Source: Haloplanus sp. CK5-1 (lineage in GTDB: Archaea > Halobacteriota > Halobacteria > Halobacteriales > Haloferacaceae). Taken from it: a DNA stretch of 64,000 nt. A model generated the notes under the pieces. The model was not told the DNA's origin and made no database searches. It saw only the letters and a list, made by a program, of their open reading frames with translations. Below are positions 1 to 64,000 of this stretch, in pieces. The position numbers and the translations under genes were made by a program. How positions within the stretch are numbered: position 1 is the stretch's first letter; the number at the start of each line of letters is the position of its first letter. The stretch spans positions 1,364,001 to 1,428,000 of the forward strand of contig NZ_CP147505.1 in assembly GCF_037201915.1 (NCBI RefSeq), in the 5' to 3' direction.

Positions 1-236
1 AGGTCGTTCTGTGCCCGCTGGAGCTCCTGAATCTGCTCCTGTGTGGCCTCGCCCACCTCGCGGGCGGCGACGAACTCGTCGCGGAGCCGCTCCACCTCCG
101 CGATCCGCTCCTGTGCGTCGTCGTCGTCCTGCACGGCCGCCTGTGCCTCCTCGAACCGTTCGTGTGCCGGCGAGTTCGCGATGGCTTCGCCGAGTTTCCG
201 ACCGAGATCCTCCAGTTGCGGGGCACTCGTACTCAT
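1..236 (-). CDS. YlbF-family protein, C-terminus cut by window edge
   Basis: The 78 visible residues start MSTSAPQLEDLGRKLGEA at an ATG at 236 and are an alpha-helical, Glu/Arg-rich stretch with a helix around AHERFEEAQAAV and another near QEQIQELQRAQNDL. This matches small helical YlbF/YmcA-type proteins that are common in haloarchaea. In Bacillus such proteins act in complexes affecting RNase Y and competence; the archaeal role is not established. The gene is divergent from hyuA, with 81 bases between the two starts. The C-terminus lies outside the window, so length and domain completeness cannot be judged. Confidence 0.7.
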   Translation of the reverse strand, partial: MSTSAPQLEDLGRKLGEAIANSPAHERFEEAQAAVQDDDDAQERIAEVERLRDEFVAAREVGEATQEQIQELQRAQND

Positions 237-317
237 ACCGATCGCTTGGGGTGCCGACCGCTTCAATTTGCCGACTCGGGCGGAGGTTTATGGCCGAGAG
301 CGCCCAGACGGTTGGGT

Positions 318-2348
318 ATGGAAACCGACGTCCGTCTCGGCGTCGACGTCGGCGGGACGTTCACCGACGTCGTCGTCGCCGACGGCGACGGTATCACGGT
401 GCTGAAGGTCCCGTCGACGCCCGACTCCCCCGACCGGGGCGTCCTCGACGGGGTGGCCCAGGCGGGTGACGCGGGACTCGATCCCAACGCTGTCGACTTC
501 TTCGCCCACGGGACGACTGTCGCGACGAACGCACTGCTCGAACGCGAGTGGGCCGAGACGGCGCTCGTCACGACCGAGGGGTTCCGCGACGCCGTCGCGA
601 TCGGGCGACAGACCAGGCCGGATCTGTACGATCTGCACGCCGGGAGTCCCCCGCCGATCGTCGACCGGGAACGTCGGTTCGAAGTGACGGAGCGTCTCGA
701 CCGCCGGGGGGAGGTGGTCGAACCGTTCGACGAGGACGACGCCAGGTCGGTCGCCCGAGCGATCGGCGAGAGCGACGCCGAGAGCGTCGCCGTCGCCTTC
801 CTCTTCTCGTTCGAGGACGACACCCACGAGCGCCGGATGGCGGAGATACTCCGCGAGGAGGGAGTCGACTGTGACCTGTCGCTGTCCAGCGACGTGTTGC
901 CGGAGATTCGGGAGTACGAGCGGACGCTGGTCACGGCGATCAACGCCGCGCTCAAGCCGGTGATGAACCGGTATCTCGGTCGGCTGGAGGAACACGTCGC
1001 CGACGTCGGCGTCCCCGCCTCGGTGACGGTGATGCAGTCCAACGGTGGCGTCGCGTCGGCGTCCGCCACTCGGGAGCGACCGGTGAACACGCTCCTCTCC
1101 GGCCCAGCGGCCGGGGTTCGGGGAGCGGCCCACGTCGCCGGCGCGGCGGGTTTCGACGACGCGTTGACGATGGACATGGGTGGCACCTCCTGTGACGTGT
1201 CGCTGGTCCGCGACGGTGACCCGGTCGTCACCACCGAGGGACGGGTGGGCGACTACCCGGTGACGGTGCCGATGGTCGACGTCCACACCATCGGCGCGGG
1301 TGGGGGATCGATCGCGTGGGTCGACGATGGGGGGAGCCTCCGTGTCGGTCCTCGGTCGGCGGGGGCCGATCCTGGGCCGGTCTGTTACGGTCGCGGCGGA
1401 ACGGCTCCCACGGTGACCGACGCCCACCTGTTGCTCGGGCGGATCGACCCCGGGACGTTCTTCGAGGGGAGCGCGGACGAGGCGACGGTCCGCGAGGCGG
1501 TCCGGGAGTCGGTCGCCGACCCGCTGGGCCTGGACGTCGAGGCCGCCGCCCGCGGGGTCGTCGACGTGGCGAACGCCAACATGGAGCGTGCACTGCGGGT
1601 CGTCTCGGTCGAACGGGGCCACGACCCCCGCGGGTTCACGCTCGTCGCCTACGGCGGGGCGGGACCGCTCCACGCCGCCGAACTCGCGGCGGAACTCGAC
1701 GTCCCCCGTGTGGTCGTCCCACACTCGGCCGGCGTCCTCTCCGCGCTCGGCCTCCTCATCAGCGACGCAGTCCACGAGGAGAGCGTCTCCACCGTCCGGC
1801 CGTGGCCGGGGATCGATCCGGCCGAACTGACCGCCCGGTTCGATCGACTCGAAGCCGATGCCGCCGAGCGCCTGAACTCTGAGGGCTTCCCGCCCGACCG
1901 CCGCCGGATCGAACGCGCCGTCGACCTCCGGTATCGCGGGCAGTCGTTCGACCTCCGCGTCGAGGTTCCCGAGGGACGTCTCGATCGGGGCGATCTGACG
2001 GCCGTCGCCGACCGGTTCCACGACCGCCACGAGCGTCGGTACGGGCACGCAACCCCGTCGGAACCGATCGAACTTGTCACCGTCCGACTCCGCGCACGCG
2101 GGCTCGTGGACCCGCCGTCGCTGTCGAGGGGCGACGGCGGGACGGCCGACCCCGACCCCCGGACGACCAGGCGGGCGACCGTCGGCGGGGAGACCCACGA
2201 GACGCCGGTCTACGATCGGCCGACGCTGGGGTCGGGGGCGACCTTCGACGGGCCGGCCGTCGTCGAGGGTGACGAGAGCACGGCCGTCGTCCCGCCTGAC
2301 GCGGCCGCGACGGTCGACGACCTGGGCAACGTGGTGATCGAGCCGTGA
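318..2348 (+). CDS. hyuA: Hydantoinase/oxoprolinase subunit A
   Basis: Predicted ATP-dependent N-methylhydantoinase/5-oxoprolinase subunit A, 676 aa, cytoplasmic. The family hydrolyses cyclic amides with ATP cleavage. The N-terminus carries the ASKHA-type phosphate motif GVDVGGTFTDVVV (about 8-20), a second glycine motif DMGGTSCDVSLV near 284 and GAGGGSIAWVD near 323, typical of HyuA. I chose the ATG at 318 because the VRLGVDVGGT motif follows directly. A longer open frame from 162 has non-haloarchaeal composition and runs over the divergent promoter. The stop overlaps the hyuB GTG start (GTGA), so the two subunits are probably translationally coupled. Substrate (hydantoin, oxoproline or acetone-like) cannot be told from sequence. 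Confidence 0.9.
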   Translation: METDVRLGVDVGGTFTDVVVADGDGITVLKVPSTPDSPDRGVLDGVAQAGDAGLDPNAVDFFAHGTTVATNALLEREWAETALVTTEGFRDAVAIGRQTRPDLYDLHAGSPPPIVDRERRFEVTERLDRRGEVVEPFDEDDARSVARAIGESDAESVAVAFLFSFEDDTHERRMAEILREEGVDCDLSLSSDVLPEIREYERTLVTAINAALKPVMNRYLGRLEEHVADVGVPASVTVMQSNGGVASASATRERPVNTLLSGPAAGVRGAAHVAGAAGFDDALTMDMGGTSCDVSLVRDGDPVVTTEGRVGDYPVTVPMVDVHTIGAGGGSIAWVDDGGSLRVGPRSAGADPGPVCYGRGGTAPTVTDAHLLLGRIDPGTFFEGSADEATVREAVRESVADPLGLDVEAAARGVVDVANANMERALRVVSVERGHDPRGFTLVAYGGAGPLHAAELAAELDVPRVVVPHSAGVLSALGLLISDAVHEESVSTVRPWPGIDPAELTARFDRLEADAAERLNSEGFPPDRRRIERAVDLRYRGQSFDLRVEVPEGRLDRGDLTAVADRFHDRHERRYGHATPSEPIELVTVRLRARGLVDPPSLSRGDGGTADPDPRTTRRATVGGETHETPVYDRPTLGSGATFDGPAVVEGDESTAVVPPDAAATVDDLGNVVIEP

Positions 2349-4051
2349 GAGGTAGCGGGCTCGACCCAGTCACGCTCGAGGTGCTGCGCAACGCCTGTGT
2401 CGCCGTCGCCGAGGAGATGAACGCGACGCTCGTGCGGACGGGCTACTCGCCGAACATCACGGACCGACGGGACTGTTCGTGTGCGCTGTTCGACGTGGCG
2501 AGCGACGGCGAGGCGAGCGCGGAACTGGTGAGTCAGGCGGAGAACATCCCGGTCCACCTCGGCGCGATGCCTTACTCGGTGACGGCGGCAATAGAGGCGT
2601 TCCCCCCGTCGTCGCTGTCGCCCGGCGACGCGGTCCTCCTGAACGATCCGTTCCACGGCGGCGCACACTTGCCGGATATGACGCTCGTGACGCCGGTGTT
2701 CGTCGAGGGCGACCTCGTAGCCGTCGCGGCGAACCGCGCCCACCACGCCGACGTGGGCGGCGCTCTCGCGGGCAGCGTCGCGGCCGACTCGACGGACATC
2801 TACCAGGAGGGGCTCCGCGTCCCGCCGGTGAAACTCTACGACGGCGGCGACCCCGTCGAGGACGTGTTCGACCTGCTACTGACGAACGTGCGGACGCCGG
2901 AGGAGCGGCGGGGCGACTTCCGCGCCCAGCGGGCGGCCAACCGGACGGCCGTCGACCGGGTCCGCGAACTCGCGGAGCGACACGGCCTCGACACGCTCCG
3001 GGCGGCGACGACCGAGATCAAAGCGTACGCCGAGCGGCGGATGCGTGCCGAACTCGACGAGTTACCCGACATCACCGTCCGGTTCGAGGACCACCTCGAC
3101 GACGACGGACTGAACCACGAGGACCTCCGGATCGCGGTCGCGGTGACGGTCGACGGCGACGACGTCGTCGTCGACTTCGAGGGGACGAGCGACGGGGTGG
3201 CGGGGCCGATCAACGCGCCACTCGCGGTGACCGCCTCGGCGACGTACTACGCGGTACGGTGTGTGACCGATCCGGACGTGCCGCCGAACGCGGGGACGTA
3301 CCGGCCGGTCGAGATCCGAGCACCGGCGGGATCGATCGTGAACGCCCGACCGCCCTCGGCCGTCGTCGGCGGGAATCTGGAGGTGTCCCAGCGGGTAGTC
3401 GACGCGCTGCTCGGCGCGTTCGGCACGGAGGCGCCGGAGCGGTCGGTGGCCGCCGGTCAGGGGACGATGAACAGCGTCACCTTCGGCGGCACCGACAGCG
3501 AGGGTGATCCGTTCGCCTTCTACGAGACCGTCGGCGGCGGGTCCGGTGGACGGGCCGGCGCGGACGGGCTGGACGGCGTCCACGTCCACATGAGCAACAC
3601 GCGAAACACGCCGGCCGAGCTGCTGGAGACGGCCTACCCGCTCCGGGTTCGCCGCTACGAGTATCGCGCGGATTCGGGCGGTGCTGGCGAGTTCCGCGGT
3701 GGTCTGGGGATCAGGCGGGACATCGAGGCGCTGACCGACGGCGTGGCGTTCAGTCTGCTCGCGGACCGACGCCGACACCGGCCGTACGGCATCGCCGGTG
3801 GCGGCCCCGGAAGCGCCGGCTCGGACCGACTGGTACGGGTAGACGGCGACGAGACCGGGATAGCGGGCAAGTCGACACACGACCTCGACGCGGGCGACGT
3901 GGTGAGCGTCCGCACGCCGGGCGGCGGCGGGTTCGGCGACCCGGCCGACCGGGAGACGGAGGCCGTGCGTCGGGACTTGCGTCTCGGGACGCTGTCGGCG
4001 GCAGTCGCCCGCGACACGTACGGGTACGACACCGATCCGGACGATCAGTAG
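2345..4051 (+). CDS. hyuB: Hydantoinase/oxoprolinase subunit B
   Basis: Subunit B of the hydantoinase/oxoprolinase complex, 568 aa, a usual length. It starts with the family signature DPVTLEVLRNACVAVAEEMN, has NDPFHGGAHLPDM near residue 99 and ends with the glycine-rich TPGGGGFGDP motif near 525. The GTG start overlaps the hyuA stop by four bases, so the two form one transcriptional unit. The 3' end overlaps the convergent RAD55-like gene by seven bases. No transporter or racemase lies beside the pair, so the physiological substrate is open. Confidence 0.9.
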   Translation: MRGSGLDPVTLEVLRNACVAVAEEMNATLVRTGYSPNITDRRDCSCALFDVASDGEASAELVSQAENIPVHLGAMPYSVTAAIEAFPPSSLSPGDAVLLNDPFHGGAHLPDMTLVTPVFVEGDLVAVAANRAHHADVGGALAGSVAADSTDIYQEGLRVPPVKLYDGGDPVEDVFDLLLTNVRTPEERRGDFRAQRAANRTAVDRVRELAERHGLDTLRAATTEIKAYAERRMRAELDELPDITVRFEDHLDDDGLNHEDLRIAVAVTVDGDDVVVDFEGTSDGVAGPINAPLAVTASATYYAVRCVTDPDVPPNAGTYRPVEIRAPAGSIVNARPPSAVVGGNLEVSQRVVDALLGAFGTEAPERSVAAGQGTMNSVTFGGTDSEGDPFAFYETVGGGSGGRAGADGLDGVHVHMSNTRNTPAELLETAYPLRVRRYEYRADSGGAGEFRGGLGIRRDIEALTDGVAFSLLADRRRHRPYGIAGGGPGSAGSDRLVRVDGDETGIAGKSTHDLDAGDVVSVRTPGGGGFGDPADRETEAVRRDLRLGTLSAAVARDTYGYDTDPDDQ

Positions 4052-4713
4052 GGGAAGGCCGTCCACTCGGCGTCGACCTCGGGCAGTCCTCGAATCCGGA
4101 GCTCACGGTCGCCGTCGACTTCTCGGAGTTCGACGACGGCGTCGAAGATGGAGGTGACGACGTTCACGAACCGATCCTCGTGGGTCGTCGGGTCGATGCT
4201 GTAGACACCGAGGTAGCCGGCGGCGCTCGCCCGCCGGGAGAGGACGTGCAGAAACGAGAAGGCGCGTTCGGAGTCGACGTACTGGAGGAGCGTCGAGATG
4301 GAGACGAAGCCCAGTCGGAGGCGGTCGGGTGTCCCCAGCTCGTCGACCACCTCGGTGGAGCCGACGCCCATGCCGGTGAGATCGGCCGGTGAGGAGACGC
4401 GGTTGACGACGGGGTCGTCGTCATCGCCCGGTGCGCCAGAGGCATCGACGATGCGGAACGCGTCCGAATCGACCGGGATACCGCGATCCCCGAGGTCGGC
4501 GCGGATGCGCGTCGCCGGATCGTCGGTGGTGATCATGACGACGGGGTCGACGTCGCCGATCCCGGGCGCGAGGTGGTCGAACACCAGTTGCCGTTTGCCC
4601 GACATCGCTGGCCCGGAGATCAACAGGTTCGTGCCGACGTCGAGACCGTCGACGTCGACCGGTAGCGACTCGGGGAGCGGATACCGGTCGGTTCTGGTGT
4701 CGTGTTCAGCCAT
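4045..4713 (-). CDS. RAD55/KaiC-like P-loop protein
   Basis: A 222-aa RecA-fold NTPase-like protein of the haloarchaeal RAD55/KaiC-like group (DUF7504-type). LLISGPAMSGKRQL near residues 26-39 is the Walker A loop, LRLGFVSISTLLQY near 125-138 occupies the Walker B position, and the C-terminus is a beta-rich VVELREVDGDRELRIRGL. These proteins often accompany signal-transduction genes; the target is unknown. The ATG at 4713 was chosen because MAEHDTRTDRYPLPESLPV is typical, while the longer open frame upstream is arginine-rich out-of-phase sequence. The start overlaps the stop of the small upstream ORF (ATGGCTGA), suggesting a coupled pair. Confidence 0.75.
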   Translation of the reverse strand: MAEHDTRTDRYPLPESLPVDVDGLDVGTNLLISGPAMSGKRQLVFDHLAPGIGDVDPVVMITTDDPATRIRADLGDRGIPVDSDAFRIVDASGAPGDDDDPVVNRVSSPADLTGMGVGSTEVVDELGTPDRLRLGFVSISTLLQYVDSERAFSFLHVLSRRASAAGYLGVYSIDPTTHEDRFVNVVTSIFDAVVELREVDGDRELRIRGLPEVDAEWTAFPY

Positions 4714-5011
4714 CGGAGTGAGCCTCCGTGTCCGTGGACGGCAGGGTATCGATCGAACGGAGCGGCGGGGAGATCCTCGGGTCGTCGGTCGGTCGTGTGG
4801 GTGCCGCGAGGGTCGCTCCCGACGAAGCCACGCACCGTTCGAGGTCGGCGACCGTGCTACCGTCGTTGGCGTCGCGGACCGACAGCGACCCCTCGTCGTC
4901 GCGCCCCGTTCGAGGGGTGGACGCGTCACTATGGTAGCCGCGGTGGGGGCCCATCACACCGCCGTCGTCACCGACGAGGGGACCGGTCGGGGTCATGCGC
5001 GACACGTCCAT
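4706..5011 (-). CDS. Small hypothetical protein upstream of RAD55-like gene
   Basis: I do not recognise this 101-aa product. It is hydrophilic with an acidic middle (DDEGSLSVRDANDGSTVADLERCVASSG) and a Pro/Thr/Asp-rich tail. Three things argue that it is real. A TATA-like element lies 25 bases upstream of the ATG, right for a leaderless start. The stop overlaps the start of the RAD55-like gene by eight bases. The central segment has haloarchaeal codon bias. Against it, no family signature is visible, and it could merely be a long leader of the RAD55-like gene. Confidence 0.5.
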   Translation of the reverse strand: MDVSRMTPTGPLVGDDGGVMGPHRGYHSDASTPRTGRDDEGSLSVRDANDGSTVADLERCVASSGATLAAPTRPTDDPRISPPLRSIDTLPSTDTEAHSDG

Positions 5012-5030
5012 CTAGTTCCACGTTGGTGAC

Positions 5031-5040
5031 AATTAAATGC
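5031..5040 (-). promoter_or_regulatory. TATA-like promoter for the 5011/4713 pair
   Basis: On the minus strand GCATTTAATT is an A/T island in GC-rich sequence, centred about 25 bases before the ATG at 5011. That is the spacing expected for a leaderless archaeal transcript. Confidence 0.5.
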
Positions 5041-5094
5041 TCCTGTCGGTGATCGACGGCTTCGGCTCCCACTCCGTGTCCCCGGTGTGGTCGG

Positions 5095-6216
5095 TCACCC
5101 GAGTTCCTCGTGGACGAGGTCGGCCGCGCGGGTGACCGCCCCCACGGAGGAGAGGTGTCCGGCGCCGACGGTGGCTTTCATCGCTCGGGCGGGCGCGCCG
5201 GTGAACACCTTCGGTCCGACGGTGGCGACGGCGTCGTCGCCGACGGAGACGACCCATCCGGGGGCGTCGAATCGGAACGGATCGAGGCGGGGCGAGAAGT
5301 CGCCGGCCTCCGGGTCGTCGCGGACGAGGCGGTCAATGTTCGTCGCGACGGTGCCCGCCTCCCGGATGGCGGCCGCGGCGCTCGCGGGGACGGCCTCGCC
5401 GTCGGCGTCGACGACGCGTGCGGCGTCGCCGAGGGCGAAGGTGTGGTCGTCGAGGCGGAGGTCCCCCCGTACGACCCGTCGGTCGCCGCCGAGGGCGGCC
5501 GGCCCGCGGATGCCGCCGGTCCAGACGAACGTGTCGTAGGGGACGGTTCCGTCGGCGAGTTCGACCGCGTCGGGGGTCGCACCGGTGACCCGGGCGTCGG
5601 TGTGGACCGCGACGCCCGCGGCGTCGAGTGCGTCGCGAACGGCCGTCCGGAACGACTCGGGGAAGGCGGGTGCGACCGTCGACTCCCGTTCGAGGAGGGT
5701 CACGGAGACGTCGGCGTCGCGTTCCTCCGCGAGGGCGGCGAGTTCGCCGGCCACCTGAATACCGGAGAGGCCACCGCCGCCGACGGTCGCCCGGCCGTCC
5801 GCGTCGCAGGCGTCGAGGAACGACTCGCGGATCCGGTGGGCGTGGTCGAGGCGTTTCAGCGGGAGGCCGTGGTCCTCGACGCCCGGAAGGTCGTAGAAGG
5901 CGGTGTCGGCGCCGAGGCAGACGGCCGCGTAGTCGTAGTTGAGGGAGCCGTCGTCGAGGTGAACACACCGCGCCTCGCGGTCGAGGCGGTCGACGCGTGC
6001 CGTGCGGACCGTCGCACGGTCGAGGACGTCCGTGAGTGGGACGGTGATAGCGTTGGCCACCGCCGGACGGCGCACGACACGGTGGAGTTCGTGTTGGACG
6101 AGGTGAGTGTCGGACTCGTCGACGACGACGAGGTCGACCGCGGCGGGGAGGTGCGATTCGAGGCGACGGGCGAGGGTTAGACCGGCGTATCCGGCTCCGA
6201 GAACGACGACGCGCAT
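5095..6216 (-). CDS. NAD(P)/FAD-dependent oxidoreductase, NDH-2-like
   Basis: A 373-aa two-dinucleotide-binding flavoprotein of the type II NADH dehydrogenase / sulfide:quinone oxidoreductase superfamily. VVLGAGYAGLTLARRL at 4-19 binds FAD, VGGGGLSGIQVAGEL near 140 binds NAD(P)H, and TFALGDAA near 260 is the second FAD contact. The likely role is electron entry from NADH to the membrane quinone pool at the inner face. No catalytic cysteine pair typical of SQR is evident, which favours the NDH-2 type. The C-terminal stretch SPRLDPFRFDAPGWVVSVG is moderately hydrophobic and could contact the membrane. It is monocistronic with an AT-poor upstream region. Exact substrate is an inference. Confidence 0.82.
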   Translation of the reverse strand: MRVVVLGAGYAGLTLARRLESHLPAAVDLVVVDESDTHLVQHELHRVVRRPAVANAITVPLTDVLDRATVRTARVDRLDREARCVHLDDGSLNYDYAAVCLGADTAFYDLPGVEDHGLPLKRLDHAHRIRESFLDACDADGRATVGGGGLSGIQVAGELAALAEERDADVSVTLLERESTVAPAFPESFRTAVRDALDAAGVAVHTDARVTGATPDAVELADGTVPYDTFVWTGGIRGPAALGGDRRVVRGDLRLDDHTFALGDAARVVDADGEAVPASAAAAIREAGTVATNIDRLVRDDPEAGDFSPRLDPFRFDAPGWVVSVGDDAVATVGPKVFTGAPARAMKATVGAGHLSSVGAVTRAADLVHEELG

Positions 6217-6303
6217 ACCGGAAGTTGGGCCGTACGGTTAAGAAGACGGCGACGTGGAGGGCGTGAAGATATCACTGAAAGGTGGACTCGAGTTCCGGTC
6301 AGA

Positions 6304-6313
6304 AAATATAACT
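6304..6313 (+). promoter_or_regulatory. TATA-like promoter for gene 6340
   Basis: AAATATAACT stands out in an AT-rich stretch, about 30 bases upstream of the start region at 6338-6340. Confidence 0.5.
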
Positions 6314-6339
6314 GTGACCGAGATGTTAACGAGACAGAT

Positions 6340-6777
6340 GTGCCGGCAACCGATTTCGCCCAGCTAGTCAAAAGCCTGACTGGACTGGAGGAGACCCGAC
6401 TAGCCACCGCCATCCACACCCTGAACCAGTACCACGAAGAGCGTGCGGAGAAAGAAGCCGTAGACCGCCGACTGTTCCAGGCGGCAGAAGAAATCCTCAC
6501 CGACGTGGTCGAAATCAAAGATCACCTCAAAGCCCTCCAAACAGGTACCCTGAGAGAAACGCGGAGCAAGCGGGAGATGAGAGAGATACGAGTGGAGATA
6601 GACCGGATAATTACCGATCTCATCGAGTTTCGGACTCCCGTTCGGGAGGAGAAAGACGACCTCGAGGACTCGGACGTGTACCTGCGGAAACTGGAGGACG
6701 TCGAAACGTCGACAGAAGCAACGGTGGAGTATCTACGGAACCAAGTGGACCGGATCAACAGCGAAGTCAGATCCTGA
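6340..6777 (+). CDS. Hypothetical all-helical coiled-coil protein
   Basis: A 145-aa protein I do not recognise. It is almost entirely heptad-like helix (EERAEKEAVDRRLFQAAEEILTDVVEIKDHL, then REMREIRVEIDRIITDLIEF and VEYLRNQVDRINSEV), so a soluble coiled coil or helical bundle is likely. It starts with GTG at 6340. An ATG at 6338 overlaps this GTG in another frame and would give only nine codons. Base composition is visibly less GC-rich and codon use weaker than in neighbours, suggesting recent acquisition. A TATA-like box precedes it, and the following gene has its own promoter. Confidence 0.65.
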   Translation: MPATDFAQLVKSLTGLEETRLATAIHTLNQYHEERAEKEAVDRRLFQAAEEILTDVVEIKDHLKALQTGTLRETRSKREMREIRVEIDRIITDLIEFRTPVREEKDDLEDSDVYLRKLEDVETSTEATVEYLRNQVDRINSEVRS

Positions 6778-6787
6778 CGGAGCCGAT

Positions 6788-6795
6788 ATTTATAC
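6788..6795 (+). promoter_or_regulatory. TATA box for gene 6822
   Basis: ATTTATAC lies 30 bases upstream of the ATG at 6822, directly after the preceding stop codon, so this gene is transcribed separately and leaderless or nearly so. Confidence 0.6.
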
Positions 6796-6821
6796 GTACG
6801 GGCACCGTCACGGTCGAACGA

Positions 6822-7352
6822 ATGGGTGTCGAAGGGTTCGTCTGCTGGGCGGCACGGTCGGTCGACGATCCGACGGAGTTGCGGCACATCGTCGACGCAC
6901 AACTGCCGTCGCACGAGGAGGCCGTAGCCGAGACGGAGCGGGCGGGGTTGCTGGACGGCGCGACCCTGCGGCCGAGGGGCCTCGCGGCGGCCCACGGGTT
7001 CGCCGAGGACGGCGGCCTGCCGATGTCCGGCGCGACGGACGCCATCGGGGATTTCAGCGACATCCTCGACGGACTGCGGTCGGCCGAGCGCCGGCGGGAG
7101 ACGTTCGTCGTCGACGCGGTGCCCGAGGGGTTCGAACCGACGGAGCCGACTGCCAACCAGTACGACAGGAACTACCACACGGTCAACGTCGCCCGGACCT
7201 ACCCGTCGGGCGCGTCGGTGGAACTCAACTACCGGTCGCGCGACCCGAGTCACCCCGGCGAGTCGCGGCCGCGGGAGTCGAGTGCGATCCTGTGGCTCCG
7301 GGGCTACGTGTCCCGCACCCACGAGTATCGGGCGTCGTGGACGGAGCGCTAG
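6822..7352 (+). CDS. Haloarchaeal hypothetical protein
   Basis: A 176-aa soluble protein without a domain I recognise. It has haloarchaeal composition, no signal peptide and no membrane segment. The C-terminal half (NYHTVNVARTYPSGASVELNYRSRD and SAILWLRGYVSRTHEYRASW) alternates hydrophobic and charged residues as in a beta sheet, so a small beta-rich fold is plausible. The stop overlaps the 3' end of convergent mvaD by four bases. No function is proposed. Confidence 0.7.
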   Translation: MGVEGFVCWAARSVDDPTELRHIVDAQLPSHEEAVAETERAGLLDGATLRPRGLAAAHGFAEDGGLPMSGATDAIGDFSDILDGLRSAERRRETFVVDAVPEGFEPTEPTANQYDRNYHTVNVARTYPSGASVELNYRSRDPSHPGESRPRESSAILWLRGYVSRTHEYRASWTER

Positions 7353-8314
7353 AACAGCGCGTCGGACTCGGGGCGCACCTCGGCCGGGCCGCCGACCTCC
7401 CAGACTCGCGTCTCGACGCCGCAGTCAGCGACCGCGGACTCGACTCGGTCGACGTGCTCTTCGAGTGTGTTGACGTAGACGCTCGCACCCGTATCCGTCG
7501 AGAAGAAGACGGGAACACCCTCGTCGCGGAGGGCGCGCACGGCGTTGAAGATGGCGATGGTTCGGGGCTGCCAGTACACCCACCCCGCCGGACCGGTCAT
7601 CGTCGTGGCCGCGAGCGAGAGGGAGTCGTGTTCCGCGAGTTCGAAGACCCGATCGAAGTCGGCGACGCGGAGGGCGTCGCGCATCTCCGCGATCTGGCCG
7701 TGGATGTGGGCCATCCGCGCCTGAAACATGTGGCTGTCCGCGGCCTCCTCGTGGGCCTGTTCGGTCTCCTTGTACGACGGGACGAGGCCGGCGACGATCC
7801 GCAGGTCGTCCTCGAGGTCGGTCTCGATCCGCTCGGACCGGCAGTCGGCGTCGTTGAGGCCGGCCCGCAGGTGCGAGAACGCGCCCGTGACGGCTCGCGC
7901 CGCGGAGGCGGAGCCACGCCGTGCGACGGTCGATATCTCGGGGAGGGAGAGGTCGAGGTCGGCCGCGGCACACAGCGCGGTCGCGGCGGCCGCGAAGCCC
8001 GACGAGGAGGAGCCGAAGCCGACGTTCGACTGGAAGGAGTTCTCGCTCTCCAAGCGGACGCCGGTCTCGATCCCAGCCCGATCGCGGACGTGGTCGACGA
8101 CGGCGTCGATTCGCTCCGCTCCGCGGCCGTCGACACGGTCGCCGTCGACGACGTAGACGTCCTCGTCGCCGCCGAACTCGACGGTGGTGATCGTCCGACT
8201 CGGCGCGGTGCAGACGCTGATGCTGTCGTGGTACGGCAGTCGGAGGTCGGGATCGCGCATCCCGTGGTACTTCACCAGCCCTTCGATCGGGTGGGCCGTC
8301 GCGGTCGCCTTCAT
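7349..8314 (-). CDS. mvaD: Phosphomevalonate decarboxylase (GHMP family)
   Basis: A 321-aa GHMP-superfamily decarboxylase of isoprenoid synthesis. Haloarchaeal homologues (shown in Haloferax volcanii) decarboxylate phosphomevalonate to isopentenyl phosphate, feeding archaeal lipid synthesis. Signatures are ATAHPIEGLVKYHGMRD at the N-terminus, the GHMP ATP loop SNVGFGSSSSGFAAAA near 92-107 and GSASAARAVTGAF near 134. Length fits the family. The ATG at 8314 is the first start before the ATAHPIEG motif. It is the only mevalonate gene here, and isopentenyl phosphate kinase must lie elsewhere. Confidence 0.88.
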   Translation of the reverse strand: MKATATAHPIEGLVKYHGMRDPDLRLPYHDSISVCTAPSRTITTVEFGGDEDVYVVDGDRVDGRGAERIDAVVDHVRDRAGIETGVRLESENSFQSNVGFGSSSSGFAAAATALCAAADLDLSLPEISTVARRGSASAARAVTGAFSHLRAGLNDADCRSERIETDLEDDLRIVAGLVPSYKETEQAHEEAADSHMFQARMAHIHGQIAEMRDALRVADFDRVFELAEHDSLSLAATTMTGPAGWVYWQPRTIAIFNAVRALRDEGVPVFFSTDTGASVYVNTLEEHVDRVESAVADCGVETRVWEVGGPAEVRPESDALF

Positions 8315-8416
8315 GTCTCAAGGAGCGTCGGACGCGGGGATAAACGTCCCGAAACGGGCGGCCCGCTCGTTCCGCCGACCGCAACCCTTAGACGGCGACC
8401 GACCGGACGGGACGAC

Positions 8417-9259
8417 ATGTCACACGAACTCGGCGAGAGCGACTGGGGCGACTGGCTCCCGGCGGCCGTCGCGGACGCCGACCCCGACACCGTCGCGCTC
8501 TGGTATCTGGGCTGTAACGGATTCGTCATCAAGGGGAGTGGCGGAACGACGCTGTTCGTCGATCCCTACTGCGGCACGGGCGATCCGCCACGGACGGTGC
8601 GGATGATCCCCGTCCCGTTCGATCCGAGCGACGTCGAGGACGCGGATGCGGTCCTCGCGACCCACGAACACTCGGATCACGTCCACGGGCCGACGCAGGC
8701 TCCCATCCTCGCCTCGACCGGCGCGGACTACTACGCCCCCGACGCCAGCATGGCGGTCGTCGAACGGGAGGCGTGGACCGACGAGTGGGGTGTCGTCGCC
8801 GACCAGTTCACGACCGTCGCCGAGGGCGACCGGTTCGAAGTGGGGGAGTTCACGGTCCACGTCGTCCCGGTGAACGACCCCGACGCGGACCATCCTGTCG
8901 GCTACGTGATCGACCACCCCGACGGCACCGTGTTCCACGGCGGCGACACCCGGCACGCCGACTCCTTCTCCGACCTCGCCGCCCGGTTCGACATCGACCT
9001 CGGCGTCTTGGCCTTCGGCTCCGCCGGCCGCATTCCCGACAAGGAGACGGGCGATCCGACCCGGACGCAGTGGTACGCCGACGAGAACGGCGTGATCCGC
9101 GCGGCCGAGGCGCTCGAACTCGACCGCTTGCTACCCAGCCACTGGGACGTGTGGAAGGGACTCACCGCCGACCCGACCGTCCTCCACCACCACGCCCGGA
9201 GCTTCGACGCCCCCGAGCGACTGGATATCGTCGAGATCGGCGACCGGGTCGACCTGTAA
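8417..9259 (+). CDS. MBL-fold metal-dependent hydrolase
   Basis: A 280-aa metallo-beta-lactamase-fold protein, likely binuclear zinc and cytoplasmic, of the UlaG-like/UPF0173 kind. Metal ligands are visible in LATHEHSDHVHG (about 80-91, HxHxDH), in FHGGDTRHAD near 173 and in the terminal histidine of LLPSHWDVWKG near 239. The start at 8417 gives MSHELGESDWGDWLP with little upstream coding character, although the open frame extends back through mvaD antisense. Substrate is unknown. It is divergent from mvaD with a 102-base gap, so the two could share a regulatory region. Confidence 0.8.
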   Translation: MSHELGESDWGDWLPAAVADADPDTVALWYLGCNGFVIKGSGGTTLFVDPYCGTGDPPRTVRMIPVPFDPSDVEDADAVLATHEHSDHVHGPTQAPILASTGADYYAPDASMAVVEREAWTDEWGVVADQFTTVAEGDRFEVGEFTVHVVPVNDPDADHPVGYVIDHPDGTVFHGGDTRHADSFSDLAARFDIDLGVLAFGSAGRIPDKETGDPTRTQWYADENGVIRAAEALELDRLLPSHWDVWKGLTADPTVLHHHARSFDAPERLDIVEIGDRVDL

Positions 9260-9310
9260 CCCTCCCGACCCGCCGGTTGTTTTATGCTACTACTGGGAAC
9301 AGTATGCGCC

Positions 9311-10747
9311 ATGGCCGACCCAGAGTCCGACCCCTCGGTGTCCGTCTCGACGGGGGAGGTGCGCGTGGGGAAGGCGTTCGAGGCCGACCGTTTCCCGGTT
9401 CCGGCTATCGCCTTCGAGATCGAATCGCTCGCCGAGGATCCCGTCCGGATCCGCCTCGTGGACCACATCCCGGAGTCGTTCCCGATGGAAGGCGTCGGTT
9501 TCCACCCCGACTACGACAGCGACAACTGGACCGCCTACCGCGACCACCGCGTCGCGTACGAGCGAACGCTCGACCCAGGAGAGTCCGTCCTCACGGTGTA
9601 CGGCATCCGCATCGACGACCCATCCGAGGCCGAGGCGTTCCTCGACGAGCCGACGATCGAACTCGTCGAGACCGACGCCGACCTCGACACCGGCGACGTG
9701 CTCGGTCGGGAGACGACACAAGTCGTCCGCGACGCCCTCTCCGGCGAGGGGGACGACGGACTGTCCGACTTCGACTCCGGATCGTTGCTCGGCGACCCCG
9801 GCGAGACGATCGACGACGCCGACGGTCGGGTGAACGGTGCGACCGAGGCCGACGACAGCCCGGAACCCCGCGACCCGATGGAGGGCGAGGACGCCGAGAC
9901 CGAAGACGAAGTGGAGTCGGAAGAGGAGGCACCGGGCGAGGAAGTGGAGTCGGAAGAGGAGGCACCGGACGAGGAAGTGGAGTCGGAAGAGGAGGCACCG
10001 GGCGAGGAAGTGGAGTCGGAAGAGGAGGCACCGGACGAGGAAGGGGAAGACGAAGCGCCAGCGTCGGTCCACGCCTCGGCCGCAGCCGGGGCGCTCGACC
10101 CCCGCGACCGCTCCGTTGGGGCCGACGGGTCGGTCGGTAGCGACGCCGCCGAGACCGACACCGAGAGCACGAGCGACGAGACGGTCGAATCGACGCCGTC
10201 CGCCACGACGACCGAGTCCGTCGCGGCCACGCTCGCCGCCGAGATACGTGCTGGACACGTCGACGACGACGACCTCGCGGTCCTCCGAGAGGCGATCGAC
10301 GACGCGTCGCCGACCAGCGTCGACGCCCGGATCGGCCGCCTCCAGTCGGAGGTCGAGGACCTGCTGGCTTACCGCGACGCCCTCGCCGGGTTCCTCGACG
10401 AGAACGGCACCGCCGAAGAAGCTCTCGACGAGGTGACCGCGGAACTGAGCGACCTCTCCGACCGTGTCGACGACCTCGCAGACTCGCTGTCGGCGGCCGA
10501 GGTCGACCGAGCCGACCTCGACGACGAGGTGGCCGCCCTCACCGACGACGTCGCGACCGTCTCCGATCGGATCGACGAGTTCGACGACGACCTCGGTGAT
10601 CTCGGCGAGACGGTCGATCGTCTCGACGACCGCGTCGACGCGCTCGAGGGGTTCGAGGACGACATCGAGACGCTCCGATCGGAGATCGACGACCTTCAGA
10701 CGTTCCGCGACCGCCTCGGCGACGCCTTCGGGACCGGTCAGGGGTGA
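9311..10747 (+). CDS. Acidic coiled-coil protein with 11-residue tandem repeats
   Basis: A 478-aa soluble, extremely acidic protein of unknown function. Residues 1-190 form a globular domain with beta-like segments (IRIRLVDHIPESF, ESVLTVYGIRID). Residues about 200-243 are four copies of an 11-residue unit VESEEEAPGEE/VESEEEAPDEE. Residues about 330-470 are a long Asp-rich coiled coil (ELSDLSDRVDDLADSLSAAE and similar). The ATG at 9311 gives MADPESDPSVS; an in-frame ATG at 9284 lies within the promoter-like TTTTATGC. The HisG-like gene starts 48 bases downstream on the same strand, so both may form an operon. A scaffold or filament-like role is only a guess. Confidence 0.7.
   Translation: MADPESDPSVSVSTGEVRVGKAFEADRFPVPAIAFEIESLAEDPVRIRLVDHIPESFPMEGVGFHPDYDSDNWTAYRDHRVAYERTLDPGESVLTVYGIRIDDPSEAEAFLDEPTIELVETDADLDTGDVLGRETTQVVRDALSGEGDDGLSDFDSGSLLGDPGETIDDADGRVNGATEADDSPEPRDPMEGEDAETEDEVESEEEAPGEEVESEEEAPDEEVESEEEAPGEEVESEEEAPDEEGEDEAPASVHASAAAGALDPRDRSVGADGSVGSDAAETDTESTSDETVESTPSATTTESVAATLAAEIRAGHVDDDDLAVLREAIDDASPTSVDARIGRLQSEVEDLLAYRDALAGFLDENGTAEEALDEVTAELSDLSDRVDDLADSLSAAEVDRADLDDEVAALTDDVATVSDRIDEFDDDLGDLGETVDRLDDRVDALEGFEDDIETLRSEIDDLQTFRDRLGDAFGTGQG
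9908..10039 (+). repeat. 33-bp tandem repeat, 4 copies
   Basis: Four contiguous 33-base units begin at 9908, 9941, 9974 and 10007. They are near-identical and alternate between GGC and GAC at the tenth codon, so the array is really two 66-base dimers. The unit length keeps the reading frame and encodes VESEEEAP(G/D)EE. Such an array is prone to copy-number change by slippage or recombination. Confidence 0.9.
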
Positions 10748-10795
10748 CGCCTCCGAAGCGCAATCGGTAAAGCCCGCCCTCCCGTCGATCCGACA

Positions 10796-11692
10796 ATGAC
10801 CGAGACGGTCCGTGTCGCCGTCCCTCGGAAGGGACGCCCGCTGGAGGCGGTTCTCGAACGCTTCGCCGCCGTCGCGGACGTCGACGACCTCGCGGACGAC
10901 ATCTCCTCGACGCTCCGGTACGAGAAGGCGATCACCAAAGGCGAAGCGAGCCCCGACGGCGACGTCTACGAGCGGCTCGCGGCGTACAGCGGCCTCTCGG
11001 ACCCGACCAATCCGGAGTACACCCTCCTGCGGGACGACCGCGAGGGCATGCCCCGGCGCATCGTCTTCGACAGCGTGACCGTCGTGGTAGACGGCGTCAC
11101 GATCGAACTCGTCGGTCGGGAGGAGCCGTTTCGTGCGCTGCGCACCCACGAGTTCGGCCTCGGGTTCGACAGCGCCGACCTGGTGTTGGAGGAGGTGGTC
11201 ACGCTGGGTGAGGAAGGCCTCGAATCGCTCGCCGACGTGAACGCCCGGATCGACCCCCGCGACACCGACGTCCGGATCGTGAGTGGCCTCGGGGACACGG
11301 TGTATCACACGCTCCTCGCGACGCCGGAGGTCGTGCCTCCGGGGACCGACCTCGACCGGGCGTTCGTCGCCGACTACGCCGGGCCACTCTGCATCTCGCC
11401 GCGGTACGAACGCCTCGTCGAGGCCGTCCTCGGCACGCGAGCGCTCGCCGACGTGACGTTCACCTACCCGGAACCGGGGATCGAGGAGGAGGCCGCGATC
11501 GCCGACGTCGGCCTCGGCGTCTACCTCACGATGACCGGATCGACCGCGCGCGAACACGGACTCGTCGTCGGCGAGAACCTCTTCCCGAGCGAGACGGTCC
11601 TGATGGAGAACGCCGCGGAGACGGAGTCGGCGGCGGAGCGACTCCGGGCCGAACTGGTGGGGGCGGACCTAGAGACGGCGATCCGTCCCTAG
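10796..11692 (+). CDS. HisG-like (ATP phosphoribosyltransferase-related) protein
   Basis: A 298-aa protein whose ends resemble HisG. The N-terminus VRVAVPRKGRPLEAVLERF parallels the RIAxPxKGRL start. A central FRALRTHEFGLGFDSADLVLEE matches the segment where HisG has its ligand-binding GITGxDLL. The C-terminal AAIADVGLGVYLTMTGSTAREHGL parallels the HisG AIxDxVxTGxTLxxNGL phosphate loop. It is longer at the N-terminal domain than short HisG and lacks the exact GITG and catalytic spacing, so I read it as a HisG-fold paralogue, not the histidine enzyme. No his genes are nearby. Its stop overlaps that of convergent TFB (CTAG). Confidence 0.65.
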   Translation: MTETVRVAVPRKGRPLEAVLERFAAVADVDDLADDISSTLRYEKAITKGEASPDGDVYERLAAYSGLSDPTNPEYTLLRDDREGMPRRIVFDSVTVVVDGVTIELVGREEPFRALRTHEFGLGFDSADLVLEEVVTLGEEGLESLADVNARIDPRDTDVRIVSGLGDTVYHTLLATPEVVPPGTDLDRAFVADYAGPLCISPRYERLVEAVLGTRALADVTFTYPEPGIEEEAAIADVGLGVYLTMTGSTAREHGLVVGENLFPSETVLMENAAETESAAERLRAELVGADLETAIRP

Positions 11693-12684
11693 GCGGCGCT
11701 TCGCGCCGCGTCGGGGTCGGTGCCGGCCTCGAGCAACTCGGTGTACCGGTTACGGACGGTAACCTCGGAGACGTCGCTCACCGAGCACACTTCTTTCTGG
11801 GTTACCTTCTCGCCTTCGAGGATCGAGGCCGCGTAGAGCGCCGCCGCCGCGAGTCCGACTGGACTCTTACCGCTGTGGACGCCGTTCTCCATCCCCTCCT
11901 CGAGGAGCGACCGCGCGCGGGATTTCGTCTCCCCGTCGAGGTCGAGGTCGGAGGCGAAGCGCGGCAGGTACTCCAGCGGGTTGGCGGGTTCGATCGCCAA
12001 CCCGAGTTCGCGGACGATGTAGCGGTAGGCCCGCGAGAACTCCTTGCGCTCGACCCGGCTGACGGGTTCGAACTCGTCGAGGCTTCGTGGGATCGAGGCC
12101 TGTCTGGCGGCGGCGTACAGCGACGCGGTCGCCATCGCCTCGATCGATCGGCCGCGCAGGAGGTCGTCCTCCAGGGCCTTCCGGTAGACGACGCTCGCCG
12201 TCTCGCGGACGTTCTCGGGGAGCCCAAGCGCCGACGACATCCGATCGATTTCGCCGAGGGCCTGCTTCAGGTTGCGCTCTTGTGCGTTCTTCGAGCGGAA
12301 CCGCTCGTCCCACGTCCGGAGTCGCTGGAGTTTGCGGCGCTTGCTCCCGTCGATGGTCCGCCCCTTGGCGTCGCGGTCCTGCCAGTCGATGACCGACGAC
12401 AACCCGTCGTCGTGCAGGAGTTTCGTCGTCGGCGCGCCGACGCGGCTCTTCTCCGCGCGCTCGCTGGAGTCGAAGGCACGCCACTCGGGACCGTGGTCGA
12501 TCTCGTCGGCCTCGACGACGAGGCCACACGCCTCACACACGGTCTCGCCGTGTGACTCGTCCGTGACCAGTGTGGCGTCGCACTCCGGACAGGCGTGGTC
12601 GACACCTCCGGCTTCCTCCCGGTTCTCGGTCGTCGTGTGCTGTTCCCCACCGGCCTCTCGGAGGGTTCGGGGCTGCTGGCTCAT
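11689..12684 (-). CDS. tfb: Transcription initiation factor IIB
   Basis: A 331-aa TFB, which bridges TBP-bound promoter DNA and RNA polymerase. Zinc ribbon cysteines are seen in ACPECDATL and CEACGLVVE (about residues 32-55), followed by the B-finger/linker region (GPEWRAFDSSERAEKSRVGAPTT) and two cyclin folds (about 125-215 and 220-315). The second ends in the recognition helix VTVRNRYTELLEAG. Haloarchaea carry many TFB paralogues with overlapping regulons; which one this is cannot be said from sequence alone. It is divergent from mqo with a 252-base gap. Confidence 0.95.
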   Translation of the reverse strand: MSQQPRTLREAGGEQHTTTENREEAGGVDHACPECDATLVTDESHGETVCEACGLVVEADEIDHGPEWRAFDSSERAEKSRVGAPTTKLLHDDGLSSVIDWQDRDAKGRTIDGSKRRKLQRLRTWDERFRSKNAQERNLKQALGEIDRMSSALGLPENVRETASVVYRKALEDDLLRGRSIEAMATASLYAAARQASIPRSLDEFEPVSRVERKEFSRAYRYIVRELGLAIEPANPLEYLPRFASDLDLDGETKSRARSLLEEGMENGVHSGKSPVGLAAAALYAASILEGEKVTQKEVCSVSDVSEVTVRNRYTELLEAGTDPDAARSAA

Positions 12685-12936
12685 GATTGTGTGTCGGGCG
12701 CGTGGCCGCGTGCCCGCTTCTCACCCGTCGCTACGACCGGTAGGATCTTAATAGTTTCTACTATGTTTTGATTCCAATAGAAACAACACACGTCCCTGAA
12801 TAACACGGGACGTGGTACAGCCGTCCGGTCGGTCGATCTGTCGATGTCTCGTTCGATAATTGTCGATATCGAGCACGAGAAAAAATGAGTTAACTGTCTC
12901 GAATACGATCGTGGCAGTACGGCCCACGGAGCAACG
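12685..12936. promoter_or_regulatory. tfb-mqo divergent promoter region
   Basis: A 252-base AT-rich gap. For tfb, CTATTAAG (minus strand, 12748-12755) is a TATA candidate. Around it lies an inverted repeat: TAGTTTCTA (12752-12760) and the near-complement TAGAAACAA (12778-12786). For mqo, AAAAAATGAGTTAAC near 12882-12896 is the only clear A/T island. The repeat position, spanning the tfb promoter, suggests an operator, but no factor can be named. Confidence 0.5.
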
Positions 12937-14331
12937 ATGCCAGGAAACTACGATCTAGTAATCGTCGGCGGCGGGATCAGCGGCGCGTCGCTACTGTACA
13001 CGACCGCGAAGTTCACCGACATCGAGTCCATAGCGTTGATCGAGAAGGAGTCGGAGGTCGCCGCGATCAACTCCCACCACACGAACAACTCTCAGACGCT
13101 CCACTTCGGGGACATCGAGACCAACTACACGCTCGACAAGGCCGAGGAGGTCAAGGAAGGCGCGGAGCTCCTCGCCGGCTATCTGGAACACCACGACCCC
13201 GAACGCGAGATGCACGCCAAGCGGAGCAAGATGGTCCTCGGCGTCGGCGAGGAGGAGGTGTCCGAACTGGAACACCGGTACGACGACGAGGGCTTCGGGG
13301 ATCTGTTCCCCAAACTGCGACCGATCGATCGCGAGGAGATCGCGGACCTCGAACCCGCGGTCGTCGAGGGGCGCGATCCCGAGACCGAACTGCTCGCGCT
13401 CCAGACGCCGGACGGTTACGTCGTCGACTACGGCGAGACGACGAAGTCGTTCGTCGAGCGCGCAGCCGAGGAAGCGAGCGTGGACGTCTACACCGGGACG
13501 GAAGTCACCGACGTCACTCCCACGGTCGACGGCTACACGCTCGCGACGAGCGACGGCCGCTTCGACTGCGACGCGGCGGTCGTCGCCGCGGGGTCACACA
13601 GCCTCCAGATCGCGAAGGACCTCGGATACGGGGAGGACAAGGTGTTGCTCCCCGTCGCCGGGAGCTTCTTCCTCGCAGACGATCTGTTGAACGGGAAGGT
13701 GTACACACTCCAGATGAAGAAGCTCCCCTTCGCCGCCGTCCACGGCGACGCGGACGTCCACGACCCGAGCGTCACGCGGTTCGGCCCGACGGCGAAACTC
13801 GTCCCGGAACTGGAGCGCGGTCGCGTCTCGACGGTGACGGACTTCCTCGACGTGTTCGGGCTGAACGCGGCGGCGGCACTCAGCTACGCGAACGTCCTCT
13901 CGGATCGGGTCCTCCTCCCCTACGTCCTCCGAAATCTCGTCTACGACCTCCCCGAGGTCGGGGCGCGGCAGTTCCTCCCGCACGTCCGGAAAGTGGTCCC
14001 GAACGTCGGGATCGACGACATCGAACGCGCGAAGGGGTACGGGGGAATCCGCCCACAGATCGTCGACACGTCGGAGCGCTCCCTCGACATGGGCGAGGCG
14101 AAGATCGTCGGTGACGACATCATCTTCAACGTTACGCCGTCGCCCGGGGCGTCGACGTGTCTCAAGAACGCCATGCGGGACACGCGGACGATCCTCGACT
14201 TCCTCGGCGGGGAGTACGAGTTCCACGAGGCGGCGTTCCGCGCCGACACCATCGACCACTTTCCCCGCGAGGGCTCCATCGACGGCTCCGCCGCGGCCAC
14301 CGCGGACGAGGCCCCCGCCACGGACGACTGA
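12937..14331 (+). CDS. mqo: Malate:quinone oxidoreductase-like FAD enzyme
   Basis: A 464-aa FAD-dependent oxidoreductase of the Mqo/DAO superfamily. Mqo oxidises malate to oxaloacetate and passes electrons to quinone at the membrane. The FAD loop DLVIVGGGISGASLLY lies at 6-21, followed by INSHHTNNSQTLHFGDIETNY, a conserved Mqo segment around the isoalloxazine. FDCDAAVVAAGSHSL near 209 and the C-terminal FNVTPSPGASTCLKNA complete the FAD site. Length is slightly below bacterial Mqo (about 490-550). A glycerol-3-phosphate or 2-hydroxyglutarate oxidase is the main alternative. It is followed by a TrmB-type regulator in the same direction. Confidence 0.82.
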   Translation: MPGNYDLVIVGGGISGASLLYTTAKFTDIESIALIEKESEVAAINSHHTNNSQTLHFGDIETNYTLDKAEEVKEGAELLAGYLEHHDPEREMHAKRSKMVLGVGEEEVSELEHRYDDEGFGDLFPKLRPIDREEIADLEPAVVEGRDPETELLALQTPDGYVVDYGETTKSFVERAAEEASVDVYTGTEVTDVTPTVDGYTLATSDGRFDCDAAVVAAGSHSLQIAKDLGYGEDKVLLPVAGSFFLADDLLNGKVYTLQMKKLPFAAVHGDADVHDPSVTRFGPTAKLVPELERGRVSTVTDFLDVFGLNAAAALSYANVLSDRVLLPYVLRNLVYDLPEVGARQFLPHVRKVVPNVGIDDIERAKGYGGIRPQIVDTSERSLDMGEAKIVGDDIIFNVTPSPGASTCLKNAMRDTRTILDFLGGEYEFHEAAFRADTIDHFPREGSIDGSAAATADEAPATDD

Positions 14332-14460
14332 CGCCGTCCGCAACACGTGAGTCGGGTACCGGTAACGAGCCGTTCGAGATGAGGACGGTCGGCGGTCCGA
14401 CCGTCCGATCCGTGTCGTCGCTCGACCCGACTCTTTTTGTTGGTGTCATCCTTACGGCGG

Positions 14461-15303
14461 GTGACACGGGAGTCGCTCGTCGTGACCCAGGATACAACAC
14501 CGACCGACGCCGGGATCGATTCGCTCGTCGAGGAGGCGGTCGACACGCTCCGGACGTTCGAACTCACCGAGTACGAGGCGAAGAGTTTCGTCGCCCTGAT
14601 GCGCCTCCGCGAGGGGACGGCCAAGGAAGTGAGCGACGTGGCCGACGTGCCACGCGCGCGCATCTACGATAGCATGGACACGCTCCAGGATCGGGGACTC
14701 GTGAGCGTTCAGGAGTCGAAGCCACGCCGCTTCCGGGCGGTCTCGCCGCGCGAGGCGGTCGACCTCGTCGAGCGCGAGTGCCAGGACCGCCTCGACCGCC
14801 TCGGCACTGTCCTCCCACGCCTGGGCTCGCCCGACCGGTCGACGAGCGCGGGCGACGTCTGGACGATGGAGGGCGAGGCCGCCGTCGCCGAACGGATCGC
14901 GACCCTCGTCGGCACCGCCGGGGAGGAGGTGTTGCTAGCGGTCGGCGTCGAGACCCTCCTCGCCGACGACGTCGTCGACGCACTCGCCGACGCCGCCGGC
15001 CGCGGCGTCGACGTCGTGGCCGGATCGCCCGGCGAGCCGATCCGTGACCGTCTCGCCGACGCCGTCGACGGCGTCGACGTGGTCGAGACGTGGACTTGGT
15101 GGGAGTCGTTCCCCATCGAGACCGGCGCGGTCACGAGCGTCCTCATGGTCGACGGCGACGCGTTGCTCGTCAGCGCCGACGGCGCGACGGACCTCCCTGG
15201 CGTCCGCAAGCACCGCGCCATCTGGACCGACAGCGCCGACGCCCCCGTCGTCGGCCTGATGCGGCCGTTGATCGCGACGGCGATCCGCGGCCCGAGCGAC
15301 TAA
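14461..15303 (+). CDS. TrmB-family transcriptional regulator
   Basis: A 280-aa archaeal TrmB-type regulator. The winged helix is ELTEYEAKSFVALMRLREGTAKEV...VPRARIYDSMDTLQDRGLVSV (about residues 30-75), followed by the TrmB sensor-like domain with AGEEVLLAVGVETLL and a phospholipase-D-like fold ending VLMVDGDALLVSADG. Starts at GTG 14461 or GTG 14482 are both possible. I prefer 14461, which is 26 bases after the T-rich box CTTTTTGTTGG. TrmB proteins respond to sugars or central carbon intermediates; adjacency to mqo suggests a central-carbon target, by inference. It ends tail to tail with panB (four-base overlap). Confidence 0.82.
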   Translation: MTRESLVVTQDTTPTDAGIDSLVEEAVDTLRTFELTEYEAKSFVALMRLREGTAKEVSDVADVPRARIYDSMDTLQDRGLVSVQESKPRRFRAVSPREAVDLVERECQDRLDRLGTVLPRLGSPDRSTSAGDVWTMEGEAAVAERIATLVGTAGEEVLLAVGVETLLADDVVDALADAAGRGVDVVAGSPGEPIRDRLADAVDGVDVVETWTWWESFPIETGAVTSVLMVDGDALLVSADGATDLPGVRKHRAIWTDSADAPVVGLMRPLIATAIRGPSD

Positions 15304-16079
15304 CCCGACTCTCCGGGAAAGGTGCCGTCCTCGACCGCCCGTCTGTACGCCGCCACCGCTTCCTCCATCTCCTCGCGCACGTCGCCGAACTGCTCGGCGA
15401 AGGGTGGTGCGGACTCCGAGAGCCCGATCACGTCCGTCACCACGAGCACCTGGCCGTCCGTATCCGGCCCGGCACCGATACCGATGACGGGGATGTCGAG
15501 AGTGTCGGTCACCTCGGCGGCCAGGTCGTCCGGGACGTGTTCGAGCACCAGCGAGAATGCGCCCGCCGCCTCGTGGCGACGCGCCAGGTCGAGGATCTCC
15601 TCGGCGGCCGCCTCGGTCGTCCCCTGCCGTGTGTACCCCATCTGGTTGCGTCGCTGGGGCGTCAACCCGAGGTGTGCCATCACCGGAACGCCGAGTTCGA
15701 CCAGCCGCTCGGTCAGATCTATCGTGTGCGGGCCGGACTCGAGTTTGACCGCGTTGGCACCCGCCTCCTTGACCAGACGTCCGGCGTTCTCGATCCCGTC
15801 GCGTTCGCTCGTCCCGTAACTCAAGAAGGGCATGTCGGCGACGACGAGAGCCTCTTCGGTCGCCCTGGCGACCGCGCCCGTGTGACTGGCCACCTCCTCT
15901 ACGGTCACGGGAAGCGTCGAATCGTAGCCCAACACGGCGTTGCCCATACTGTCGCCGACGAGGATCACGTCGACCCCCGCCGCGTCGACGATCCCCGCCG
16001 TCGGCGCCTCGTAGGCCGTCAGCATCGTGAGCGGTTCGCCGGCCGCCGACGCCCGCTGGATCTCCTGAACCGTTGGCAT
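15300..16079 (-). CDS. panB: 3-methyl-2-oxobutanoate hydroxymethyltransferase
   Basis: PanB, 259 aa, makes ketopantoate from ketoisovalerate and methylene-tetrahydrofolate for coenzyme A synthesis. The TIM-barrel signatures are LTAYEAPTAGIVDAAGVDVILVGDSMGN (metal-binding Asp), MPFLSYG, VKLESG with the catalytic Glu, HLGLTPQ and VIGIGAGPDTDGQVLV. The ATG at 16079 gives the canonical MPTVQEIQ start. The open frame upstream belongs to the antisense of panE. A TATA-like CGTTAATTCC lies about 28 bases upstream. It lies downstream of panE on the same strand with a 52-base gap. Confidence 0.95.
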   Translation of the reverse strand: MPTVQEIQRASAAGEPLTMLTAYEAPTAGIVDAAGVDVILVGDSMGNAVLGYDSTLPVTVEEVASHTGAVARATEEALVVADMPFLSYGTSERDGIENAGRLVKEAGANAVKLESGPHTIDLTERLVELGVPVMAHLGLTPQRRNQMGYTRQGTTEAAAEEILDLARRHEAAGAFSLVLEHVPDDLAAEVTDTLDIPVIGIGAGPDTDGQVLVVTDVIGLSESAPPFAEQFGDVREEMEEAVAAYRRAVEDGTFPGESG

Positions 16080-16131
16080 CGTCCACAGGTCGACCGCGGG
16101 GGAATTAACGATACCCCTCGATGTCGCCCGT

Positions 16132-17043
16132 TCACTCCCCGTCTCGGACCCCCGCCCCGACTTCCCAGCCGCGGACCAGGGCGGCGAGCCCCCGGTTGAC
16201 CGGGACCGAACAGTCGAGATTGCCCGCGCGGTCGACCACGTAGCCGTTGATGGCGTCGATTTCCGTTCGGCGGCCGCGGGCCACGTCGCCGTGCATCGAC
16301 GATCGGTTCCGCGCCGTCGCTCGGGCGACCGTCTCGACGGCCTCTCGTGCGTCCCCGGCCGACAGCGACGCGCCGTCGGCACTGGCGACCCGTGCGACCT
16401 CGGCGGCGGCCGACTTCGCGAGGCCGGACAGCGGTGGCTCGGCGACCGCCCCGTTCTCGACGCGGGCGAGGGCGGTCACGGGGTTGATCGCGGCGTTGAT
16501 CGCCAGTTTCTCCCAGAGCAGTCCGCGGGCGTCCGTCGTCGCGTCAGCGTCGAGACCCGCCGCTGCGAACGCCTCGACGACCCGTTCGGCGGTCGCGGCG
16601 TCGTCGGCCGGTCGCCACGGGCCGACGGTCACCCTTCCGCGGCCGAGCCACTCGACGTGTCCGGGGTCGCTCGATCGTGCCCCGAGGGTCGTCGCGCCGG
16701 CCAGGACGGGCGCGTCGAGGTGGTCGGCGAGAACGTCCTCGTTGCCCATCCCGTTCTGGAGCGAGCAGACGGCCCCCACGTCGCCGGTCGCCAGGGCGCG
16801 GGCGGCGGCCGCCGTGTCGTACGCCTTCACCGTCACCACCGCGAGGTCGGCGTTCGCACCGGTTCCGTCCGTCGTCGCCGCCGGTCGCGTCTCGAACGTC
16901 TCGACCCCGGACACTCGGAGGCCGTCGGTCCGCACCGCCTCGACGTGTGGATCACGACCCACGAGGGTCACGTCGTGGTTCCTCGCGAGCAGTCCCCCGA
17001 CGAGGCTCCCGAGGCTACCCGCGCCGAAGACGAGTACGTCCAT
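16132..17043 (-). CDS. panE: Ketopantoate reductase
   Basis: 2-dehydropantoate 2-reductase, 303 aa, reduces ketopantoate to pantoate with NAD(P)H. The Rossmann motif VFGAGSLGSLVGG is at 5-17, LQNGMGNED near 96 matches the substrate-loop Asn, and LLWEKLAINAAINPVTAL near 181 holds the catalytic Lys and the C-terminal domain signature. MDVLVFGAG at the ATG 17043 is preferred over the longer frame from 17103. Together with panB it supplies the two archaeal steps before pantoate kinase and phosphopantothenate synthetase, which are not in the window. Confidence 0.95.
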   Translation of the reverse strand: MDVLVFGAGSLGSLVGGLLARNHDVTLVGRDPHVEAVRTDGLRVSGVETFETRPAATTDGTGANADLAVVTVKAYDTAAAARALATGDVGAVCSLQNGMGNEDVLADHLDAPVLAGATTLGARSSDPGHVEWLGRGRVTVGPWRPADDAATAERVVEAFAAAGLDADATTDARGLLWEKLAINAAINPVTALARVENGAVAEPPLSGLAKSAAAEVARVASADGASLSAGDAREAVETVARATARNRSSMHGDVARGRRTEIDAINGYVVDRAGNLDCSVPVNRGLAALVRGWEVGAGVRDGE

Positions 17044-17142
17044 CGGTCGAATCTGTGCGCCCAGCCCCGGACGCTTTTCGGTTTTCGTCCCCCCGCTTCG
17101 CACGGTCTATCAGTATCAAAAGAGATAATTCTGCCATCAGAT

Positions 17143-17150
17143 ACTTATAC
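17143..17150 (+). promoter_or_regulatory. TATA box for HalOD1 gene
   Basis: ACTTATAC is 26 bases upstream of the ATG at 17173 in an AT-rich gap, which fits leaderless transcription. Confidence 0.6.
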
Positions 17151-17172
17151 GAAATCCCCATTTACCCGAACA

Positions 17173-17463
17173 ATGGCGACAACTGAAGAGCAGTCGACGC
17201 CCCCCGCGTCGGCGGTGCGACACCGTGAGACCATCGACTGGTCACGGAGGGAACCGGTGAGTTCGGCCGTCCTGACGTCGGTCCAGTCGGTCGACGGTCG
17301 ATCACCGCAGGAACTCGACCCGCTCGCACACTACGTCGACCCCGACGCTCTCGAGGCACTCTTCGCCGGAAGCGACGGTGAGTCGACGTCTCGCCACTTC
17401 TCCTTCGAGTACGACGAGTACATCGTCCACGTCGACGGCGCTGGACACGTCTCGATCTGCTGA
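17173..17463 (+). CDS. HalOD1 output-domain protein
   Basis: A 96-aa protein of the haloarchaeal HalOD1 output domain: REPVSSAVLTSVQSVDGRSPQELDPLAHYVDPDALEALF followed by a short beta hairpin (FSFEYDEYIVHVDGAGHVSI). HalOD1 occurs alone or attached to response regulators and is assumed to be a signalling output module; its partner is unknown. It lies between panE and the TetR gene, opposite in strand to both, with its own TATA box. The long open frame upstream is a shadow of panE. Confidence 0.8.
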   Translation: MATTEEQSTPPASAVRHRETIDWSRREPVSSAVLTSVQSVDGRSPQELDPLAHYVDPDALEALFAGSDGESTSRHFSFEYDEYIVHVDGAGHVSIC

Positions 17464-17477
17464 GCGCACGGCCCCTT

Positions 17478-18101
17478 CTACGGTTCGACGCCGTCGGCCA
17501 GCACCCGCCCCCTGAGATACGCGTCGAGTTCCCGCCGGACGGCCGCGATGTCCGCCGCGTCGTCCGTGGTCGCGCGCCGGACCGTCCCTCCGCTCATCAC
17601 CGTCAGCACGAACTCGGCGACCGCTTCGGGATCGACCGGTCTGTACGCCCCCTCCTCGATGCCGCGCTCGACGATTCCCGCGAGGTCGCGTCGGAACCCC
17701 CGGTCGTTCTCCGTGAAGTAGGTTCGAAACACCTCGTTGTGCGGTGCCTGTCCTCGCAGTTCCACCATCACGTTCGTCAGTTCGGACCGTTCGGCGTCGA
17801 GGTCCGTCGCGAGGACGAAATCGAGGACGGTCCGGAGGCTGGCGTGAGCGTCCGTCGTGGGTGGCTGTGCCATCTGGGATTCGAGGTGGTCGAGCAGGAA
17901 CTCCAGTAACTCCACTAGCACCGCGTCCTTGCCGTCGTAGTGCTGGTAGATGAGCGACTTGCTCTTGGGGAACTCCTCCCCGATCCGCTGGATCGTCAGG
18001 TTCTCGTAGCCGTGCTTGGTCAGTGCCTCGTAGGTCGCCCGCATGATCACCGTTCGGGTCTCGTCGGCGGTGTCGTCTCCGAAGGGGCTGTCGAACGCCA
18101 C
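17478..18101 (-). CDS. TetR/AcrR-family repressor
   Basis: A 207-aa TetR-type regulator. The DNA-binding helix-turn-helix is TVIMRATYEALTKHGYENLTIQRIGEEFPKSKSLIYQHYDGKDAVL (about residues 16-60), and the remainder is a helical ligand-binding domain. The open frame extends to a GTG at 18122, but that lies only a few bases from the TATATA box. The in-frame GTG at 18101, 29 bases downstream, fits leaderless initiation better. It is divergent from the exported-protein/RND transporter unit, the classic arrangement of a local repressor of an efflux system. The inducer is unknown. Confidence 0.85.
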   Translation of the reverse strand: MAFDSPFGDDTADETRTVIMRATYEALTKHGYENLTIQRIGEEFPKSKSLIYQHYDGKDAVLVELLEFLLDHLESQMAQPPTTDAHASLRTVLDFVLATDLDAERSELTNVMVELRGQAPHNEVFRTYFTENDRGFRRDLAGIVERGIEEGAYRPVDPEAVAEFVLTVMSGGTVRRATTDDAADIAAVRRELDAYLRGRVLADGVEP

Positions 18102-18124
18102 GGTGACTGAACATTCATTCACAA

Positions 18125-18134
18125 CATATATAAC
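18125..18134 (-). promoter_or_regulatory. TATA box of the TetR gene
   Basis: CATATATAAC (plus strand), a strong A/T box between the TetR gene and the divergent export genes. Its distance to the GTG at 18101 decides the preferred start of the repressor. Confidence 0.6.
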
Positions 18135-18245
18135 TCGTTCCCTCTACCGTTTTCCTATACGCGCCCGGCACGCGGTCCCCCGCCGGGCACACGAACGTTC
18201 CAAACCGAGGACCTCCCATCCGGAGCCTCCCAACTCCCACACACC

Positions 18246-19874
18246 ATGTCATCCCCCTACCGGACCACGTTTCTCGTCGCACTCGTCGTCGTCTCGGCCG
18301 TCGCCGCCACCGGCATCGCCGCCGGGCAGTCCTCCTCGGGCACCGTCATCGGTCGCCCGAACCTCGACCTGTACACCTCGACCTCGGAGGTCGAACCCGG
18401 GACCGAGACCGAACTCGACCTCGTCCTCTCGAACGACGGACGACTGAGCCGCGGCGGTCCCTCCGAGTACGAGACCCGCGTCACCACTGCCCGCGCCACG
18501 TCCATCGAAGTCGAAGACGGGAACACGCCCTTCGAGATCAACACCGGGCGCGTGGCCGTCGGTGACGTGCCACGCGGAACCACCACGGCCGACCCCGTTT
18601 CGATCACGGTCCCCGAGGACGTCGAGCCCGGTCGGTACCGGATCCCGGTGACCGTCTCCTACGTCCACACCGTAAGCGTCGAGTACAGTTCGGTCGGTGC
18701 CCCCAAGTACAACGACATCTCACGCGAGGAGACCCAGTACGTCACTGTCCGGGTTCCCGACGATTCCCGGTTCGAACTGCGAGGTTCGGCAACGACCGCA
18801 CAGATCGGAGACACCGGGTCGTTCTCGGTCGAGGTCGAGAACACGGGCACCCGAACCGCCCGCGACGCGAGCGTCGTCCTCTCCTCGGGGACGGACGAAC
18901 TCACCTTCGGGAGCGATTCCGAGTCGTCGACCGGCTACGTCGGCGTGTGGGAGTCCGGGACCAACGAGACGGTCGACTACACCGTCTCGTTCGACGACGA
19001 CGCAGCACTTCGGAACTACAGCCTGACCGCACGCATCGAGTACGAGGACACTGACGGCATCGAGCGCACCTCGAAGTCGATGACCGTCGGCTTGCGCCCC
19101 ACCCGCGAACAGTCCTTCACCCTCCGCGACACCGAGGCGACCCTACGCGTCGGCGAGGACGGGACGTTCCAGGGGACCGTCGTCAACGACGGCCCGGACG
19201 CGATCCGTGATCCCGTCGTCGTGCTCCAGTCGTCGAACCCGAACGTCGACGTCGAGTCCAGCGAGTACGCACTCGACGACCTTGCCCCCGACGAGCGCGG
19301 CGACTTCGCGTTCGACGTGTCGGTGAGCGACGCCGCGAGCGCCAGCACCCAGCAGTTCAACCTCTCGGTGCGCTACCGCAACGACCGCGGCGATACCCGG
19401 CGCGGCGACCCGCTCAACGAACGGGTCGTCGTCGAACCACGTCGCGACCGGTTCAGCGTCGACGCGGTCAACCGGACCGTCGTCGCCGGGGAGTCCACGA
19501 CGCTCGAACTCCGTGTGACCAACGAGGGCGACGACCCCCTGCGGGACGTGGAGGCGAAGGCGTTCGTCCAGGCCCCGCTGAGCAGCGGCGACGACGAGGG
19601 CATCCTCTCGACGCTCGCCCCCGGCGAGTCGAAGACGATCGTCATCGGCCTCGCCACCGGGAGCAACGCCCTGGAGAAGTCCTACCCGGTCTCGATCGAC
19701 TTCCAGTACGAACTTCCGGACGGTGACACGCGTGTCTCCAGCACCTACCAAGTGCCCGTGACGGTCGAACGTCAGCAGTCCGGCGGCTTCCCGTTCTTGC
19801 CGGTCACGCTCGGTGCGGCCGCCGTCGTCGCCGTCGGCCTGTTCGCCTGGTACCGTCGCGACGGGGGCGACTGA
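18246..19874 (+). CDS. Exported CARDB/COG1361-type protein with C-terminal anchor
   Basis: A 542-aa secreted, membrane-anchored protein. Residues 1-27 are a Sec-type signal peptide (TTFLVALVVVSAVAATGIAAG). The body consists of at least three Ig-like/CARDB beta domains (repeated patterns such as VEPGTETELDLVLSNDG, IGDTGSFSVEVENTGT, VVAGESTTLELRVTNEG). Residues about 515-536 form a membrane helix followed by WYRRDGGD, so the bulk faces outside. COG1361-type S-layer-domain proteins are often encoded beside RND transporters in archaea. The gap to the RND gene is six bases, so they are an operon, probably repressed by the divergent TetR protein. A periplasmic-adaptor-like role is inference. Confidence 0.85.
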   Translation: MSSPYRTTFLVALVVVSAVAATGIAAGQSSSGTVIGRPNLDLYTSTSEVEPGTETELDLVLSNDGRLSRGGPSEYETRVTTARATSIEVEDGNTPFEINTGRVAVGDVPRGTTTADPVSITVPEDVEPGRYRIPVTVSYVHTVSVEYSSVGAPKYNDISREETQYVTVRVPDDSRFELRGSATTAQIGDTGSFSVEVENTGTRTARDASVVLSSGTDELTFGSDSESSTGYVGVWESGTNETVDYTVSFDDDAALRNYSLTARIEYEDTDGIERTSKSMTVGLRPTREQSFTLRDTEATLRVGEDGTFQGTVVNDGPDAIRDPVVVLQSSNPNVDVESSEYALDDLAPDERGDFAFDVSVSDAASASTQQFNLSVRYRNDRGDTRRGDPLNERVVVEPRRDRFSVDAVNRTVVAGESTTLELRVTNEGDDPLRDVEAKAFVQAPLSSGDDEGILSTLAPGESKTIVIGLATGSNALEKSYPVSIDFQYELPDGDTRVSSTYQVPVTVERQQSGGFPFLPVTLGAAAVVAVGLFAWYRRDGGD

Positions 19875-19880
19875 CCGCGC

Positions 19881-22409
19881 GTGTCCCCCCGCTCCGACCC
19901 CTGGTTTCTGGTCGACGCCCAGCCGTTCATCGACGCCCTGGACGCGTGGATCGTCGACCGGCCCGTCCGGGTCGTCCTCCTCTTTCTGGTCGTCTCGGGC
20001 GTGTTCGCCCTCGGCCTCGGTGGTGGCGGCACCGACTCCGGCACCGACCAGTTCACCGAGGACGTCCCCGCCGAACAGGCGCTCCGGGAGGTGAACGACA
20101 ACTTCGAGCGAACCACCTTTGACGACGACACCGGCACGACACAGTTGATCCAGTCGGGGGCGAACGTCCTCTCGAAGCCCGAACTCCTGCGGATGCTCCG
20201 GGCCCAGAACCGCCTCACCGACCACGAAGACCTCCAAGTCGCCGGGACGACGAGCGTCGCCCGAGCGGTCGCTCGCACCCTCGATCCCTCCGCCGACTCC
20301 ATCGACGACGAGATTCGGGCGGTCGAACGGGCGACGCCCGCCCAAATCGACCGCGCCGTCCGGACGACCGTCGACGACAACCCGGGGCTCCGGGCCGTCG
20401 TCAGCGAGGATTACAACGCCCGTTCTGCCTCGGCCTCCGCGACGATCGGCACGGTCACCCACCGTCTCCCCAGCGGGACGAGCGAGGGTGCGGGCACCAG
20501 CGGGTCCAGTCCGCTCACGCCGATCCAACTTCAGGCACAGAACGTCGTCGCCTCGGTCGGCGGCGACATCACCGTCTTCGGCAGCGGCATCACGAGCGAG
20601 GAACTCGGCGACGTGATCAACGACTCGCTCGCGCTGGTGATTCCGGCTGCCGTCGCGCTCATCCTGCTCTTCTTGATCGTCGCGTACCGTGACCCGATCG
20701 ACCTCCTCCTCGGCCTCGTCGCGCTCGCGATGGCGATGCTCTGGACCTTCGGCTTCATGGGACTCGCCGGCATCGCCTTTTCGCAACTGCTCATCGCCAT
20801 CCCGCCGCTCCTGCTCGCGGTCGGCATCGACTTCGGTATCCACGCGATCAACCGCTACCGGGAGGAACACGTCGGCGACGTGAGCGTCCGCGGGGCGATG
20901 CGTGTCGCCACCGACCAACTCGTCGTCGCCTTCTTCATCGTCACCGGGACGACCGTCCTCGGCTTCGCAGCCAACCTGACCAGCGGCCTGAGTTCGATCC
21001 GCGAACTCGGCATCGTCGCCGCCGTCGGTATCGTCTTCACCTTCCTCGTGTTCGGCGTCTTCCTCCCGGCGGCGAAGGTACTCGCCGACTCGTGGCGCGA
21101 ACGCGTCGGACTCCCCGAGTTCGGATCGGCGGCGCTCGGCGACGAGAAGTCCCTGCTCGGGCGGATCCTCCCCGTCGGCGTCCACATCGCCCGCACGGCC
21201 CCGCGGCTCTTCCTCGTCGTCGTCCTCGTCTCGACGGCGGTGATGGGCCAGTACGGGGCGGGCGTCGACAGCCGGTTCACCCAGGACGACTTCCTCCCGC
21301 CCGAGGAGCCACCGGCGTATCTCGACTACGTCCCCGAACCCTTCCGTCCGGGCGACTACACCGTCACCCAGACCACCAACTTCCTGGAGCGGAACTTCCA
21401 GACCGGCGAGGAGGACACCACGACGGTCTACGTCGAGGGTCCGTTACACCAGGACTACGCCCTCGAGGCGATGTGGCGCGCCGGGGATGATCCGCCACCG
21501 AGTTTCGTCGCCGACGGCGGTCACGCCCGTGAGACGAGCATCGTCACCGTCATCCGCGACTACGCCGAGCGCGACCCCGAGTTCGCGGCGCTGGTCGCAC
21601 GCAACGACCGGAACGACAACGGCGTCCCGGACGACAACCTCCGGACGATATACGCCGCCTTGCTCGACTCGCCGGCGCGGGACCGCGCGCTGAACTACAT
21701 CACCGACGACTACTCCAGTGCGCGCATCCAGTACTCGGTCGAGGCCGACGCGACCCAAGAGGAAGTGACCGACGACACCCGACAGGTCGCCGACCGGATG
21801 CGCTTCGAGGCGACCGCGACCGGCGGCGTGATCGTCCTGAAGGCCGTGTCGGACGTGATCGGCGAGTCGGCGTTCCGGAGCCTCGTGATCGCCCTCGTCG
21901 CCGCGGCCGCCTTCCTGGTGCTCGTGTACGCCGTCCTCGAAGGCCGTCCATCGCTTGGCCTCGTGAACGTCCTGCCCATCGCCGTCACCGTCGCCGCGCT
22001 CGCCTCGACGATGCGGTTTCTGGACATCCCGTTCAACGTCCTCACGGGGACCAGCCTCTCCATCGCCATCGGCCTGGGAATCGACTACTCCGCGCATCTC
22101 CTCCATCGGTTCGTCGAGGAGTACGACGCCTCGACCGACGTGGACGACGCCCTCTTGGAGACCGTCCGCGGCACCGGCGGTGCGCTCACGGGAAGCATGC
22201 TGACGACCGTCTCCGGACTGGGTGTGCTCTGGCTGGCCATCTCGCCCATCCTCGGCCAGTTCGGGCTCCTGATCGCTCTCAGCGTGCTCTACTCGTATCT
22301 CGCTTCGATTCTCGTCCTCCCGACGACGCTCGTCCTCTGGGATCGATACGTCTCTTTGGGGCCCGGTCGCCTCTCGACGACTGCCGGTCCCGGATCGACC
22401 GCGGACTGA
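19881..22409 (+). CDS. RND-superfamily (MMPL/SSD-type) transporter
   Basis: An 842-aa polytopic membrane protein with the duplicated RND layout. TM1 (VRVVLLFLVVSGVFALGLGG) is followed by a large outer domain. Then come five helices including IDLLLGLVALAMAMLWTFGF and LLIAIPPLLLAVGIDFGIHAINRYREE, with the same order repeated (VNVLPIAVTVAALASTM, GTSLSIAIGLGIDYSAHLLHRFVEE). The paired GIDFGIH and GIDYSAHL motifs are the intramembrane Asp relay of MMPL/HpnN-type exporters. It starts with GTG at 19881. Substrates of such archaeal transporters (lipids, drugs or others) are unknown. It is cotranscribed with the CARDB protein. Confidence 0.9.
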   Translation: MSPRSDPWFLVDAQPFIDALDAWIVDRPVRVVLLFLVVSGVFALGLGGGGTDSGTDQFTEDVPAEQALREVNDNFERTTFDDDTGTTQLIQSGANVLSKPELLRMLRAQNRLTDHEDLQVAGTTSVARAVARTLDPSADSIDDEIRAVERATPAQIDRAVRTTVDDNPGLRAVVSEDYNARSASASATIGTVTHRLPSGTSEGAGTSGSSPLTPIQLQAQNVVASVGGDITVFGSGITSEELGDVINDSLALVIPAAVALILLFLIVAYRDPIDLLLGLVALAMAMLWTFGFMGLAGIAFSQLLIAIPPLLLAVGIDFGIHAINRYREEHVGDVSVRGAMRVATDQLVVAFFIVTGTTVLGFAANLTSGLSSIRELGIVAAVGIVFTFLVFGVFLPAAKVLADSWRERVGLPEFGSAALGDEKSLLGRILPVGVHIARTAPRLFLVVVLVSTAVMGQYGAGVDSRFTQDDFLPPEEPPAYLDYVPEPFRPGDYTVTQTTNFLERNFQTGEEDTTTVYVEGPLHQDYALEAMWRAGDDPPPSFVADGGHARETSIVTVIRDYAERDPEFAALVARNDRNDNGVPDDNLRTIYAALLDSPARDRALNYITDDYSSARIQYSVEADATQEEVTDDTRQVADRMRFEATATGGVIVLKAVSDVIGESAFRSLVIALVAAAAFLVLVYAVLEGRPSLGLVNVLPIAVTVAALASTMRFLDIPFNVLTGTSLSIAIGLGIDYSAHLLHRFVEEYDASTDVDDALLETVRGTGGALTGSMLTTVSGLGVLWLAISPILGQFGLLIALSVLYSYLASILVLPTTLVLWDRYVSLGPGRLSTTAGPGSTAD

Positions 22410-22508
22410 TCCAGTATCACTCCTGAGAACCCGACGACCGATTTTATTAGGAGGTGGCGCGAACGACGGGGTAACGACCATGACGTCCGCATCGACCACG
22501 CCGACCGT

Positions 22509-22637
22509 GTGTGTGACGAACTCGACAGGCTCGAACGCGAACTCGACTCGGCCGTCGAGTCGTTCGACGACACCGACTTCACCGTCGCCTTCCGGGAACT
22601 TCCCAACGGTAGTCCGGTCGACTCCACCGAGGGGTGA
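22509..22637 (+). CDS. Small acidic protein, start unclear or frameshifted
   Basis: From GTG 22509 the frame encodes 42 residues ending ESFDDTDFTVAFRELPNGSPVDSTEG with good haloarchaeal composition. The protein-like sequence continues upstream in the same frame (HDVRIDHADRVCDELDRLE) without any ATG or GTG. The ATG at 22480, well placed behind a TATTAGG-like box, is in another frame that loses coding character. Either initiation is at the internal GTG or a one-base change has broken the start of a roughly 55-60-aa protein. No family is recognised. Confidence 0.45.
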   Translation: MCDELDRLERELDSAVESFDDTDFTVAFRELPNGSPVDSTEG

Positions 22638-22643
22638 GCCGAC

Positions 22644-23072
22644 TCAGCGGACGACCGTCACGGGGACCGACGACCGCCGCACGACCGTCTCCGCCACGCT
22701 CCCGAGCAACACCCGACTGACGCCCTCTCGGCCGTGGCTACCGATGACGATGCCGTCGATTTCGTTCTCCTCGGCCCACTCGACGATGGCACGGGACGGC
22801 ATCCCGACGACCGTCTCCCGCCGGACCGTCACCCCGTGTTCTTCGGCGCGGGCTTCCGCCTCGTCTAACACCCGTTCCGTCCGATCCTCGGCGCGTTGTT
22901 GGAGGTGATCGAACGTACTCGGCGCGGCGTCTACGGACCCGTAGCCGATGTCAGTCGGATCGACGACCGAGAGAATCGTCAGGTCCGCGTCGGGATACTC
23001 CTCGAACGCGAAGTCGAGTGCCGCGTCCGCGGGATCCGATCCGTCGACCGGCACCAGCAGTCGTTTCGCCAT
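22644..23072 (-). CDS. Universal stress protein UspA family
   Basis: A 142-aa single-domain Usp of typical length. MAKRLLVPVDGSDPADAALDFAFEE holds the first strand and nucleotide-contact Asp. The ATP-binding Usp motif G-2x-G-9x-G(S/T) is seen in GSHGREGVSRVLLGSVAE near 115-130, so ATP binding is expected. The start at 23072 gives the canonical MAKRLLVPVDGS; upstream in-frame starts add a divergent leader. The partner and stress signal are not identifiable. Confidence 0.92.
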   Translation of the reverse strand: MAKRLLVPVDGSDPADAALDFAFEEYPDADLTILSVVDPTDIGYGSVDAAPSTFDHLQQRAEDRTERVLDEAEARAEEHGVTVRRETVVGMPSRAIVEWAEENEIDGIVIGSHGREGVSRVLLGSVAETVVRRSSVPVTVVR

Positions 23073-23226
23073 ACGACCGACTCCGTGCGACGCCATTGTA
23101 AGCGTGGGGGGTGACTCTCGTCTCGCAGGAACCCAGCCGACACCGTCCCCGGCCACACACCGCTGTCGATCGTCGGCTCCGACGCAGGATAGTCAGGTTT
23201 TCGTAGGGTGGCCCGTATCCTCGGGT

Positions 23227-23859
23227 ATGGGAAGCCATCGTTCCGTCTCGCGACGCGGGTTCCTGACTGCCGTCGCGGGCACAGCGGTGACGGCCGCCGC
23301 CGCCGGGACCGCGACGGCGCAGGCGTCGTTCGACGGCTGGATGAGCGACGTGGGCAACTACAGTGAGGTCGCCGACTCGACCGGACAGGACGAGGTGACG
23401 ATCACCGTCGGTGCCGAAGCCAACGGTGGGAACTTCGGGTTCGGCCCCGCGGCCGTCCAGGTCGATCCGGGGACGACCGTCGTCTGGGAGTGGAACGGCG
23501 AGGGTGGCCAGCACAACGTCGTCGCCGAGGAAGGCGGCGACTTCGAGAGCGAACTCACCGCCGAAGCCGGGTTCACGTTCGAGCACACCTTCGAGGAGGC
23601 GACCGTCGCCAAGTACTTCTGTCAGCCCCACCGCGGCTTGGGGATGAAAGGCGTCGTCGTCGTCGGCGACATGCCCGACTCCGGCGGCGGTGACGGTGGT
23701 GGCGGAGGCGGCGGTGGCAGTAGCAGCGCTCCGGCGATCCCCGACAGCGCGAAGTCTCTCGCGGTCGCGCTCACTAGCGCCCTCGTCTCGGTGCTCGCCC
23801 TCGCGTACTTCTTCATCCGCTACGGCGGCGACTACGGCGAGGAGTTCGAGAGCGCCTGA
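23227..23859 (+). CDS. Halocyanin-like blue copper protein
   Basis: A 210-aa exported cupredoxin. The N-terminus SRRGFLTAVAGTAVTAAAAGTATA is a Tat signal. The copper site is visible as His in GGQHNVVAEE (near 97), then Cys, His and Met in YFCQPHRGLGMKG (near 131-142). A Gly/Ser linker follows, then a C-terminal membrane helix (SLAVALTSALVSVLALAYFFIRY), so the copper domain is tethered outside. Halocyanins carry electrons between membrane complexes such as bc1-like complexes and terminal oxidases; the direct partner is not encoded nearby. C-terminal anchoring instead of a lipobox is a variant of the halocyanin layout. Confidence 0.92.
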   Translation: MGSHRSVSRRGFLTAVAGTAVTAAAAGTATAQASFDGWMSDVGNYSEVADSTGQDEVTITVGAEANGGNFGFGPAAVQVDPGTTVVWEWNGEGGQHNVVAEEGGDFESELTAEAGFTFEHTFEEATVAKYFCQPHRGLGMKGVVVVGDMPDSGGGDGGGGGGGGSSSAPAIPDSAKSLAVALTSALVSVLALAYFFIRYGGDYGEEFESA

Positions 23860-23882
23860 CGCCCGGCACGGCGGGGCTACCT

Positions 23883-26165
23883 TCACCCGACGGGTGTGAC
23901 ACCCGTGATTTCGAATCTGGCGCCGCCGTCGCTCCCCAATCCGACGTCGACCTCCCAGCCGTGGGCTTCGACCACCTCTCCGACGATGGCCAGACCGAGA
24001 CCCGTCCCGTTCGCCTTCGTCGTGTACCCCGCCTCGAAGATCCCTTCGCGCTCCTCGGGGGCGATCCCCAGGCCGTCGTCCTCGACGTAGAAGCCGTCGT
24101 CGAGGTCGCCGACCGTGACGGTCAGGTCCGATCCACCGTGCTCGACGCCGTCGTCGGATCCAGTCCGGCTTTCGGTGGAACCGTGTTCGACGCTATCACC
24201 GGCGCGCTCCGCGTGCCGGTTGTCCGTTGAGCCGTGCTCCACACTATTCCGAAACAGGTTCTCGAACACCTGTTGGAGTCGGCTCCGATCCGCCACGATC
24301 ACGCCGTCGGCTTCGCAGCGGAGCGTCGCCGAGCCGGTCACCACGTTCGCCCAGCATCCCTCGACGACGGCGTCGAGGGCGACCGGTTCGGTGTCGACGT
24401 CACTACGCCTGCCGGTGAGTGTCAGGAGGTCGTCGATCAGGTTCGCCATCCGATCCAACGCGGTCGCCACGGCCTCGACGTGGGGGCTGTCGCACTCCCG
24501 ACGCATCCCCTCGATCCGCCCGCTGGCGACGTTGAGCGGGTTCCGGAGGTCGTGTGAGACGACGCTCGCAACCTGTTCCAGCCGCTCGTTCTGGCGTTCG
24601 AGTTCCCGCTCCCGTTCGACCCGTTCGGTGATGTCGCGTGCGGTCGATAGGATCGCAGCCTCACCCTGATAGGTGATCAGCGTGGCGTTGATCTCGACCG
24701 GCATCTCCTCGCCCGACTTCGTCCGGTGGACCGTCTCGAAAGTCGTGATCCGATCCCGCGAGAACGAGTCGACCCCCTCGGCCACGTCGGTGGCGTCCAT
24801 CTCGGGGTCGATGTCGGCCGGATGCATCGACAGCAGTTCCTCGCGGTCGTATCCGAGACGGTCGACCGCAGTCTCGTTGACCGCCACGAACCCGGTGTCT
24901 TCCCTTCCGACGAACACCGCGTCCGGGATGGACTCGAACAGGTCGCGGTACTCGGCGCGTGATCGTTCGAGTTCGCGCTCCTGTCGACGCCGCTTGGTCA
25001 CGTCGAGTAGCGTTCCCATGATTGCCGGATCGCCGCCGTACTCGATCCGGCCGCCGTGCACCTCGAACTTGATTTCGGAGCCGTCCTTGCGCTCGCCCCG
25101 GAGCGTGTACCGCAGATCCTCCACTTCACCCGACTCGCGGCGCCGGAGGTTCTCGCGGAGCGTCTCTCGGCCGTCCTCGACCACCACGTCGAACGGCGTC
25201 ACGTCCGAGCGCATCTCTTCTTGGGTGTAGCCGAACATCGCCGCGAGCCGCGGGTTCACGTATTCGAACTCGCCGTCTTGGATGATGTAGACGCCGACGA
25301 GGTTCTGCTCGACCAGCCGCCGATACTTCGCCTCCGACTCGCGCAGGTCGGTCTGCATCTCGATTCGGTGAAGGGCACTGGCGACGTCGGTGCCGAGTTC
25401 CTCGAGGAGTTCGCGCTCGGGATCACCGATCGCACCGGGAGCGACCGCCCGGACCGACAGGACGCCGTAGGTCCCCTCCACGTGTGCTAGTGGGACGGTC
25501 ACGACCGCCCCGCCGGTCACCGCCGTCGTGGCGACGCCGTCCGCGTCCCAGGCGACGGCCGACTTCCACGCAACGTCGCCGTCTCCTGCCGGTGTGACGG
25601 CTTCCGATCGGACGGCTCCGTCGGCTCCGATCATCGCTCCGGCGTACGGGTCGGACTCGACGAGACGCTCACAGACGGACCGCTCGACTGCCTCGGCGCT
25701 GTCGGCCCTGACGAGCGACCGGTTCACGTCTCGAGCCAGTTCCCGGATGCGTTCGAGTCGGTCGGCACGCTCCCTGTTCCGGCGCTTCGAAACCGCCCGG
25801 ACGATCCGGTTGGCGAGCAGCGCGTACTGCTCGGTTCCGTGGCTCTTCCGGACGTAGTCGGTCGCCCCGGCGGAGATGGCTTGGCTCGCGGTGGCCTCGT
25901 CCCCCTCACCGGTGAACAGGATCACGGGGAAGTCGGGCCGGCGTTCGCGGACGGCCCGGAGCAGTTCCAGTCCGTCCATCCCCGGCATCCGGTAGTCGGT
26001 GATCAGACAGTCGAACGACCCCTCTTCGAGGCGAGCCAGTCCACGCTTCGGGTCCGTCTCGGTCGCCACCTCGAGCCGGCTATCCTCCCGACCGAGTACC
26101 TCCGCGGCGACCGCCGTCAGATCGGAGGCGTCGTCGACGAGCAAGACGTCTATCGTGTCCGGCAT
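23883..26165 (-). CDS. Hybrid sensor histidine kinase (REC-GAF-PAS-PAS-HK)
   Basis: A 760-aa soluble kinase. REC domain residues 5-120 have phospho-acceptor Asp57 in LITDYRMPG. A GAF-like domain spans about 140-270, PAS1 about 275-395 (YRRLVEQNLVGVYIIQDGEFEYVN) and PAS2 about 400-520 (YRDLFESIPDAVFVGRED). The HisKA phospho-His is in ASVVSHDLRNP (near 540) and the HATPase has N-box FENLFRNSVEH and GTGLGLAIVGEV. Between N-box and catalytic strand the sequence contains a repeated, Ser/Gly-rich expansion with three VEHG copies, an unusual low-complexity insertion in the ATP-lid region. No membrane segment. The REC domain at the N-terminus suggests input from another kinase. Confidence 0.92.
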   Translation of the reverse strand: MPDTIDVLLVDDASDLTAVAAEVLGREDSRLEVATETDPKRGLARLEEGSFDCLITDYRMPGMDGLELLRAVRERRPDFPVILFTGEGDEATASQAISAGATDYVRKSHGTEQYALLANRIVRAVSKRRNRERADRLERIRELARDVNRSLVRADSAEAVERSVCERLVESDPYAGAMIGADGAVRSEAVTPAGDGDVAWKSAVAWDADGVATTAVTGGAVVTVPLAHVEGTYGVLSVRAVAPGAIGDPERELLEELGTDVASALHRIEMQTDLRESEAKYRRLVEQNLVGVYIIQDGEFEYVNPRLAAMFGYTQEEMRSDVTPFDVVVEDGRETLRENLRRRESGEVEDLRYTLRGERKDGSEIKFEVHGGRIEYGGDPAIMGTLLDVTKRRRQERELERSRAEYRDLFESIPDAVFVGREDTGFVAVNETAVDRLGYDREELLSMHPADIDPEMDATDVAEGVDSFSRDRITTFETVHRTKSGEEMPVEINATLITYQGEAAILSTARDITERVERERELERQNERLEQVASVVSHDLRNPLNVASGRIEGMRRECDSPHVEAVATALDRMANLIDDLLTLTGRRSDVDTEPVALDAVVEGCWANVVTGSATLRCEADGVIVADRSRLQQVFENLFRNSVEHGSTDNRHAERAGDSVEHGSTESRTGSDDGVEHGGSDLTVTVGDLDDGFYVEDDGLGIAPEEREGIFEAGYTTKANGTGLGLAIVGEVVEAHGWEVDVGLGSDGGARFEITGVTPVG
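24131..24260 (-). repeat. Imperfect repeat within kinase N-box region
   Basis: Three imperfect units, with the CCGTG(C/T)TC core at 24136, 24181 and 24232 (45 and 51 bases apart), encode the repeated (D/N)SVEHGST segment of the sensor kinase. Spacing is a multiple of three, so the frame is kept. Confidence 0.7.
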
Positions 26166-26216
26166 TGGTCCACGTTACCACGTATTTCCTAGTCGGTATT
26201 CACTGTTGCGGGTTCA

Positions 26217-27131
26217 TCAACTCTCGGCGTGATCGACGAGGTCGATCGCCCGGTCGACGGCGTCGACGGCACTCGTCCCGAAGACGTACGTGATCGGTTC
26301 GATCCCGAAGGCACCCTCGTGGTAGGCGACTCGGGGGACGCCGTCCGCGAAACGGTCGTCGAGACGGGTCCGTCGGTCCTCGTAACCGGCGTCGAACGCA
26401 ACGACCTCCATCCCCTCCGGGACCGCCGCGAGGAGGTGATCGCTCGTGGCGAGGTTGACGGCCCCTCTGACCGTGGGGTCGGCGTCCGCGGCCGCGAGGA
26501 GGGTCGTCGCGACGTGGTGTGACGCTCCGAACTCCGGATTCGACGGCACGTTGAGTCCGCCACGCATCGCGTGGATACGACCCGGAACTGCCGCCACGTC
26601 GGTCTCGTCTTCCGCCTCCGGGAGTGCCATCGCAACGTTCGTCCCGACGTTCGGGACGTGAGCAGCCACCTTCGGGGCGTTCGACAGTCGGCGGACGGCG
26701 TGTCGCACGTTCGACAGGGTTTCGCGCTCGGCCTGGACCGCCCGGTCGCGGCCGCGCACGCACAAATCACACCCCATCCCCGCGAGTGCCGGCATCTCCT
26801 CCTCGTGGATCGCACAGATCGGTCCTCGGTCCTCGAACGCCCACACGAGTTCGAGCAGTTCGGCCAGCGCCTCGTAGTCGTCCATCGTCCCGGCGTCGAA
26901 CCCGTCGGCGATCCGTTCGACCGTCGCCCTTGTCCGCGCGTCGTCCACGAACCGCTCCTCGCCACCCTGCTCCCCCGACAGATACTGGCTGACTGCCGCC
27001 TGTGAGACTCCGAGTCTGGTCGCAATCTCTCGCTGCGAGAACCCCCGATCGGCGAGTTCCGCCGCCAGCATCGATCTGATCGTCGGCAGAAATCGCTCGA
27101 CGACGATTTCGCTCGGCAACTGGATCGTCAC
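26217..27131 (-). CDS. thiR: ThiR-like regulator (HTH + ThiN domain)
   Basis: A 304-aa protein with an N-terminal Xre-type helix-turn-helix (ADRGFSQREIATRLGVSQAAVSQYLSG, about 25-51) and a C-terminal ThiN domain (about 140-300: HVPNVGTNVAMALPEAEDETDVAAVPGRI, PEFGASHHVATTLLAAADADPTVRGAVNLA). A middle C-x2-C (MGCDLCVRG) could bind metal. HTH-ThiN fusions are known archaeal thiamine-pathway repressors (ThiR), where ThiN senses thiamine phosphate; a biosynthetic ThiN would be fused to ThiD. I place the start at GTG 27131 because MTIQLPSEIVVERFLP is typical. A nine-codon ORF upstream overlaps it by GTGA. Confidence 0.78.
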   Translation of the reverse strand: MTIQLPSEIVVERFLPTIRSMLAAELADRGFSQREIATRLGVSQAAVSQYLSGEQGGEERFVDDARTRATVERIADGFDAGTMDDYEALAELLELVWAFEDRGPICAIHEEEMPALAGMGCDLCVRGRDRAVQAERETLSNVRHAVRRLSNAPKVAAHVPNVGTNVAMALPEAEDETDVAAVPGRIHAMRGGLNVPSNPEFGASHHVATTLLAAADADPTVRGAVNLATSDHLLAAVPEGMEVVAFDAGYEDRRTRLDDRFADGVPRVAYHEGAFGIEPITYVFGTSAVDAVDRAIDLVDHAES

Positions 27132-27157
27132 GGTATCACCGTCCGCTCGCGTTCCAT
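27128..27157 (-). other. Leader mini-ORF overlapping thiR start
   Basis: ATG at 27157 lies about 28 bases downstream of the ACATATAAC box (27182-27190, minus strand) and encodes MERERTVIP before a TGA that overlaps the thiR GTG (GTGA). A Shine-Dalgarno-like GGTGAT sits just before the GTG. It may be a coupling or regulatory leader, or chance in a short leader. Confidence 0.35.
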
Positions 27158-27181
27158 GGTCCCCACTCGGAGCGCCGGGAG

Positions 27182-27190
27182 TTATATGTC
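27182..27190 (-). promoter_or_regulatory. TATA-like promoter of thiR
   Basis: Minus-strand ACATATAAC is the only A/T-rich element upstream of the ThiR-like gene. It sits about 53 bases before the GTG start, implying a short leader. Confidence 0.5.
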
Positions 27191-27249
27191 CGCCACGCGC
27201 TGTCGGCGATCCGTCACGTTTAGACGATGGGTGATCGTACGCCACCTCG

Positions 27250-27594
27250 ATGCAGCCCGTATCCTTCGACGCGGCGGAGACGTACGAACCGGACGAGGGT
27301 TGGCGACGCGTGTCGATGGCCGGAAGCGACCGGTTCAGCTTCGAGTGGTTCGAGAAGCCGCCGGGTCACTCCTCGTCGATGCACGACCACGAGAACGAAC
27401 AGGTCTGTCTGGTGTTGGCGGGTGAACTCACCGTCTACACCGAGGACGACGCGGTGACGCTGGACCAGTACGACTCCGTCTATCTGGAGCCGTGGGAGTC
27501 CCACCGCGTCGAGAACACCGGCGACGAGCGTGCGGTCGGCCTCGACGTCTTCGCTCCGGGGCGGTCGTTCGACTTCTGGACCGAGCGGGAGTGA
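27250..27594 (+). CDS. Cupin-domain protein
   Basis: A 114-aa single cupin barrel. Metal ligands are visible in the first motif HSSSMHDHENEQVCLVLAGELTVY (two His, a Glu) and in the second motif PWESHRVENTGDERAVGLDVF (His). Such small cupins are often dioxygenases, isomerases or sensors; nothing here selects among them. It is divergent from thiR with about 120 bases between, and starts at ATG 27250 about 30 bases after a GTTTAGAC box. Confidence 0.85.
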   Translation: MQPVSFDAAETYEPDEGWRRVSMAGSDRFSFEWFEKPPGHSSSMHDHENEQVCLVLAGELTVYTEDDAVTLDQYDSVYLEPWESHRVENTGDERAVGLDVFAPGRSFDFWTERE

Positions 27595-28508
27595 ACTCCC
27601 CTCCACGTGGTGCGTCACGGACGAGCGGATCGAAAGTGCCGCGCCCGCGTGGTCTCGAAGAGTTCTCGTCGGCCCCGAAGAGATAATATCTCAAGGTATT
27701 CTATAAATATGATATATCTTGGAGATCGGATCGCACTACGCCACCCCGACGCTCCAGCACCACCGTTCGCCCAACGTCCGCCTCGTTCCGGTCGATACGT
27801 CCTCGGGGGGCATCGATTCGGACGTCGTTCGCTCCTGAAAACCGCGGTAACGATCGATTTGGGCCCGAACTGGGACGACGCTGATCCGAAGTCGTCGCAC
27901 GTCCGAACCCGAACGGTGACAACGGCGTATTCACGGAGGGTACAGTGTCTCTGGACGACGTACGTCGCTTTTGTCCCCTTCTGATCGGCGATGCCGGCCG
28001 TCCGAGACCGTCCCAGACAGGGACGGTGTCCATCTTGACGCTTCTGTACGGAGCGGGGCAGATTCGAATATATTATATCTGATAGTTTATGGGACTATAC
28101 CGATATCGTATGAATATTGCCGTACCGAACCGCGGTGTCACTAGCCGTCACGATCCCCCGACCCCTCGTGGGGAAGCACGCCCTGGGGCTCCCGACGGAG
28201 TCACGCCGAGTGCGTCCCGTCGTCGATCGGTCCGTTCGATAACGGAGAACGAAGCTCGCACCGGAGGCGTGGCCTCGGACCGATCGATCCGATCGCTTCG
28301 AGACGGTCGCGGACAGAAAATAACATACATATGCTTGTTAGTCACTCGCTTCGACGACGGCGGAGTGCCGACTCGTCCGTTCGAGAAATACAAACGCCTG
28401 TTTTCCCCGCGAGACGGTCGTCCGTGCCAGCGAGTCTCCGTCCTCGTCTCTCGATAGCGACGGAGTCGTTCGAGCGGTGCGAACGACGGAAGGCATCGCC
28501 GGTGCCCG
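27595..28508. other. Gene-poor AT-variable stretch
   Basis: About 0.9 kb with no convincing gene on either strand. It holds several A/T islands (for example 27680-27720 and 28065-28115) and mixed-frame ORFs with Arg/Ser-rich, non-acidic translations. The base composition differs from neighbouring genes, which suggests decayed or horizontally acquired DNA. No inverted repeats or transposase motifs were seen. Confidence 0.6.
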
Positions 28509-28856
28509 TCACCGTCCGTCGAAGCCTGCGAGTCGTGCCGTCCACTCGGCGTCCTGATCGGTGACGATTTTACCTCCGTCGGTCGTTTCGGAGTCGGGCG
28601 TCCCCTGCCCGGACGACCGGCCGTTCGATCCAGTGTCCCCACGCTCGACCACGACGATAGACGCTACGCTCGATGCTGCCTCGTGCAGGTTACCGAACAG
28701 TCGCCTCACTCCGTCGCTGTCCGCGTCGAACGCGACCACGCGGTAGCGAAGACAGCCCGGACCACAACCCCGTCGGGTGGGTTCGCAACCCGTCACGTCG
28801 TGAGTACGGTGGCCGAGGACGCCGATCAGGGGCGACCGGTACGTCGGTCTCTCCAC
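28509..28856 (-). pseudogene. Possible gene or gene remnant, unknown
   Basis: The frame encodes a plausible acidic haloarchaeal segment, VVAFDADSDGVRRLFGNLHEAASSVASIVVVERG, followed by a Ser/Gly/Asp-rich tail. The N-terminal 35 residues look non-coding (Arg/Cys/Pro-rich), and no promoter is evident at the first ATG. The likely start would be internal, or the 5' end is lost. I do not recognise the family. It could equally be a chance frame. Confidence 0.3.
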
Positions 28857-29021
28857 CCGGCCGCGCCTCTCGGAGCGTGGTAGCTCGAGTGTGTGGAGTC
28901 GTCGACGAACCCGGAGTCCGTCCCCGCGCGAAAAACACGGAACTCACCGGCGACGGATGTGCGCTCGGCACCGGTACCGTCCGTCACCACCCGCGGCCGC
29001 ACGGTCGGCGTCGTGGTCGAC

Positions 29022-30272
29022 TCAATCCGCCGAGGGGGTTCCCGTCTCCGAGAAGTAGTTGGCGGTCTGTTCGTCGAGGTCGAGCTTCCGGAACAGGGTG
29101 TACGCGACGAAGCCCACGGGGAGGCCGATCATCCACGAGAGATCCATCATCAGGAGGCTCGCCCCGGATCCGACGAGGACGCTCGCGACGGCAGTAACCG
29201 AGATGCCCCGGATGAACCAGAACTTCGAATCGCGACTCTTGTCGTACAGCGAGCTGATCGAGGTGTCTTCCGCACGGAAGAGCCAGTAGTCGGCCAGCAA
29301 CACGCCGAGCACCGGTCCGAGGGGGACGGAGTACGCGTTGATGAACAGGAAGTAGATCTCGCCACCCGAGAACAGCACCCAAGGGAACGACGCGACGGAC
29401 AGGATGCCCGTGATGACGAGCCCCTGTTCCCACGAGACGTCGACCGCGTCCTGTAGCACGTGAACGGGTGGGACGATGTTGAGTGTGAGGTTCGACGAAA
29501 TCTGCGCGGCGAGGACGAACACCAGCATCGCGACGCCGATCAGCGGACTCGGTGCCACCTCCATGATCGCGTACACCGGATTCGCGGTGTCCGTCGAGAT
29601 ACCGAAGATGAGGCCGACGAGCGCCATGTACATCATCGCCGGCGCGATGCCGAGCAGGTGGCCCCAGACGTGGTTGCCCAGTCCCCGCCGTTTCTCCAGG
29701 TGTCGACTGATGTCGGCGGCGTTGAGCGCCCCGGTCAGCGCCGTCCCGACGTGTGCGGCGACGATGGTGAAGAAGGGTAGACCCCAGGTCCCGCCGTAGT
29801 TGAGCGACTCCGTCGCGAGCCCCTGTGTCGACACGACGACGTACACGGTGTACGCAAGGAGGACGATGATCACGCCCGCAACGATGGAGTCGAACCACTT
29901 GATCGACGTGATCCCTCCCCACGCCAGACCGATGTTCAACAGCGTGAACAGGGCGAAGTATGCCGGAACGTTGCCGAAGCCCCAGAGGGTCGTCGTGATG
30001 CTGTTGATCGCCAGTGCACCGATCCAGTTGCCGATTCCGAGCCACCCGATAGCCGGGATGACACGGACGATGTTCGGGAGCAACGAGCCACGGATCCCGA
30101 AGGCCGCTCGTGACTGCGTGACGAAGGGGATTCCTTTCTTGTACCCCCACACGCCGTTCACGACGAAGAAGATGGCCGACGTCGTGGCACCGATGGCCAT
30201 CGCGATGGCGGCCTGAAACAGGTTGAGCGGTCCCTGCGGGTGGACGGCGAAAAACGCCGTCGCGAATGTGTG
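29022..30272 (-). pseudogene. NCS1-family permease lacking its 5' end
   Basis: From ATG 30200 the frame gives 392 aa of a cytosine/allantoin-type NCS1 transporter: NGVWGYKKGIPFVTQSRAAFGIRGS (TM2-3 linker), WGGITSIKWFD, THEN ten or so hydrophobic helices, ending ADYWLFR and YTLFRKLDLDEQTANYF. Homology-like sequence continues 24 codons further upstream in frame (FFAVHPQGPLNLFQAAIAMAIG) and then hits a stop at 30273. The N-terminal tail and most of TM1, which contribute to the Na+ and substrate sites, are missing. The adjacent sequence is the promoter of the ASRP gene, so a rearrangement probably removed the 5' end. A shortened working protein is unlikely but cannot be excluded. Confidence 0.75.
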
Positions 30273-30305
30273 TTATTCCACTCGCAGCGACACGGTCACG
30301 ACAAC

Positions 30306-30314
30306 GTTTTTATC
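30306..30314 (+). promoter_or_regulatory. TATA box of the ASRP gene
   Basis: GTTTTTATC lies about 28 bases upstream of the ATG at 30339, fitting leaderless transcription. Confidence 0.6.
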
Positions 30315-30338
30315 TCGCGGCCTCGACCAACGAGCGTG

Positions 30339-32276
30339 ATGGACACGGAACTGCTCGGGCGGACGGCCCGGATCGAGGTGCGGAACGTCGGTGGTATCGA
30401 CGAGACGGCCGTCGAATTCGATCCCGGTATCACGGTCCTGACGGGGCGGAACGCGACGAACCGGACGTCGTTGCTCCGGTCGATCATGGCCGTCATGGGA
30501 AGCGACGACGCATCCCTCAAAGCCGACGCCGACGACGGTCGGGTCGAACTCACCGTCGGTGGCGACGCCGGCGAGCGCTACGTGCGAACGTTCACGAGGA
30601 CGAACGGAGCGGTGTCGACCGGTGGTGAGCCGTTTCTCGACGACCCGGAACTCGCGGATCTGTTCGCGTTCCTGCTGGAATCCAACGAGGTCCGCCGCTC
30701 GGTCGCGAGAAGCGAGGATCTGCGGGAACTTATCATGCGACCGATAGACACCGACGCGATCCGTGCCGAGATCCGGGAACTCGAACGCGAGAAATCCAGA
30801 ATCGACGACGACCTCTCCGCGCTCGACGACCTGAAAGGTGACCTGCCACAACTCGAACGGGAGCGAAATCGTCTCGAAACCGACATCGAGGAGAAGCGGG
30901 CAGAACTCGCGGCCAAAGAGGACGAGATCGAGACGCTGGACGCCGACCTCGACGAGACGAGGGCGGAACAACGGGAACTCGAATCGCGACTCGACGACCT
31001 ACGCGAGAAGCGATCGGAGCTGGAACGGGTTCGGTCGGACATCGACCTCCAGCAGGATAGCATCGAGTCCCTCACGGCCGAACGGAGGGAACTGGAGGCC
31101 GAGCGCGACGACCTTCCCGACGCGCCGATGGGTGACCACGCCGACATCGACGAGGAGATCGAGCGACTGCGCGAACGCATCGAGACGCTCGAACGCGAGG
31201 TGAGCGACCTCCAAGACGTGATTCAGTTCAACGAGAACCAGCTCGACGAGACGGGGTCGGTAACGGCACACTTGGACGAAGGCGGCACCCCCACCGACGC
31301 GCTCGTCGACGAGACGGTGGCCTGTTGGACCTGTGGCTCCACCGTCGAGACCGAGCGGATCACGAGTACGCTCGACCAACTTCGGGACGTCCGCCGGGAG
31401 AAACTGGAGACGACCCGGACACTCGAGTCCGAACTGTCCCAACTGAAAGAGGAGCAACGCAAGTACCAAAAACAGCAGCAGCGCAAGGAGTCGCTGGACC
31501 GCCAACTCGACGACATCGCGGTCGAACTCGAGGATCGCGAGACGCAACTCGACAGCCTGCGCGAGGAACGCGAGCGACTCAACGCCGACGTCGAGGAACT
31601 CGAATCGGAGATCGAGACCCTAGAATCTGACGACTTCGACGGTATCCTCGACCTCCACAAGGAGGCGAACCAACTCGAGTTCGAACTCGGCCGACTCGAA
31701 TCGGATCTCGACGACGTGATCGAACGGATCGGTGACGTCGAGGAGCGACTGGCCGAGGAGGACCAACTCCGTTCCCAGCGCGAAGAGATCGACACGGAGC
31801 TTCGGAACCTTCGGACACGAATCGATCGGATCGAGGCGAACGCCGTCGAACAGTTCAACGACCACATGGGATCCGTTCTCGATATCCTCGGCTACGACAA
31901 CCTCGAACGAATCTGGATCGAGCGGGTCGAACGCACCGTTCAGGAGGGTCGCCGGAACGTCCAGAAGACGCTGTTCGAGCTTCACATCGTCCGGAGCACG
32001 GACAGTGGCGCGACCTTCGAGGACACGATCGATCACCTCTCCGAGAGCGAGCGCGAGGTGACGGGTCTCGTCTTCGCGCTCGCGGGCTATCTCGTCCACG
32101 ACGTGCACGAGACGGTTCCGTTCGTGTTGCTGGACTCGCTGGAGGCCATCGACTCCGAACGCATCGCCGCGCTGACCGAGTACGTCGCCGAGTACGCCGA
32201 GTTCCTCGTCGTCGCGTTACTCCCCGAGGACGCCCAGGCCCTCGACGACACACACACTCGTGTGACGGAGATCTAG
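30339..32276 (+). CDS. sph3: Archaea-specific SMC-related protein (Sph3-like)
   Basis: A 645-aa SMC/Rad50-like ABC ATPase. The head N-half has a variant Walker A, GRNATNRTS (residues 36-44), where the usual GK(S/T) is replaced by RT. Long coiled coils (about 130-320 and 340-530) surround a single CxxC at about 328-331 (ACWTCGS), a Rad50-like zinc hook. The C-terminal head has the signature-like HLSESEREVTGLV (near 567) and Walker B VPFVLLDSLEAID (near 593). It is encoded convergent with rdfA (four-base overlap). In Haloferax this neighbourhood (sph3-rdfA) controls rod/disk cell shape. Whether ATP hydrolysis survives the Walker A change is open. Confidence 0.88.
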   Translation: MDTELLGRTARIEVRNVGGIDETAVEFDPGITVLTGRNATNRTSLLRSIMAVMGSDDASLKADADDGRVELTVGGDAGERYVRTFTRTNGAVSTGGEPFLDDPELADLFAFLLESNEVRRSVARSEDLRELIMRPIDTDAIRAEIRELEREKSRIDDDLSALDDLKGDLPQLERERNRLETDIEEKRAELAAKEDEIETLDADLDETRAEQRELESRLDDLREKRSELERVRSDIDLQQDSIESLTAERRELEAERDDLPDAPMGDHADIDEEIERLRERIETLEREVSDLQDVIQFNENQLDETGSVTAHLDEGGTPTDALVDETVACWTCGSTVETERITSTLDQLRDVRREKLETTRTLESELSQLKEEQRKYQKQQQRKESLDRQLDDIAVELEDRETQLDSLREERERLNADVEELESEIETLESDDFDGILDLHKEANQLEFELGRLESDLDDVIERIGDVEERLAEEDQLRSQREEIDTELRNLRTRIDRIEANAVEQFNDHMGSVLDILGYDNLERIWIERVERTVQEGRRNVQKTLFELHIVRSTDSGATFEDTIDHLSESEREVTGLVFALAGYLVHDVHETVPFVLLDSLEAIDSERIAALTEYVAEYAEFLVVALLPEDAQALDDTHTRVTEI

Positions 32277-32905
32277 CCGTCGCGCTCGCAGTCACAACCC
32301 CCGCGTTCGAGTAGTTCGACGATACCGTACTGCGAGCCACAGTCCTCACAGAGCACGTCGACGTCGACGAACAGACGGAAGGTGCCCAGTGTGAGCCGAT
32401 CGGTCGACTGCAGGCGTTCCAGACTCCCCTCGGTGACGGACCGCAGCCGGGAGCGGAGCCGCTGGATCGTCTCGCGGACGCTCCGCACCCGGTCGCTCGC
32501 GGACGGCGAGTCGTACTCCGCGTCCCGATACTCGGTCAGATACGAGCGGATGGCCTGGTACGAGACGAAATCCCGCTCGAGTCCGTCGACGTCGACGCCG
32601 TCACGTTCCAGTCGGGTACGCGCTTCCGTCCGCATCCCGCTGCTCACGTCATCGGCAGTCAGGAGACGATACAGGTTCTCGATCTCGCCGTCCACGGTCG
32701 ACGCGCCGGCGGACAGCAACGCGCGTTCGAGGAGCCGTCGGTTGAACCGGTCGGCTAGGTCTCGGAGGCTCTCGCGCTCCTCCCCATCAGCGGTCCAGCG
32801 ACGCTCGAGTTCGTCGCCGAACGCGACGCCGAGGTCGTACTTCTCGAGTAGTCGGGCCACTTTGTTCGATTTCGGTCCCGACTCGGTTCGGTCCTCGTCT
32901 GTCAC
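32273..32905 (-). CDS. rdfA: Rod-determining factor RdfA
   Basis: A 210-aa cytoplasmic protein matching RdfA, which in Haloferax volcanii is needed for the rod form. The conserved opening is SNKVARLLEKYDLGVAFGDELERRWTA, a middle helical region follows (NRRLLERALLSAGASTVDGEIENLYRLLT), and the C-terminus has a zinc-ribbon-like end with CEDCGSQYG and GGCDCERDG. The GTG at 32905 is chosen because a strong TATA box (ATATAAAA at 32931) lies 29 bases upstream; the longer frame to 33001 passes through that promoter. It overlaps the 3' end of the ASRP gene. Confidence 0.85.
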   Translation of the reverse strand: MTDEDRTESGPKSNKVARLLEKYDLGVAFGDELERRWTADGEERESLRDLADRFNRRLLERALLSAGASTVDGEIENLYRLLTADDVSSGMRTEARTRLERDGVDVDGLERDFVSYQAIRSYLTEYRDAEYDSPSASDRVRSVRETIQRLRSRLRSVTEGSLERLQSTDRLTLGTFRLFVDVDVLCEDCGSQYGIVELLERGGCDCERDG

Positions 32906-33334
32906 TGCACGCAAATAGCGCGATCCGAGTATATAAAATGTGCGTGCAGTGTATCGACGATTCGACCGAGCCCAGCGAGGGAGCGAGTGCCCGAGTATCA
33001 CCCCGACCTATCGGATTCGAACACAAAATAGAATATCTATATGTTTGGATCGCGACGCTCGGCGACCGGGACGGAGCGCCAAACCGTCGCGTTCGATGCG
33101 GGACGTCGATCGGTCCGTCGGCAGCGACACTGCTTTTCCGTTGGATCGTACGTCGCCGCTCGAATCGGGAATCAACCGACCGATACGGCGATATCTTGGG
33201 AGCAGACGCCGTCGGTTCACTTCTCACGAACGGTGGTTGGGGAACTCTTCGGGTTCGGACGCGTCGCTGTCGGCCGGACCGTATAAGACATATTGAATTT
33301 GGCAGTACGATCTACTATATTGTTTCTGATACGA
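32906..33334. other. Intergenic region with rdfA promoter, no gene seen
   Basis: About 430 bases. It contains the rdfA TATA box ATATAAAA (32931-32938) and A/T islands near 33025-33050. Several overlapping short frames translate into Arg-rich sequence with no coding character. Nothing else is recognised until the integrase-like fragment. Confidence 0.6.
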
Positions 33335-33385
33335 TCGTCGGCGGGACCCATCGTCGCCCGTTTGCGCTCGTTCGCCGCCGTCCGT
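33335..33385 (-). pseudogene. Orphan tyrosine-recombinase fragment
   Basis: About 50 bases are nearly identical to part of the integrase at 34082-35095. The minus-strand translation RRTAANERKRAT matches the integrase RRTAANKRKRAT, with identical or synonymous codons and one Lys/Glu change. It lies directly after the stop of gene 33395 and about 1.1 kb from the full integrase copy, in the same orientation. The similarity fades at both ends. It is a piece of a second recombinase gene or a segmental duplication. Confidence 0.65.
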
Positions 33386-33394
33386 CGACCCCGC

Positions 33395-33898
33395 TCACTC
33401 GAGGTAGCCGTGCTCTTCGAGTTTCGACTCCGCGTGTACGAAATTGACGAGACACCCGACAGCCGGATATCGTTCGGCGAAGTCACGAATCCACTCCACG
33501 GTATCCGCCGATCCGAACCCTTTCAGTATCGATACGACCTCCGGCTTGCGGCGTTCGACCGCTTCGACGACGTCGTCGTCTACCCGGTCGTCGACCGCCG
33601 CCGCGTAGGTACGGTGTTCGTCGGATTCCCACATCGCCTCGAACTGGTTGAATAGGTCCAGCGACTCGTAGTACTCGTGGTAGTCCCGTACCACGGGGTC
33701 GACGCTCCCGAGGAGCGCCGATCGGTCGTCGAACCCACTCCGTTCGACGGAGAGGTCCCCGTTCGCCAGTGCGCGTTCGAGTTCGTCCGTCACGCGCCCG
33801 GCCGTCACGCCGTCCGGTTTGTCCAACTCCTCCATCGCTATGGAATCGTCCCCCGATCCGAGGCGGTCGTGGATGTTATCGACGATATCGAACAGCAC
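33395..33898 (-). CDS. Hypothetical protein next to integrase region
   Basis: A 167-aa acidic soluble protein I do not recognise. The N-terminal part (FDIVDNIHDRLGSGDDSIAMEELDKPDGVTAGRVTDELERAL) looks helical, the middle holds DYHEYYESLDLFNQFEAMWESDEHRTYAAAVDDRVDD, and the end is FVHAESKLEEHGYLE. The GTG at 33898 lies about 32 bases after an ATTATATTTTAC box. Location between the integrase fragment and the integrase gene suggests mobile-element cargo, but composition is haloarchaeal. No function proposed. Confidence 0.65.
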   Translation of the reverse strand: MLFDIVDNIHDRLGSGDDSIAMEELDKPDGVTAGRVTDELERALANGDLSVERSGFDDRSALLGSVDPVVRDYHEYYESLDLFNQFEAMWESDEHRTYAAAVDDRVDDDVVEAVERRKPEVVSILKGFGSADTVEWIRDFAERYPAVGCLVNFVHAESKLEEHGYLE

Positions 33899-34081
33899 GG
33901 ACCACGCGTTCGCGGGGTCGATTATTATATTTTACTCTACTTATCGACCGGTCCGGTGGTGGCTCGGGTATCGTCTCAGGCTGACGAGTCGAGTGTTGTC
34001 GACCTTTCACCGGCCGAGGTTCGGCCTGCCCGATCGAGTCGCCCGTAATTATATATCGCGACATACGATTTATCGGTCCGC

Positions 34082-35095
34082 TCACGCAAGCGTGTAGATG
34101 TGTTCTTCGTACGTCCGGCGGACGCGGTCCCCCCAGTCGTGGGTGTAGGTGTCGATGACGTCGCTGGCGACGTCGCCACGGAGGTACTTCACGATGCCGC
34201 GGTCGCCGGCCCGGTCCCGGAGGTGGGTGGTGAAGAAGTGACGGAAGTAGTGGGGTGTGACGTTCTCCTCCGCGCCACCGCCCTCGCGGTGCCAGCCACG
34301 CTCGCTCGCGTGGCCCTCGACGATGTGGTGGACGACGTGTGGTGTGACACGTTCGCCCCACCCGTCGCCGGTGCTCACGAAGAGCGGCTCCGCCTGCGAG
34401 ACGGGATCCGGCCGGATCGCCAACCAGCGGACCAGCGACCGTCGCAGTTCCTCGTCGACGGGAATCACCGTCGCCCGCTTGCGCTTGTTCGCCGCCGTCC
34501 GTCGCTCGCCGTCGATCTCGTCGCCGACGGCACGGTCGGCCGCGACGAACAGGGCATTCCCCCGGCCGTCCAGTTGGGGGCGGACCGACACGTCGATTCG
34601 GTCCCGCGTCGTCGGGATCGAGAGGTCTCGGAGATCCAGATTGCACAGTTCACCCACTCGGACGCCGGTTTTGAGCATCGTCAGTAGGAGCGTCCGATCC
34701 AGCGGGTGATCGATCGAAGCGAGGAAGTCGCGCATCTCGGGAATCGATATCTCCCGTCGGGTCGGGTCGGTGTTGATGCGTTCGTCCATCTCTTCGACGA
34801 CGAGCGTCATCGGGTTGGACTCGAAGGTCCCGACCTGTGTCATGTACGCGTAGAACCGGTGGAGGTACGCGGCGTAGGTCGCGACGGTGCTCTCGGCGAC
34901 GGAGTTCCGGAGACGGTGAATCCACGCCATGCAGTCCCTGTGTTCGGCGTTCGCGGGGTCGTCGACGCCGCGCTCCTCGGTGAGGAACGTCTCGAACTCC
35001 CGGAGGACACGCTCGTAGGCCTGCTTGGTCCGGTCGGTCTTGCCGTGGTAGGTCATGTCCTGCAGGAAGTAGCCCACGGGGTCGGCATCGCTCAC
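34082..35095 (-). CDS. Tyrosine recombinase / site-specific integrase
   Basis: A 337-aa XerC/D-type integrase. The N-terminal SAM-like core-binding domain is TKQAYERVLREFETFLTEERGVDD...YAAYLHRFYAYM (about 20-100). The catalytic domain has Arg in KTGVRVGELCNLDLRDL (near 146), His-x-x-Arg in PHYFRHFFTTHLRDRAG (near 283) and nucleophile Tyr in VIDTYTHDW (near 316). The residues needed for strand exchange appear present. The GTG start overlaps the DUF5805 stop (GTGA), so both are translated together. Integrase-DUF5805 pairs are widespread on haloarchaeal chromosomes, so this need not mark a recent element, though neighbouring remnants suggest local mobility. Confidence 0.9.
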   Translation of the reverse strand: MSDADPVGYFLQDMTYHGKTDRTKQAYERVLREFETFLTEERGVDDPANAEHRDCMAWIHRLRNSVAESTVATYAAYLHRFYAYMTQVGTFESNPMTLVVEEMDERINTDPTRREISIPEMRDFLASIDHPLDRTLLLTMLKTGVRVGELCNLDLRDLSIPTTRDRIDVSVRPQLDGRGNALFVAADRAVGDEIDGERRTAANKRKRATVIPVDEELRRSLVRWLAIRPDPVSQAEPLFVSTGDGWGERVTPHVVHHIVEGHASERGWHREGGGAEENVTPHYFRHFFTTHLRDRAGDRGIVKYLRGDVASDVIDTYTHDWGDRVRRTYEEHIYTLA

Positions 35096-35475
35096 GGCTC
35101 CTCCCGCAGAACGTACCCCGTTCTCTCGTGGGTGACGACGTTTCGCTCTTGGAGGGCGTCGAGCGCCGACTCCAGTCGGTCCTCGGTGTCCTCCGTGAAT
35201 CCCTCGACCAGGTCGTCCCACGAACGGCCGTCCTCCGGGTCGAGGAGTTCTTTCACCCGGGGTTCGAGTGCCGAAGTCGGTGCTTTACCGGATTCCTCGG
35301 ATTTCGCCGCTGCGGCCGGTCGCTCGGGCACCTCGAAGTCCCGCCGCCCGGCCTGCACCATCGTCCGGACGAACTCGCTTTGACTCATGCCGAGACGGTC
35401 GGCGTGTTCCCGCCACCGCTCCTTCTGGTACGGTGGGACGTACGTCTTCACCGCGACGCTGTCGTCGTCTCCCAT
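35092..35475 (-). CDS. DUF5805 protein, integrase partner
   Basis: A 127-aa protein with a ribbon-helix-helix-like N-terminus (SVAVKTYVPPYQKERWREHADRLGMSQSEFVRTMVQAGRRDF) and a C-terminal winged-helix-like region (ESALDALQERNVVTHERTGYVLREEP). These features fit the haloarchaeal DUF5805 family. The four-base overlap with the integrase start suggests it works with the recombinase as DNA-binding accessory or regulator, which is inference. It starts at ATG 35475. Confidence 0.8.
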   Translation of the reverse strand: MGDDDSVAVKTYVPPYQKERWREHADRLGMSQSEFVRTMVQAGRRDFEVPERPAAAAKSEESGKAPTSALEPRVKELLDPEDGRSWDDLVEGFTEDTEDRLESALDALQERNVVTHERTGYVLREEP

Positions 35476-35657
35476 GACTTGTCCCTCGGACGCCGATCAC
35501 TTCAAAGTAGTCCCACAGACGGAGATAAGGGTCTTTAGATGTGATAGCGGGGCTATTTTTTGCCGGACAATTTTGATATATTTGTGTAATTAGTACTGGC
35601 TCAGATAGTGGATGTGTCTACTCTCACAAATACAATTTTCTCACGAACTCCTCTGGA

Positions 35658-36350
35658 TCACGCCACTCGTTCGACGAGCGACGGGTCGTCGACCGTCGGA
35701 TCGTTCACCCGCGTCGAGACCGGGTGGGCGGTCAGGTCGTCCGCGGGATACGGGTCGAGGAGGTCGAGTGTCTCGTCGACGGAACCGTGGAGCCACGTCG
35801 ACTCCGTTTCGGGGTCGAGGATGACCGCCATCCGGTGGTGGAGGTCGGCGATCAGGTCGTTGGGCTTTGTCGTCACGACCGCGAAGGTGTCGACGGGATC
35901 GGGGTCGGCCGACGCACTGCCGTCCCCGAACTCTCCCAGTCCCGTCTGGCGGGTCGGTGGCTCCCACCGCGAGTGGATCCCGGCCATCGCGAACGGTCGG
36001 TCGTCTTCGAACGCCACTCGGTACGGTCGTTTCCCTTCGTCCCGATCGACCCACTCGTAGAACCCGTCCGCCGGGACGAGACACCGCCGGTGTTCGACTG
36101 CGTCCGCGAAACTCGGCTTCTCCGTCAGCGTCTCCGCGCGGGCGTTGATCAGGTCCGTCGACGCCTCGTCGGCCCACGGCGGGATCAATCCCCACTGGTG
36201 ATCGCATATCCGATCCGGGTCGTCGCCGGTGATCACCGGGAGGGCCTGACCGGGCGCGCAGTTGTACCGTGGGTCGAGGTCCGGCGTCCGCGTGTCGAAC
36301 CGTTCGGCCAACTCCGCCGCGGGCGTGAACAGGGTGTACCGACCGCACAT
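35658..36350 (-). CDS. SOS response-associated peptidase (SRAP/HMCES-like)
   Basis: A 230-aa SRAP protein, the family of E. coli YedK and human HMCES that crosslinks to abasic sites in single-stranded DNA to protect them. The catalytic Cys2 directly follows Met (MCGRYTLF). YNCAPGQALPVI carries the conserved Asn, PADGFYEWV the Glu and LHHRMAVIL the His. Length is standard. It is monocistronic, facing away from the integrase region. Function in abasic-site repair is by family. Confidence 0.92.
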   Translation of the reverse strand: MCGRYTLFTPAAELAERFDTRTPDLDPRYNCAPGQALPVITGDDPDRICDHQWGLIPPWADEASTDLINARAETLTEKPSFADAVEHRRCLVPADGFYEWVDRDEGKRPYRVAFEDDRPFAMAGIHSRWEPPTRQTGLGEFGDGSASADPDPVDTFAVVTTKPNDLIADLHHRMAVILDPETESTWLHGSVDETLDLLDPYPADDLTAHPVSTRVNDPTVDDPSLVERVA

Positions 36351-36439
36351 ACCACGCCCTTGGGTGGCGGCGGCATAAACCGGTCGGCGACGGCCCGTGC
36401 CCCACGAATAATAAACTCTATACCGCTATACGAATAGCG

Positions 36440-36873
36440 ATGGTCTCGTTCATGCATGTGCCGGCAGACCGTGACGATTCGATCCTCCGACATACCGACA
36501 ATACTGGGTACGCGATCTTTGCAACGAACCGCGACAGCGTGACGCCAGTTGATGCGGAAGGCTTAGTGAATCGATATTCGGAAAGATGCGACGCTGGGGT
36601 TGAATACAAAATAATCAAGTCGCTGATACCATCGATTGCTTCTACAGACTACCGGATGCGGTTCTTTACGTTCGTGTTCAGCTGCCTGCTGCACAATATG
36701 TGGCGTGTCGTCGATCATTCACTGAAAACACTGGCTAGTGAGCAATTGATGACTACGGCCGCGGGCCACACGAAGACCGGCTCGAGACGGTCCTCCCGTT
36801 GGCGGATTTTCTCGCATCCTCAGTCATCTTGATTTTCCGGGATACGTGGGATCCGCTTGACGACCTGGCCTAA
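36440..36873 (+). pseudogene. Transposase C-terminal remnant (ISH-type)
   Basis: The open frame from 36440 encodes the end of a haloarchaeal DDE transposase: GYAIFATNRDSVTP, YSERCDAGVEYKIIKSLIPSIASTDYRMRFFTFVFSCLLHNMWRVVDHSL, the conserved last-helix region of ISH3/ISH8-like elements. The expected RWxIE glutamate region is degenerate (YSERCDAGVEYK). After LASEQL a frameshift near 36755 moves the coding sequence into another frame (LPLADFLASSVILIFRDTWDPLDDLA, stop 36871). The N-terminal catalytic Asp residues are absent. Base composition is much lower in GC than neighbours. No intact inverted repeats were found. Confidence 0.78.
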
Positions 36874-37218
36874 CAATTCGGCATATGCTTCTGAATCGGT
36901 AGCGCCAGCTGTCTTCTGAAATCGTATTTTTGTTTCTTATATCAATTTTATGACTAATGTGGCGTCCATGAACGCCTAACGTCGTCCCGGATACTGTCGA
37001 GATCGTGAATCAACCAGAATATCGGGCGGATTGTTTGTAGTCCAGCCTATCCTCCGAACCCATGGTTCATCGAACGGAGACCCCGCGTTCGTAGGCTGCC
37101 TGCGTTGAGGGACCAGACGCGTTCGCCGGTGGGCGCAATCGTCTCGATCCCTGGTCCCTTTTGACAGAAGCTGACAATCCCCATCCGAGATATATCCCCG
37201 CAAGACCGTGGTCGTGGT
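36874..37218. other. Intergenic AT-rich region, no gene seen
   Basis: About 345 bases following the transposase remnant, AT-rich at 36890-36965 (for example TTTGTTTCTTATATCAATTT) and closer to local average afterwards. Short frames have no coding character. It contains the upstream region of the HiPIP gene. A TATA-like GATATATCC near 37188 lies about 30 bases before its start. Confidence 0.5.
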
Positions 37219-38028
37219 ATGAGATCACCCGACAAGACACGGCGCAGATTCATTCAGGTGACGAGCAGTACCACACTCGTCGGACTCGCGGGATGTACGG
37301 GAGGCGGGGATACCGACGGGAGTCAGCCCGACACGGAGGCGGATACCGAACAGACGGAGGCACCGTCGGACGAGGAGGGCGAGGAGGGCGACCAACACGA
37401 GGAGGAACTCCCGGATGGAGTCTCCGAGGAAGAGTTCGAACAGGGGCCAGTCCCACAGGTCTACCAGTCCTCAGTGTCCCTGGGCGGTGAGGATCGACAG
37501 GGCGACAACCTCACCCCGAAGGCGGACGTACAGTTCTCGGAATTCGACGAGGCACGGGAACGAGACGCACACCAGCCGGGCACCTGCTGTGCAAACTGTG
37601 CGGACTTCATTCCGGACAAAAACGGCGACACGTTCGGTGCCTGTGCGGAGGTCCACGGCTACATCGACGGGGCGGACTGGTGTACGGTGTACGAATCATT
37701 GCCGGAACCCTCGGTCCCCGAGGGCATGAACGAAGACGAGCTAGCCACGGCCGAGGTTCCGGACGAGTATCGAACGGCATCCTCGCAGGGGGGAGAGGAA
37801 CGCGTTCTCGAGGAGTTGCTCACACACGAAGAAGTGAGCCTGACAGAATCGGTCGAAGCGATAGCCGACGGGATGGCACAACCGGGACAGTCCTGCGGGA
37901 ACTGTGCCGAGTTCATCCCGGACAAAAATGGAGACGGATGGGGCGCTTGTGCGAAAGTCGAAGGATACATCGCGATCGAAGACTGGTGTAGCCTCTGGGA
38001 GCACGTCAGCGCAGAGCACGAGGAGTAA
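37219..38028 (+). CDS. Tat lipoprotein with two HiPIP iron-sulfur domains
   Basis: A 269-aa exported protein. The N-terminus KTRRRFIQVTSSTTLVGLAGC is a Tat signal ending in a lipobox Cys (about residue 26), followed by an acidic Glu/Asp linker. Two high-potential iron-sulfur domains follow. The first has CCANC (122-126), GAC near 141 and DWC near 154. The second has SCGNC near 225, GAC and DWC near 255. Each includes the shared FIPDKNGD segment. Each domain should carry one 4Fe-4S cluster at high potential. HiPIPs are electron carriers, and a tandem pair on one lipid anchor suggests a short electron wire on the cell surface. It is upstream of the ApbE cluster. Confidence 0.85.
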   Translation: MRSPDKTRRRFIQVTSSTTLVGLAGCTGGGDTDGSQPDTEADTEQTEAPSDEEGEEGDQHEEELPDGVSEEEFEQGPVPQVYQSSVSLGGEDRQGDNLTPKADVQFSEFDEARERDAHQPGTCCANCADFIPDKNGDTFGACAEVHGYIDGADWCTVYESLPEPSVPEGMNEDELATAEVPDEYRTASSQGGEERVLEELLTHEEVSLTESVEAIADGMAQPGQSCGNCAEFIPDKNGDGWGACAKVEGYIAIEDWCSLWEHVSAEHEE

Positions 38029-38060
38029 CCGGCGCTCTCGACCGGCGACGCCGGTCGGGA

Positions 38061-38342
38061 CTACGTTGCGGGGCGGCCATTTATCGAGAGGTAGAGCACG
38101 ACGAATCCGAGCATAAACACGAACGACTCGATGGCGTGTATTTCGGAGAGTGTGAGCGGGACCACCCGCAGTAGGAACGATTCGATGCCGAGTCCGGCTC
38201 CGAGAATGGCGAATCCGATCATGGTATACTGGAACGTCTCCTCAGCGGTCCGTCGATACGCCCGGTAACTCGTGGCCGTGATACTGAGAGAGAGGAGAAC
38301 CGCCACGATCCGGCTGAGAAGGAGGATCGAATCTATGAGCAT
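38061..38342 (-). CDS. Small three-helix membrane protein (DUF7521-like)
   Basis: A 93-aa integral membrane protein with three hydrophobic helices (ILLLSRIVAVLLSLSITATSY, YTMIGFAILGAGLGIESFLLRVV, IESFVFMLGFVVLYLSING) and an RAYRRTAEET loop. It follows the winged-helix gene by ten bases, so both form an operon. A second, divergent copy of the same pair lies at 41066-41878. The family commonly neighbours HTH regulators in haloarchaea; function unknown. It may be a membrane sensor or tether for the regulator, by inference. Confidence 0.75.
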   Translation of the reverse strand: MLIDSILLLSRIVAVLLSLSITATSYRAYRRTAEETFQYTMIGFAILGAGLGIESFLLRVVPLTLSEIHAIESFVFMLGFVVLYLSINGRPAT

Positions 38343-38352
38343 GTGTGGAGTG

Positions 38353-38700
38353 TCATTCCTGTAACTCGTCCCAAATGCTGATGAACTGGTCGACGTCGTC
38401 GTCGTCTCTCTGCACGGCGATATCTACGTCTTTCGAGTCGGGGTGGATACTGATATCGATCTCGTTGATGGTCGAAACGTACACCGTGTACGGGCCTTGC
38501 TCTCCCGGGCGTGTCATCGTAGAAACGAGATCGGCATCCTCGAGAGCCTCGAGGCGACGATAGACCGTCTTTAACGAGGTCTCGCACCGTTCGTGTATGT
38601 CCTGGGCTGACCGGGGACTGTCCGAGACGAGACCGAATATCTCACGCGCCGTTTCGTCTGCGAGGACGCTGAACAGCCGGTCTGTCTGTATGCTGTCCAT
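38353..38700 (-). CDS. ArsR-like winged-helix regulator
   Basis: A 115-aa DNA-binding protein. The winged helix is LADETAREIFGLVSDSPRSAQDIHERCETSLKTVYRRLEALEDADLVSTMTR, ending in a beta wing (YTVYVSTINEIDISI). It starts at ATG 38700, divergent from the ApbE cluster that begins near 39003, and 5' to the small membrane protein. A local regulator of the flanking redox genes is plausible, by position only. Confidence 0.85.
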   Translation of the reverse strand: MDSIQTDRLFSVLADETAREIFGLVSDSPRSAQDIHERCETSLKTVYRRLEALEDADLVSTMTRPGEQGPYTVYVSTINEIDISIHPDSKDVDIAVQRDDDDVDQFISIWDELQE

Positions 38701-39002
38701 AATTTTTACCAGGCATATTGACACGGATCCACATACGTTTTGCGTACGTTCCCCTATCGGCCGTCGGCAACGACGCCCACGAGGCGGGCGATACCGGAGT
38801 CCACGGCCGGGACCACGTCTTCGTGACGAACGCTCCCCAGTCCGTGCGTCTCGGACGAGATCGGCCAACATCGAATCGATTCGATAGCTGTACGAAGATT
38901 CGAAGGTTGGACGCGAACGGATTAACGGGGCCGTCTCCATCCGCCATTTGCAATGGCAGAACGCAACGACCGACACGTCGAAGGCGGCGATTCTACAGCG
39001 GG
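38701..39002. promoter_or_regulatory. Divergent control region between HTH gene and ApbE cluster
   Basis: About 300 bases between two outward-facing transcription units. The plus-strand frame is open through it, but its translation is Arg/His-rich and unlike the acidic product downstream, so I treat it as non-coding. CAATATGCC (minus, near 38715-38723) is a weak TATA candidate for the regulator. A/T content is low elsewhere. Confidence 0.45.
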
Positions 39003-39014
39003 GTGTCGCTGATC

Positions 39015-39299
39015 GTGCAACTTCCAGTCCCAAACAACAAACTCGTCGCCTTCGCGCTCGCAGGTGCCCTCCTCACGGCCACCGTCGCCGGCGGTCTCGC
39101 CATATCCGGTGGGGACCTCGCGCAGGCTGGCGAGCAAGCGGACTCCCCGAGTACGACCGCGTCGGACACACCACAGGTGGTCGCTGCCGATGCCCCGACG
39201 CCAAACCGGGACTTCACCCCAGCAGTTCGGACGCAGTCCGGCTACGAGGACGAGGAGTACGAAGACGGCGAGGAGTACGAAGAAGACGAGGAAGAGTGA
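39015..39299 (+). CDS. Small exported acidic protein
   Basis: A 94-aa protein: a basic start (PVPNNK), a hydrophobic signal segment (LVAFALAGALLTATVAGGLAISGG), then a Thr/Ser/Pro/Asp-rich tail ending in the polyacidic, tyrosine-rich SGYEDEEYEDGEEYEEDEEE. It is probably exported or anchored with the tail outside. GTG at 39015 or GTG at 39003 could start it. It lies five bases before apbE. No FMN-attachment motif (D-x-x-x-x-G-A-T type) is visible, so it is not obviously an ApbE substrate; the acidic Tyr-rich tail might bind metal or a partner. Confidence 0.65.
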   Translation: MQLPVPNNKLVAFALAGALLTATVAGGLAISGGDLAQAGEQADSPSTTASDTPQVVAADAPTPNRDFTPAVRTQSGYEDEEYEDGEEYEEDEEE

Positions 39300-39304
39300 G
39301 TGAG

Positions 39305-40174
39305 ATGAGGGGATCGCTCGCCTCGGTCACCGAACGGTTCGGAGACGCCCACCGCGAGTTCGGGTGTTGTGATACGACGTTTCGGATCCAGGCGACGGGC
39401 ATCCGGGCCGACGCTGCGGCGACTGCGGCTCGAGAAACAGCGGAGTCACTCGAAGCGCAACTGAACGCCTTCGATGAGGCCAGTGCCGCCAGCCGGCTCA
39501 ACCGCGAAGGCGAGGTCGCGAACGAACACGTCGCCCGTATCGTCCGGCGTGGGCTCGAATACAACGACCGGACCGGAGGGGTGTTCGATATTCACCAGGG
39601 CCGCGTCGAACACGACCTCAAAACGTTCTCGCGTGGTGACAGTGAAACACCACCGACGGCGTTCGATACCGGAACCGTCCGAGTCAGCGGATCGCACGTC
39701 ACAACCGACGTCGAACTCGACCTCAACGGTCTCGCGAAAGGGTACATCGTCGACCGGGCCAGCGAGGCAATCACCGGTCTCGGTCGGCGCGGGTTCGTCA
39801 GTGGGGGTGGAGATATGTCTCCACCGACGGGCCCGATCGCTATCGAGAGCCCGTACGGTGACGACACACCGCTGAAGATCCTAGACACGGACTGGTACGT
39901 CGCGACGTCCGGTGGATACCGACGCTCGCGAGACGGCACTGACCACGTCTACGATCCGACCACCGAGTCGCTCGGCTCCCGTCACGAGTCCGTCACCGTC
40001 GTGGCGCGCCGGGACTGTATGGAAGCCGACGCCTTGGCGACGACGCTTGCGGCGCTCCCACTTGTCGAGGCACGCGACGTAGCAGCGGAGTGGGAGAGAC
40101 TGGAGGCACTCATCGTCCACGACGGCGTCTTTCATACGACGGAGGGGTTCGACACACATGTCTTGGACACGTGA
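39305..40174 (+). CDS. apbE: FAD:protein FMN transferase (ApbE)
   Basis: A 289-aa ApbE-family flavin transferase, which attaches FMN covalently to Thr/Ser of exported redox proteins. Signatures are FGCCDTTFRIQATG, LEAQLNAFDEASAASRLNREGE, LDLNGLAKGYIVDRASEAI with the conserved GxAKGY, GFVSGGGDMS and the C-terminal Mg site DCMEADALATTLAALP (Asp/Ala/Thr). There is no obvious signal peptide, so it may act inside or be a variant. It lies in a same-strand run with the acidic exported protein, a membrane TSP3-like protein (17-base overlap) and a heme-type membrane protein, pointing to a flavin- or heme-based electron path. Confidence 0.88.
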   Translation: MRGSLASVTERFGDAHREFGCCDTTFRIQATGIRADAAATAARETAESLEAQLNAFDEASAASRLNREGEVANEHVARIVRRGLEYNDRTGGVFDIHQGRVEHDLKTFSRGDSETPPTAFDTGTVRVSGSHVTTDVELDLNGLAKGYIVDRASEAITGLGRRGFVSGGGDMSPPTGPIAIESPYGDDTPLKILDTDWYVATSGGYRRSRDGTDHVYDPTTESLGSRHESVTVVARRDCMEADALATTLAALPLVEARDVAAEWERLEALIVHDGVFHTTEGFDTHVLDT

Positions 40175-40445
40175 GCAACGAATCACCGCCGTGGCCATCG
40201 TCGTCTTAGTGGTGGCCGTCCCTGCCCTCTGGCAGATCGGGGACGTGCGTGCCGCCCAGACGACCGAAGAGAAGCAAAGCGACCTCGTCGATCGGACCGT
40301 GTCGACGAGACAGGCACCAGCCGATTACGATGGGGACGGCATCAACGACTCCGCCGACGAGTGTCCGACACGACCGGAAACGACGAACGGATTCCAGGAC
40401 TCGGATGGCTGTCCGGACGTCGTCGAAACGACGGGGGCATCGTAA
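40158..40445 (+). CDS. Membrane-anchored protein with calcium-binding-like repeat
   Basis: A 95-aa protein with one N-terminal membrane helix (ITAVAIVVLVVAVPALWQIGDV) and an outside domain containing DYDGDGINDSADECPTRPETTNGFQDSDGCPD, a thrombospondin type-3-like Ca-binding repeat with two cysteines. The start overlaps the apbE stop by 17 bases and the stop abuts the next ATG (one-base overlap), so it is tightly coupled within the cluster. Role unknown; a surface structural or metal-binding partner of the electron carriers is possible. Confidence 0.75.
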   Translation: MSWTREQRITAVAIVVLVVAVPALWQIGDVRAAQTTEEKQSDLVDRTVSTRQAPADYDGDGINDSADECPTRPETTNGFQDSDGCPDVVETTGAS

Positions 40446-41065
40446 TGTCACGACTCGTCTGGCTCCTCGACCGCGGTGCTGCGCTCGTCACGTACCCCTC
40501 GCTGTATCTGGCGGTTCTCACGGGCATCCTCTACAGTACGGGGTCGTTCGGCATGCTCCACGAGGCCGTTCGACGCGTCCATATCGAACTATCCGTGTTC
40601 GCGACGGTCGTCACGCTGCTACACACGGGGCTCGGCGTCCTCGACGCATGGTTCGTCGTCACCGGACAGGTCCCAGCACCGGCGTACTCGACGCCGTACT
40701 TCCTCGGCGGCGTCGCCGTCGGCGCGGGCGCTCTGCTGATGCTCGTCGTCGCAGTGCTTGGCTTTACTGACGCGAAACGGTTCCAGCGGCCGTGGGGACC
40801 ACGCGTCGTCCACTCGTTCGCGTACGCTGGCTTCGCGTTCGGGACGATCCACGCTGCAGCGATCGGCACCGACCTGACGGGGCTCGTCCGTCCCCTGCTG
40901 GGCCCCTCGGTGGCGTTTCTCGTGTACGTGCTCCTGTTGCGCCTGTTGGTGTTTCGTGAGATACCAGTAGGCGCGACAGCTATAGTAGCCTTTGTAAGTC
41001 ATCACACACCTGATCGCATGACAGCGTTCGATCAGGTGTGCGGACAGTTACAAACGCTACTATAG
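40445..41065 (+). CDS. Ferric-reductase-like membrane protein, likely b-heme
   Basis: A 206-aa protein with about five membrane helices (LVTYPSLYLAVLTGILYSTGS, ELSVFATVVTLLHTGLGVLDAWFVV, FLGGVAVGAGALLMLVVAVLG, HSFAYAGFAFGTIHAAAIG, SVAFLVYVLLLRLLVF). Four histidines are paired across helices (RVHIEL, LLHTGL, VVHSFA, TIHAAA), the pattern of di-heme ferric-reductase/YedZ-like domains. With ApbE and HiPIP nearby it could move electrons across the membrane. The last 29 residues (from TAIVAFVSHH) are encoded by an inserted palindromic element that supplies the TAG stop, so the native C-terminus is lost or replaced. Confidence 0.72.
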   Translation: MSRLVWLLDRGAALVTYPSLYLAVLTGILYSTGSFGMLHEAVRRVHIELSVFATVVTLLHTGLGVLDAWFVVTGQVPAPAYSTPYFLGGVAVGAGALLMLVVAVLGFTDAKRFQRPWGPRVVHSFAYAGFAFGTIHAAAIGTDLTGLVRPLLGPSVAFLVYVLLLRLLVFREIPVGATAIVAFVSHHTPDRMTAFDQVCGQLQTLL

Positions 41066-41067
41066 CT
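40978..41067. mobile_element. 90-bp palindromic MITE-like element
   Basis: The arms AGCTATAGTAGC and GCTACTATAGCT at the ends are perfect complements. Pairing resumes with TTTGTAA/TTACAAA and CACACCTGATCG/CGATCAGGTGTG around a short centre. It begins inside the 3' end of gene 40445 and ends at the stop codon of the opposite-strand HTH gene. Its GC is lower than that of the neighbours and it codes for nothing of its own. It is probably a non-autonomous insertion derived from an IS terminus; a parent IS was not seen in this window. Confidence 0.7.
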
Positions 41068-41587
41068 AGTAACTGTCCCAGAGATCCAGGATACGGTCGA
41101 CGATTTTGTCAGTGAACGAGCGCCGGTGAATCGTGTAGAGGTATTCGACCCGGTCGGGATCGCTGACCTCGTAGACGACACTCCGGCCGTCGCGCTCTTT
41201 CGTGACGAGGTCGGCCTCGGCGAGTTTCGAGAGGTGCCACGGAACGGTCGATTTGGCCTTGTCCAGACGGTCGCTTAGCTCGGCCGTCGAGAGCGGGCCG
41301 TCCGTGAGAAGGTGTGCGAGGATGCGGCGACTGTACTCCCGTCGCAGGGCGTTCATCACTGTCCGATCGGCTTCGTCGAACTCGGCAGCCGGATAGTACC
41401 GCGTGTACTTGCCGTCGTCCGAAACGTCGATCAAACCCTCGTCGCCGAGCCACCGGAGCTGATACTGGACCGTTCCCTGCGCGTACTCGAGATCGTCGAG
41501 GAGCGCACGAGAGTGGACTCCCGGCGTGTCGGCTATCTGTTGGTAGATCGTCCGTCGTGAGGCCAGTTCGAGATCACGATCCGACAT
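41066..41587 (-). CDS. Two-winged-helix transcriptional regulator
   Basis: A 173-aa DNA-binding protein with two consecutive winged helices: RRTIYQQIADTPGVHSRALLDDLEYAQGTVQYQLRWLGDEGLIDV (about 11-55) and NALRREYSRRILAHLLTDGPLSTAELSDRLDKAKSTVPWHLSKLAEADLV (about 79-128). This is the common haloarchaeal ArsR/MarR-like tandem. It follows the small membrane protein gene by three bases. The stop codon lies at the border of the palindromic element. It could regulate the adjacent redox cluster. Confidence 0.85.
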   Translation of the reverse strand: MSDRDLELASRRTIYQQIADTPGVHSRALLDDLEYAQGTVQYQLRWLGDEGLIDVSDDGKYTRYYPAAEFDEADRTVMNALRREYSRRILAHLLTDGPLSTAELSDRLDKAKSTVPWHLSKLAEADLVTKERDGRSVVYEVSDPDRVEYLYTIHRRSFTDKIVDRILDLWDSY

Positions 41588-41590
41588 TGC

Positions 41591-41878
41591 TCAGTCCCGC
41601 GTCAGAGCGACAAAAAACGCCAGGAGGCCAGCGAGAATCAGGATCGCGCTCCCGTGTTCGAGCAATTCGAGCGTTGCGTACGGGAAATACGGGAGCAACG
41701 GATACTCGAGAAACACGATGAGTCCGTAGACGGCGAACATCGCGTACCCCAGAGAGACGATTCGCATGCGAACATCACGTTCCCGTCGCCACGCCAAGAG
41801 GCTGAGGAGGCTGAGCCCTACGGCGAGGACGAAGATACCGAGACTGACGTACTGTTCGAGGAGTTGAGCGAGTGACAT
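41591..41878 (-). CDS. Small membrane protein (DUF7521-like), second copy
   Basis: A 95-aa protein with three membrane helices (YVSLGIFVLAVGLSLLSLLAW, IVSLGYAMFAVYGLIVFLEYPLL, LLEHGSAILILAGLLAFFVAL) and an RRERDVRMR loop. It resembles the product at 38061-38342 in size, topology and partnership with a winged-helix regulator. Here the membrane gene precedes the regulator, while in the first copy it follows. Function unknown. Confidence 0.72.
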   Translation of the reverse strand: MSLAQLLEQYVSLGIFVLAVGLSLLSLLAWRRERDVRMRIVSLGYAMFAVYGLIVFLEYPLLPYFPYATLELLEHGSAILILAGLLAFFVALTRD

Positions 41879-42194
41879 ACGTTACTATCTGTACACACGA
41901 CCGGTGCGACACACTCGGCGATCGGGACACCTCGATGGATGGCGGTGTACGGCAAAACGATTGCCGTCCAACCGTCGAATCCATCCCGTGTGTCGTGAAG
42001 TCCGTCGTAACGTCCGCAGTGGCCGGGAACACGGCCGCCGGAGGCCGAGTATCGCCGAACACGGGAGCGTGACCTCCCGGTCGCTGGGGACGGTGGAGAA
42101 AACTGCGGTCGTTTTCGTCGAGGCAGTCGGCTGCCCGAACGTGTCAGTCGACCCTATCTATATACGGGTCCGCCCCGTTCGCCGACACGTCTCC
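41879..42194. promoter_or_regulatory. Divergent intergenic region, no gene seen
   Basis: About 315 bases. CTATATAC near 42158-42165 is a TATA candidate about 32 bases before the ATG at 42195. Frames from 41872 and 41904 translate into mixed Cys/Arg-rich sequence without haloarchaeal character. Confidence 0.5.
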
Positions 42195-42971
42195 ATGTCA
42201 CTCGACGTCGCCGCCGCTATCGAAGACGGACTCGGTCGGCTCCCGACGCGCGTCGCCGCCCTCCTCGGCGTCGCCTACCTCGCCGTCGGCGTGAGTTCGA
42301 CCGTCACCTCCCAGACCCTGGCGCTCGCGGTCACCGACGCCCTCCGGGCCGTCGCCCCCGCCGCATCCACGGCGGCCGTGGAGGGTGCCGGCGGCCCACT
42401 GGCGTTGGGGCTGGGGCTTCCGGTCGCTGCGGCGCTCTTTCTCGTCCAGATCGTCGCCGCACAGGCCGTCGGCGTCGTCGCCATCCGGACGTTCGTCGCC
42501 GACGCCCGGCGCTCCCTTCCGGCCGGCGTCACCCGCCGGTTCGCGTGGGTCGTCCTCAACGCCCTCGTGGCCGGCTTCGTCGTCAACGTCCTGATCGGTC
42601 TGGGAGTGATGCTGTTGATCGTCCCCGGCATCTACCTCGCGGTCGCGCTCTACTTCGTCCAGTTCGAGGTGATAGTCGAGGGGAAGAACGCCCTCGACGC
42701 GCTCCGCGACGGGTGGGCGCTGACCGCCGGCGACCGCCTGCGCGTGTTCCTGTTGCTGGTGGCCCTCGTCGCCGTCGGCCTCGCCAGCGCCGTCCCCGCG
42801 TTCGTCCTAGACCTCGCCGGCGTCCCGTCGCTCGTCTCCACCGGAATCACGGTCGTCCTCGGGGCGGCGATCAGCGTCTTCAGCGTGGCCGTCGGTGCCC
42901 GTGCGTACGTCCAACTGAAGCCCGACGGCTGGTCGTCCCCGGACGGAACACCGTCGCCGCTCGCCGACTGA
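42195..42971 (+). CDS. Polytopic membrane protein (DUF7847-like)
   Basis: A 258-aa integral membrane protein with about six helices (VAALLGVAYLAVGVSSTVTS, LALGLGLPVAAALFLVQIVAAQAVGVVAI, WVVLNALVAGFVVNVLIGLGVMLLIVPGIYLAVALYFVQFEVIVEG, and three more). The segment GVMLLIVPGIYLAVALYF...V.EGKNALDALRDGWAL is typical of the YciC/GDPD-membrane-domain-like family seen next to many haloarchaeal genes. No catalytic residues are evident. Role unknown, perhaps membrane remodelling or transport. Confidence 0.75.
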   Translation: MSLDVAAAIEDGLGRLPTRVAALLGVAYLAVGVSSTVTSQTLALAVTDALRAVAPAASTAAVEGAGGPLALGLGLPVAAALFLVQIVAAQAVGVVAIRTFVADARRSLPAGVTRRFAWVVLNALVAGFVVNVLIGLGVMLLIVPGIYLAVALYFVQFEVIVEGKNALDALRDGWALTAGDRLRVFLLLVALVAVGLASAVPAFVLDLAGVPSLVSTGITVVLGAAISVFSVAVGARAYVQLKPDGWSSPDGTPSPLAD

Positions 42972-43015
42972 CCGCGAACGCGAGGTTTTTGTCGCCCGGT
43001 CGCTCACCCCCATCC

Positions 43016-43771
43016 GTGCGCATCGAGAACAGCTTCATCCCGGTCCGCGGCGTCGGCGAGACGACCGAGCGCCGCCTCTGGGAGGCCGGAATCACCCACT
43101 GGGAGGAGTTCGACGGCTCCGTCTCCGCCGTCGGTCCGACGACCGCCGACCGCATCCAGGAGTTCGTCGACGTGGCGACCGACCACCTCCGTCGGCAGGA
43201 CGCCCGCTTTTTCGACGACTCCTTCCCCTCGGGCGAGCGCTGGCGACTCTACGAGAACTTCCGCGACGACGCGCTCTTCTTCGACATCGAGACCACCGGC
43301 CTCGATTCCGCCCGCCACGACGTGACGACGGTGAGCGTCCACCGCGGCGGCGACACCGAGACGCTGATCCGTAGTGACGACCTCGACGCTCGCCGACTCC
43401 GCGACCGCTTCGCGGACGCCCCCCTGATCGTCTCGTTCAACGGCGCGCGCTTCGACGTCCCCTTCCTCGAGGACGCCTTCGACCTCGAGGTGACCGCGCC
43501 CCACCTCGATCTGATGTACCCCTGCCGTCGCCTCGACCTGACCGGCGGTCTCAAGGCCATCGAGGAGGAGGTGGGGATCGGCCGCGACCGCCCCGACCTC
43601 GCCGGCGAGGACGCCGTCCGCCTCTGGCGCGAGTACGAACGCGGCGACGAGGCCGCACTCGACACGCTCGTCTCGTACAACCGCGAGGACACCGAGAACC
43701 TCCGGACCTTGGCTGACGTGGTCACCGACCGTCTCCACGAGGCGTGCTGTCCTCCCAACGCGACGTTTTAG
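43016..43771 (+). CDS. RNase H-fold DEDD exonuclease-like protein
   Basis: A 251-aa protein. The N-terminus (FIPVRGVGETTERRLWEAGITHWEEF) is a helix-hairpin-helix-like motif for DNA binding. The C-terminal domain is a YprB-like RNase H-fold 3'-5' exonuclease with the metal triad in FFDIETTG (near 91), SFNGARFDVPFLE (near 141) and SYNREDTENL (near 222). It starts at GTG 43016. A nuclease role in DNA or RNA processing is expected; substrate unknown. Its stop codon lies within the palindrome 43766-43783. Confidence 0.82.
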   Translation: MRIENSFIPVRGVGETTERRLWEAGITHWEEFDGSVSAVGPTTADRIQEFVDVATDHLRRQDARFFDDSFPSGERWRLYENFRDDALFFDIETTGLDSARHDVTTVSVHRGGDTETLIRSDDLDARRLRDRFADAPLIVSFNGARFDVPFLEDAFDLEVTAPHLDLMYPCRRLDLTGGLKAIEEEVGIGRDRPDLAGEDAVRLWREYERGDEAALDTLVSYNREDTENLRTLADVVTDRLHEACCPPNATF

Positions 43772-43783
43772 GCAAACCTAAAA
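43766..43783. promoter_or_regulatory. Palindrome resembling a DtxR/IdeR-type operator
   Basis: TTTTAGG-CAAA-CCTAAAA has seven-base complementary arms. It overlaps the stop of the exonuclease gene and the TATA position (CCTAAAAG) about 31 bases before the glycosyltransferase ATG. TTAGG...CCTAA halves are typical of metal-dependent DtxR-family sites. A hairpin terminator is less likely without a following T-run. Confidence 0.45.
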
Positions 43784-43813
43784 GCTCAAGTGGGCGGACT
43801 CACAGATGAGGGT

Positions 43814-44554
43814 ATGGGAGAGTACACCTTCGACGACGTCGCCGTCGTCATGGGGACGTACAACGAGGAAGCAGCGATCGGGAGCGTGCTGGCCGACATC
43901 GAGCGCGTGACCGACGGGCGGGCCGAGATGGTCTGTGTCGACGGATCGGACGATCGAACGCCCGAGATCGCCCGCGGCATGGGTGCGCGCGTGATCGAAC
44001 AGGAGCCACAGGGGTACGGCGTCGCAGTGCGCGAGGCAGTACTCGCGTCCGACCGTCCGGTGGTCGTCACGACCGACTGCGACGACACCTACCCGATGGA
44101 GCGTCTGCCCGACTTCCTCGACCGGATCAACGAGGGGTACGACGTCGTGAGCGGCGACCGCATCACGCCCGGTCCGGAGACGATGCCGCCACTCAACCGG
44201 CTGGGTAACCGACTCTTCGCGGCGCTGGCCAGCCTCCTGCTCGGCCGACGCCTCCACGACGTTACCACGGGCATGCGCGCCTACCGCCGTGACCTCCTCC
44301 ACCGGATCGAATGGACCGAGAACACCGGTCTGTCGGCCGAACTTCTGATGCGGCCGGTCGCCCGCGACTACCGCGTCACCGAGACGACCATCGACTACGA
44401 CGAGCGCGCCGGCGAGACGAAACTCGACCCCTTCCGGGGTGGGGCCGCCATCGCCAAGTCCATCCTCCGGGTCGGTATCGAGGAACGCCTCGGTCGGACC
44501 AACAGCGGGTCGGAGGCGACGACCGAGGGTGTCGAGGCGTCGCGGAGCGACTGA
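43814..44554 (+). CDS. Glycosyltransferase family 2 (dolichol-phosphate sugar type)
   Basis: A 246-aa GT-A fold enzyme like archaeal dolichol-phosphate-mannose/glucose synthases. AVVMGTYNEEAAIGSVLADI starts the nucleotide-sugar domain, VCVDGSDDRTPEIA and VTTDCDDTYPMERLPDFL hold the metal-binding Asp residues, and DVTTGMRAYRRDLL and AELLMRPVA are conserved acceptor-side motifs. It has no membrane helix. The ATG at 43814 (MGEYTFDDVAVVMG) is preferred to GTG 43790. It likely charges lipid carriers for N-glycosylation or S-layer modification. A palindrome at its promoter suggests regulation. Confidence 0.85.
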   Translation: MGEYTFDDVAVVMGTYNEEAAIGSVLADIERVTDGRAEMVCVDGSDDRTPEIARGMGARVIEQEPQGYGVAVREAVLASDRPVVVTTDCDDTYPMERLPDFLDRINEGYDVVSGDRITPGPETMPPLNRLGNRLFAALASLLLGRRLHDVTTGMRAYRRDLLHRIEWTENTGLSAELLMRPVARDYRVTETTIDYDERAGETKLDPFRGGAAIAKSILRVGIEERLGRTNSGSEATTEGVEASRSD

Positions 44555-44559
44555 CCGTT

Positions 44560-44757
44560 CTACCGCAGGATATCGCCGATCCGCCGCGGTTCGTTGCCGA
44601 GGGTCGGGTCCTCCTCGACCATCTGTAACACCTCGTGGTCGGTCACGTCGGGGTAGGACTTCTCTATCGCGTCCTCGATCAGGGCCTTCTCCAGTCTGAA
44701 CTCCGTCCCCTCGTAGACGACGTCGACGCCGTCCTCGTCGAAAGCGAGCGTTGTCAT
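44560..44757 (-). CDS. DUF5800-family small protein
   Basis: A 65-aa acidic protein, MTTLAFDEDGVDVVYEGTEFRLEKALIEDAIEKSYPDVTDHEVLQMV, matching a small conserved haloarchaeal family (DUF5800). Length is full for the family. It is monocistronic, convergent with the glycosyltransferase with a five-base gap. Function unknown. Confidence 0.8.
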   Translation of the reverse strand: MTTLAFDEDGVDVVYEGTEFRLEKALIEDAIEKSYPDVTDHEVLQMVEEDPTLGNEPRRIGDILR

Positions 44758-44858
44758 GTGCGGTCGTTGTCGGTCGTCGGTGAAAACCCCTCCCTTCCGG
44801 CCGCCGTCGGACGGGCGTCTGACGGCCGTTTTAATAATAGCGGCGTCTACGAACGCGC

Positions 44859-45710
44859 GTGGCACTCGGGAGGGATCCGCTCGATTCGCTGCAGATCCCC
44901 GACGGGACGACCGTCGAGGAACACGACCTCGTGACCGACGGCGACGTGATCGTCGGCGGCCAGAGTACCGTCGAGTTCGGCGTCCGCGGGCGGAACGTCG
45001 TCGCGGGCGAGCGCGTCCGTTTCGGCGGCGACATCGAAGCCGAGAGCGATTGCCGGCTCGATGTGTGGTGTGACGTGGCCGGCAACGTCCTCGTCGGCGA
45101 CGACGCCTACCTCGGCGAACGCGTCCACGTCGGCGGCCAGTTGATGGTCTCGGGCGATCTGGACATCGGCGACGACGTGGAGATCGACGAGGGGTTCGAG
45201 GCCAACGGCTGGATCGTGATTCGAAATCCGGTCCCGACGCTCGTGTTCTACTTCATCGTCCTCTCCCAACTCCTGCGGGTCGGCGAGACCGACGCCGCCG
45301 AGGGGATCGCCGAGGCACTCGGCGGCGACGCCCCGGACGATCCGCTGGTGATCCCCCGCGGGAGCGACGTCTCCGACGACTCGTGGCGCGTCTCGACGGC
45401 CGCGGAGGTGGGCGACGACTGCCGCCTCCACGGCAACATCCGCGCCGAGTCGATCGAGATGGGCGAAGACGACAACGTCTTCGGGAGTCTGCGCGCCCGT
45501 GGCGACGTCTCCGTGGGCGCGGGCACGCGCATCCACGGCGACGTGACCACCCGGGGCGGGACGGTCCGTCTCGACGAGGGGGTGCGCATCCTCGGCGACG
45601 TCTCGTGTACTGACCTCGACCTCCACGAGGACGCCGTCGTCGACGGCTCGATCAGATCCCGTGGCGAGATGCGGATCCGCCGCCCCGACGCCGGCCGTGA
45701 AATCGAGTGA
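44859..45710 (+). CDS. Polymer-forming (bactofilin-like) protein
   Basis: A 283-aa protein made mostly of short parallel-beta-helix repeats (DGDVIVGGQSTVEFGVRGRNVVAGERVRFGGDIEA and VFGSLRARGDVSVGAGTRIHGDVTTRGGTVRLDEGVRILGDV), the mark of bactofilin/polymer-forming cytoskeletal domains. Two beta-helix halves flank a less regular middle with a hydrophobic LVFYFIVLSQLLRV segment. GTG start at 44859, about 28 bases after TTTTAATAATAG. Such proteins self-assemble into filaments; the cellular role in haloarchaea is unknown. It is followed closely by the MEDS kinase. Confidence 0.82.
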   Translation: MALGRDPLDSLQIPDGTTVEEHDLVTDGDVIVGGQSTVEFGVRGRNVVAGERVRFGGDIEAESDCRLDVWCDVAGNVLVGDDAYLGERVHVGGQLMVSGDLDIGDDVEIDEGFEANGWIVIRNPVPTLVFYFIVLSQLLRVGETDAAEGIAEALGGDAPDDPLVIPRGSDVSDDSWRVSTAAEVGDDCRLHGNIRAESIEMGEDDNVFGSLRARGDVSVGAGTRIHGDVTTRGGTVRLDEGVRILGDVSCTDLDLHEDAVVDGSIRSRGEMRIRRPDAGREIE

Positions 45711-45766
45711 ACGGCCGGTTCTGGCTATTTCACAGGGTTCATGACGCCAGAGACACGACTGCCCGT

Positions 45767-47128
45767 ATGCCAAACCGGGAGGATGTCGTCGCGGCCGACT
45801 GTCGGTACGCCGACATCCGCGCACAGTTCGACGACTTGGACCCCGGTGCCCACGTCGCGCTGTTCTACGACTCCCCCGAATCGCAACTCCGGGTCGCGGC
45901 GGCCTTCGTCGCGAGCGCGCTCCAGCGGGAGTACGAGTGTCTCTATCTGACCGACGACACCGACCCCGAGGAGGTGTTCCGTCGGTTCCGCGAGGCCGGC
46001 ATCGACGTCGACGCCCGGTTCGACGCCGGGGATCTGCGGGTTCGGCCGGCGGCCGAGGCGTATCTCGAAGGCGGCCACCTCGACGTCGACCGGATCGTCG
46101 AGGCGCTCGCGACGGCCGCGGAGAACGTCGACGACGACCACGAGGGGTTCTGTGCCGTCGGCGAGAACTCGTGGTGTTACCGAACCGAGCACGACTTCGA
46201 CGACGTGGCGGCGTTCGAGGCGGCGTTCGACGCCCGTCGCGCCGACCTGCCGGCCGTGACCCTCTGTCAGTACGGCTTGGACGACTTCGACGACGAGGCC
46301 ATCGCCACGGCCCTCCGGAGCCACGAGTACGTCGTCTACCGGGAGACGCTCTGTCGGAACCCCTACTACGTCCCGCCGGAGGAACACGCCGGCGTCGACG
46401 ACCCGGAGCCGAACGCCGCGCTCATGCTCGAACAGACCTACGACATCGCCCGGAGCCGGCGGCGGCTCGAGCGCCACGAACAGCGCCTCTCGGTGCTGAA
46501 CCGCATCCTCAGACACGACATCCGGAACGACCTCAACGTCGTCCTCGGCAACGTCTCCACGGTCCAGGAGAGCGAGGCGCTAGACGACGCCGACCGCGAG
46601 CGTCTCGCCACGGTCGAGCGCGTCACGACCCGCATCGTCGACCGCGCCGAGAAGGCCCGCTACGTCCAGCGGACGCTCGCCGACTCGACGATCGATCGGA
46701 TCGACCTCGGCGAGACGGTCGCCGACGCCGTCGCCGACGTCCACGAGACGTACCCCGAGGTGTCCATCACGGTCGACGTGGCCGACGCGCCGACCGTCCT
46801 CGCCGACGTCCACCTCCGGACTGCGCTGGTCGAACTGCTCACCAACGCGGTCGTCCACGGGACTGCGGACGACCGCTCCGCGACGATCGCGGTCTCCCGG
46901 ACCGACGACCTGGTGACCGTGGAGGTGCACAACCCCGGGGAGCCGATCCCCGAACGCGACCGGCGTGCACTCCGGAGCGGGATCGAGACGCCCCTGTCCC
47001 ACGGCCACGGTCTGGGGCTCTGGCTGGTGAAGTGGATCGTCGAGAACTTCGGTGGGACGCTCCGGTTCCCCGGCGGCGACCCCGACGAGTGTCGGATCGC
47101 CATCGACCTGCGTCCCGTCGAGGCATAA
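45767..47128 (+). CDS. MEDS-domain sensor histidine kinase
   Basis: A 453-aa cytoplasmic kinase. The N-terminal MEDS sensory domain (about 15-180) is RecA-like but without Walker A: GAHVALFYDSPESQLRVAAAFVASALQREYECLYLTDD. The phospho-acceptor His is in LNRILRHDIRNDLNVV (near 249), the HATPase N-box is ELLTNAVVHG and the G-box GHGLGLWLVKWIVENFGG. The ATG at 45767 (MPNREDVVAADC) is preferred over the longer frame from 45707, which overlaps the bactofilin gene. MEDS domains are thought to sense C1 or hydrocarbon-related signals; the ligand here is unknown. No partner response regulator is adjacent. Confidence 0.9.
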   Translation: MPNREDVVAADCRYADIRAQFDDLDPGAHVALFYDSPESQLRVAAAFVASALQREYECLYLTDDTDPEEVFRRFREAGIDVDARFDAGDLRVRPAAEAYLEGGHLDVDRIVEALATAAENVDDDHEGFCAVGENSWCYRTEHDFDDVAAFEAAFDARRADLPAVTLCQYGLDDFDDEAIATALRSHEYVVYRETLCRNPYYVPPEEHAGVDDPEPNAALMLEQTYDIARSRRRLERHEQRLSVLNRILRHDIRNDLNVVLGNVSTVQESEALDDADRERLATVERVTTRIVDRAEKARYVQRTLADSTIDRIDLGETVADAVADVHETYPEVSITVDVADAPTVLADVHLRTALVELLTNAVVHGTADDRSATIAVSRTDDLVTVEVHNPGEPIPERDRRALRSGIETPLSHGHGLGLWLVKWIVENFGGTLRFPGGDPDECRIAIDLRPVEA

Positions 47129-47170
47129 TCGGACCGAAAGGCAATTGCCGCCGACTCGCCCACGTCCCCT

Positions 47171-48352
47171 ATGCTCTCTCTCGCGCTCGCCGGCAAGCCC
47201 AACGCCGGCAAGTCCACGTTCTACCGGGCCGCGACGCGGGCCGAGGTGGACGTGGGGAACTACCCCTTCACGACCATCGACGCCAACCGCGGGGTGACCC
47301 ACGCCCGAACCGACTGTCCCTGTCTCGCCCGCGACGAGCGGTGTGGCAACGAGCGCTGTCACGACGGCAAGCGGTACGTCCCCGTCGAACTATTAGACGT
47401 CGCGGGACTCGTCCCCGGCGCACACGAGGGCCGAGGCCTCGGCAACCAGTTCCTCGACGAACTCACCAACGCCGACGCCATCCTCAACGTCGTCGACGCT
47501 TCCGGTGGGACGAACGCCGAGGGTGAACCCGTCGACGTGGGCGACTACGACCCCGTCGAGGAGGTCGACTTCGTCGAACGCGAGATGGACCAGTGGCTCG
47601 CGGGCATCGTCGACCGCAACTGGGAGGGAGTCGAGCGCAAGTCGCGCTCGCCGGAGTTCGACATCGACGAGACGCTGACGGACCTGCTCACGGGCTTTGG
47701 CGCGACGGTGGCCGACGTGACCGCCAGCCTCCGGGAGTTGGACTACCCCGAGGATCCCATCCAGTGGGACGACGAGGACCGGGCGGCGCTGGCCCGTGCG
47801 ATCCGGGCGCGCACCAAACCGCTCGTCGTCGTCGCCAACAAGGTCGACGTCGCGCCCCCGGAGAACGTCGACCGCCTCCGGGAGACCGACCGGCCCGTGA
47901 TCCCGACGACGGCGGACGGCGAACTCGCCCTCCGGACCGCGAGCGACGCGGGTGTCGTCGACTACGACCCCGGGGACCGAGAGTTCGGCATCGTCGGCGA
48001 CGTGACCGACGCCCAGCGCGAGGGGTTGGAGCGCATCGGCGAGGTGATGGCCGACCACGGCGGCACCGGCGTCCAAGCCGCCATCGACCACGCCGTCTAC
48101 GACCTCCTCGACCACGTCACCGTCTACCCGGTGCAAAACGAGACGAAGTGGACCGACGGCTCCGGAACGGTTCTGCCCGACGCCGTCCTGCTTCCGCGCG
48201 GATCGACCCCTCCGGACCTCGCGTACGCCATCCACTCGGACATCGGCGACGGCTACCTCCACGCCGTCGACGCGCGGTCCGACCGGCGAATCGGCGAGGA
48301 CCACGAACTGAGCGAGGGTGACGTTATCAAAATCGTCAGCACGGCGAACTGA
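47171..48352 (+). CDS. YchF/OLA1-like GTPase with TGS domain
   Basis: A 393-aa OBG-family P-loop protein of translation quality control, commonly annotated redox-regulated ATPase YchF. G1 is [10 protein letters not shown] (7-16), G3 [15 protein letters not shown]4 VVANKVDV and the C-terminal TGS domain ends [18 protein letters not shown]...[13 protein letters not shown]. Unlike bacterial YchF, whose G4 is NMAE and binds ATP, this protein has NKVD, so GTP is more likely. An insertion with four cysteines ([18 protein letters not shown], about 53-70) may bind zinc or act as a redox switch. It starts at ATG 47171. Confidence 0.92.
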
Positions 48353-48513
48353 GCGGGGTGGGGAGAGAGGGATCGACCGAGTCGCCAGCGGGTACCCAAC
48401 TCACGACGCGTGGATAGTTTAATGTAGTGTTCGCGCCACTTCGGCCAGTTTATTCGAGTTTATTTTCGGTTCGGTCGCCCCCGGTCCGTGTGATCGTCGT
48501 TCCGGTGGGCCGA

Positions 48514-49581
48514 CTACGTCGCGGCTCCGACGCCGAACGTCCGGGGTGGCACCGCCATCTCGAGATCCGCCTCGTCGAACGCCCGCTGGATGTCCCGGTT
48601 GACGCCGTCTTTCACCGCCTTCCATCGCGCCAGATCGGCGATGTAGTACTCCAGCCTGATCTTCATGCCCGCGTCCCCGTACTCCCAGAACCACGCCCCC
48701 GTCCGCTCGGGGTCTACCCCGTCCACGCCGTTCGTCGTCGACTCGATCAGATCGAGCGCCGACTCCATCTCCGCCGGGGTGGTGTCGTAACTGAGCCGGA
48801 TGAACGTCGTGATTCGCCGGCTTCCCTCCGAGGTGATGTTCGTGATCTCGGCGTTGGCGATCGTCGAGTTCGGGAGCGTGATCGTCCGCCCGTCGAAGTC
48901 CCGCAGCCGCGTGGTTCTGAGGCCAACTTCCTCGACCGTCCCGGCCGTCCCGTCGATATCGACGACGTCGTCGACGAGAAACGGCTTCGTCGTGAGGATG
49001 TGTGCCCCGCCGAAGACGTCGGCCATCGTCTTTCGCGAGGCGAACGCGACGGCAATGCCACCCACACCCAGGGACGCGATGATCGCGGTCACGTCGTAGC
49101 CGACGGTGTCCATGATCACGATTCCGGCCGTGGTGACGATGGCGATGTTCGTGACCCTGCTGACGATGGGCACTAGTTCGTCGTCGAGTTTCGATTCGGT
49201 CCGCTCGGCGTACTCCATCATGTAGGTCTCGATGAGACCGTCGGTCAGTCTGACGGCGATCCACGCCAGGGCGACCACGATGGGGATGTCGACCCCGATC
49301 CCGAGTATCGACGCCAGCGGTTCGACGGGCGTGAGAAATCGGCGCCCGAAGGCGACGCCGGCGATCACCCCGAGCAGGACGACCGGACCGCCGAGCGCGT
49401 GGGCAATGATGTCGTCGAGTTCGGTCTCGGTCGCTTCGACTGCCCGTTTGAGTCGTCGCCTGTAGAAGTAACCCAGCGACCGCCCCAAGATCGCCCCGAC
49501 ACCGACGACCGCGAAAAACAGGAAGTACTGCGGGAGCGTGCTCCCGAGGTAGCTGTCCGACAGCGCCGTTCCGAGAGCCAT
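48514..49581 (-). CDS. MscS-type mechanosensitive channel
   Basis: A 355-aa MscS family channel. About four membrane helices are visible (YFLFFAVVGVGAILGRSLGYFY, PVVLLGVIAGVAFGRRF, ILGIGVDIPIVVALAWIAVRL, IAIVTTAGIVIMDTVGYDVTAIIASLGVGGIAVAFASRKTMADV). The last is the pore helix with Gly/Ala packing. The beta domain follows (VVDIDGTAGTVEEVGLRTTRLRDFDGRTITLPNSTIANAEITN). The ATG at 49581 is 27 bases after a GAATTATG box, better than the ATG at 49599. It releases solutes on hypo-osmotic shock. Confidence 0.92.
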   Translation of the reverse strand: MALGTALSDSYLGSTLPQYFLFFAVVGVGAILGRSLGYFYRRRLKRAVEATETELDDIIAHALGGPVVLLGVIAGVAFGRRFLTPVEPLASILGIGVDIPIVVALAWIAVRLTDGLIETYMMEYAERTESKLDDELVPIVSRVTNIAIVTTAGIVIMDTVGYDVTAIIASLGVGGIAVAFASRKTMADVFGGAHILTTKPFLVDDVVDIDGTAGTVEEVGLRTTRLRDFDGRTITLPNSTIANAEITNITSEGSRRITTFIRLSYDTTPAEMESALDLIESTTNGVDGVDPERTGAWFWEYGDAGMKIRLEYYIADLARWKAVKDGVNRDIQRAFDEADLEMAVPPRTFGVGAAT

Positions 49582-49681
49582 GGTACCATTCCACAACACC
49601 GCTTCACATAATTCTGGCGTCCAGGACGACCGTATCGGCCACTTCGTGGGGTTTCGACGGAGTCGTCGCTTCCAAGCGCCG

Positions 49682-50803
49682 TCACTCCAGTTCCGCCACC
49701 ACGCGCTCCATCACGTCGAGCGCTTCCTCGAGTGTCTCCGTGTCGGTGGCGTAGGAGATGCGCGCGTGGCCCGCGCCCGCGTCGCCGAACGCCTCGCCGG
49801 GCACGACGATCACGCCCCGGTCGAGGCAGGCGTCGACGAAGCCCTCGGGCACTTCGGGCATCGCGTAGAACGCGCCCTCGGGGGTCGGCACGTTGAGGCC
49901 CATCGTTTCCAGACGGTCGAGCACTAGGTCTCGGCGCTCTTCGAACGTCTCGCACATCTCGTCGACGCCCTCCTGTGGCCCGGTGAGTGCCGCCTCGGCG
50001 GCGTACTGGGCCGGCGCGGAGGCACAGGCCTGGACGTACTGGTGGACACGGAGCATCCGCTCGATTCGGCGGGTCGAGGCGGTCACCCAGCCCAGCCGCC
50101 ACCCCGTCATCGAGTAGGTCTTCGAACAGCCGTTGACGACGACGACGTTGTCGGTGTCGGCGTAGGAGAGCGGCGAGTGGTGGTCGCCGTCGAAGACGAA
50201 CCGTTCGTACACCTCGTCGGAGACACAGACCACGTCGTGATCGTCGGCGATGCGGGCGAACTCGCGAACGTCTTCCTCGGGCGACACCGCGCCGGTCGGG
50301 TTCCCGGGGCTGTTGACGACGAACGCGGCGGTGTCGTCGGTGATTGCGTCCTCGACGGCGGCGGGGTCGAGCGTCAGGTCGTCGCGAAGCGGGACCGGTA
50401 CGGGCGTCCCGCCGGTCAGTTTCGTCAGCGCGTCGTAGGAGACGAAGCCCGGGTCGGGGATGAGGACCTCCTCGCCGGCGTCGACGTGGGCCTCCAGCGC
50501 GAGGTGGAGCGCCTCGCTCCCGCCGGCGGTGGCGATGACGTCGCCGGCGTCGACGTCGACGCCCTGATCGCGGGCGTGTTTCTCGGCGATGGCCTCCCGC
50601 AACGAGGCGATTCCCTTGTTCTCGGTGTAGGCGTCGGCCTTCCCGGCCTCGATGGCGTCGACGGCCGCCCTCCTCGCGTGGTCCGGCGCGGGGAAGTCCG
50701 GTTGGCCGAGGCCGAGGTTGATGGCGTCCTCGCCGGCCGCCTCGAACACCTCGCGGATGCCGCTGATGGATATCGACTCGACGCGCGTGGAGAACTCGGT
50801 CAT
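49682..50803 (-). CDS. Aspartate-family aminotransferase (class I/II)
   Basis: A 373-aa PLP aminotransferase of the AAT I fold. GQPDFPAPDHA near 37 is the N-terminal substrate loop, VVNSPGNPTGAV near 163 holds the PLP Asn, SDEVYERFVFDG the Asp-x-x-Tyr pair, and NGCSKTYSMTGWRLGW (near 226-241) the Schiff-base Lys. Subclass Ib archaeal aspartate aminotransferases have this arrangement. Substrates may be aspartate or aromatic acids. The ATG at 50803 gives MTEFSTRVESISISGIREVFE, the usual start. It is on the same strand as MscS. Confidence 0.92.
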   Translation of the reverse strand: MTEFSTRVESISISGIREVFEAAGEDAINLGLGQPDFPAPDHARRAAVDAIEAGKADAYTENKGIASLREAIAEKHARDQGVDVDAGDVIATAGGSEALHLALEAHVDAGEEVLIPDPGFVSYDALTKLTGGTPVPVPLRDDLTLDPAAVEDAITDDTAAFVVNSPGNPTGAVSPEEDVREFARIADDHDVVCVSDEVYERFVFDGDHHSPLSYADTDNVVVVNGCSKTYSMTGWRLGWVTASTRRIERMLRVHQYVQACASAPAQYAAEAALTGPQEGVDEMCETFEERRDLVLDRLETMGLNVPTPEGAFYAMPEVPEGFVDACLDRGVIVVPGEAFGDAGAGHARISYATDTETLEEALDVMERVVAELE

Positions 50804-50876
50804 ACCCTCGTACCGGGTCCGGTCCGGCATAGGTGTTCCCGTTTCTGACCCGTCGCCGGCGACGAACCGAGCGACC

Positions 50877-51071
50877 CTATCGGAGCCTCCGGGCGATCCG
50901 AAGGAACACCGAAACGGCCGTCCCGAGCCCGGGTATTCGTGACGAGAGCGCGGCCGCCCCGAGGAGGAGGAGCCCGCTCTTTCGCCGTCCACGGGCGAAC
51001 GCTACCGCGGCGTCGACGAGCGTCGAAACCATGCTGACCTTGTTTGCCGATCGGATGGTGATGGGTGCCAT
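50877..51071 (-). CDS. Small basic membrane-associated protein
   Basis: A 64-aa protein, MAPITIRSANKVSMVSTLVDAAVAFARGRRKSGLLLLGAAALSSRIPGLGTAVSVFLRIARRLR. It is unusually basic for this proteome, with two amphipathic or hydrophobic segments. I do not recognise the family. It ends 74 bases before the aminotransferase start on the same strand. A membrane-binding role is possible. ATG at 51071 is the first start in a compact frame. Confidence 0.6.
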   Translation of the reverse strand: MAPITIRSANKVSMVSTLVDAAVAFARGRRKSGLLLLGAAALSSRIPGLGTAVSVFLRIARRLR

Positions 51072-51187
51072 GAGACACCGGCCGATTCGGAGCCCGGACG
51101 CAAAAAGGAGCACGTTGTCGGAGTTGCGGGTGACGGGCGCTTCACGCGCTGGATGCGTGTCCCACCCCGCGAGTCGTCTCCGTCCGC

Positions 51188-51352
51188 CTACTCCGGATCG
51201 TCCTCGTGGGCGTCCCGGAGCGTCGAGACGTGGTCGCCCAACTGCGACAGCGCGGTGTCGGCGTCGATGTAGCCGTCGTCGTACTCGTCGTAGACGCCTT
51301 CGGCGGCGGCGAGGAACGCCTCCACCTCGGCGTCGAGGTCCTCGGAACCCAT
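51188..51352 (-). CDS. Small acidic protein
   Basis: A 54-aa acidic helical protein (MGSEDLDAEVEAFLAAAEGVYDEYDDGYIDADTALSQLGDHVSTLRDAHEDDPE). Composition is strongly haloarchaeal, unlike antisense frames. Start ATG 51352 with a divergent TATA region toward XPB (51373-51381). Function unknown. A protein-protein adaptor of the helicase system is conceivable from position but unproven. Confidence 0.65.
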   Translation of the reverse strand: MGSEDLDAEVEAFLAAAEGVYDEYDDGYIDADTALSQLGDHVSTLRDAHEDDPE

Positions 51353-51372
51353 GATCGACTCGCCGGGCGGAG

Positions 51373-51381
51373 CGCATTTAA
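51373..51381. promoter_or_regulatory. TATA-like box before XPB, divergent promoter
   Basis: GCATTTAATTCC in GC-rich sequence is about 26 bases before the XPB GTG at 51404 and about 25 bases before the minus-strand start at 51352. It may serve both directions. Confidence 0.55.
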
Positions 51382-51403
51382 TTCCACCCCTCCAATCCCG
51401 ACC

Positions 51404-52753
51404 GTGACCCTCCGCGTCCGGTACGACGACGGGACGATCACCCTCGACGGCGAGGTGCCCGACCCGCCGGGTGTCGCCGACCTCCCCCTGACCGAGGACG
51501 ACCGCAGTCGGACCCTCCGCGCCCCCGCCCACCGGTACGCCGACCTCGTCGCGGCGCTCGACGACGCCGGCGTCGACTACGAGGACCGAGTTCTCGACCT
51601 CCCCGACCTCGCCCTGTCGACGACGTACGACCTCCGGGCGTACCAGACTGCGGCGCTCGACGCATGGAAGGACAACGACCGCCGGGGTGTCCTCGAACTC
51701 CCGACCGGGAGCGGGAAGACCGTCGTCGCCGTCGGGGCCATCGCGCTGCTGTCGACGCCGACGCTCGTGGTCGTCCCGACCGTCGACCTCCTCCACCAGT
51801 GGCGGCGCGAACTCGAGACGGAGTTCGCGGTTCCGGTGGGACAACTCGGTGGTGGCGAGCAAACCCTCGAAGCGATCACCGTCGCGACGTACGACTCGGC
51901 GTATCTCCGCGCCGACGGGGTCGGCGACCGCTTCGGTCTCGTCGTCTTCGACGAGGTCCACCACCTCGGCGGCGAGGGCTACCGCGATATCGCGCGGTTG
52001 CTCCCCGCGCCCGCCCGCCTCGGCCTGACCGCGACGTTCGAGCGTCCCGACGGCGCACACACGGTCGTCGCGGACCTCGTCGGCCCCGTCGTCTACGACC
52101 TCTCGGTCGACGACCTGGCCGGCGACCACCTCGCGGACTACGAACTCCGGCGGGTGGAGGTGGAACTCACGCCCGAGGAGCGCGAGGCCTACGACGAGAC
52201 ACAGGGCACCTTCGTCGACTATCTCCGGACCTCCGGGCTCTCCCTGTCGAGCGGGAGCGACTACCGGGAACTCGTCAAGCGGTCGGGGACCGATCCCCGC
52301 GCACGGGAGGCGCTCCTGGCCAAACAGGAGGCACGCGAGATCATGATGAACTCCGACGCGAAGGTCGACGCGTTGGAGCGGATCTTCGAGCGCCACCGCG
52401 ACGAGCGGACCATCGTCTTCACCGCCCACACCGACCTCGTCTACCGACTCTCCGAGCGGTTCCTCTTCCCGGCGATCACGAGCGAGACGGGAGCGAGCGA
52501 GCGCCGGTCGATCCTCGATCGCTTCCGCGAGGGGACCTACACCCGGGTCGTGGCCGCGAACGTCCTCGACGAGGGGGTCGACGTCCCCGACGCCGCCGTC
52601 GGCGTCATCCTCTCGGGCAGCGGGAGCGAACGCGAGTTCACCCAGCGCCTCGGGCGGATCCTCCGGCCGAAGGCCGACGGCCGGGGGGCGATCCTCTACG
52701 AGGTAGTCAGCGCAGAGACGGCCGAAGAACGGGTCGCCGAGCGAAGGCGGTAG
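51404..52753 (+). CDS. xpb: XPB/Rad25-family DNA helicase
   Basis: A 449-aa SF2 helicase of the archaeal XPB type, acting in DNA repair or strand opening. The N-terminal damage-recognition-like domain (about 1-75) precedes Walker A ELPTGSGKTVVAVGAI (near 97), VVPTVDLLHQW (motif Ia), DEVHH (motif II, near 182), LTATFERPDG (motif III) and C-terminal motifs VVAANVLDEGVDVPD and QRLGRILRP (motif VI). It starts at GTG 51404, leaderless by TATA spacing. Archaeal XPB works with the nuclease Bax1, whose gene here lies 3.9 kb downstream. Confidence 0.92.
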   Translation: MTLRVRYDDGTITLDGEVPDPPGVADLPLTEDDRSRTLRAPAHRYADLVAALDDAGVDYEDRVLDLPDLALSTTYDLRAYQTAALDAWKDNDRRGVLELPTGSGKTVVAVGAIALLSTPTLVVVPTVDLLHQWRRELETEFAVPVGQLGGGEQTLEAITVATYDSAYLRADGVGDRFGLVVFDEVHHLGGEGYRDIARLLPAPARLGLTATFERPDGAHTVVADLVGPVVYDLSVDDLAGDHLADYELRRVEVELTPEEREAYDETQGTFVDYLRTSGLSLSSGSDYRELVKRSGTDPRAREALLAKQEAREIMMNSDAKVDALERIFERHRDERTIVFTAHTDLVYRLSERFLFPAITSETGASERRSILDRFREGTYTRVVAANVLDEGVDVPDAAVGVILSGSGSEREFTQRLGRILRPKADGRGAILYEVVSAETAEERVAERRR

Positions 52754-52795
52754 ACCGGGCGAACTCCCTTTGCCGTCGAACCCCGTAGTCGACCC

Positions 52796-54223
52796 ATGCT
52801 TCCAGCGTCGCGGACGGTCCGCGTGGCCCTCGTCGCCCTCCTCGTCGTCCTCGCCGGCTGTGGCGGTGCCGGACCGGTCGACGACTCCGACGACGGGACG
52901 TCGGAACCGACGACTGCGACCGACACGGCGGCGAGCGCCCCCACTGGAACACTCGAGGTCCACTTCGTCAACGTCGGCCAGTCGGTGAGCACGCTCGTCG
53001 TCGGGCCGACCGGCGAGACGATGCTGATCGACACCGGCCACTACAACGACGACGGCGCGTACGTGTTGGCGTATCTGGAGCGCCACGACATCCAGCGCAT
53101 CGATCACCTCGTCGTCTCACACAACGACGCCGACCACATCGGCGGCAACGCGGCGATCATCGAGCACTTCGAGACGGAGGCCGACGGGATCGGCGCCGTC
53201 TACGATCCGGGTATCGCGGCGAGTACGCAGACCTACGGCCGCTACCTCGACGCCGTCGAGGCCCACGACGTGACGCTGTACGAGACCCGCGAGGGCGACG
53301 ACATCGGGTTCGAGGGGGTCGACGTGGCGGTCCTCGGTCCGCCCGACCCCTACCTCGAAGACGAGGCCAGAAACGAGAACAGTGTCGTCCTGAAACTCAC
53401 CCACGGCGAGACGAGTTTCCTCTTCACTGGCGACGCCGAGGACGACCAAGAGGCCTACCTCGCCGAGACGTACGGCGAGGGACTCCGGTCGACGGTGCTG
53501 AAGGCGGGTCACCACGGATCGTCGAGTTCCTCGACCGGGCCCTTCCTCGACGCGGTCCGGCCGGGGGCGGTCGTCGTCTCCAGCGCGTACGACTCCCGGT
53601 ACGGTCACCCGACCGGCGAGACCCTCCGGCGCTTCGCCGATCGCTCGCTGCCGATCTACTGGACGGCGACCCACGGCGACGTCGTCCTCGTCAGCGACGG
53701 GCGGGGAGTGTCCGTCCGGACACAGGCCGCGGCACCGACGGCCCCGCTCGACCTCCGGGACGGTGACCCGATCGACCCCGGAAACCAGAGCCCCGTCGCC
53801 GATCGTACCCGCCTCGGTGGCGGGTCGAGCGCGGCCCTCACCCCGTCCGCCCCGACGGCGACCGACGGCGGCACCGACGTCCCGACCGGCGGTGAGTTGG
53901 CCCTCGCCGAGGTGCACCCCGACGCCGAGGGCGACGACCGCGAGAACCTCGACGACGAGTACGTCGTCTTCGAGAACGCCGGCGACGACTCACTCGACCT
54001 CACGGGCTGGACCGTCGAAGACGCGGCCGGCCGAACGTACGCGTTCCCCGACGGCTACACGCTCGGCCCCGGCGAGACGGTGACGCTGCGGACCGGCACG
54101 GGAACCGACGGCGGCGGCGACCTGTACTGGGGATCGGGGTCACCGGTCTGGAACAACGACGGCGACACGGTTATCGTGCACAACAGTAACGATGACACGG
54201 CCCTTCGGGAGACGTATGACTGA
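52796..54223 (+). CDS. Exported MBL-fold lipoprotein with lamin-tail domain
   Basis: A 475-aa lipoprotein: signal peptide with lipobox VVLAGCGG (Cys near 22), then a ComEC/Rec2-type metallo-beta-lactamase domain (about 55-310) with the metal site VVSHNDADHIGGN (near 107) and LKAGHHGSSSSS, and a C-terminal lamin-tail domain (about 365-470, VVFENAGDDSLDLTGWTVEDAAGRTYAFPDGYTL). ComEC-type MBL domains degrade the non-transported DNA strand, so an extracellular nuclease role is plausible. The stop overlaps the DUF3006 start by eight bases. LTD domains are often nucleic-acid or surface binding. Confidence 0.87.
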   Translation: MLPASRTVRVALVALLVVLAGCGGAGPVDDSDDGTSEPTTATDTAASAPTGTLEVHFVNVGQSVSTLVVGPTGETMLIDTGHYNDDGAYVLAYLERHDIQRIDHLVVSHNDADHIGGNAAIIEHFETEADGIGAVYDPGIAASTQTYGRYLDAVEAHDVTLYETREGDDIGFEGVDVAVLGPPDPYLEDEARNENSVVLKLTHGETSFLFTGDAEDDQEAYLAETYGEGLRSTVLKAGHHGSSSSSTGPFLDAVRPGAVVVSSAYDSRYGHPTGETLRRFADRSLPIYWTATHGDVVLVSDGRGVSVRTQAAAPTAPLDLRDGDPIDPGNQSPVADRTRLGGGSSAALTPSAPTATDGGTDVPTGGELALAEVHPDAEGDDRENLDDEYVVFENAGDDSLDLTGWTVEDAAGRTYAFPDGYTLGPGETVTLRTGTGTDGGGDLYWGSGSPVWNNDGDTVIVHNSNDDTALRETYD

Positions 54224-54512
54224 TATCGAGGCGTTGGCCGACGGCCGGTACACCGCAGTTGTCGACTCCGTCGAGGACGGGTTCGCGACGGTCTTCTTCG
54301 AACGGGACGGCGAGGAGGCCGGCAACGCGATACTGGACACCGAGGCCCTGCCCGAGGACGCCCGACGCAACGACGCGGTCCTGCGGGTCACGGTCGTCGA
54401 CGGGGAACTGACCGAGACGGAGTACGACGCCGACCGGACCGACGACCGGGCAACGCGAGCACAGGACCGGTTCGACCGCCTCTCCGAGCGCCCGCCGGAC
54501 GAGGAGTCGTAG
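54216..54512 (+). CDS. DUF3006 protein
   Basis: A 98-aa small protein: YTAVVDSVEDGFATVFFERDGEEAGNAILDTEALPEDARRNDAVLRVTVVDGELTETEYD, matching DUF3006, a beta-rich domain frequently encoded right after MBL nucleases. The ATG at 54216 overlaps the preceding stop (ATGACTGA), so translation is coupled. The function is unknown; it may modulate the MBL protein. Confidence 0.82.
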   Translation: MTDIEALADGRYTAVVDSVEDGFATVFFERDGEEAGNAILDTEALPEDARRNDAVLRVTVVDGELTETEYDADRTDDRATRAQDRFDRLSERPPDEES

Positions 54513-54568
54513 GCGGGGGTCGCCGACGCCGTCCGGAGCTATTTGTACGCGCCGACCGAGGGTGACCC

Positions 54569-54595
54569 ATGCACTCGGAGGCGGTCCGGCCGTGA
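54569..54595 (+). other. Leader mini-ORF overlapping VOC gene start
   Basis: ATG 54569 encodes MHSEAVRP and its TGA overlaps the GTG at 54592. ATTTGTAC (54541-54548) is the TATA candidate about 26 bases upstream of the ATG. A GGAGG within the mini-ORF can act as Shine-Dalgarno for the GTG. Confidence 0.35.
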
Positions 54596-54975
54596 AGTTC
54601 ACCGGTATCGACCACTTCGTCCTCACCGTCGAGGACGTCGAGACGACCTGTGTGTTCTACGAGTCACTGGGGGGTGAGGTGGTGACCTTCGGCGACGACC
54701 GGAGGGCCGTCCGCTTCGGCGACCAGAAGATCAACCTTCATCCCATCGACAACGACGTGCCACACGTCGCGGGCGACCCGACGCCCGGCGGCGGCGACTT
54801 CTGCCTGCTCACCGAGACGCCCATCGAGGAGGTCGAGCGGCGACTCCGCGAGCAGGGGATCGAGGTCGTCACCGGCCCGGTCGAGCGGACAGGTGCCGTC
54901 GGGCCGATGACGTCCGTCTACGTCCGGGACCCGGACGGCAATTTAGTCGAGATAGCACGCTACGACCGGGAGTGA
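54592..54975 (+). CDS. VOC/glyoxalase-fold protein
   Basis: A 127-aa single VOC domain with the paired beta-alpha-beta motifs GIDHFVLTVEDVETTCVFYESLGGEVVTF and GDFCLLTETPIEEVERRLREQGIEVVTGPVE. Metal ligands are His8 in IDHFVLTV, His 54 in INLHPID and Glu in NLVEIARYD. Family members are glyoxalase I, dioxygenases or resistance proteins. The GTG at 54592 is chosen because a GGAGG lies about ten bases upstream and MKFTGIDHFVLTV is canonical. A GTG at 54562 gives a longer, unlikely N-terminus. Confidence 0.87.
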   Translation: MKFTGIDHFVLTVEDVETTCVFYESLGGEVVTFGDDRRAVRFGDQKINLHPIDNDVPHVAGDPTPGGGDFCLLTETPIEEVERRLREQGIEVVTGPVERTGAVGPMTSVYVRDPDGNLVEIARYDRE

Positions 54976-55024
54976 TCGGCCGTCGCAACGATTATTAATA
55001 CAGATGACACTCGTGTGACGTGCC

Positions 55025-55063
55025 ATGTTGACAATCACCGCCCAAGTTCGGTCCCGTCGATGA
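55025..55063 (+). other. Leader mini-ORF overlapping GLUG gene start
   Basis: ATG 55025 encodes MLTITAQVRSRR and its TGA overlaps the ATG at 55060 (ATGA). The TATA-like ATTATTAATAC (54990-55000) lies about 29 bases upstream, consistent with leaderless initiation at 55025. Confidence 0.35.
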
Positions 55064-56175
55064 CCGAACACGACGGCCCGCCGTACGGGATCGAGTCGTT
55101 TCTCGCCAGGGCCGACGGCGTCGCCGCCGAAGACCTCCCGGACGAGACGAGGGGGCGCCTCGACGGGGCGCTCCGCGGCCTCAACCCCGGGCTCTACGGT
55201 AACGACGGGGGATCGGACCCGCCTGACGACGAACCGATAGAACTCAGGTTCCCCCGTCATCTCGACAGTCTCGCCGACCCGGATAACGACCAGTTCCCCC
55301 TCGACGGGACGTACGAACTCGTCAGCACTGTGGAACTCTCGCCGTCGGCCGCCCCGGACAAGTGGAACGATATCGTCATCGGCTCCGTCGCCGAACCCTT
55401 CACGGGCACGTTCGACGGAGGCAACAACGAGATCCGGGACCACACGATAGACATCGACGGCGGCCGGAACGTCGGACTGTTCGGCGTCGTCGGCGAGGAC
55501 GCCCGTATCGAGAACCTCGGCGTCTCCGGCGCCGACGTCACCGGCGAATCCGGCGTGGGACTGCTCGCCGGCCGGAACCGTGGCACCATCACCGGGTCGT
55601 ACGCTACCGGGACCGTGAGGGGACCGAACGATATGGGCGCCATTGCCGGCCTGAACGAGGGGTCGATATCGAACTGCGCCGTGAACGGCCAAATCTTCCC
55701 CGCCGACGGGCAATCGTCCTCCAGTGACAGACGAAACGTCGGCGGCATCGCCGGCCGCAACACCGACAGCATCGCGCTGACGTACACGAGGTTCAACGCC
55801 GCTGGCGGACGAAACGTCGGGGGTATCGCCGGAAAAAACGAGGGTTCGGTGACTGCCTCGTACGCCCTCGATAGGGTGAGCGGGGATACGAACCTCGGGG
55901 GACTCGTCGGCTACAACGCGGCGAGTGGCCGGGTCGAAACCGCGTACTGGGACGAAGGGTACATCGGTACCCGACTCTCCGTCGGCATCGGCAAAAACGA
56001 CGGAGTCAAGTCGGACATCGACGGTCTCTCCCGCGAGCAGATGCGGGGCGACAGCGCCCGGAGTACGATGTCCGGACTCGACTTCGACGAGGACTGGGTG
56101 ATCGGAGGCCCCGACTTCGGGAACCGGCCGCCGCTCCTGGCGGCGATACCCACCCAGACCCAGATCGAGCTCTGA
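55060..56175 (+). CDS. GLUG-repeat protein
   Basis: A 371-aa protein composed mainly of GLUG-type beta-helix repeats (VGLFGVVGEDARIENLGVSGADVTGESGVGLLAGRNRGTITGSYATGTV, then several VGGIAGxN units). These domains form a right-handed solenoid in surface proteins. No Sec or Tat signal peptide is visible at ATG 55060 or further upstream, which is odd for a GLUG protein. Either it is cytoplasmic or the 5' end was lost. The repeats end with LSREQMRGDSARSTMSGLDFDEDWVIGGPDFGNRPPLL, a common GLUG closing motif. Substrate unknown. Confidence 0.82.
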   Translation: MTEHDGPPYGIESFLARADGVAAEDLPDETRGRLDGALRGLNPGLYGNDGGSDPPDDEPIELRFPRHLDSLADPDNDQFPLDGTYELVSTVELSPSAAPDKWNDIVIGSVAEPFTGTFDGGNNEIRDHTIDIDGGRNVGLFGVVGEDARIENLGVSGADVTGESGVGLLAGRNRGTITGSYATGTVRGPNDMGAIAGLNEGSISNCAVNGQIFPADGQSSSSDRRNVGGIAGRNTDSIALTYTRFNAAGGRNVGGIAGKNEGSVTASYALDRVSGDTNLGGLVGYNAASGRVETAYWDEGYIGTRLSVGIGKNDGVKSDIDGLSREQMRGDSARSTMSGLDFDEDWVIGGPDFGNRPPLLAAIPTQTQIEL

Positions 56176-56182
56176 CGCGGGA

Positions 56183-56575
56183 CTACTCCACCCGCGACTG
56201 CAGCGACCCGCCACCCGAGAAGTCCTCGTAGGCGACGTCCTCGAAGTCGACGACCACCTCTCGCTCGCCGCCCGTGGCGACGCTCACCTCGCGGCGTCGC
56301 TCGGTCCGCGACTCTCCGACGGAGACGGTAACGACGAGCGTGCCGGTCTGGTCGCTCCCGCCCCGGTTCGTCACCGTCACCCGCACTCGCAGGTGGCCGT
56401 CGTCGGCTTCGTCGACACCCTGATCGGCGACGGCCAGCGACGCTCCGGACCCCGCCGTGGCCGTCGGTTCGCCGGGCGTCGGCGGCGTCCGCGGACCGGT
56501 CGCCCGCGGCGGGTTCGACGAACACCCGGCCGCGAACACGAGGCCGACGAGGTGGAGGACGGCACGCCTGTCCAT
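56183..56575 (-). CDS. Small lipoprotein with Ig-like domain
   Basis: A 130-aa exported lipoprotein. RRAVLHLVGLVFAAGCSSN has the lipobox Cys near residue 18; a Pro/Thr linker leads to a beta domain DGHLRVRVTVTNRGGSDQTGTLVVTVSVGESRTERRREVSVATGGEREVVVDF, an immunoglobulin-like fold (FxLyD/CARDB kind). It is convergent with the GLUG gene with a gap of seven bases. A surface role is assumed. Confidence 0.78.
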   Translation of the reverse strand: MDRRAVLHLVGLVFAAGCSSNPPRATGPRTPPTPGEPTATAGSGASLAVADQGVDEADDGHLRVRVTVTNRGGSDQTGTLVVTVSVGESRTERRREVSVATGGEREVVVDFEDVAYEDFSGGGSLQSRVE

Positions 56576-56655
56576 ACGGGGGCCACCCCCGCGACGGACA
56601 AGAGCGTTGCCCTCGACGGCGGCGGGACTTTATTCTCCCCGACACAAGCCCGCCC

Positions 56656-58161
56656 GTGCTCAGGAAGGACCTGCTCCGGGTGTCGCGGGCCGGCGGGGGG
56701 TACCACCCGCAGTTCACGGAACGCGCCCACCGGCCGCTCGCGGCGCGCGTCCTCGGCACGTTCGCCGACGGCGTCGGCCGGCCGCGGGCGGCCCTCGACG
56801 ACGCCCTCGACGAACTGGAGCCGGAGGCCGACGACTTCAAACTCGTCCGCGGGTTCGCGGCGCTGTGTGAACGCGACGCGACCTTCGAGACGCGAGCAGT
56901 GGTCCCGCCCGAACGGGCGCGCCGCGTCGTCTTCGAGGCCGCCGAGGCCGTCGGCGTCGTCACCGAGATGGACCGCGACCGGGCGCTCGCTCGGGCGGCC
57001 GACCGACTCGGTGTCGACGCCGAGTCGGTCGAGTCGTCGCTGTACGCCGACCGCGACGCCCGGCAGGTACTCGTCGACTTCGACCCGCGGTGGACGCCCG
57101 AGACACTCCTCGAACAGTACGATCTCTCGCTCGCCCAGACGGCGCTGTTCGACGCCATCGAGGTCCGAGTCCGGAGCGACGATCCGCGGGCGGTGATCTC
57201 GGCGGTCAAGCGCCTTGGCCTCATGTACGAGGTGCGCCGAACCGACGCGGGCCGGGAGGTGGTCGTCACGGGGCCGGACCACCTCTTCGGGCGGAGCCGC
57301 CGGTACGGGACGGCCTTCGCCCGCCTGTTGCGCTCGCTCGCCAAGACCGCCGAGTGGCGACTCGACGCGACGATCGACGACCGGGGTACCGAGCGCGACC
57401 TCTCGCTCGACGACGGGGACGTGAGCGTCCCGGGCGTCGATCCGCTGACCGAACCGACCTACGACAGCGGCGTCGAGGCCGACTTCGCCGCCCGCTTCTC
57501 GGCGCTCGATCTGGACTGGGACCTGGTTCGCGAACCCGAACCGCTGGCCGCCGGCTCTCGGGTGATGATCCCCGACTTCGCCTTCGACTACCGCTTCACC
57601 GACTTCCGCGTGTTCTTCGAGATCATGGGCTTCTGGACCCCGGAGTACGTCGAGAAGAAACTCGGCCAACTCGCCGACCTCGAGGACGTCGAGATGCTCG
57701 TCGCCGTCGACGAGAGCCTCGGCGTGGGGGAGGCGATCGAGGCCCGGGACCACCGGGCTATCCCCTACACCGGATCGGTTCGCGTCAAGAGCGTGGTCGA
57801 CGCCCTCCGGCGCTACGAGGAGCGACTGGTCGCCGAGACGCGGGCAGGGCTGCCCGACGAACTCCGTCCCGAGGCCGACGCTGTCTCGCTCTCGACGGTC
57901 GCCGAGGAACACGGCGTGAGCGAGGACGCCCTCGACGACGTGGTCTTCCCCGACCACGAGCGCGTTGGTGGGTGGCTGCTCCGCCCCGCGCTCCTGTCGG
58001 CGCTCGCCGACGACCTGGCCCCCGGCATGTCCCTTGACGCGGCCGAGGAGCGTCTGGCCGACTGTGGCGTCACCGAGACGAGTGCGGTGCTGTCCCGCCT
58101 CGGCTACGAAGTGGTCTGGGACGGGTTGAGCGGCGGGACGCTCCGCGAGAAGAGCGAATAA
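56656..58161 (+). CDS. bax1: Bax1-type nuclease (DUF790), XPB partner
   Basis: A 501-aa DUF790 protein. The start MLRKDLLRVSRAGGGYHPQF and the nuclease core PDFAFDYRFTDFRVFFEIMGFWTPEYVEKKLGQL (about 307-340, PD-(D/E)xK-like: Asp, Glu, Lys) are diagnostic of Bax1. Bax1 binds XPB and cuts DNA in archaeal excision repair. Normally the two genes are adjacent; here 3.9 kb of unrelated genes separate them. GTG start at 56656, about 22 bases after GGACTTTATTC. The end is close to the IS. Confidence 0.85.
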   Translation: MLRKDLLRVSRAGGGYHPQFTERAHRPLAARVLGTFADGVGRPRAALDDALDELEPEADDFKLVRGFAALCERDATFETRAVVPPERARRVVFEAAEAVGVVTEMDRDRALARAADRLGVDAESVESSLYADRDARQVLVDFDPRWTPETLLEQYDLSLAQTALFDAIEVRVRSDDPRAVISAVKRLGLMYEVRRTDAGREVVVTGPDHLFGRSRRYGTAFARLLRSLAKTAEWRLDATIDDRGTERDLSLDDGDVSVPGVDPLTEPTYDSGVEADFAARFSALDLDWDLVREPEPLAAGSRVMIPDFAFDYRFTDFRVFFEIMGFWTPEYVEKKLGQLADLEDVEMLVAVDESLGVGEAIEARDHRAIPYTGSVRVKSVVDALRRYEERLVAETRAGLPDELRPEADAVSLSTVAEEHGVSEDALDDVVFPDHERVGGWLLRPALLSALADDLAPGMSLDAAEERLADCGVTETSAVLSRLGYEVVWDGLSGGTLREKSE

Positions 58162-58315
58162 ATTGTATGTCGCGATACGAAATCGGCAGCGACTGCGGCG
58201 GGCGCGGCGTGGAGCGCTCGCCGCGGTATACACACTGGAGGACTGCCGACGATTCGGGACCCACCGGGTGACGAACGCCGCGTTCGCGCTTCTACGGGAC
58301 TCTTTTCCCAAATAA
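58162..58315. other. Short intergenic segment before the IS
   Basis: About 150 bases with no gene. GTATGTCGCGATA at 58165-58177 is the reverse complement of a segment at 34054-34066 beside the integrase. The rest is GC-rich and then AT-rich at the IS border. Confidence 0.5.
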
Positions 58316-58332
58316 AGAGGGTGTCATAGAAC
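58316..58332 (+). repeat. IS left inverted repeat
   Basis: AGAGGGTGTCATAGAAC, exact reverse complement of the right end. Confidence 0.88.
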
Positions 58333-58371
58333 AGTTCGCATACCAAAGAGCAGGGTGAACGCTGAGGTGGA

Positions 58372-59364
58372 ATGAGTTCAGCGACCCTGCAAGATGATCC
58401 TTCGGTAGAATCGTTCTTCAATGCCGTGGAAACGGAGACGTTGGCGTTGTTCGAGCACCTCTCCTTCGAGTTTCTTGAAGGGTTCGACGTGTTCGCCCCG
58501 GCGGAGACGGGGCGAACACGAGATCTTGAGCCGCCCGAGATGATGCGTGGCTTTCTCCATTGCTATTACAAGAACATCTACGGTATCCGTCCGGTTGCAC
58601 GAGAACTGAACAACACCGTTGTCTGGCTCAGCTGTAGCTTCGATCGACCGCCGTCGAGAGACGCGGTCGATCGATTCCTCACTGATCTTGAGCACGTTGT
58701 TGACCGGGTCTTCGACCATCTCGTCGAGCAGGCCGCCTTGCGGGGCCTGCTCGACTTGACGTATTCTATCGATTCAACCGACGTGAGAGCGATGCCCGCC
58801 GATCCAGACGCATCGAAGTGCTATGATCCAACCGATGACGAGTACTACTACGGCTACGGCTGCACGATCGTCTCAACCGGGCAAAAGATCCCGATTGCAG
58901 CCGAGTTCACCGAGAGCAAACAAGCACCAGAAGAGACGGCGATGCGCGTCACGCGTGACGCGCTCGCCGTCGGGAAACCGATGTGGATGCTTGGAGACAG
59001 TGCCTACGACACGCTCGACTGGCACGACCACCTGCTGGCCGCAGGGGTCGTGCCAGTCGCTCCGTACAATCCACGAAACACCGACGACCCGAAAGATATC
59101 GAGTACAGGGTAGAAGACCGCATTGAAAAACACAGCAACGACGTTCAGCTGAAGCAATCAACGCTAGACGAGACGTACAACCGCCGGAGTGGCGTCGAAC
59201 GAACCAACGAATCAGTCAAGGGCTGCGGCCTCGGGCGAACGCACGCCCGAGGCCGCGTCCATGCACGAGCGCAGGTGTTCCTCGCGTTGTGTCTGCGCCT
59301 CGTCGTCGCAATCACCAACTACGAACGCGGAGACAATCCGGGAAGCACAATCATCACGGTGTGA
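58372..59364 (+). CDS. DDE transposase (IS4/IS5-like)
   Basis: A 330-aa intact transposase. The catalytic triad fits SIDSTDVRAMP (first Asp), MLGDSAYDTLDWHD (second Asp) and RRSGVERTNESVKGCGLGRTHARG (Glu). The helical N-terminal DNA-binding part is FEFLEGFDVFAPAETGRTRDLEPPEMMRGFLHCYYKNIYG. The 3' half has the YNPRNTDDPKDIEYRV motif of haloarchaeal IS4/IS5-type elements. The frame is undamaged and lies within matched inverted repeats, so the element may still be active. Confidence 0.9.
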   Translation: MSSATLQDDPSVESFFNAVETETLALFEHLSFEFLEGFDVFAPAETGRTRDLEPPEMMRGFLHCYYKNIYGIRPVARELNNTVVWLSCSFDRPPSRDAVDRFLTDLEHVVDRVFDHLVEQAALRGLLDLTYSIDSTDVRAMPADPDASKCYDPTDDEYYYGYGCTIVSTGQKIPIAAEFTESKQAPEETAMRVTRDALAVGKPMWMLGDSAYDTLDWHDHLLAAGVVPVAPYNPRNTDDPKDIEYRVEDRIEKHSNDVQLKQSTLDETYNRRSGVERTNESVKGCGLGRTHARGRVHARAQVFLALCLRLVVAITNYERGDNPGSTIITV

Positions 59365-59369
59365 GAAGA

Positions 59370-59386
59370 GTTCTATGACACCCTCT
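59370..59386 (-). repeat. IS right inverted repeat
   Basis: GTTCTATGACACCCTCT, exact complement of the left end. Confidence 0.88.
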
Positions 59387-59387
59387 C

Positions 59388-61420
59388 TCACACACGTACT
59401 GTCGTCGAACGATCGACGACGACACCACCTCTCCCCTCGCGTTACAGAACGCTCCGGAGGATATGGCGGGCGACCCCGCGTTCGAAAAGTACGGTCTGGG
59501 ATGTTACATGGGTGTTCGAATCGACGTGAACGACGAACTGTACGGGACCCTGTGTTTTGCGGACAGAGACCCGCGACGATCCGAGTTCTCTGGGGCGGAA
59601 GAGGCTCTTATCGAAATCATGGCGCAGTGGCTGCGCCAACAACTCGAACAGCGTGAGTACCGGCATGAACTGGGGGCCACCCGAAACCGATTAGCGCGAA
59701 CACTCGAACGGGTGGACGACGCGTTCTTCGCCGTCGATACCGGCTGGCGTGTCACCTACGCCAACGACGTCGGAACGGATATTCTCCGCCAAGCGATGGA
59801 GCTGGGCGACGACGCAGAGGTCGAGGGTCGACACCTCTGGGAGAACGTCCCGAGGCCGTCGAGACGACGTTTTATACCCAATATCACCACGCGATGGAGA
59901 CACAGGAGTCGGTCTCCTTCGAAGCGCAGTTCGACCCGATAGATGTCTGGTTCGAGGTTCGGGCGTATCCGGACGAAGAAGGGCTGTCGGTGTATTTCAC
60001 CGACATCACCGAACGGAAGCAGCGGGAGCAAGACCCCGAACGGTTCCAGAACCTGCTCAACCAGACTGAACGCGTCGCCGAGGTGGGCGGGTGGGAGATC
60101 GACGCCGAGACGGAGAGTGTATTCTGGACGGAGTATCTGTTCGATCTTTTGGGTGTCGAGTACGACAGGGAACCGCCGCTTGACGAGGCACTCGACGTCT
60201 ACCACGAGGAAGACAGGCCGATCGTAGAGCAGGCCGTCGACGAAGCGATCGAGTCCGTGGAACCGTTCGACGTGGAACTGCGATACTGGAAAACGGACAC
60301 GGAACTTCGCTGGCTCCGTGTACAGGGGATGCCAATCACGGACGAAGCGGGTGGTGTCGTGACGATCCGGGGATCCGCCCAAGACATAACCGAGCGCAAG
60401 GATCGCGAACAGACACCGAACGCGCTCCTTTCTGCATTCCAATCGTTCATCGAAGCCGCAAGTGAAGACGAACTCCTCACAGTGATCCTCGAGGAACTGG
60501 AGAGCGTCTTCGGGTACGAGATCACGTCGATCCGCCTCCACGACGCTGGAACGGGAACACTACCTCCGATGAGGTACTCCCGGAAAGCACAGGAAAAGAT
60601 CCCCGATCCTCCGTCATTCGACGACGACGGAAACATCGTCGGACGGTGTTTCAGTCACAGGACCCGACCATAATCGACGGGATAGTCGACACGACAGGTG
60701 TCGATTATGGACCTGTCGAATCCGAGATGCTCCTCCCGTCGGGGGAGCACGGTGTGCTTGGTATCGGCTCGATGGAACCGGACGCGTTCGGGACGGAGGA
60801 CGCCGCCATCGTCGAACTGTTTGCTCTGACGGCAACGAGCGCCCTCGACCGCCTCGAACGGGAAACGGAGATGCGGCAACTCCAGCGGATTCTGGACCAT
60901 CTCGACGAGAAGGTGTTCCTGCTCGACGACGAGGACGAACTGTCGTTCGTCACCCAACCGCTGGCGTCGTATCCCGGACGGGAGTCGGAACAACTCGTCG
61001 GAACGCACCTCACAGATCTCGTCCCTCCAAGTGAGGTCTCTTCGTGTGAAGCCGCACTTCGGAATGTGTCCACAGTACTGCCCGGAGAACAACTGTCGGT
61101 GGAAACCGAGGTCGATGTCGAGGATGGAACTCGACACGTCGAGTTCGAGTTCTCGACGACAACCGACGGGGAAAGAGCAACTATCGCCGCCGTCCTGCAC
61201 GACATTAGCGAACTCACCGAGACCCGTTCGGATCTCGAAGCCGAACGTGACCGTTTCAAAGCGATCGCAGACACGTCGTTCGACCTGCTTTTCGGTTCGA
61301 CGGCGGGGCCGGTTCACGTACATCTCGTCGGCGCACGAACGGATTGTGGGCTACGCTCCCGAGGAGATGCTCGGGATGGCATCGTGCGGGAGGACGGTTC
61401 GGACGGTCACGGCACTATCG
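59388..61420 (+). pseudogene. Truncated, frameshifted GAF/PAS sensor gene
   Basis: The sequence after the IS encodes, in three or more frames, parts of a haloarchaeal signal protein. First is the C-terminal part of a GAF domain (LALQNAPEDMAGDPAFEKYGLGCYMGVRIDVNDELYGTLCFADR) with a PAS start. A one-base loss near 59851 follows, then the frame METQESVSFEAQFDP...YFTDITERK with a PAS domain (WTEYLFDLLGVEYD) and a second GAF. A shift occurs near 60640. More GAF and PAS follow (VELFALTATSALDRL, ATIAAVLHDISELTETR), with another shift near 61290 (TYISSAHERIVGYAPEEMLG). The N-terminus and any kinase or HTH output are missing. Its 5' end was removed at the IS border. Confidence 0.85.
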
Positions 61421-61472
61421 TGTGACGCTCATCCGCCGGCGCGCATCGCCTTCCGGGCGAACCGCTCGATGA

Positions 61473-61625
61473 GTGCGTCGAGGGCGGACGAAGATCCGGC
61501 GCATCGAGATGGATCGGTCCTACCACTGTTCGACCAAGGTCGATCGCAGTCCGTCGTTCATCGAGGAGTTGATCGAACTGGGGACGAGGCGGGCGGCCGA
61601 GTTCCGAACCGAGCGCGGGTGGTGA
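61473..61625 (+). pseudogene. C-terminal gene remnant, possibly patatin-like
   Basis: A 50-aa frame directly after a stop contains KIRRIEMDRSYHCSTKVDRSPSFIEELIELGTRRAAEFRTERGW, with haloarchaeal codon bias. It resembles the end of a patatin-like phospholipase, but this is only a pattern impression. No promoter or 5' part is present. It lies between the sensor pseudogene and the flavoprotein gene. Confidence 0.35.
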
Positions 61626-61643
61626 GCGGTCCGCTCCGTCGGC

Positions 61644-62999
61644 TCAGCGCGCGGCGTCCCGAGACGCCGCTTCGACGACCTTGCTCAGCGTCGGGTGTGC
61701 GTGGATCGTTTCGCCGACGTCGTCGACGGTGAGACCGTGGCGCATCGCGAGGACCGCTTCGTGGATCAGCGTCGACGCTTCGTAGCCGATGGCGTGGGCA
61801 CCCAAGAGTTCGCCGTCCGGCGCGGCGAGCATCTTCACGAACCCCTCGTCGAGTTTCTTCGCCCGTCCCATCGCCGAGTCGGCGTAGTCCGCGCGCCCCA
61901 CGACGTACTCTCGGTCGTCGAGGGCCGCCTCAGTCGCGCCGACGCCCGCGATCCCCGGTTCGGTAAAGATGGCGTGGGGCATCGCCGAGAGGTCGACCGC
62001 GCGACGCCCCCCGTCGACGACGTTTTCGACCGTCACCTCGGTCTCGTAGTCCCCCGAGTGTTTGAACATCGCGTTACCCGCCACGTCGCCCTGTGCCCAG
62101 ACGCGGTCGGCGGTCGTCTCGAGGAACTCGTTCGTCTCGACGAATCCGCGGTCGTCGGTTTCGATCCCGGCAGCGTCGAGGTTCAGCGGGTCGGTGTTCG
62201 GTCGGCGACCGAGCGCGACGAGCACCTCGCTCCCCTCGACGGCCAATTCGTCGCCGGCTCCGGTCTCGGCGTGGACGGCGTAGCCGTCTCCCGACTCCTC
62301 GACGGCCGTGACGCGGTGGCCGGTGTACACGTCGTGGCGAGTGGATGCGCGCTCCGTGAACAGTTCCGCCACGTCGCGATCCTCCCGGTGAACCAGCCGG
62401 TCGTTCATCTCGACGATGGTCACGTCGGTGCCCATCGTCTCGAAGGCGTACCCCAGCTCGACGGCGATGTAACCACCCCCCACGACGACGAGGCTGTCCG
62501 GGAGGTCGCGGCGGTAGAGCGCGTCCCGACTCGTGAGGTAGTCGATGCCGTCGAGACCGTCGATTGGCGGCGCGACCGGCCGACTCCCCGTCGCGATGAC
62601 CACCTTCTCGGCGGTGACGGATTCGCCGCCGAGCCTCACCGTCCGGTCGTCGACGAACTCGGTGTACTCGTCGAACAGGGTCAGGTTGGATCGCTCGCGG
62701 TACCGCGCTTCCACGTCGGCGGCGATGCCACCCAACAGGTCGTCCATGTCGTCGACGACGGCCGCGTGATCCACGCCGTCGAGCGTCGCGTCGACGTGGA
62801 ACCGCTCGGCGTCACGGACGTGGGCGACGGCGTTGGCGGCCTGTATCAACATCTTCGAGGGGTTACAGCCGCGGTTGAGACAGGTGCCACCGAGCGGCCC
62901 TGGTTCCACGAGAGCCGTCTCGAGTCCCGCCTCCGCTGCCGCCGAGGCGACGTTGTTTCCGGTTCCCCCGCCGACGACGAGTACGTCGAAGTCGCTCAT
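61644..62999 (-). CDS. Dihydrolipoyl dehydrogenase-like flavoprotein disulfide reductase
   Basis: A 451-aa pyridine nucleotide-disulfide oxidoreductase. FAD loop VLVVGGGTGNNVASAAA (7-23), redox-active Cys40/Cys45 in GGTCLNRGCNPSK, NAD(P) loop VVVGGGYIAVELGYAFE near 177, and the C-terminal catalytic HAHPTLSKVVEAA. Haloarchaea contain such enzymes for lipoamide, for bis-gamma-glutamylcystine or as mercuric-reductase-like relatives. The CLNRGCNPSK spacing fits the group but does not decide the substrate. It has no PDH genes beside it, so a thiol-redox role is open. Confidence 0.85.
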   Translation of the reverse strand: MSDFDVLVVGGGTGNNVASAAAEAGLETALVEPGPLGGTCLNRGCNPSKMLIQAANAVAHVRDAERFHVDATLDGVDHAAVVDDMDDLLGGIAADVEARYRERSNLTLFDEYTEFVDDRTVRLGGESVTAEKVVIATGSRPVAPPIDGLDGIDYLTSRDALYRRDLPDSLVVVGGGYIAVELGYAFETMGTDVTIVEMNDRLVHREDRDVAELFTERASTRHDVYTGHRVTAVEESGDGYAVHAETGAGDELAVEGSEVLVALGRRPNTDPLNLDAAGIETDDRGFVETNEFLETTADRVWAQGDVAGNAMFKHSGDYETEVTVENVVDGGRRAVDLSAMPHAIFTEPGIAGVGATEAALDDREYVVGRADYADSAMGRAKKLDEGFVKMLAAPDGELLGAHAIGYEASTLIHEAVLAMRHGLTVDDVGETIHAHPTLSKVVEAASRDAAR

Positions 63000-63090
63000 G
63001 TGACTCGGAGTACGCCGGCTGGGACCAAATAAGCGTCAGCGGCTCCGCAACGGCGTTGCACGACCACCGAACGGGGCACGTCGCGTCCAG

Positions 63091-63678
63091 TCAGCGGTCG
63101 GGGAACGACTCCCAGAACACGTCCGGGAGTTCGTGGTCCGGGTTCTCGGCCATGTAGTCCTGTTTCGTCACGTTGGCTTCCTCGATGAGTGCGGCCGCTT
63201 CGCCGGCCCAGATGTAGAACCCGATCAGTGTCTCCCGGCGCATCCGCTCCAAATCGACCGAGTGATAGACGTTGACGACGCCGCCTTCCTCGCGGTTCAG
63301 TTCGGAGCGGCGAAGCAGGCCGATGTCGACGAGTTTGTTGAGGTACCGTGTCACCGTGCTCCGGTCGTAGCCGAGCGATTCGGCGACTTCGTTGGCCGAG
63401 AGCGGCCCCTCGCCGATGACGCACAGACAGATGTCGAGGCCGGCTTTGGGGAGACCGAACGCGTCGAGGAGGACTTGCCTGACGTCGGGCGGTTTGACGG
63501 TGATATCGCAGTCGGTCACGCGTTCCATCGACGCCCCGTGACAGGACATCGGCGGGTCGTCGCGACCGAGCGCGAGGACCACGTTGTCACAGTCGGGGCA
63601 CTCGAAGACGTCGTACCTGCTGGACGCCGGATCGTACTGAACCGCCTCGGTCGCTTCGTTCGTGTCGTGTTCAGACAT
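63091..63678 (-). CDS. HTH regulator with N-terminal zinc ribbon
   Basis: A 195-aa putative regulator. Residues about 27-55 hold FECPDCDNVVLALG...MSCHG, a possible metal-binding ribbon. The winged helix is LCVIGEGPLSANEVAESLGYDRSTVTRYLNKLVDIGLLRRSEL (about 85-127). The C-terminus is helical (FYIWAGEAAALIEEANVTKQDYM). The ATG at 63678 gives MSEHDTNEATEAV. A longer start at 63726 lies inside a TATA-like CTTATGG. It is divergent-neighbour-free, on the same strand as the flavoprotein gene, with about 90 bases between them. Confidence 0.78.
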   Translation of the reverse strand: MSEHDTNEATEAVQYDPASSRYDVFECPDCDNVVLALGRDDPPMSCHGASMERVTDCDITVKPPDVRQVLLDAFGLPKAGLDICLCVIGEGPLSANEVAESLGYDRSTVTRYLNKLVDIGLLRRSELNREEGGVVNVYHSVDLERMRRETLIGFYIWAGEAAALIEEANVTKQDYMAENPDHELPDVFWESFPDR

Positions 63679-63743
63679 CGGTGACCACTCCCAGCATTCG
63701 TCCCGATAGACGACGGTCGAATCCATAAGTCTGCCCCGTGTGC

Positions 63744-64000
63744 TCAGCCACGATCGGTCGCCTCCGGATCGACGATGATCATCTCGTCGAGCGCGAGCGC
63801 GAGGAGTTCTTCGCCGGTTACGGTGATTCTAACCTGCCCGTCGGAGTCGACATCAGCCAGGTCACAGGCTTCCAATCCGTCCAGATGTTCTCGGAGCGTT
63901 CGCTCGTCGACGGCGAGTGCGTCCGTGAGCGTCCCGATGGACGTCCGCTCCCCGGTACTGGCGTCGCTCCGTCCCCCGAGTCGCTCCAACACGTCCCTGC
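63744..64000 (-). CDS. HTH protein, N-terminus outside window
   Basis: The visible 85 residues end a helix-turn-helix protein: RDVLERLGGRSDASTGERTSIGTLTDALAVDERTLREHLDGLEACDLADVDSDGQVRITVTGEELLALALDEMIIVDP. The frame remains open to the window edge. A GTG at 63992 could start it, but homologous-looking sequence (RDV) precedes, so the 5' part probably continues outside. Confidence 0.65.
   Translation of the reverse strand, partial: RDVLERLGGRSDASTGERTSIGTLTDALAVDERTLREHLDGLEACDLADVDSDGQVRITVTGEELLALALDEMIIVDPEATDRG

What the first reader, a model, noticed from the sequence alone, without database searches (positions are those of the whole stretch)
10796..11692. Long HisG-fold paralogue outside a histidine locus
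Both ends and the centre match HisG landmarks (VAVPRKGRP, FGLGFDSADLVL, TMTGSTAREHGL), but the protein is not next to his genes and deviates in key loops. It may be a new phosphoribosyltransferase-fold enzyme or binding protein.
Basis: inference. Interest (0 to 1): 0.5.

Follow-up and report, generated by a model that had tools for sequence, protein, structure and literature searches.

The report
Haloarchaeal HisG-fold protein, unknown function
Most salt-loving archaea carry an unnamed protein with the fold of HisG, the first enzyme of histidine synthesis, which is a separate family of unknown job and mostly occurs in genomes that also have a normal HisG.

Summary
ORF 10796-11692 (+, 298 aa) is real and under purifying selection. 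Its predicted structure matches HisG catalytic cores best: the first 35 PDB entries are all HisG, Z 15.6-12.8, then 10.3. By sequence it is sub-threshold HisG (Pfam 18.3 bits, cut-off 25.5). It is not a long-form HisG: the C-terminal regulatory domain is missing, and the length comes mainly from a helical insertion (about residues 30-86). The genome has a normal HisG elsewhere. The family is in 234 of 293 genomes of the order and was not confirmed outside it. It usually follows an MBL hydrolase and a coiled-coil gene, but these mostly persist in genomes without it. HisG's KGR arginine and phosphate loop are kept; HisG's invariant Asp is an invariant Tyr. Most likely it is an enzyme acting on PRPP or a similar phosphorylated ligand with an acceptor other than ATP; this is inferred. 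No curated family or paper was found for it. Side finding: some genomes without detectable HisG keep hisB and hisD.

The parts
10796..11692 (+). HisG-fold protein (298 aa), the subject of the finding
10814..10837 (+). codons of residues 7-14 (VAVPRKGR), equivalent to HisG first strand and PNKGR motif; K12 and R14 invariant in 117 of 117 sequences
10883..11053 (+). approximate insertion in domain I (residues 30-86; helices 30-47 and 57-64) relative to HisG
   Evidence: boundaries by inference
11528..11563 (+). codons of residues 245-256 (TMTGSTAREHGL), equivalent to HisG phosphate-binding loop; preceded by Tyr243 (codon 11522-11524) where HisG has an invariant Asp
9284..10747 (+). usual upstream neighbour: acidic coiled-coil protein with an N-terminal beta-sandwich (487 aa); 48 bp between it and the HisG-like gene
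8417..9259 (+). metallo-beta-lactamase-fold hydrolase of the UlaG-like group, further usual upstream neighbour (start codon inferred inside a longer ORF)

Best explanation
The gene encodes a haloarchaeal orthologous family that shares ancestry with the catalytic core of HisG (ATP phosphoribosyltransferase, type IV fold) but is not HisG. It is cytosolic by inference (no signal peptide seen by eye). The most likely mechanism is inferred: it binds PRPP or a similar phosphorylated sugar between the two domains, with the TGSTAR loop holding the phosphate and R14 (KGR) and other invariant arginines holding the diphosphate, and acts on an acceptor other than ATP, shaped by the domain I insertion and Tyr243. 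Shown: existence, conservation, predicted fold, sequence link at the C-terminal block (and at the N-terminal motif in a forced alignment), coexistence with HisG, presence in the order only as far as searched, absence in several lineages. Inferred: ligand, catalysis, acceptor.
For: Fold: first 35 PDB entries all HisG, 2vd3_A Z 15.6, rmsd 3.5 over 205 residues, next group (periplasmic-type binding folds) Z 10.3; all 50 Foldseek rows shown are HisG, best E 1.9e-09. Sequence: PF01634 is the commonest family among 32 members (28 of 32 at E <= 1), with P0001's match over the C-terminal phosphate-loop region; hhalign finds that block only (probability 16, E 0.0016), and the forced global alignment also pairs PRKGR with PNKGR. 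Residues: K12, R14, R79, R82, R88, R108, R113, R116, R203, R206, E231, G248 and T250 identical in 117 of 117, R252 in 115 of 117, as expected for an enzyme or a tight ligand site. In Psychrobacter HisG, R32 and R56 stabilise the pyrophosphate and E163 contacts the PRPP 3'-OH (PMC9734150, passages). The profile coordinates place R32 at the KGR arginine, hence R14, if author numbering is one less than the chain index. R56 to R87/R88, R73 to R108 and E163 to E230 are inferred. Distribution: 234 of 293 genomes of the order (one search gives 235; the weak G011 hit was not confirmed), HisG in 281 of 293.
Against: HisG's invariant Asp before the loop (D155 in L003) is Tyr243 in 117 of 117, so ribose or metal handling must differ or be lost. 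Sequence scores of P0001 are below both curated cut-offs. The family profile against PDB sequences gives no HisG. Foldseek TM-scores are modest (0.34-0.50 by query length in the 50 rows shown). The Haloferax gap review, of which I saw passages, shows no phosphoribosyltransferase gap that this would plainly fill (PMC8305020). The neighbours give no function. No ligand or activity data exist.
Confidence: 0.45

Rival explanations
1. A non-catalytic descendant of HisG that senses PRPP or a nucleotide, or regulates another enzyme (perhaps through the neighbouring coiled-coil protein).
For: Asp to Tyr change at a HisG-invariant site; usual position close behind a coiled-coil gene (83 of 98 loci with that gene within 300 bp upstream on the same strand).
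Against: The pattern of invariant charged residues across both domains looks catalytic (a judgement); a match to the coiled-coil gene's N-terminal domain persists in 46 of 58 genomes without the protein and is missing within 3 kb of it in 7 of 98 loci, so no strict partnership.
Confidence: 0.3
2. A second, diverged ATP phosphoribosyltransferase that can stand in for HisG in histidine synthesis.
For: Seven genomes have this protein, no detectable HisG, and keep HisD and HisB: G132, G183, G213, G251, G079, G160, G195; HisA confirmed in G132 and G195. All three sampled genomes of genus g8 are of this kind (G213 has the same coordinates as L126, Halolamina pelagica).
Against: G198 lacks both proteins and still has HisA, HisB and HisD. 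HisG loss is no commoner with it (6 of 225 good genomes) than without it (1 of 30). The copies seen from HisG-less lineages (L051, L126, L033) keep Tyr243 and show no shift towards HisG by eye. 227 of 234 genomes with it keep HisG too.
Confidence: 0.08
3. A cytosolic ligand-binding protein of the general type II periplasmic-binding fold that is not closely related to HisG.
Against: HisG entries stand clearly above them (35 entries, Z 12.8-15.6), and Pfam's only match of P0001 is HisG. No transporter gene among the eight neighbours scanned.
Confidence: 0.07

Closest known systems
HisG, ATP phosphoribosyltransferase (PF01634, TIGR00070; type IV PRTase)
   Same: Two-domain catalytic-core fold (predicted); PxKGR motif on the first strand; T-G-x-T loop; conserved arginines; similar order of elements in domain I apart from the insertion (element order by my reading).
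   Different: Scores below curated cut-offs; invariant Asp replaced by Tyr243; domain I insertion of about 57 residues; no C-terminal regulatory domain; coexists with true HisG in 227 of 234 genomes.
Type II periplasmic-binding-protein fold (e.g. ProX 1sw1, SsuA-like 3uif)
   Same: Same broad fold class, Z 9.6-9.8.
   Different: Lower Z than HisG; no export signal seen by eye; HisG-type motifs present.

Membership tests
HisG (ATP-PRT) | Sequence score above the curated family cut-off | tested here: not met
   P0001: PF01634 18.3 bits, cut-off 25.5; TIGR00070 15.5 bits, cut-off 75.75
HisG (ATP-PRT) | HisG catalytic-core fold | tested here: met
   predicted model; first 35 PDB entries all HisG, Z 12.8-15.6
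HisG (ATP-PRT) | KGR motif with the pyrophosphate-stabilising arginine | tested here: met
   K12, G13, R14 invariant; HisG PNKGR invariant; role from PMC9734150 passages, numbering through
HisG (ATP-PRT) | T-G-x-T phosphate loop | tested here: met
   T247 116/117 (one Ser), G248 and T250 117/117; loop role recalled
HisG (ATP-PRT) | Invariant Asp ahead of the loop (D155 of L003) | tested here: not met
   Tyr243 in 117 of 117; Asp invariant in 22 archaeal HisG
HisG (ATP-PRT) | Arginines equivalent to Psychrobacter HisG R56 and R73 | tested here: inconclusive
   R87/R88 and R108 sit on the matching strands by secondary-structure order only; the sequence alignments do not confirm it
HisG long form | C-terminal regulatory domain | tested here: not met
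   in nearly all HisG long-form rows the model aligns to HisG residues up to about 211-231 only (Medicago 271 by its own numbering; 1nh7 reaches 258) and then ends
HisG short form | HisZ partner | not tested
   no search made
HisG (ATP-PRT) | Makes PR-ATP from ATP and PRPP | not testable with these tools
   needs an assay
Periplasmic-binding protein | Closest structural relatives are solute-binding proteins | tested here: inconclusive
   they match, but below HisG

The most novel reading that the evidence does not exclude
A second kind of enzyme on the type IV phosphoribosyltransferase fold (as far as I recall known only from HisG) that uses PRPP with an acceptor other than ATP in a haloarchaea-specific pathway.
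Probability: 0.35. Interest if true: 0.6.

Novelty: new variant of a known kind. Interest (0 to 1): 0.42.

Why it matters
A review, of which I saw passages, counts ATP-PRT as its own class (type IV) of phosphoribosyltransferases (PMC3896937). A widespread haloarchaeal family with the same fold but a changed active site would be a second function for that fold and a candidate for an undescribed step of haloarchaeal metabolism. It could be deleted and assayed in Haloferax, whose species carry it. It also bears on a puzzle found on the way: genomes with hisB and hisD (and hisA where checked) but no detectable hisG.

Tried and rejected
Functional link to the MBL gene: rejected as obligate, since MBL is in 285 of 293 genomes and in 52 of the 58 that lack the HisG-like gene.

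Functional link to the coiled-coil gene by co-loss: an early count (no match in the fetched stretch around MBL in 11 of 12 loci) looked like co-loss, but matches lie elsewhere in the genome: 46 of 58 genomes without the HisG-like gene have one (E <= 1e-5, orthology of the weaker ones not checked). Of 13 such loci examined, five (L186-L190) keep MBL directly upstream of the coiled-coil gene and eight do not; in three of the five, all genus g54 (L186-L188), Dph2, MBL and the coiled-coil gene are in the usual order and only the HisG-like gene is gone.

Backup for HisG: see rivals. Loss with an anaerobic lifestyle: an idea from memory of genome sizes, not tested. Viruses: 15 pattern matches in viral contigs, none a relative. 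Plasmids: one record of 72,556, a 987 kb Natrinema thermotolerans plasmid, annotated hypothetical protein; a further stretch of that record told nothing. N-terminal domain of the coiled-coil protein: beta-sandwich model, no PDB match at E <= 0.001. Family profile against PDB sequences: only chance-level hits. Passages of two papers on haloarchaeal auxotrophs gave nothing on hisG loss (PMC4454726, PMC4300041). Ten paper searches listed no paper on this family; most subscription journals are not in that library.

Full report
WHAT IS THERE. The ORF at 10796-11692 (+) codes for 298 aa and starts MTETVRVAVPRKGRP, conserved in relatives. It is a real gene: dN/dS is 0.16, 0.18 and 0.21 against three orthologues, and 32 members align with a mean column identity of 67%. 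The window lies in a 3.24 Mb single-contig haloarchaeal genome; among the named relatives shown, the most similar proteins are in Haloplanus (89% and 83% identity).

FOLD AND SEQUENCE LINK. AlphaFold2 gave a confident model (pLDDT 85.7, pTM 0.79). All 50 Foldseek rows shown are HisG, with modest TM-scores (0.34-0.50 by query length). In the second look the first 35 entries are HisG (Z 15.6 to 12.8; 2vd3_A: rmsd 3.5 over 205 residues, 21% identity), followed by binding-protein folds at 10.3 and below. By sequence alone the link is weak: Pfam HisG 18.3 bits against a cut-off of 25.5, NCBIfam hisG 15.5 against 75.75, no PDB hit with the single sequence, no HisG hit with the profile. But PF01634 is the commonest match among members (28 of 32 at E <= 1), and profile comparison with 22 archaeal HisG pairs the TGSTAR block with TGTTLR (probability 16, E 0.0016 for this one comparison). 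A forced global alignment also pairs PRKGR with PNKGR. The middle is alignable only by the order of strands and helices, which is my inference.

ANATOMY. Compared with HisG there is an insertion between the first helix and the second strand of domain I (about residues 30-86, helices 30-47 and 57-64), smaller insertions near 135-158 and 176-190, and no C-terminal regulatory domain (boundaries inferred). So the length resembles long-form HisG by coincidence. In 117 distinct sequences K12, R14, R79, R82, R88, R108, R113, R116, H118, D167, H171, R203, R206, E231, Y243, G248 and T250 never vary. In Psychrobacter HisG, R32 and R56 stabilise the leaving pyrophosphate and E163 contacts the PRPP 3'-OH (PMC9734150, passages), and R73 contacts the ATP gamma-phosphate (PMC10795190, passages). 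Profile coordinates put R32 on the KGR arginine, which is R14 here, assuming author numbers are one below chain index. R56 to R87/R88, R73 to R108 and E163 to E230 (Glu in 110 of 117) rest on secondary-structure order or an ungapped extension from the loop. HisG's invariant Asp (D155 in L003) is Tyr243.

DISTRIBUTION. One search found matches in 235 of 293 genomes of the order. One (G011, E 0.0068) was not confirmed with the profile; in the same search the other 58 had nothing or chance-level hits (3 of 59 genomes with matches, E 0.019-0.59). So 234 of 293, and 225 of 255 genomes that are at least 90% complete and at most 5% contaminated. It is single-copy in most: of the 235 genomes with a match, 227 have one and eight have two at E <= 0.01 (G026, G029, G038, G043, G055, G150, G219, G229; second matches not examined; with the profile G043 and G055 show one). 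In 246 genomes of the phylum 40 matched; 38 are of this order, and the two outside it (E 9e-5 and 8e-4, 41-50 residues of a 292-residue frame) are probably ordinary HisG, which I did not check. A scan of one genome per species of bacteria and archaea with two peptide patterns gave 246 relatives; the best 80 are shown, 79 of them titled as haloarchaea and one only as uncultured archaeon A07HR67; the other 166 were not seen. Viral contigs: none. Absence is lineage-wise (all sampled genomes of g23, g44 and g54) and also sporadic inside genera g53, g71, g72 and g80, where sister species have it. That suggests several independent losses.

NEIGHBOURHOOD. In 98 distinct loci with 3 kb or more upstream, the coiled-coil gene lies on the same strand within 300 bp upstream in 83 and within 3 kb in 91. 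In 93 loci with 6.5 kb or more, the UlaG-like MBL hydrolase is upstream on the same strand within 6.5 kb in 84. A smaller set of 21 loci gave MBL in 20 and Dph2 nearby in 13. In the window the gaps between the three genes are 24 and 48 bp, so an operon is likely (inference). Yet the neighbours do not depend on it: MBL in 285 of 293 genomes, a coiled-coil match in 266 of 293, and among the 58 genomes without the HisG-like gene MBL in 52 and a coiled-coil match in 46. In L186-L188 only the HisG-like gene is missing from an otherwise kept order. Neighbourhood therefore gives no function.

RELATION TO HISTIDINE SYNTHESIS. This genome's HisG scores 177.7 bits. HisG is present in 281 of 293 genomes: in 227 of the 234 with the HisG-like gene, in 53 of the 58 without it, and in G011. 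Seven genomes have the HisG-like gene but no detectable HisG, and of the five with neither, G198 is the only one that is at least 90% complete. These eight (the seven and G198) all keep HisD and HisB, and a full-length archaeal HisG profile finds nothing better than E 0.12 in them (that one, in G160, is probably the HisG-like gene itself, by position). HisA was confirmed in the three checked, G132, G195 and G198. hisE, hisI, hisF and hisH were not searched. The G198 case and the similar rates of HisG loss (6 of 225 good genomes with, 1 of 30 without) speak against the HisG-like protein being the replacement, but do not exclude it. G079 and G160 are draft genomes in 120 and 210 contigs where HisG may simply be missing from the assembly, and masked stretches in other genomes cannot be excluded; the loci fetched from these genomes and checked held no N (13 loci).

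WHAT IT MOST LIKELY DOES. I favour an enzyme that uses PRPP or a related phosphorylated ligand with another acceptor, because the phosphate-holding parts of HisG are the best kept parts and charged residues are invariant throughout. The Asp to Tyr change and the lack of any biochemical data keep this at 0.45. A non-catalytic sensor is the main rival (0.3). A review of open annotation issues in Haloferax volcanii names histidinol-phosphatase as the only remaining gap in histidine synthesis and, in the passages I saw, no unassigned phosphoribosyltransferase step (PMC8305020; passages and outline). So if it is an enzyme, its pathway is not among the gaps seen there.

NOVELTY. No Pfam or NCBIfam model reaches its cut-off on it (PHROGs and PADLOC were not searched), the one annotated copy seen is called hypothetical protein, and ten paper searches listed nothing on it. 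I file it as a new variant of a known kind: a haloarchaeal branch of the HisG fold, outside HisG proper.

Noticed in passing
G132, G183, G213 (genus g8), G251, G195, G198; loci L197-L206: Near-complete haloarchaeal genomes without detectable HisG that keep HisB and HisD (and HisA in the three checked): either histidine synthesis starts in another way, HisG was missed, or the pathway is decaying.
   Followed up: partly
window 8417-9259: UlaG-like metallo-beta-lactamase-fold hydrolase, present in 285 of 293 haloarchaeal genomes, below every NCBIfam cut-off it was compared with.
   Followed up: partly
window 9284-10747: Acidic coiled-coil protein with repeated EEEAPGEEVES-like units and a confident N-terminal beta-sandwich that has no close PDB match; its homologue is annotated AAA family ATPase in CP031304, for which Pfam gave no support in the window copy.
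   Followed up: partly
G295, G304, G313, G322, G336, G342 (same phylum): Two full HisG genes per genome, the second scoring about 145-153 bits.
   Followed up: no
G000:C1:1016721-1017926: Second histidinol dehydrogenase gene in the window's genome, 478.6 bits besides 513.9.
   Followed up: no
window 9290-11557, minus strand: A 755-codon open frame runs antisense through the coiled-coil and HisG-like genes; probably an artefact of high GC content.
   Followed up: no

Follow-up and report, generated by a model that had tools for sequence, protein, structure and literature searches.

The double HiPIP gene and its surroundings

The window (the whole 64,000-nucleotide stretch of DNA that was analysed) belongs to a haloarchaeal genome of 3.24 Mb in a single contig. 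An open frame of 269 amino acids plus a stop codon lies at positions 37219-38028 on the + strand, with coordinates and strand confirmed; the frame itself, its match to the Pfam HIPIP family (PF01355) and its homologues identify it as the gene for a protein with two HiPIP domains (hereafter the double HiPIP, with domains D1 and D2). A TATA-box-like element (gatatatc, 37189-37196, + strand) was read from the sequence approximately 27 nt 5' of the ATG, and comparable AT-rich elements were seen at roughly equal distance 5' of the chosen ATG in several homologues. The position of this element suggests a single-gene leaderless transcript.

The protein starts with a twin-arginine motif, RRRF (residues 8-11; 37240-37251, + strand), and a lipobox, LAGC (residues 23-26; 37285-37296, + strand), whose Cys26 is predicted to be lipid-modified; both motifs were read from the sequence, and R8 and R9 as well as G25 and C26 were invariant in 24/24 homologues. 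These are followed by an acidic tether (residues 27-66; 37297-37416, + strand) that has 17 Asp or Glu and no Lys or Arg and varies in length among homologues.

A phage-integrase-family recombinase is encoded at 34085-35221 (- strand), 2 kb upstream of the double HiPIP gene, and the 64-kb window holds no tRNA gene. The 130-aa frame at 36440-36832 (+ strand) had no Pfam match; its relatives, at up to 59% identity, occurred on 142 haloarchaeal plasmid records, and among those listed they were named hypothetical or DUF4365. The frame may be a piece of a mobile-element gene. Genes for a DUF7521 protein (38064-38342, - strand) and an HTH_20/ArsR-like regulator (38356-38910, - strand) follow downstream in the opposite orientation.

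Identification of the two HiPIP domains

The whole protein matched PF01355 with an E value of 3e-10, in two stretches. D1 (residues 66-158; 37414-37692, + strand) passed marginally when tested alone (22.4 bits against a cut-off of 22), and D2 (residues 181-260; 37759-37998, + strand) passed clearly with 29.2 bits against the same cut-off. The cysteine pattern C-x2-C-x12-GAC-x12-C was present in both domains, with the ligands at Cys124, 127, 142 and 155 in D1 and at Cys226, 229, 244 and 257 in D2; the original prediction had put them at about residues 122-154 and 225-255, one or two residues off. The best match of D2 among solved HiPIPs was 3h31, which we take to be the HiPIP of Rhodothermus marinus (E 1.5e-6, all four ligand cysteines in register); D1 aligned more weakly with the same structure (E 0.0023).

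The four-cysteine ligand set of a HiPIP was kept in 24/24 double homologues, and the four ligands of D1, together with the adjoining Gly140 and Gly147, were invariant in all of them. A chance cysteine pattern was ruled out by the 24 full-length homologues and the profile scores. With each domain passing PF01355 alone, and with RRRF and LAGC present, the original prediction of a Tat lipoprotein with two HiPIP domains was confirmed. The AlphaFold models were of very low confidence, with a pLDDT of 34 for the 204-residue two-domain part (three sequences) and of 41 for D2 (six rows).

The loop between the second and third ligands

Both domains carry an acidic loop, DKNGD in D1 (residues 133-137; 37615-37629, + strand; a DxNxD(G) motif) and DKNGDG in D2 (residues 235-240; 37921-37938, + strand). 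The original prediction had noted a FIPDKNGD signature at each site; it does occur in both domains, but it is not special to the double form and is shared by nearly all sampled haloarchaeal HiPIPs. The general pattern across 126 haloarchaeal HiPIP domains was C-x2-C-x12-G[AGT]C-x12-C, with a conserved D-x-N/D-x-D-G spacing between the second and third ligand cysteines: the first Asp was found in 123/126 domains, Asn or Asp in 119/126, the next Asp in 123/126 and the following Gly in 83/126. These counts are not independent, because 62 of the 126 domains come from a single clade, made up of the double proteins and the single-domain forms most closely related to them; the same loop is present in the 64 domains that fall elsewhere in the tree. 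It was absent from five solved HiPIPs in the printed alignments of the listed matches.

The haloarchaeal loop resembles the DxNxDG calcium loop, and possible calcium binding is at this point no more than a lead. No Pfam match to EF-hand, dockerin or Excalibur was obtained with the protein up to an E value of 1. Salt adaptation would also favor acidic loops.

Distribution of the double form

HiPIP domains were found in 84 of 391 haloarchaeal genomes. Full-length double homologues were present in 24 of the 391 (own copy included), spread over three families and with Halolamina pelagica and Natronomonas aquatica among the carriers; apart from the own copy, they were 63-73% identical to the window protein. 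In a phylum sample of 393 genomes, every match with an intact frame fell within the window's own order, and the sole match outside it (G525) was a short stretch interrupted by two stops. A search of viral contigs returned no relatives of the double HiPIP. PLSDB plasmids yielded nothing close to the double form; the only matches were below 60% identity and, where annotated, were HiPIP or NosL.

The two-domain HiPIP family is thus real and conserved. The original prediction had called for a search for double HiPIP proteins, and the layout proved recurrent (24/391 genomes and three independent doubles), while no earlier account of it turned up. Descriptions of haloarchaeal or tandem HiPIPs were not found in open-access papers, a scope that leaves out most subscription journals and makes this weak evidence. 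Judged by the open-access papers that were searched, the double layout is new; the HiPIP itself is a known kind of protein.

Domain arrangement and origin

According to the original prediction, a long acidic linker joins the two domains. This had to be rejected, because the coordinates place the acidic residues 27-66 N-terminal of D1, between it and the lipid anchor. The true linker has 22 residues only (159-180; 37693-37758, + strand). Among the 24 homologues, conservation of the tether was approximately 48% over residues 27-62, with gaps, whereas residues 66-260 aligned without a gap in 24/24. The linker was 82% conserved, about equal to the cluster cores, and the distance from the first ligand of D1 to the first ligand of D2 was exactly 102 residues in every one of the 24. 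This fixed spacing and the conserved, gap-free linker suggest a defined two-cluster arrangement. Alternatively, the linker might be conserved as a surface for a partner and not for a fixed interface between D1 and D2.

A tree was built from the 126 haloarchaeal HiPIP domains, without candidate L136, which departed from the haloarchaeal pattern; the finer branching of this tree is limited by the small number of columns. All 24 D1 copies fell into one clade (support 100/93) and all 24 D2 copies into another (99/98), so a single old duplication gave rise to the family before it spread, and its copies have not been homogenised since. Seven alignment columns separated D1 from D2 almost perfectly. 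Three residues before the third ligand, D1 has Phe (Phe139) and D2 has Trp (Trp241), in 24/24 each. The residue directly before the first ligand is an extra cysteine in D1 (Cys123; 37585-37587, + strand; 23/24) and Ser225 in D2 (24/24). Such fixed differences suggest that the two sites have become specialised.

A separate tandem HiPIP was found in three genomes of genus g7 (L088, L089 and L090), with spacings of 114-119 residues. It arose by a recent separate duplication of a single-domain protein, and sister species keep the single form. The two g7 domains are nearly identical; in L088 both core motifs are identical.

Neighboring genes and candidate partners

No neighboring gene of the double HiPIP loci was conserved between most genera, that is, outside closely related genomes, which fits a stand-alone carrier. 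For co-occurrence, the 24 genomes with the gene were compared with 42 without it, hand-picked from the same genera. The copper nitrite reductase NirK was present in 16/24 genomes with the gene and 29/42 without (p 1.0), showing no association, and cytochrome b of complex III in 16/24 and 24/42, respectively (p 0.6), with no significant difference. The presence of the double HiPIP was patchy and unrelated to either protein, and in view of these results and the lack of a conserved operon, no partner is supported.

The same genome encodes a second, single-domain HiPIP lipoprotein (L001, G000:C1:2679544-2679681). Eight haloarchaeal HiPIPs were fused to NosL (PF05573; L003, L018, L022, L026, L099, L100, L114 and L131). 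On two Haloarcula plasmids (L138 and L142), a NosL-annotated frame overlaps the HiPIP match and adjoins nos-type or SCO, TusA, DsrE and TauE genes. The fused proteins may act in copper-site maturation or for nitrous oxide reductase.

Discussion

The double HiPIP is probably a di-cluster, lipid-anchored one-electron carrier with its two clusters in fixed position. The protein would fold and take up its clusters in the cytoplasm, leave by the Tat route and be anchored through Cys26 at the outer face of the membrane, a location predicted from its twin-arginine and lipobox motifs. The tether, acidic and probably flexible, would then carry both HiPIP domains, each presumably occupied by one [4Fe-4S] cluster and fixed in position relative to the other. 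From its membership of the HiPIP family we infer that its most likely function is to carry single electrons, tethered to the membrane, between membrane or exoplasmic redox enzymes. The two diverged clusters could store two electrons or pass them from one to the other. The original idea of a two-cluster wire is plausible; direct transfer between D1 and D2 is speculative, as is the identity of any partner.

HiPIPs are generally known as small carriers with a single cluster. The single-domain 3h31 of R. marinus has the same four-cysteine pattern and is homologous at the level of the domain (D2, E 1.5e-6), and the work of a HiPIP in the R. marinus respiratory chain parallels the role proposed here. 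However, 3h31 has one domain and no second cluster in fixed register, and the DxNxDG loop is absent from the aligned solved sequences. The single-domain haloarchaeal HiPIP lipoproteins, such as L001, share both the C-x2-C-x12-G[AGT]C-x12-C pattern and the loop, and L001 likewise begins with Tat-like and lipobox-like motifs, but they have a single domain and stand on a separate branch of the tree. The g7 tandem also has two domains after a similar leader; it differs in its recent separate duplication, its near-identical domains, its spacing of 114-119 and the lack of the extra cysteine. Two [4Fe-4S] clusters occur on one chain of HiPIP-like fold in the small subunit of 4-hydroxyphenylacetate decarboxylase (2y8n_B, 2YAJ; PMC12358834). 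That protein, in contrast, has approximately 86 residues and is a subunit of a glycyl radical enzyme, and comparison with such small subunits gave a PDB match at chance level (E 1.1) and an NCBIfam score of 15.4 bits against a cut-off of 50. Halocyanin, presumed to be a lipid-anchored one-electron carrier of haloarchaea, parallels the proposed role; it is a blue copper protein, whereas the double HiPIP had no cupredoxin match in Pfam.

Two independent domains, like beads on a string, might simply put more carrier at the membrane locally, and electrons would not pass between the clusters. Elsewhere single-domain HiPIPs are the rule, and the separate g7 double, with its near-identical domains, indicates by its spacings of 114-119 that a duplicated domain need not be held in a set geometry. 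The main family, however, holds the spacing at exactly 102 in 24/24, conserves the linker without gaps and has D1 and D2 diverged in fixed ways; we consider independent domains rather unlikely, though worth keeping in mind. The protein could also be dedicated to a single enzyme, for example nitrous oxide reductase or a sulfur-oxidising system, as its electron donor or in metal maturation, and not be a general carrier; the eight NosL fusions and the plasmid HiPIPs adjoining nos, SCO, TusA and DsrE genes speak for this. Such a function is improbable for the double HiPIPs, which form a different clade without a NosL domain, have no conserved neighbors outside closely related genomes and show no link to NirK.

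Least probable of all is that D1 is degenerate or structural and that only D2 holds a cluster. The score of D1 barely exceeds the cut-off (22.4 versus 22 bits), Phe takes the place of the Trp seen in D2 and in some bacterial HiPIPs, and the extra Cys123 adjoins a ligand, but the four ligand cysteines with Gly140 and Gly147 are invariant in 24/24 homologues. A bolder scheme, in which specialised clusters in fixed contact pass electrons, the loops bind calcium beside each cluster and Cys123 joins two chains into a surface wire of four clusters, is a long shot.

A HiPIP of R. marinus, to which the nearest solved structure belongs, receives electrons from alternative complex III (PMC5928083), in line with the di-cluster carrier that we favor. 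In the passages of PMC8305020 on haloarchaeal electron flow, halocyanin is presumed to stand in for cytochrome c in haloarchaea, the flow in those lacking complex III is called unresolved, and HiPIP does not appear. The double HiPIP suggests a carrier for haloarchaeal respiration, a part presumed to be played by halocyanin, and its conserved form would offer a simple natural system for electron transfer between two high-potential clusters at a fixed distance.
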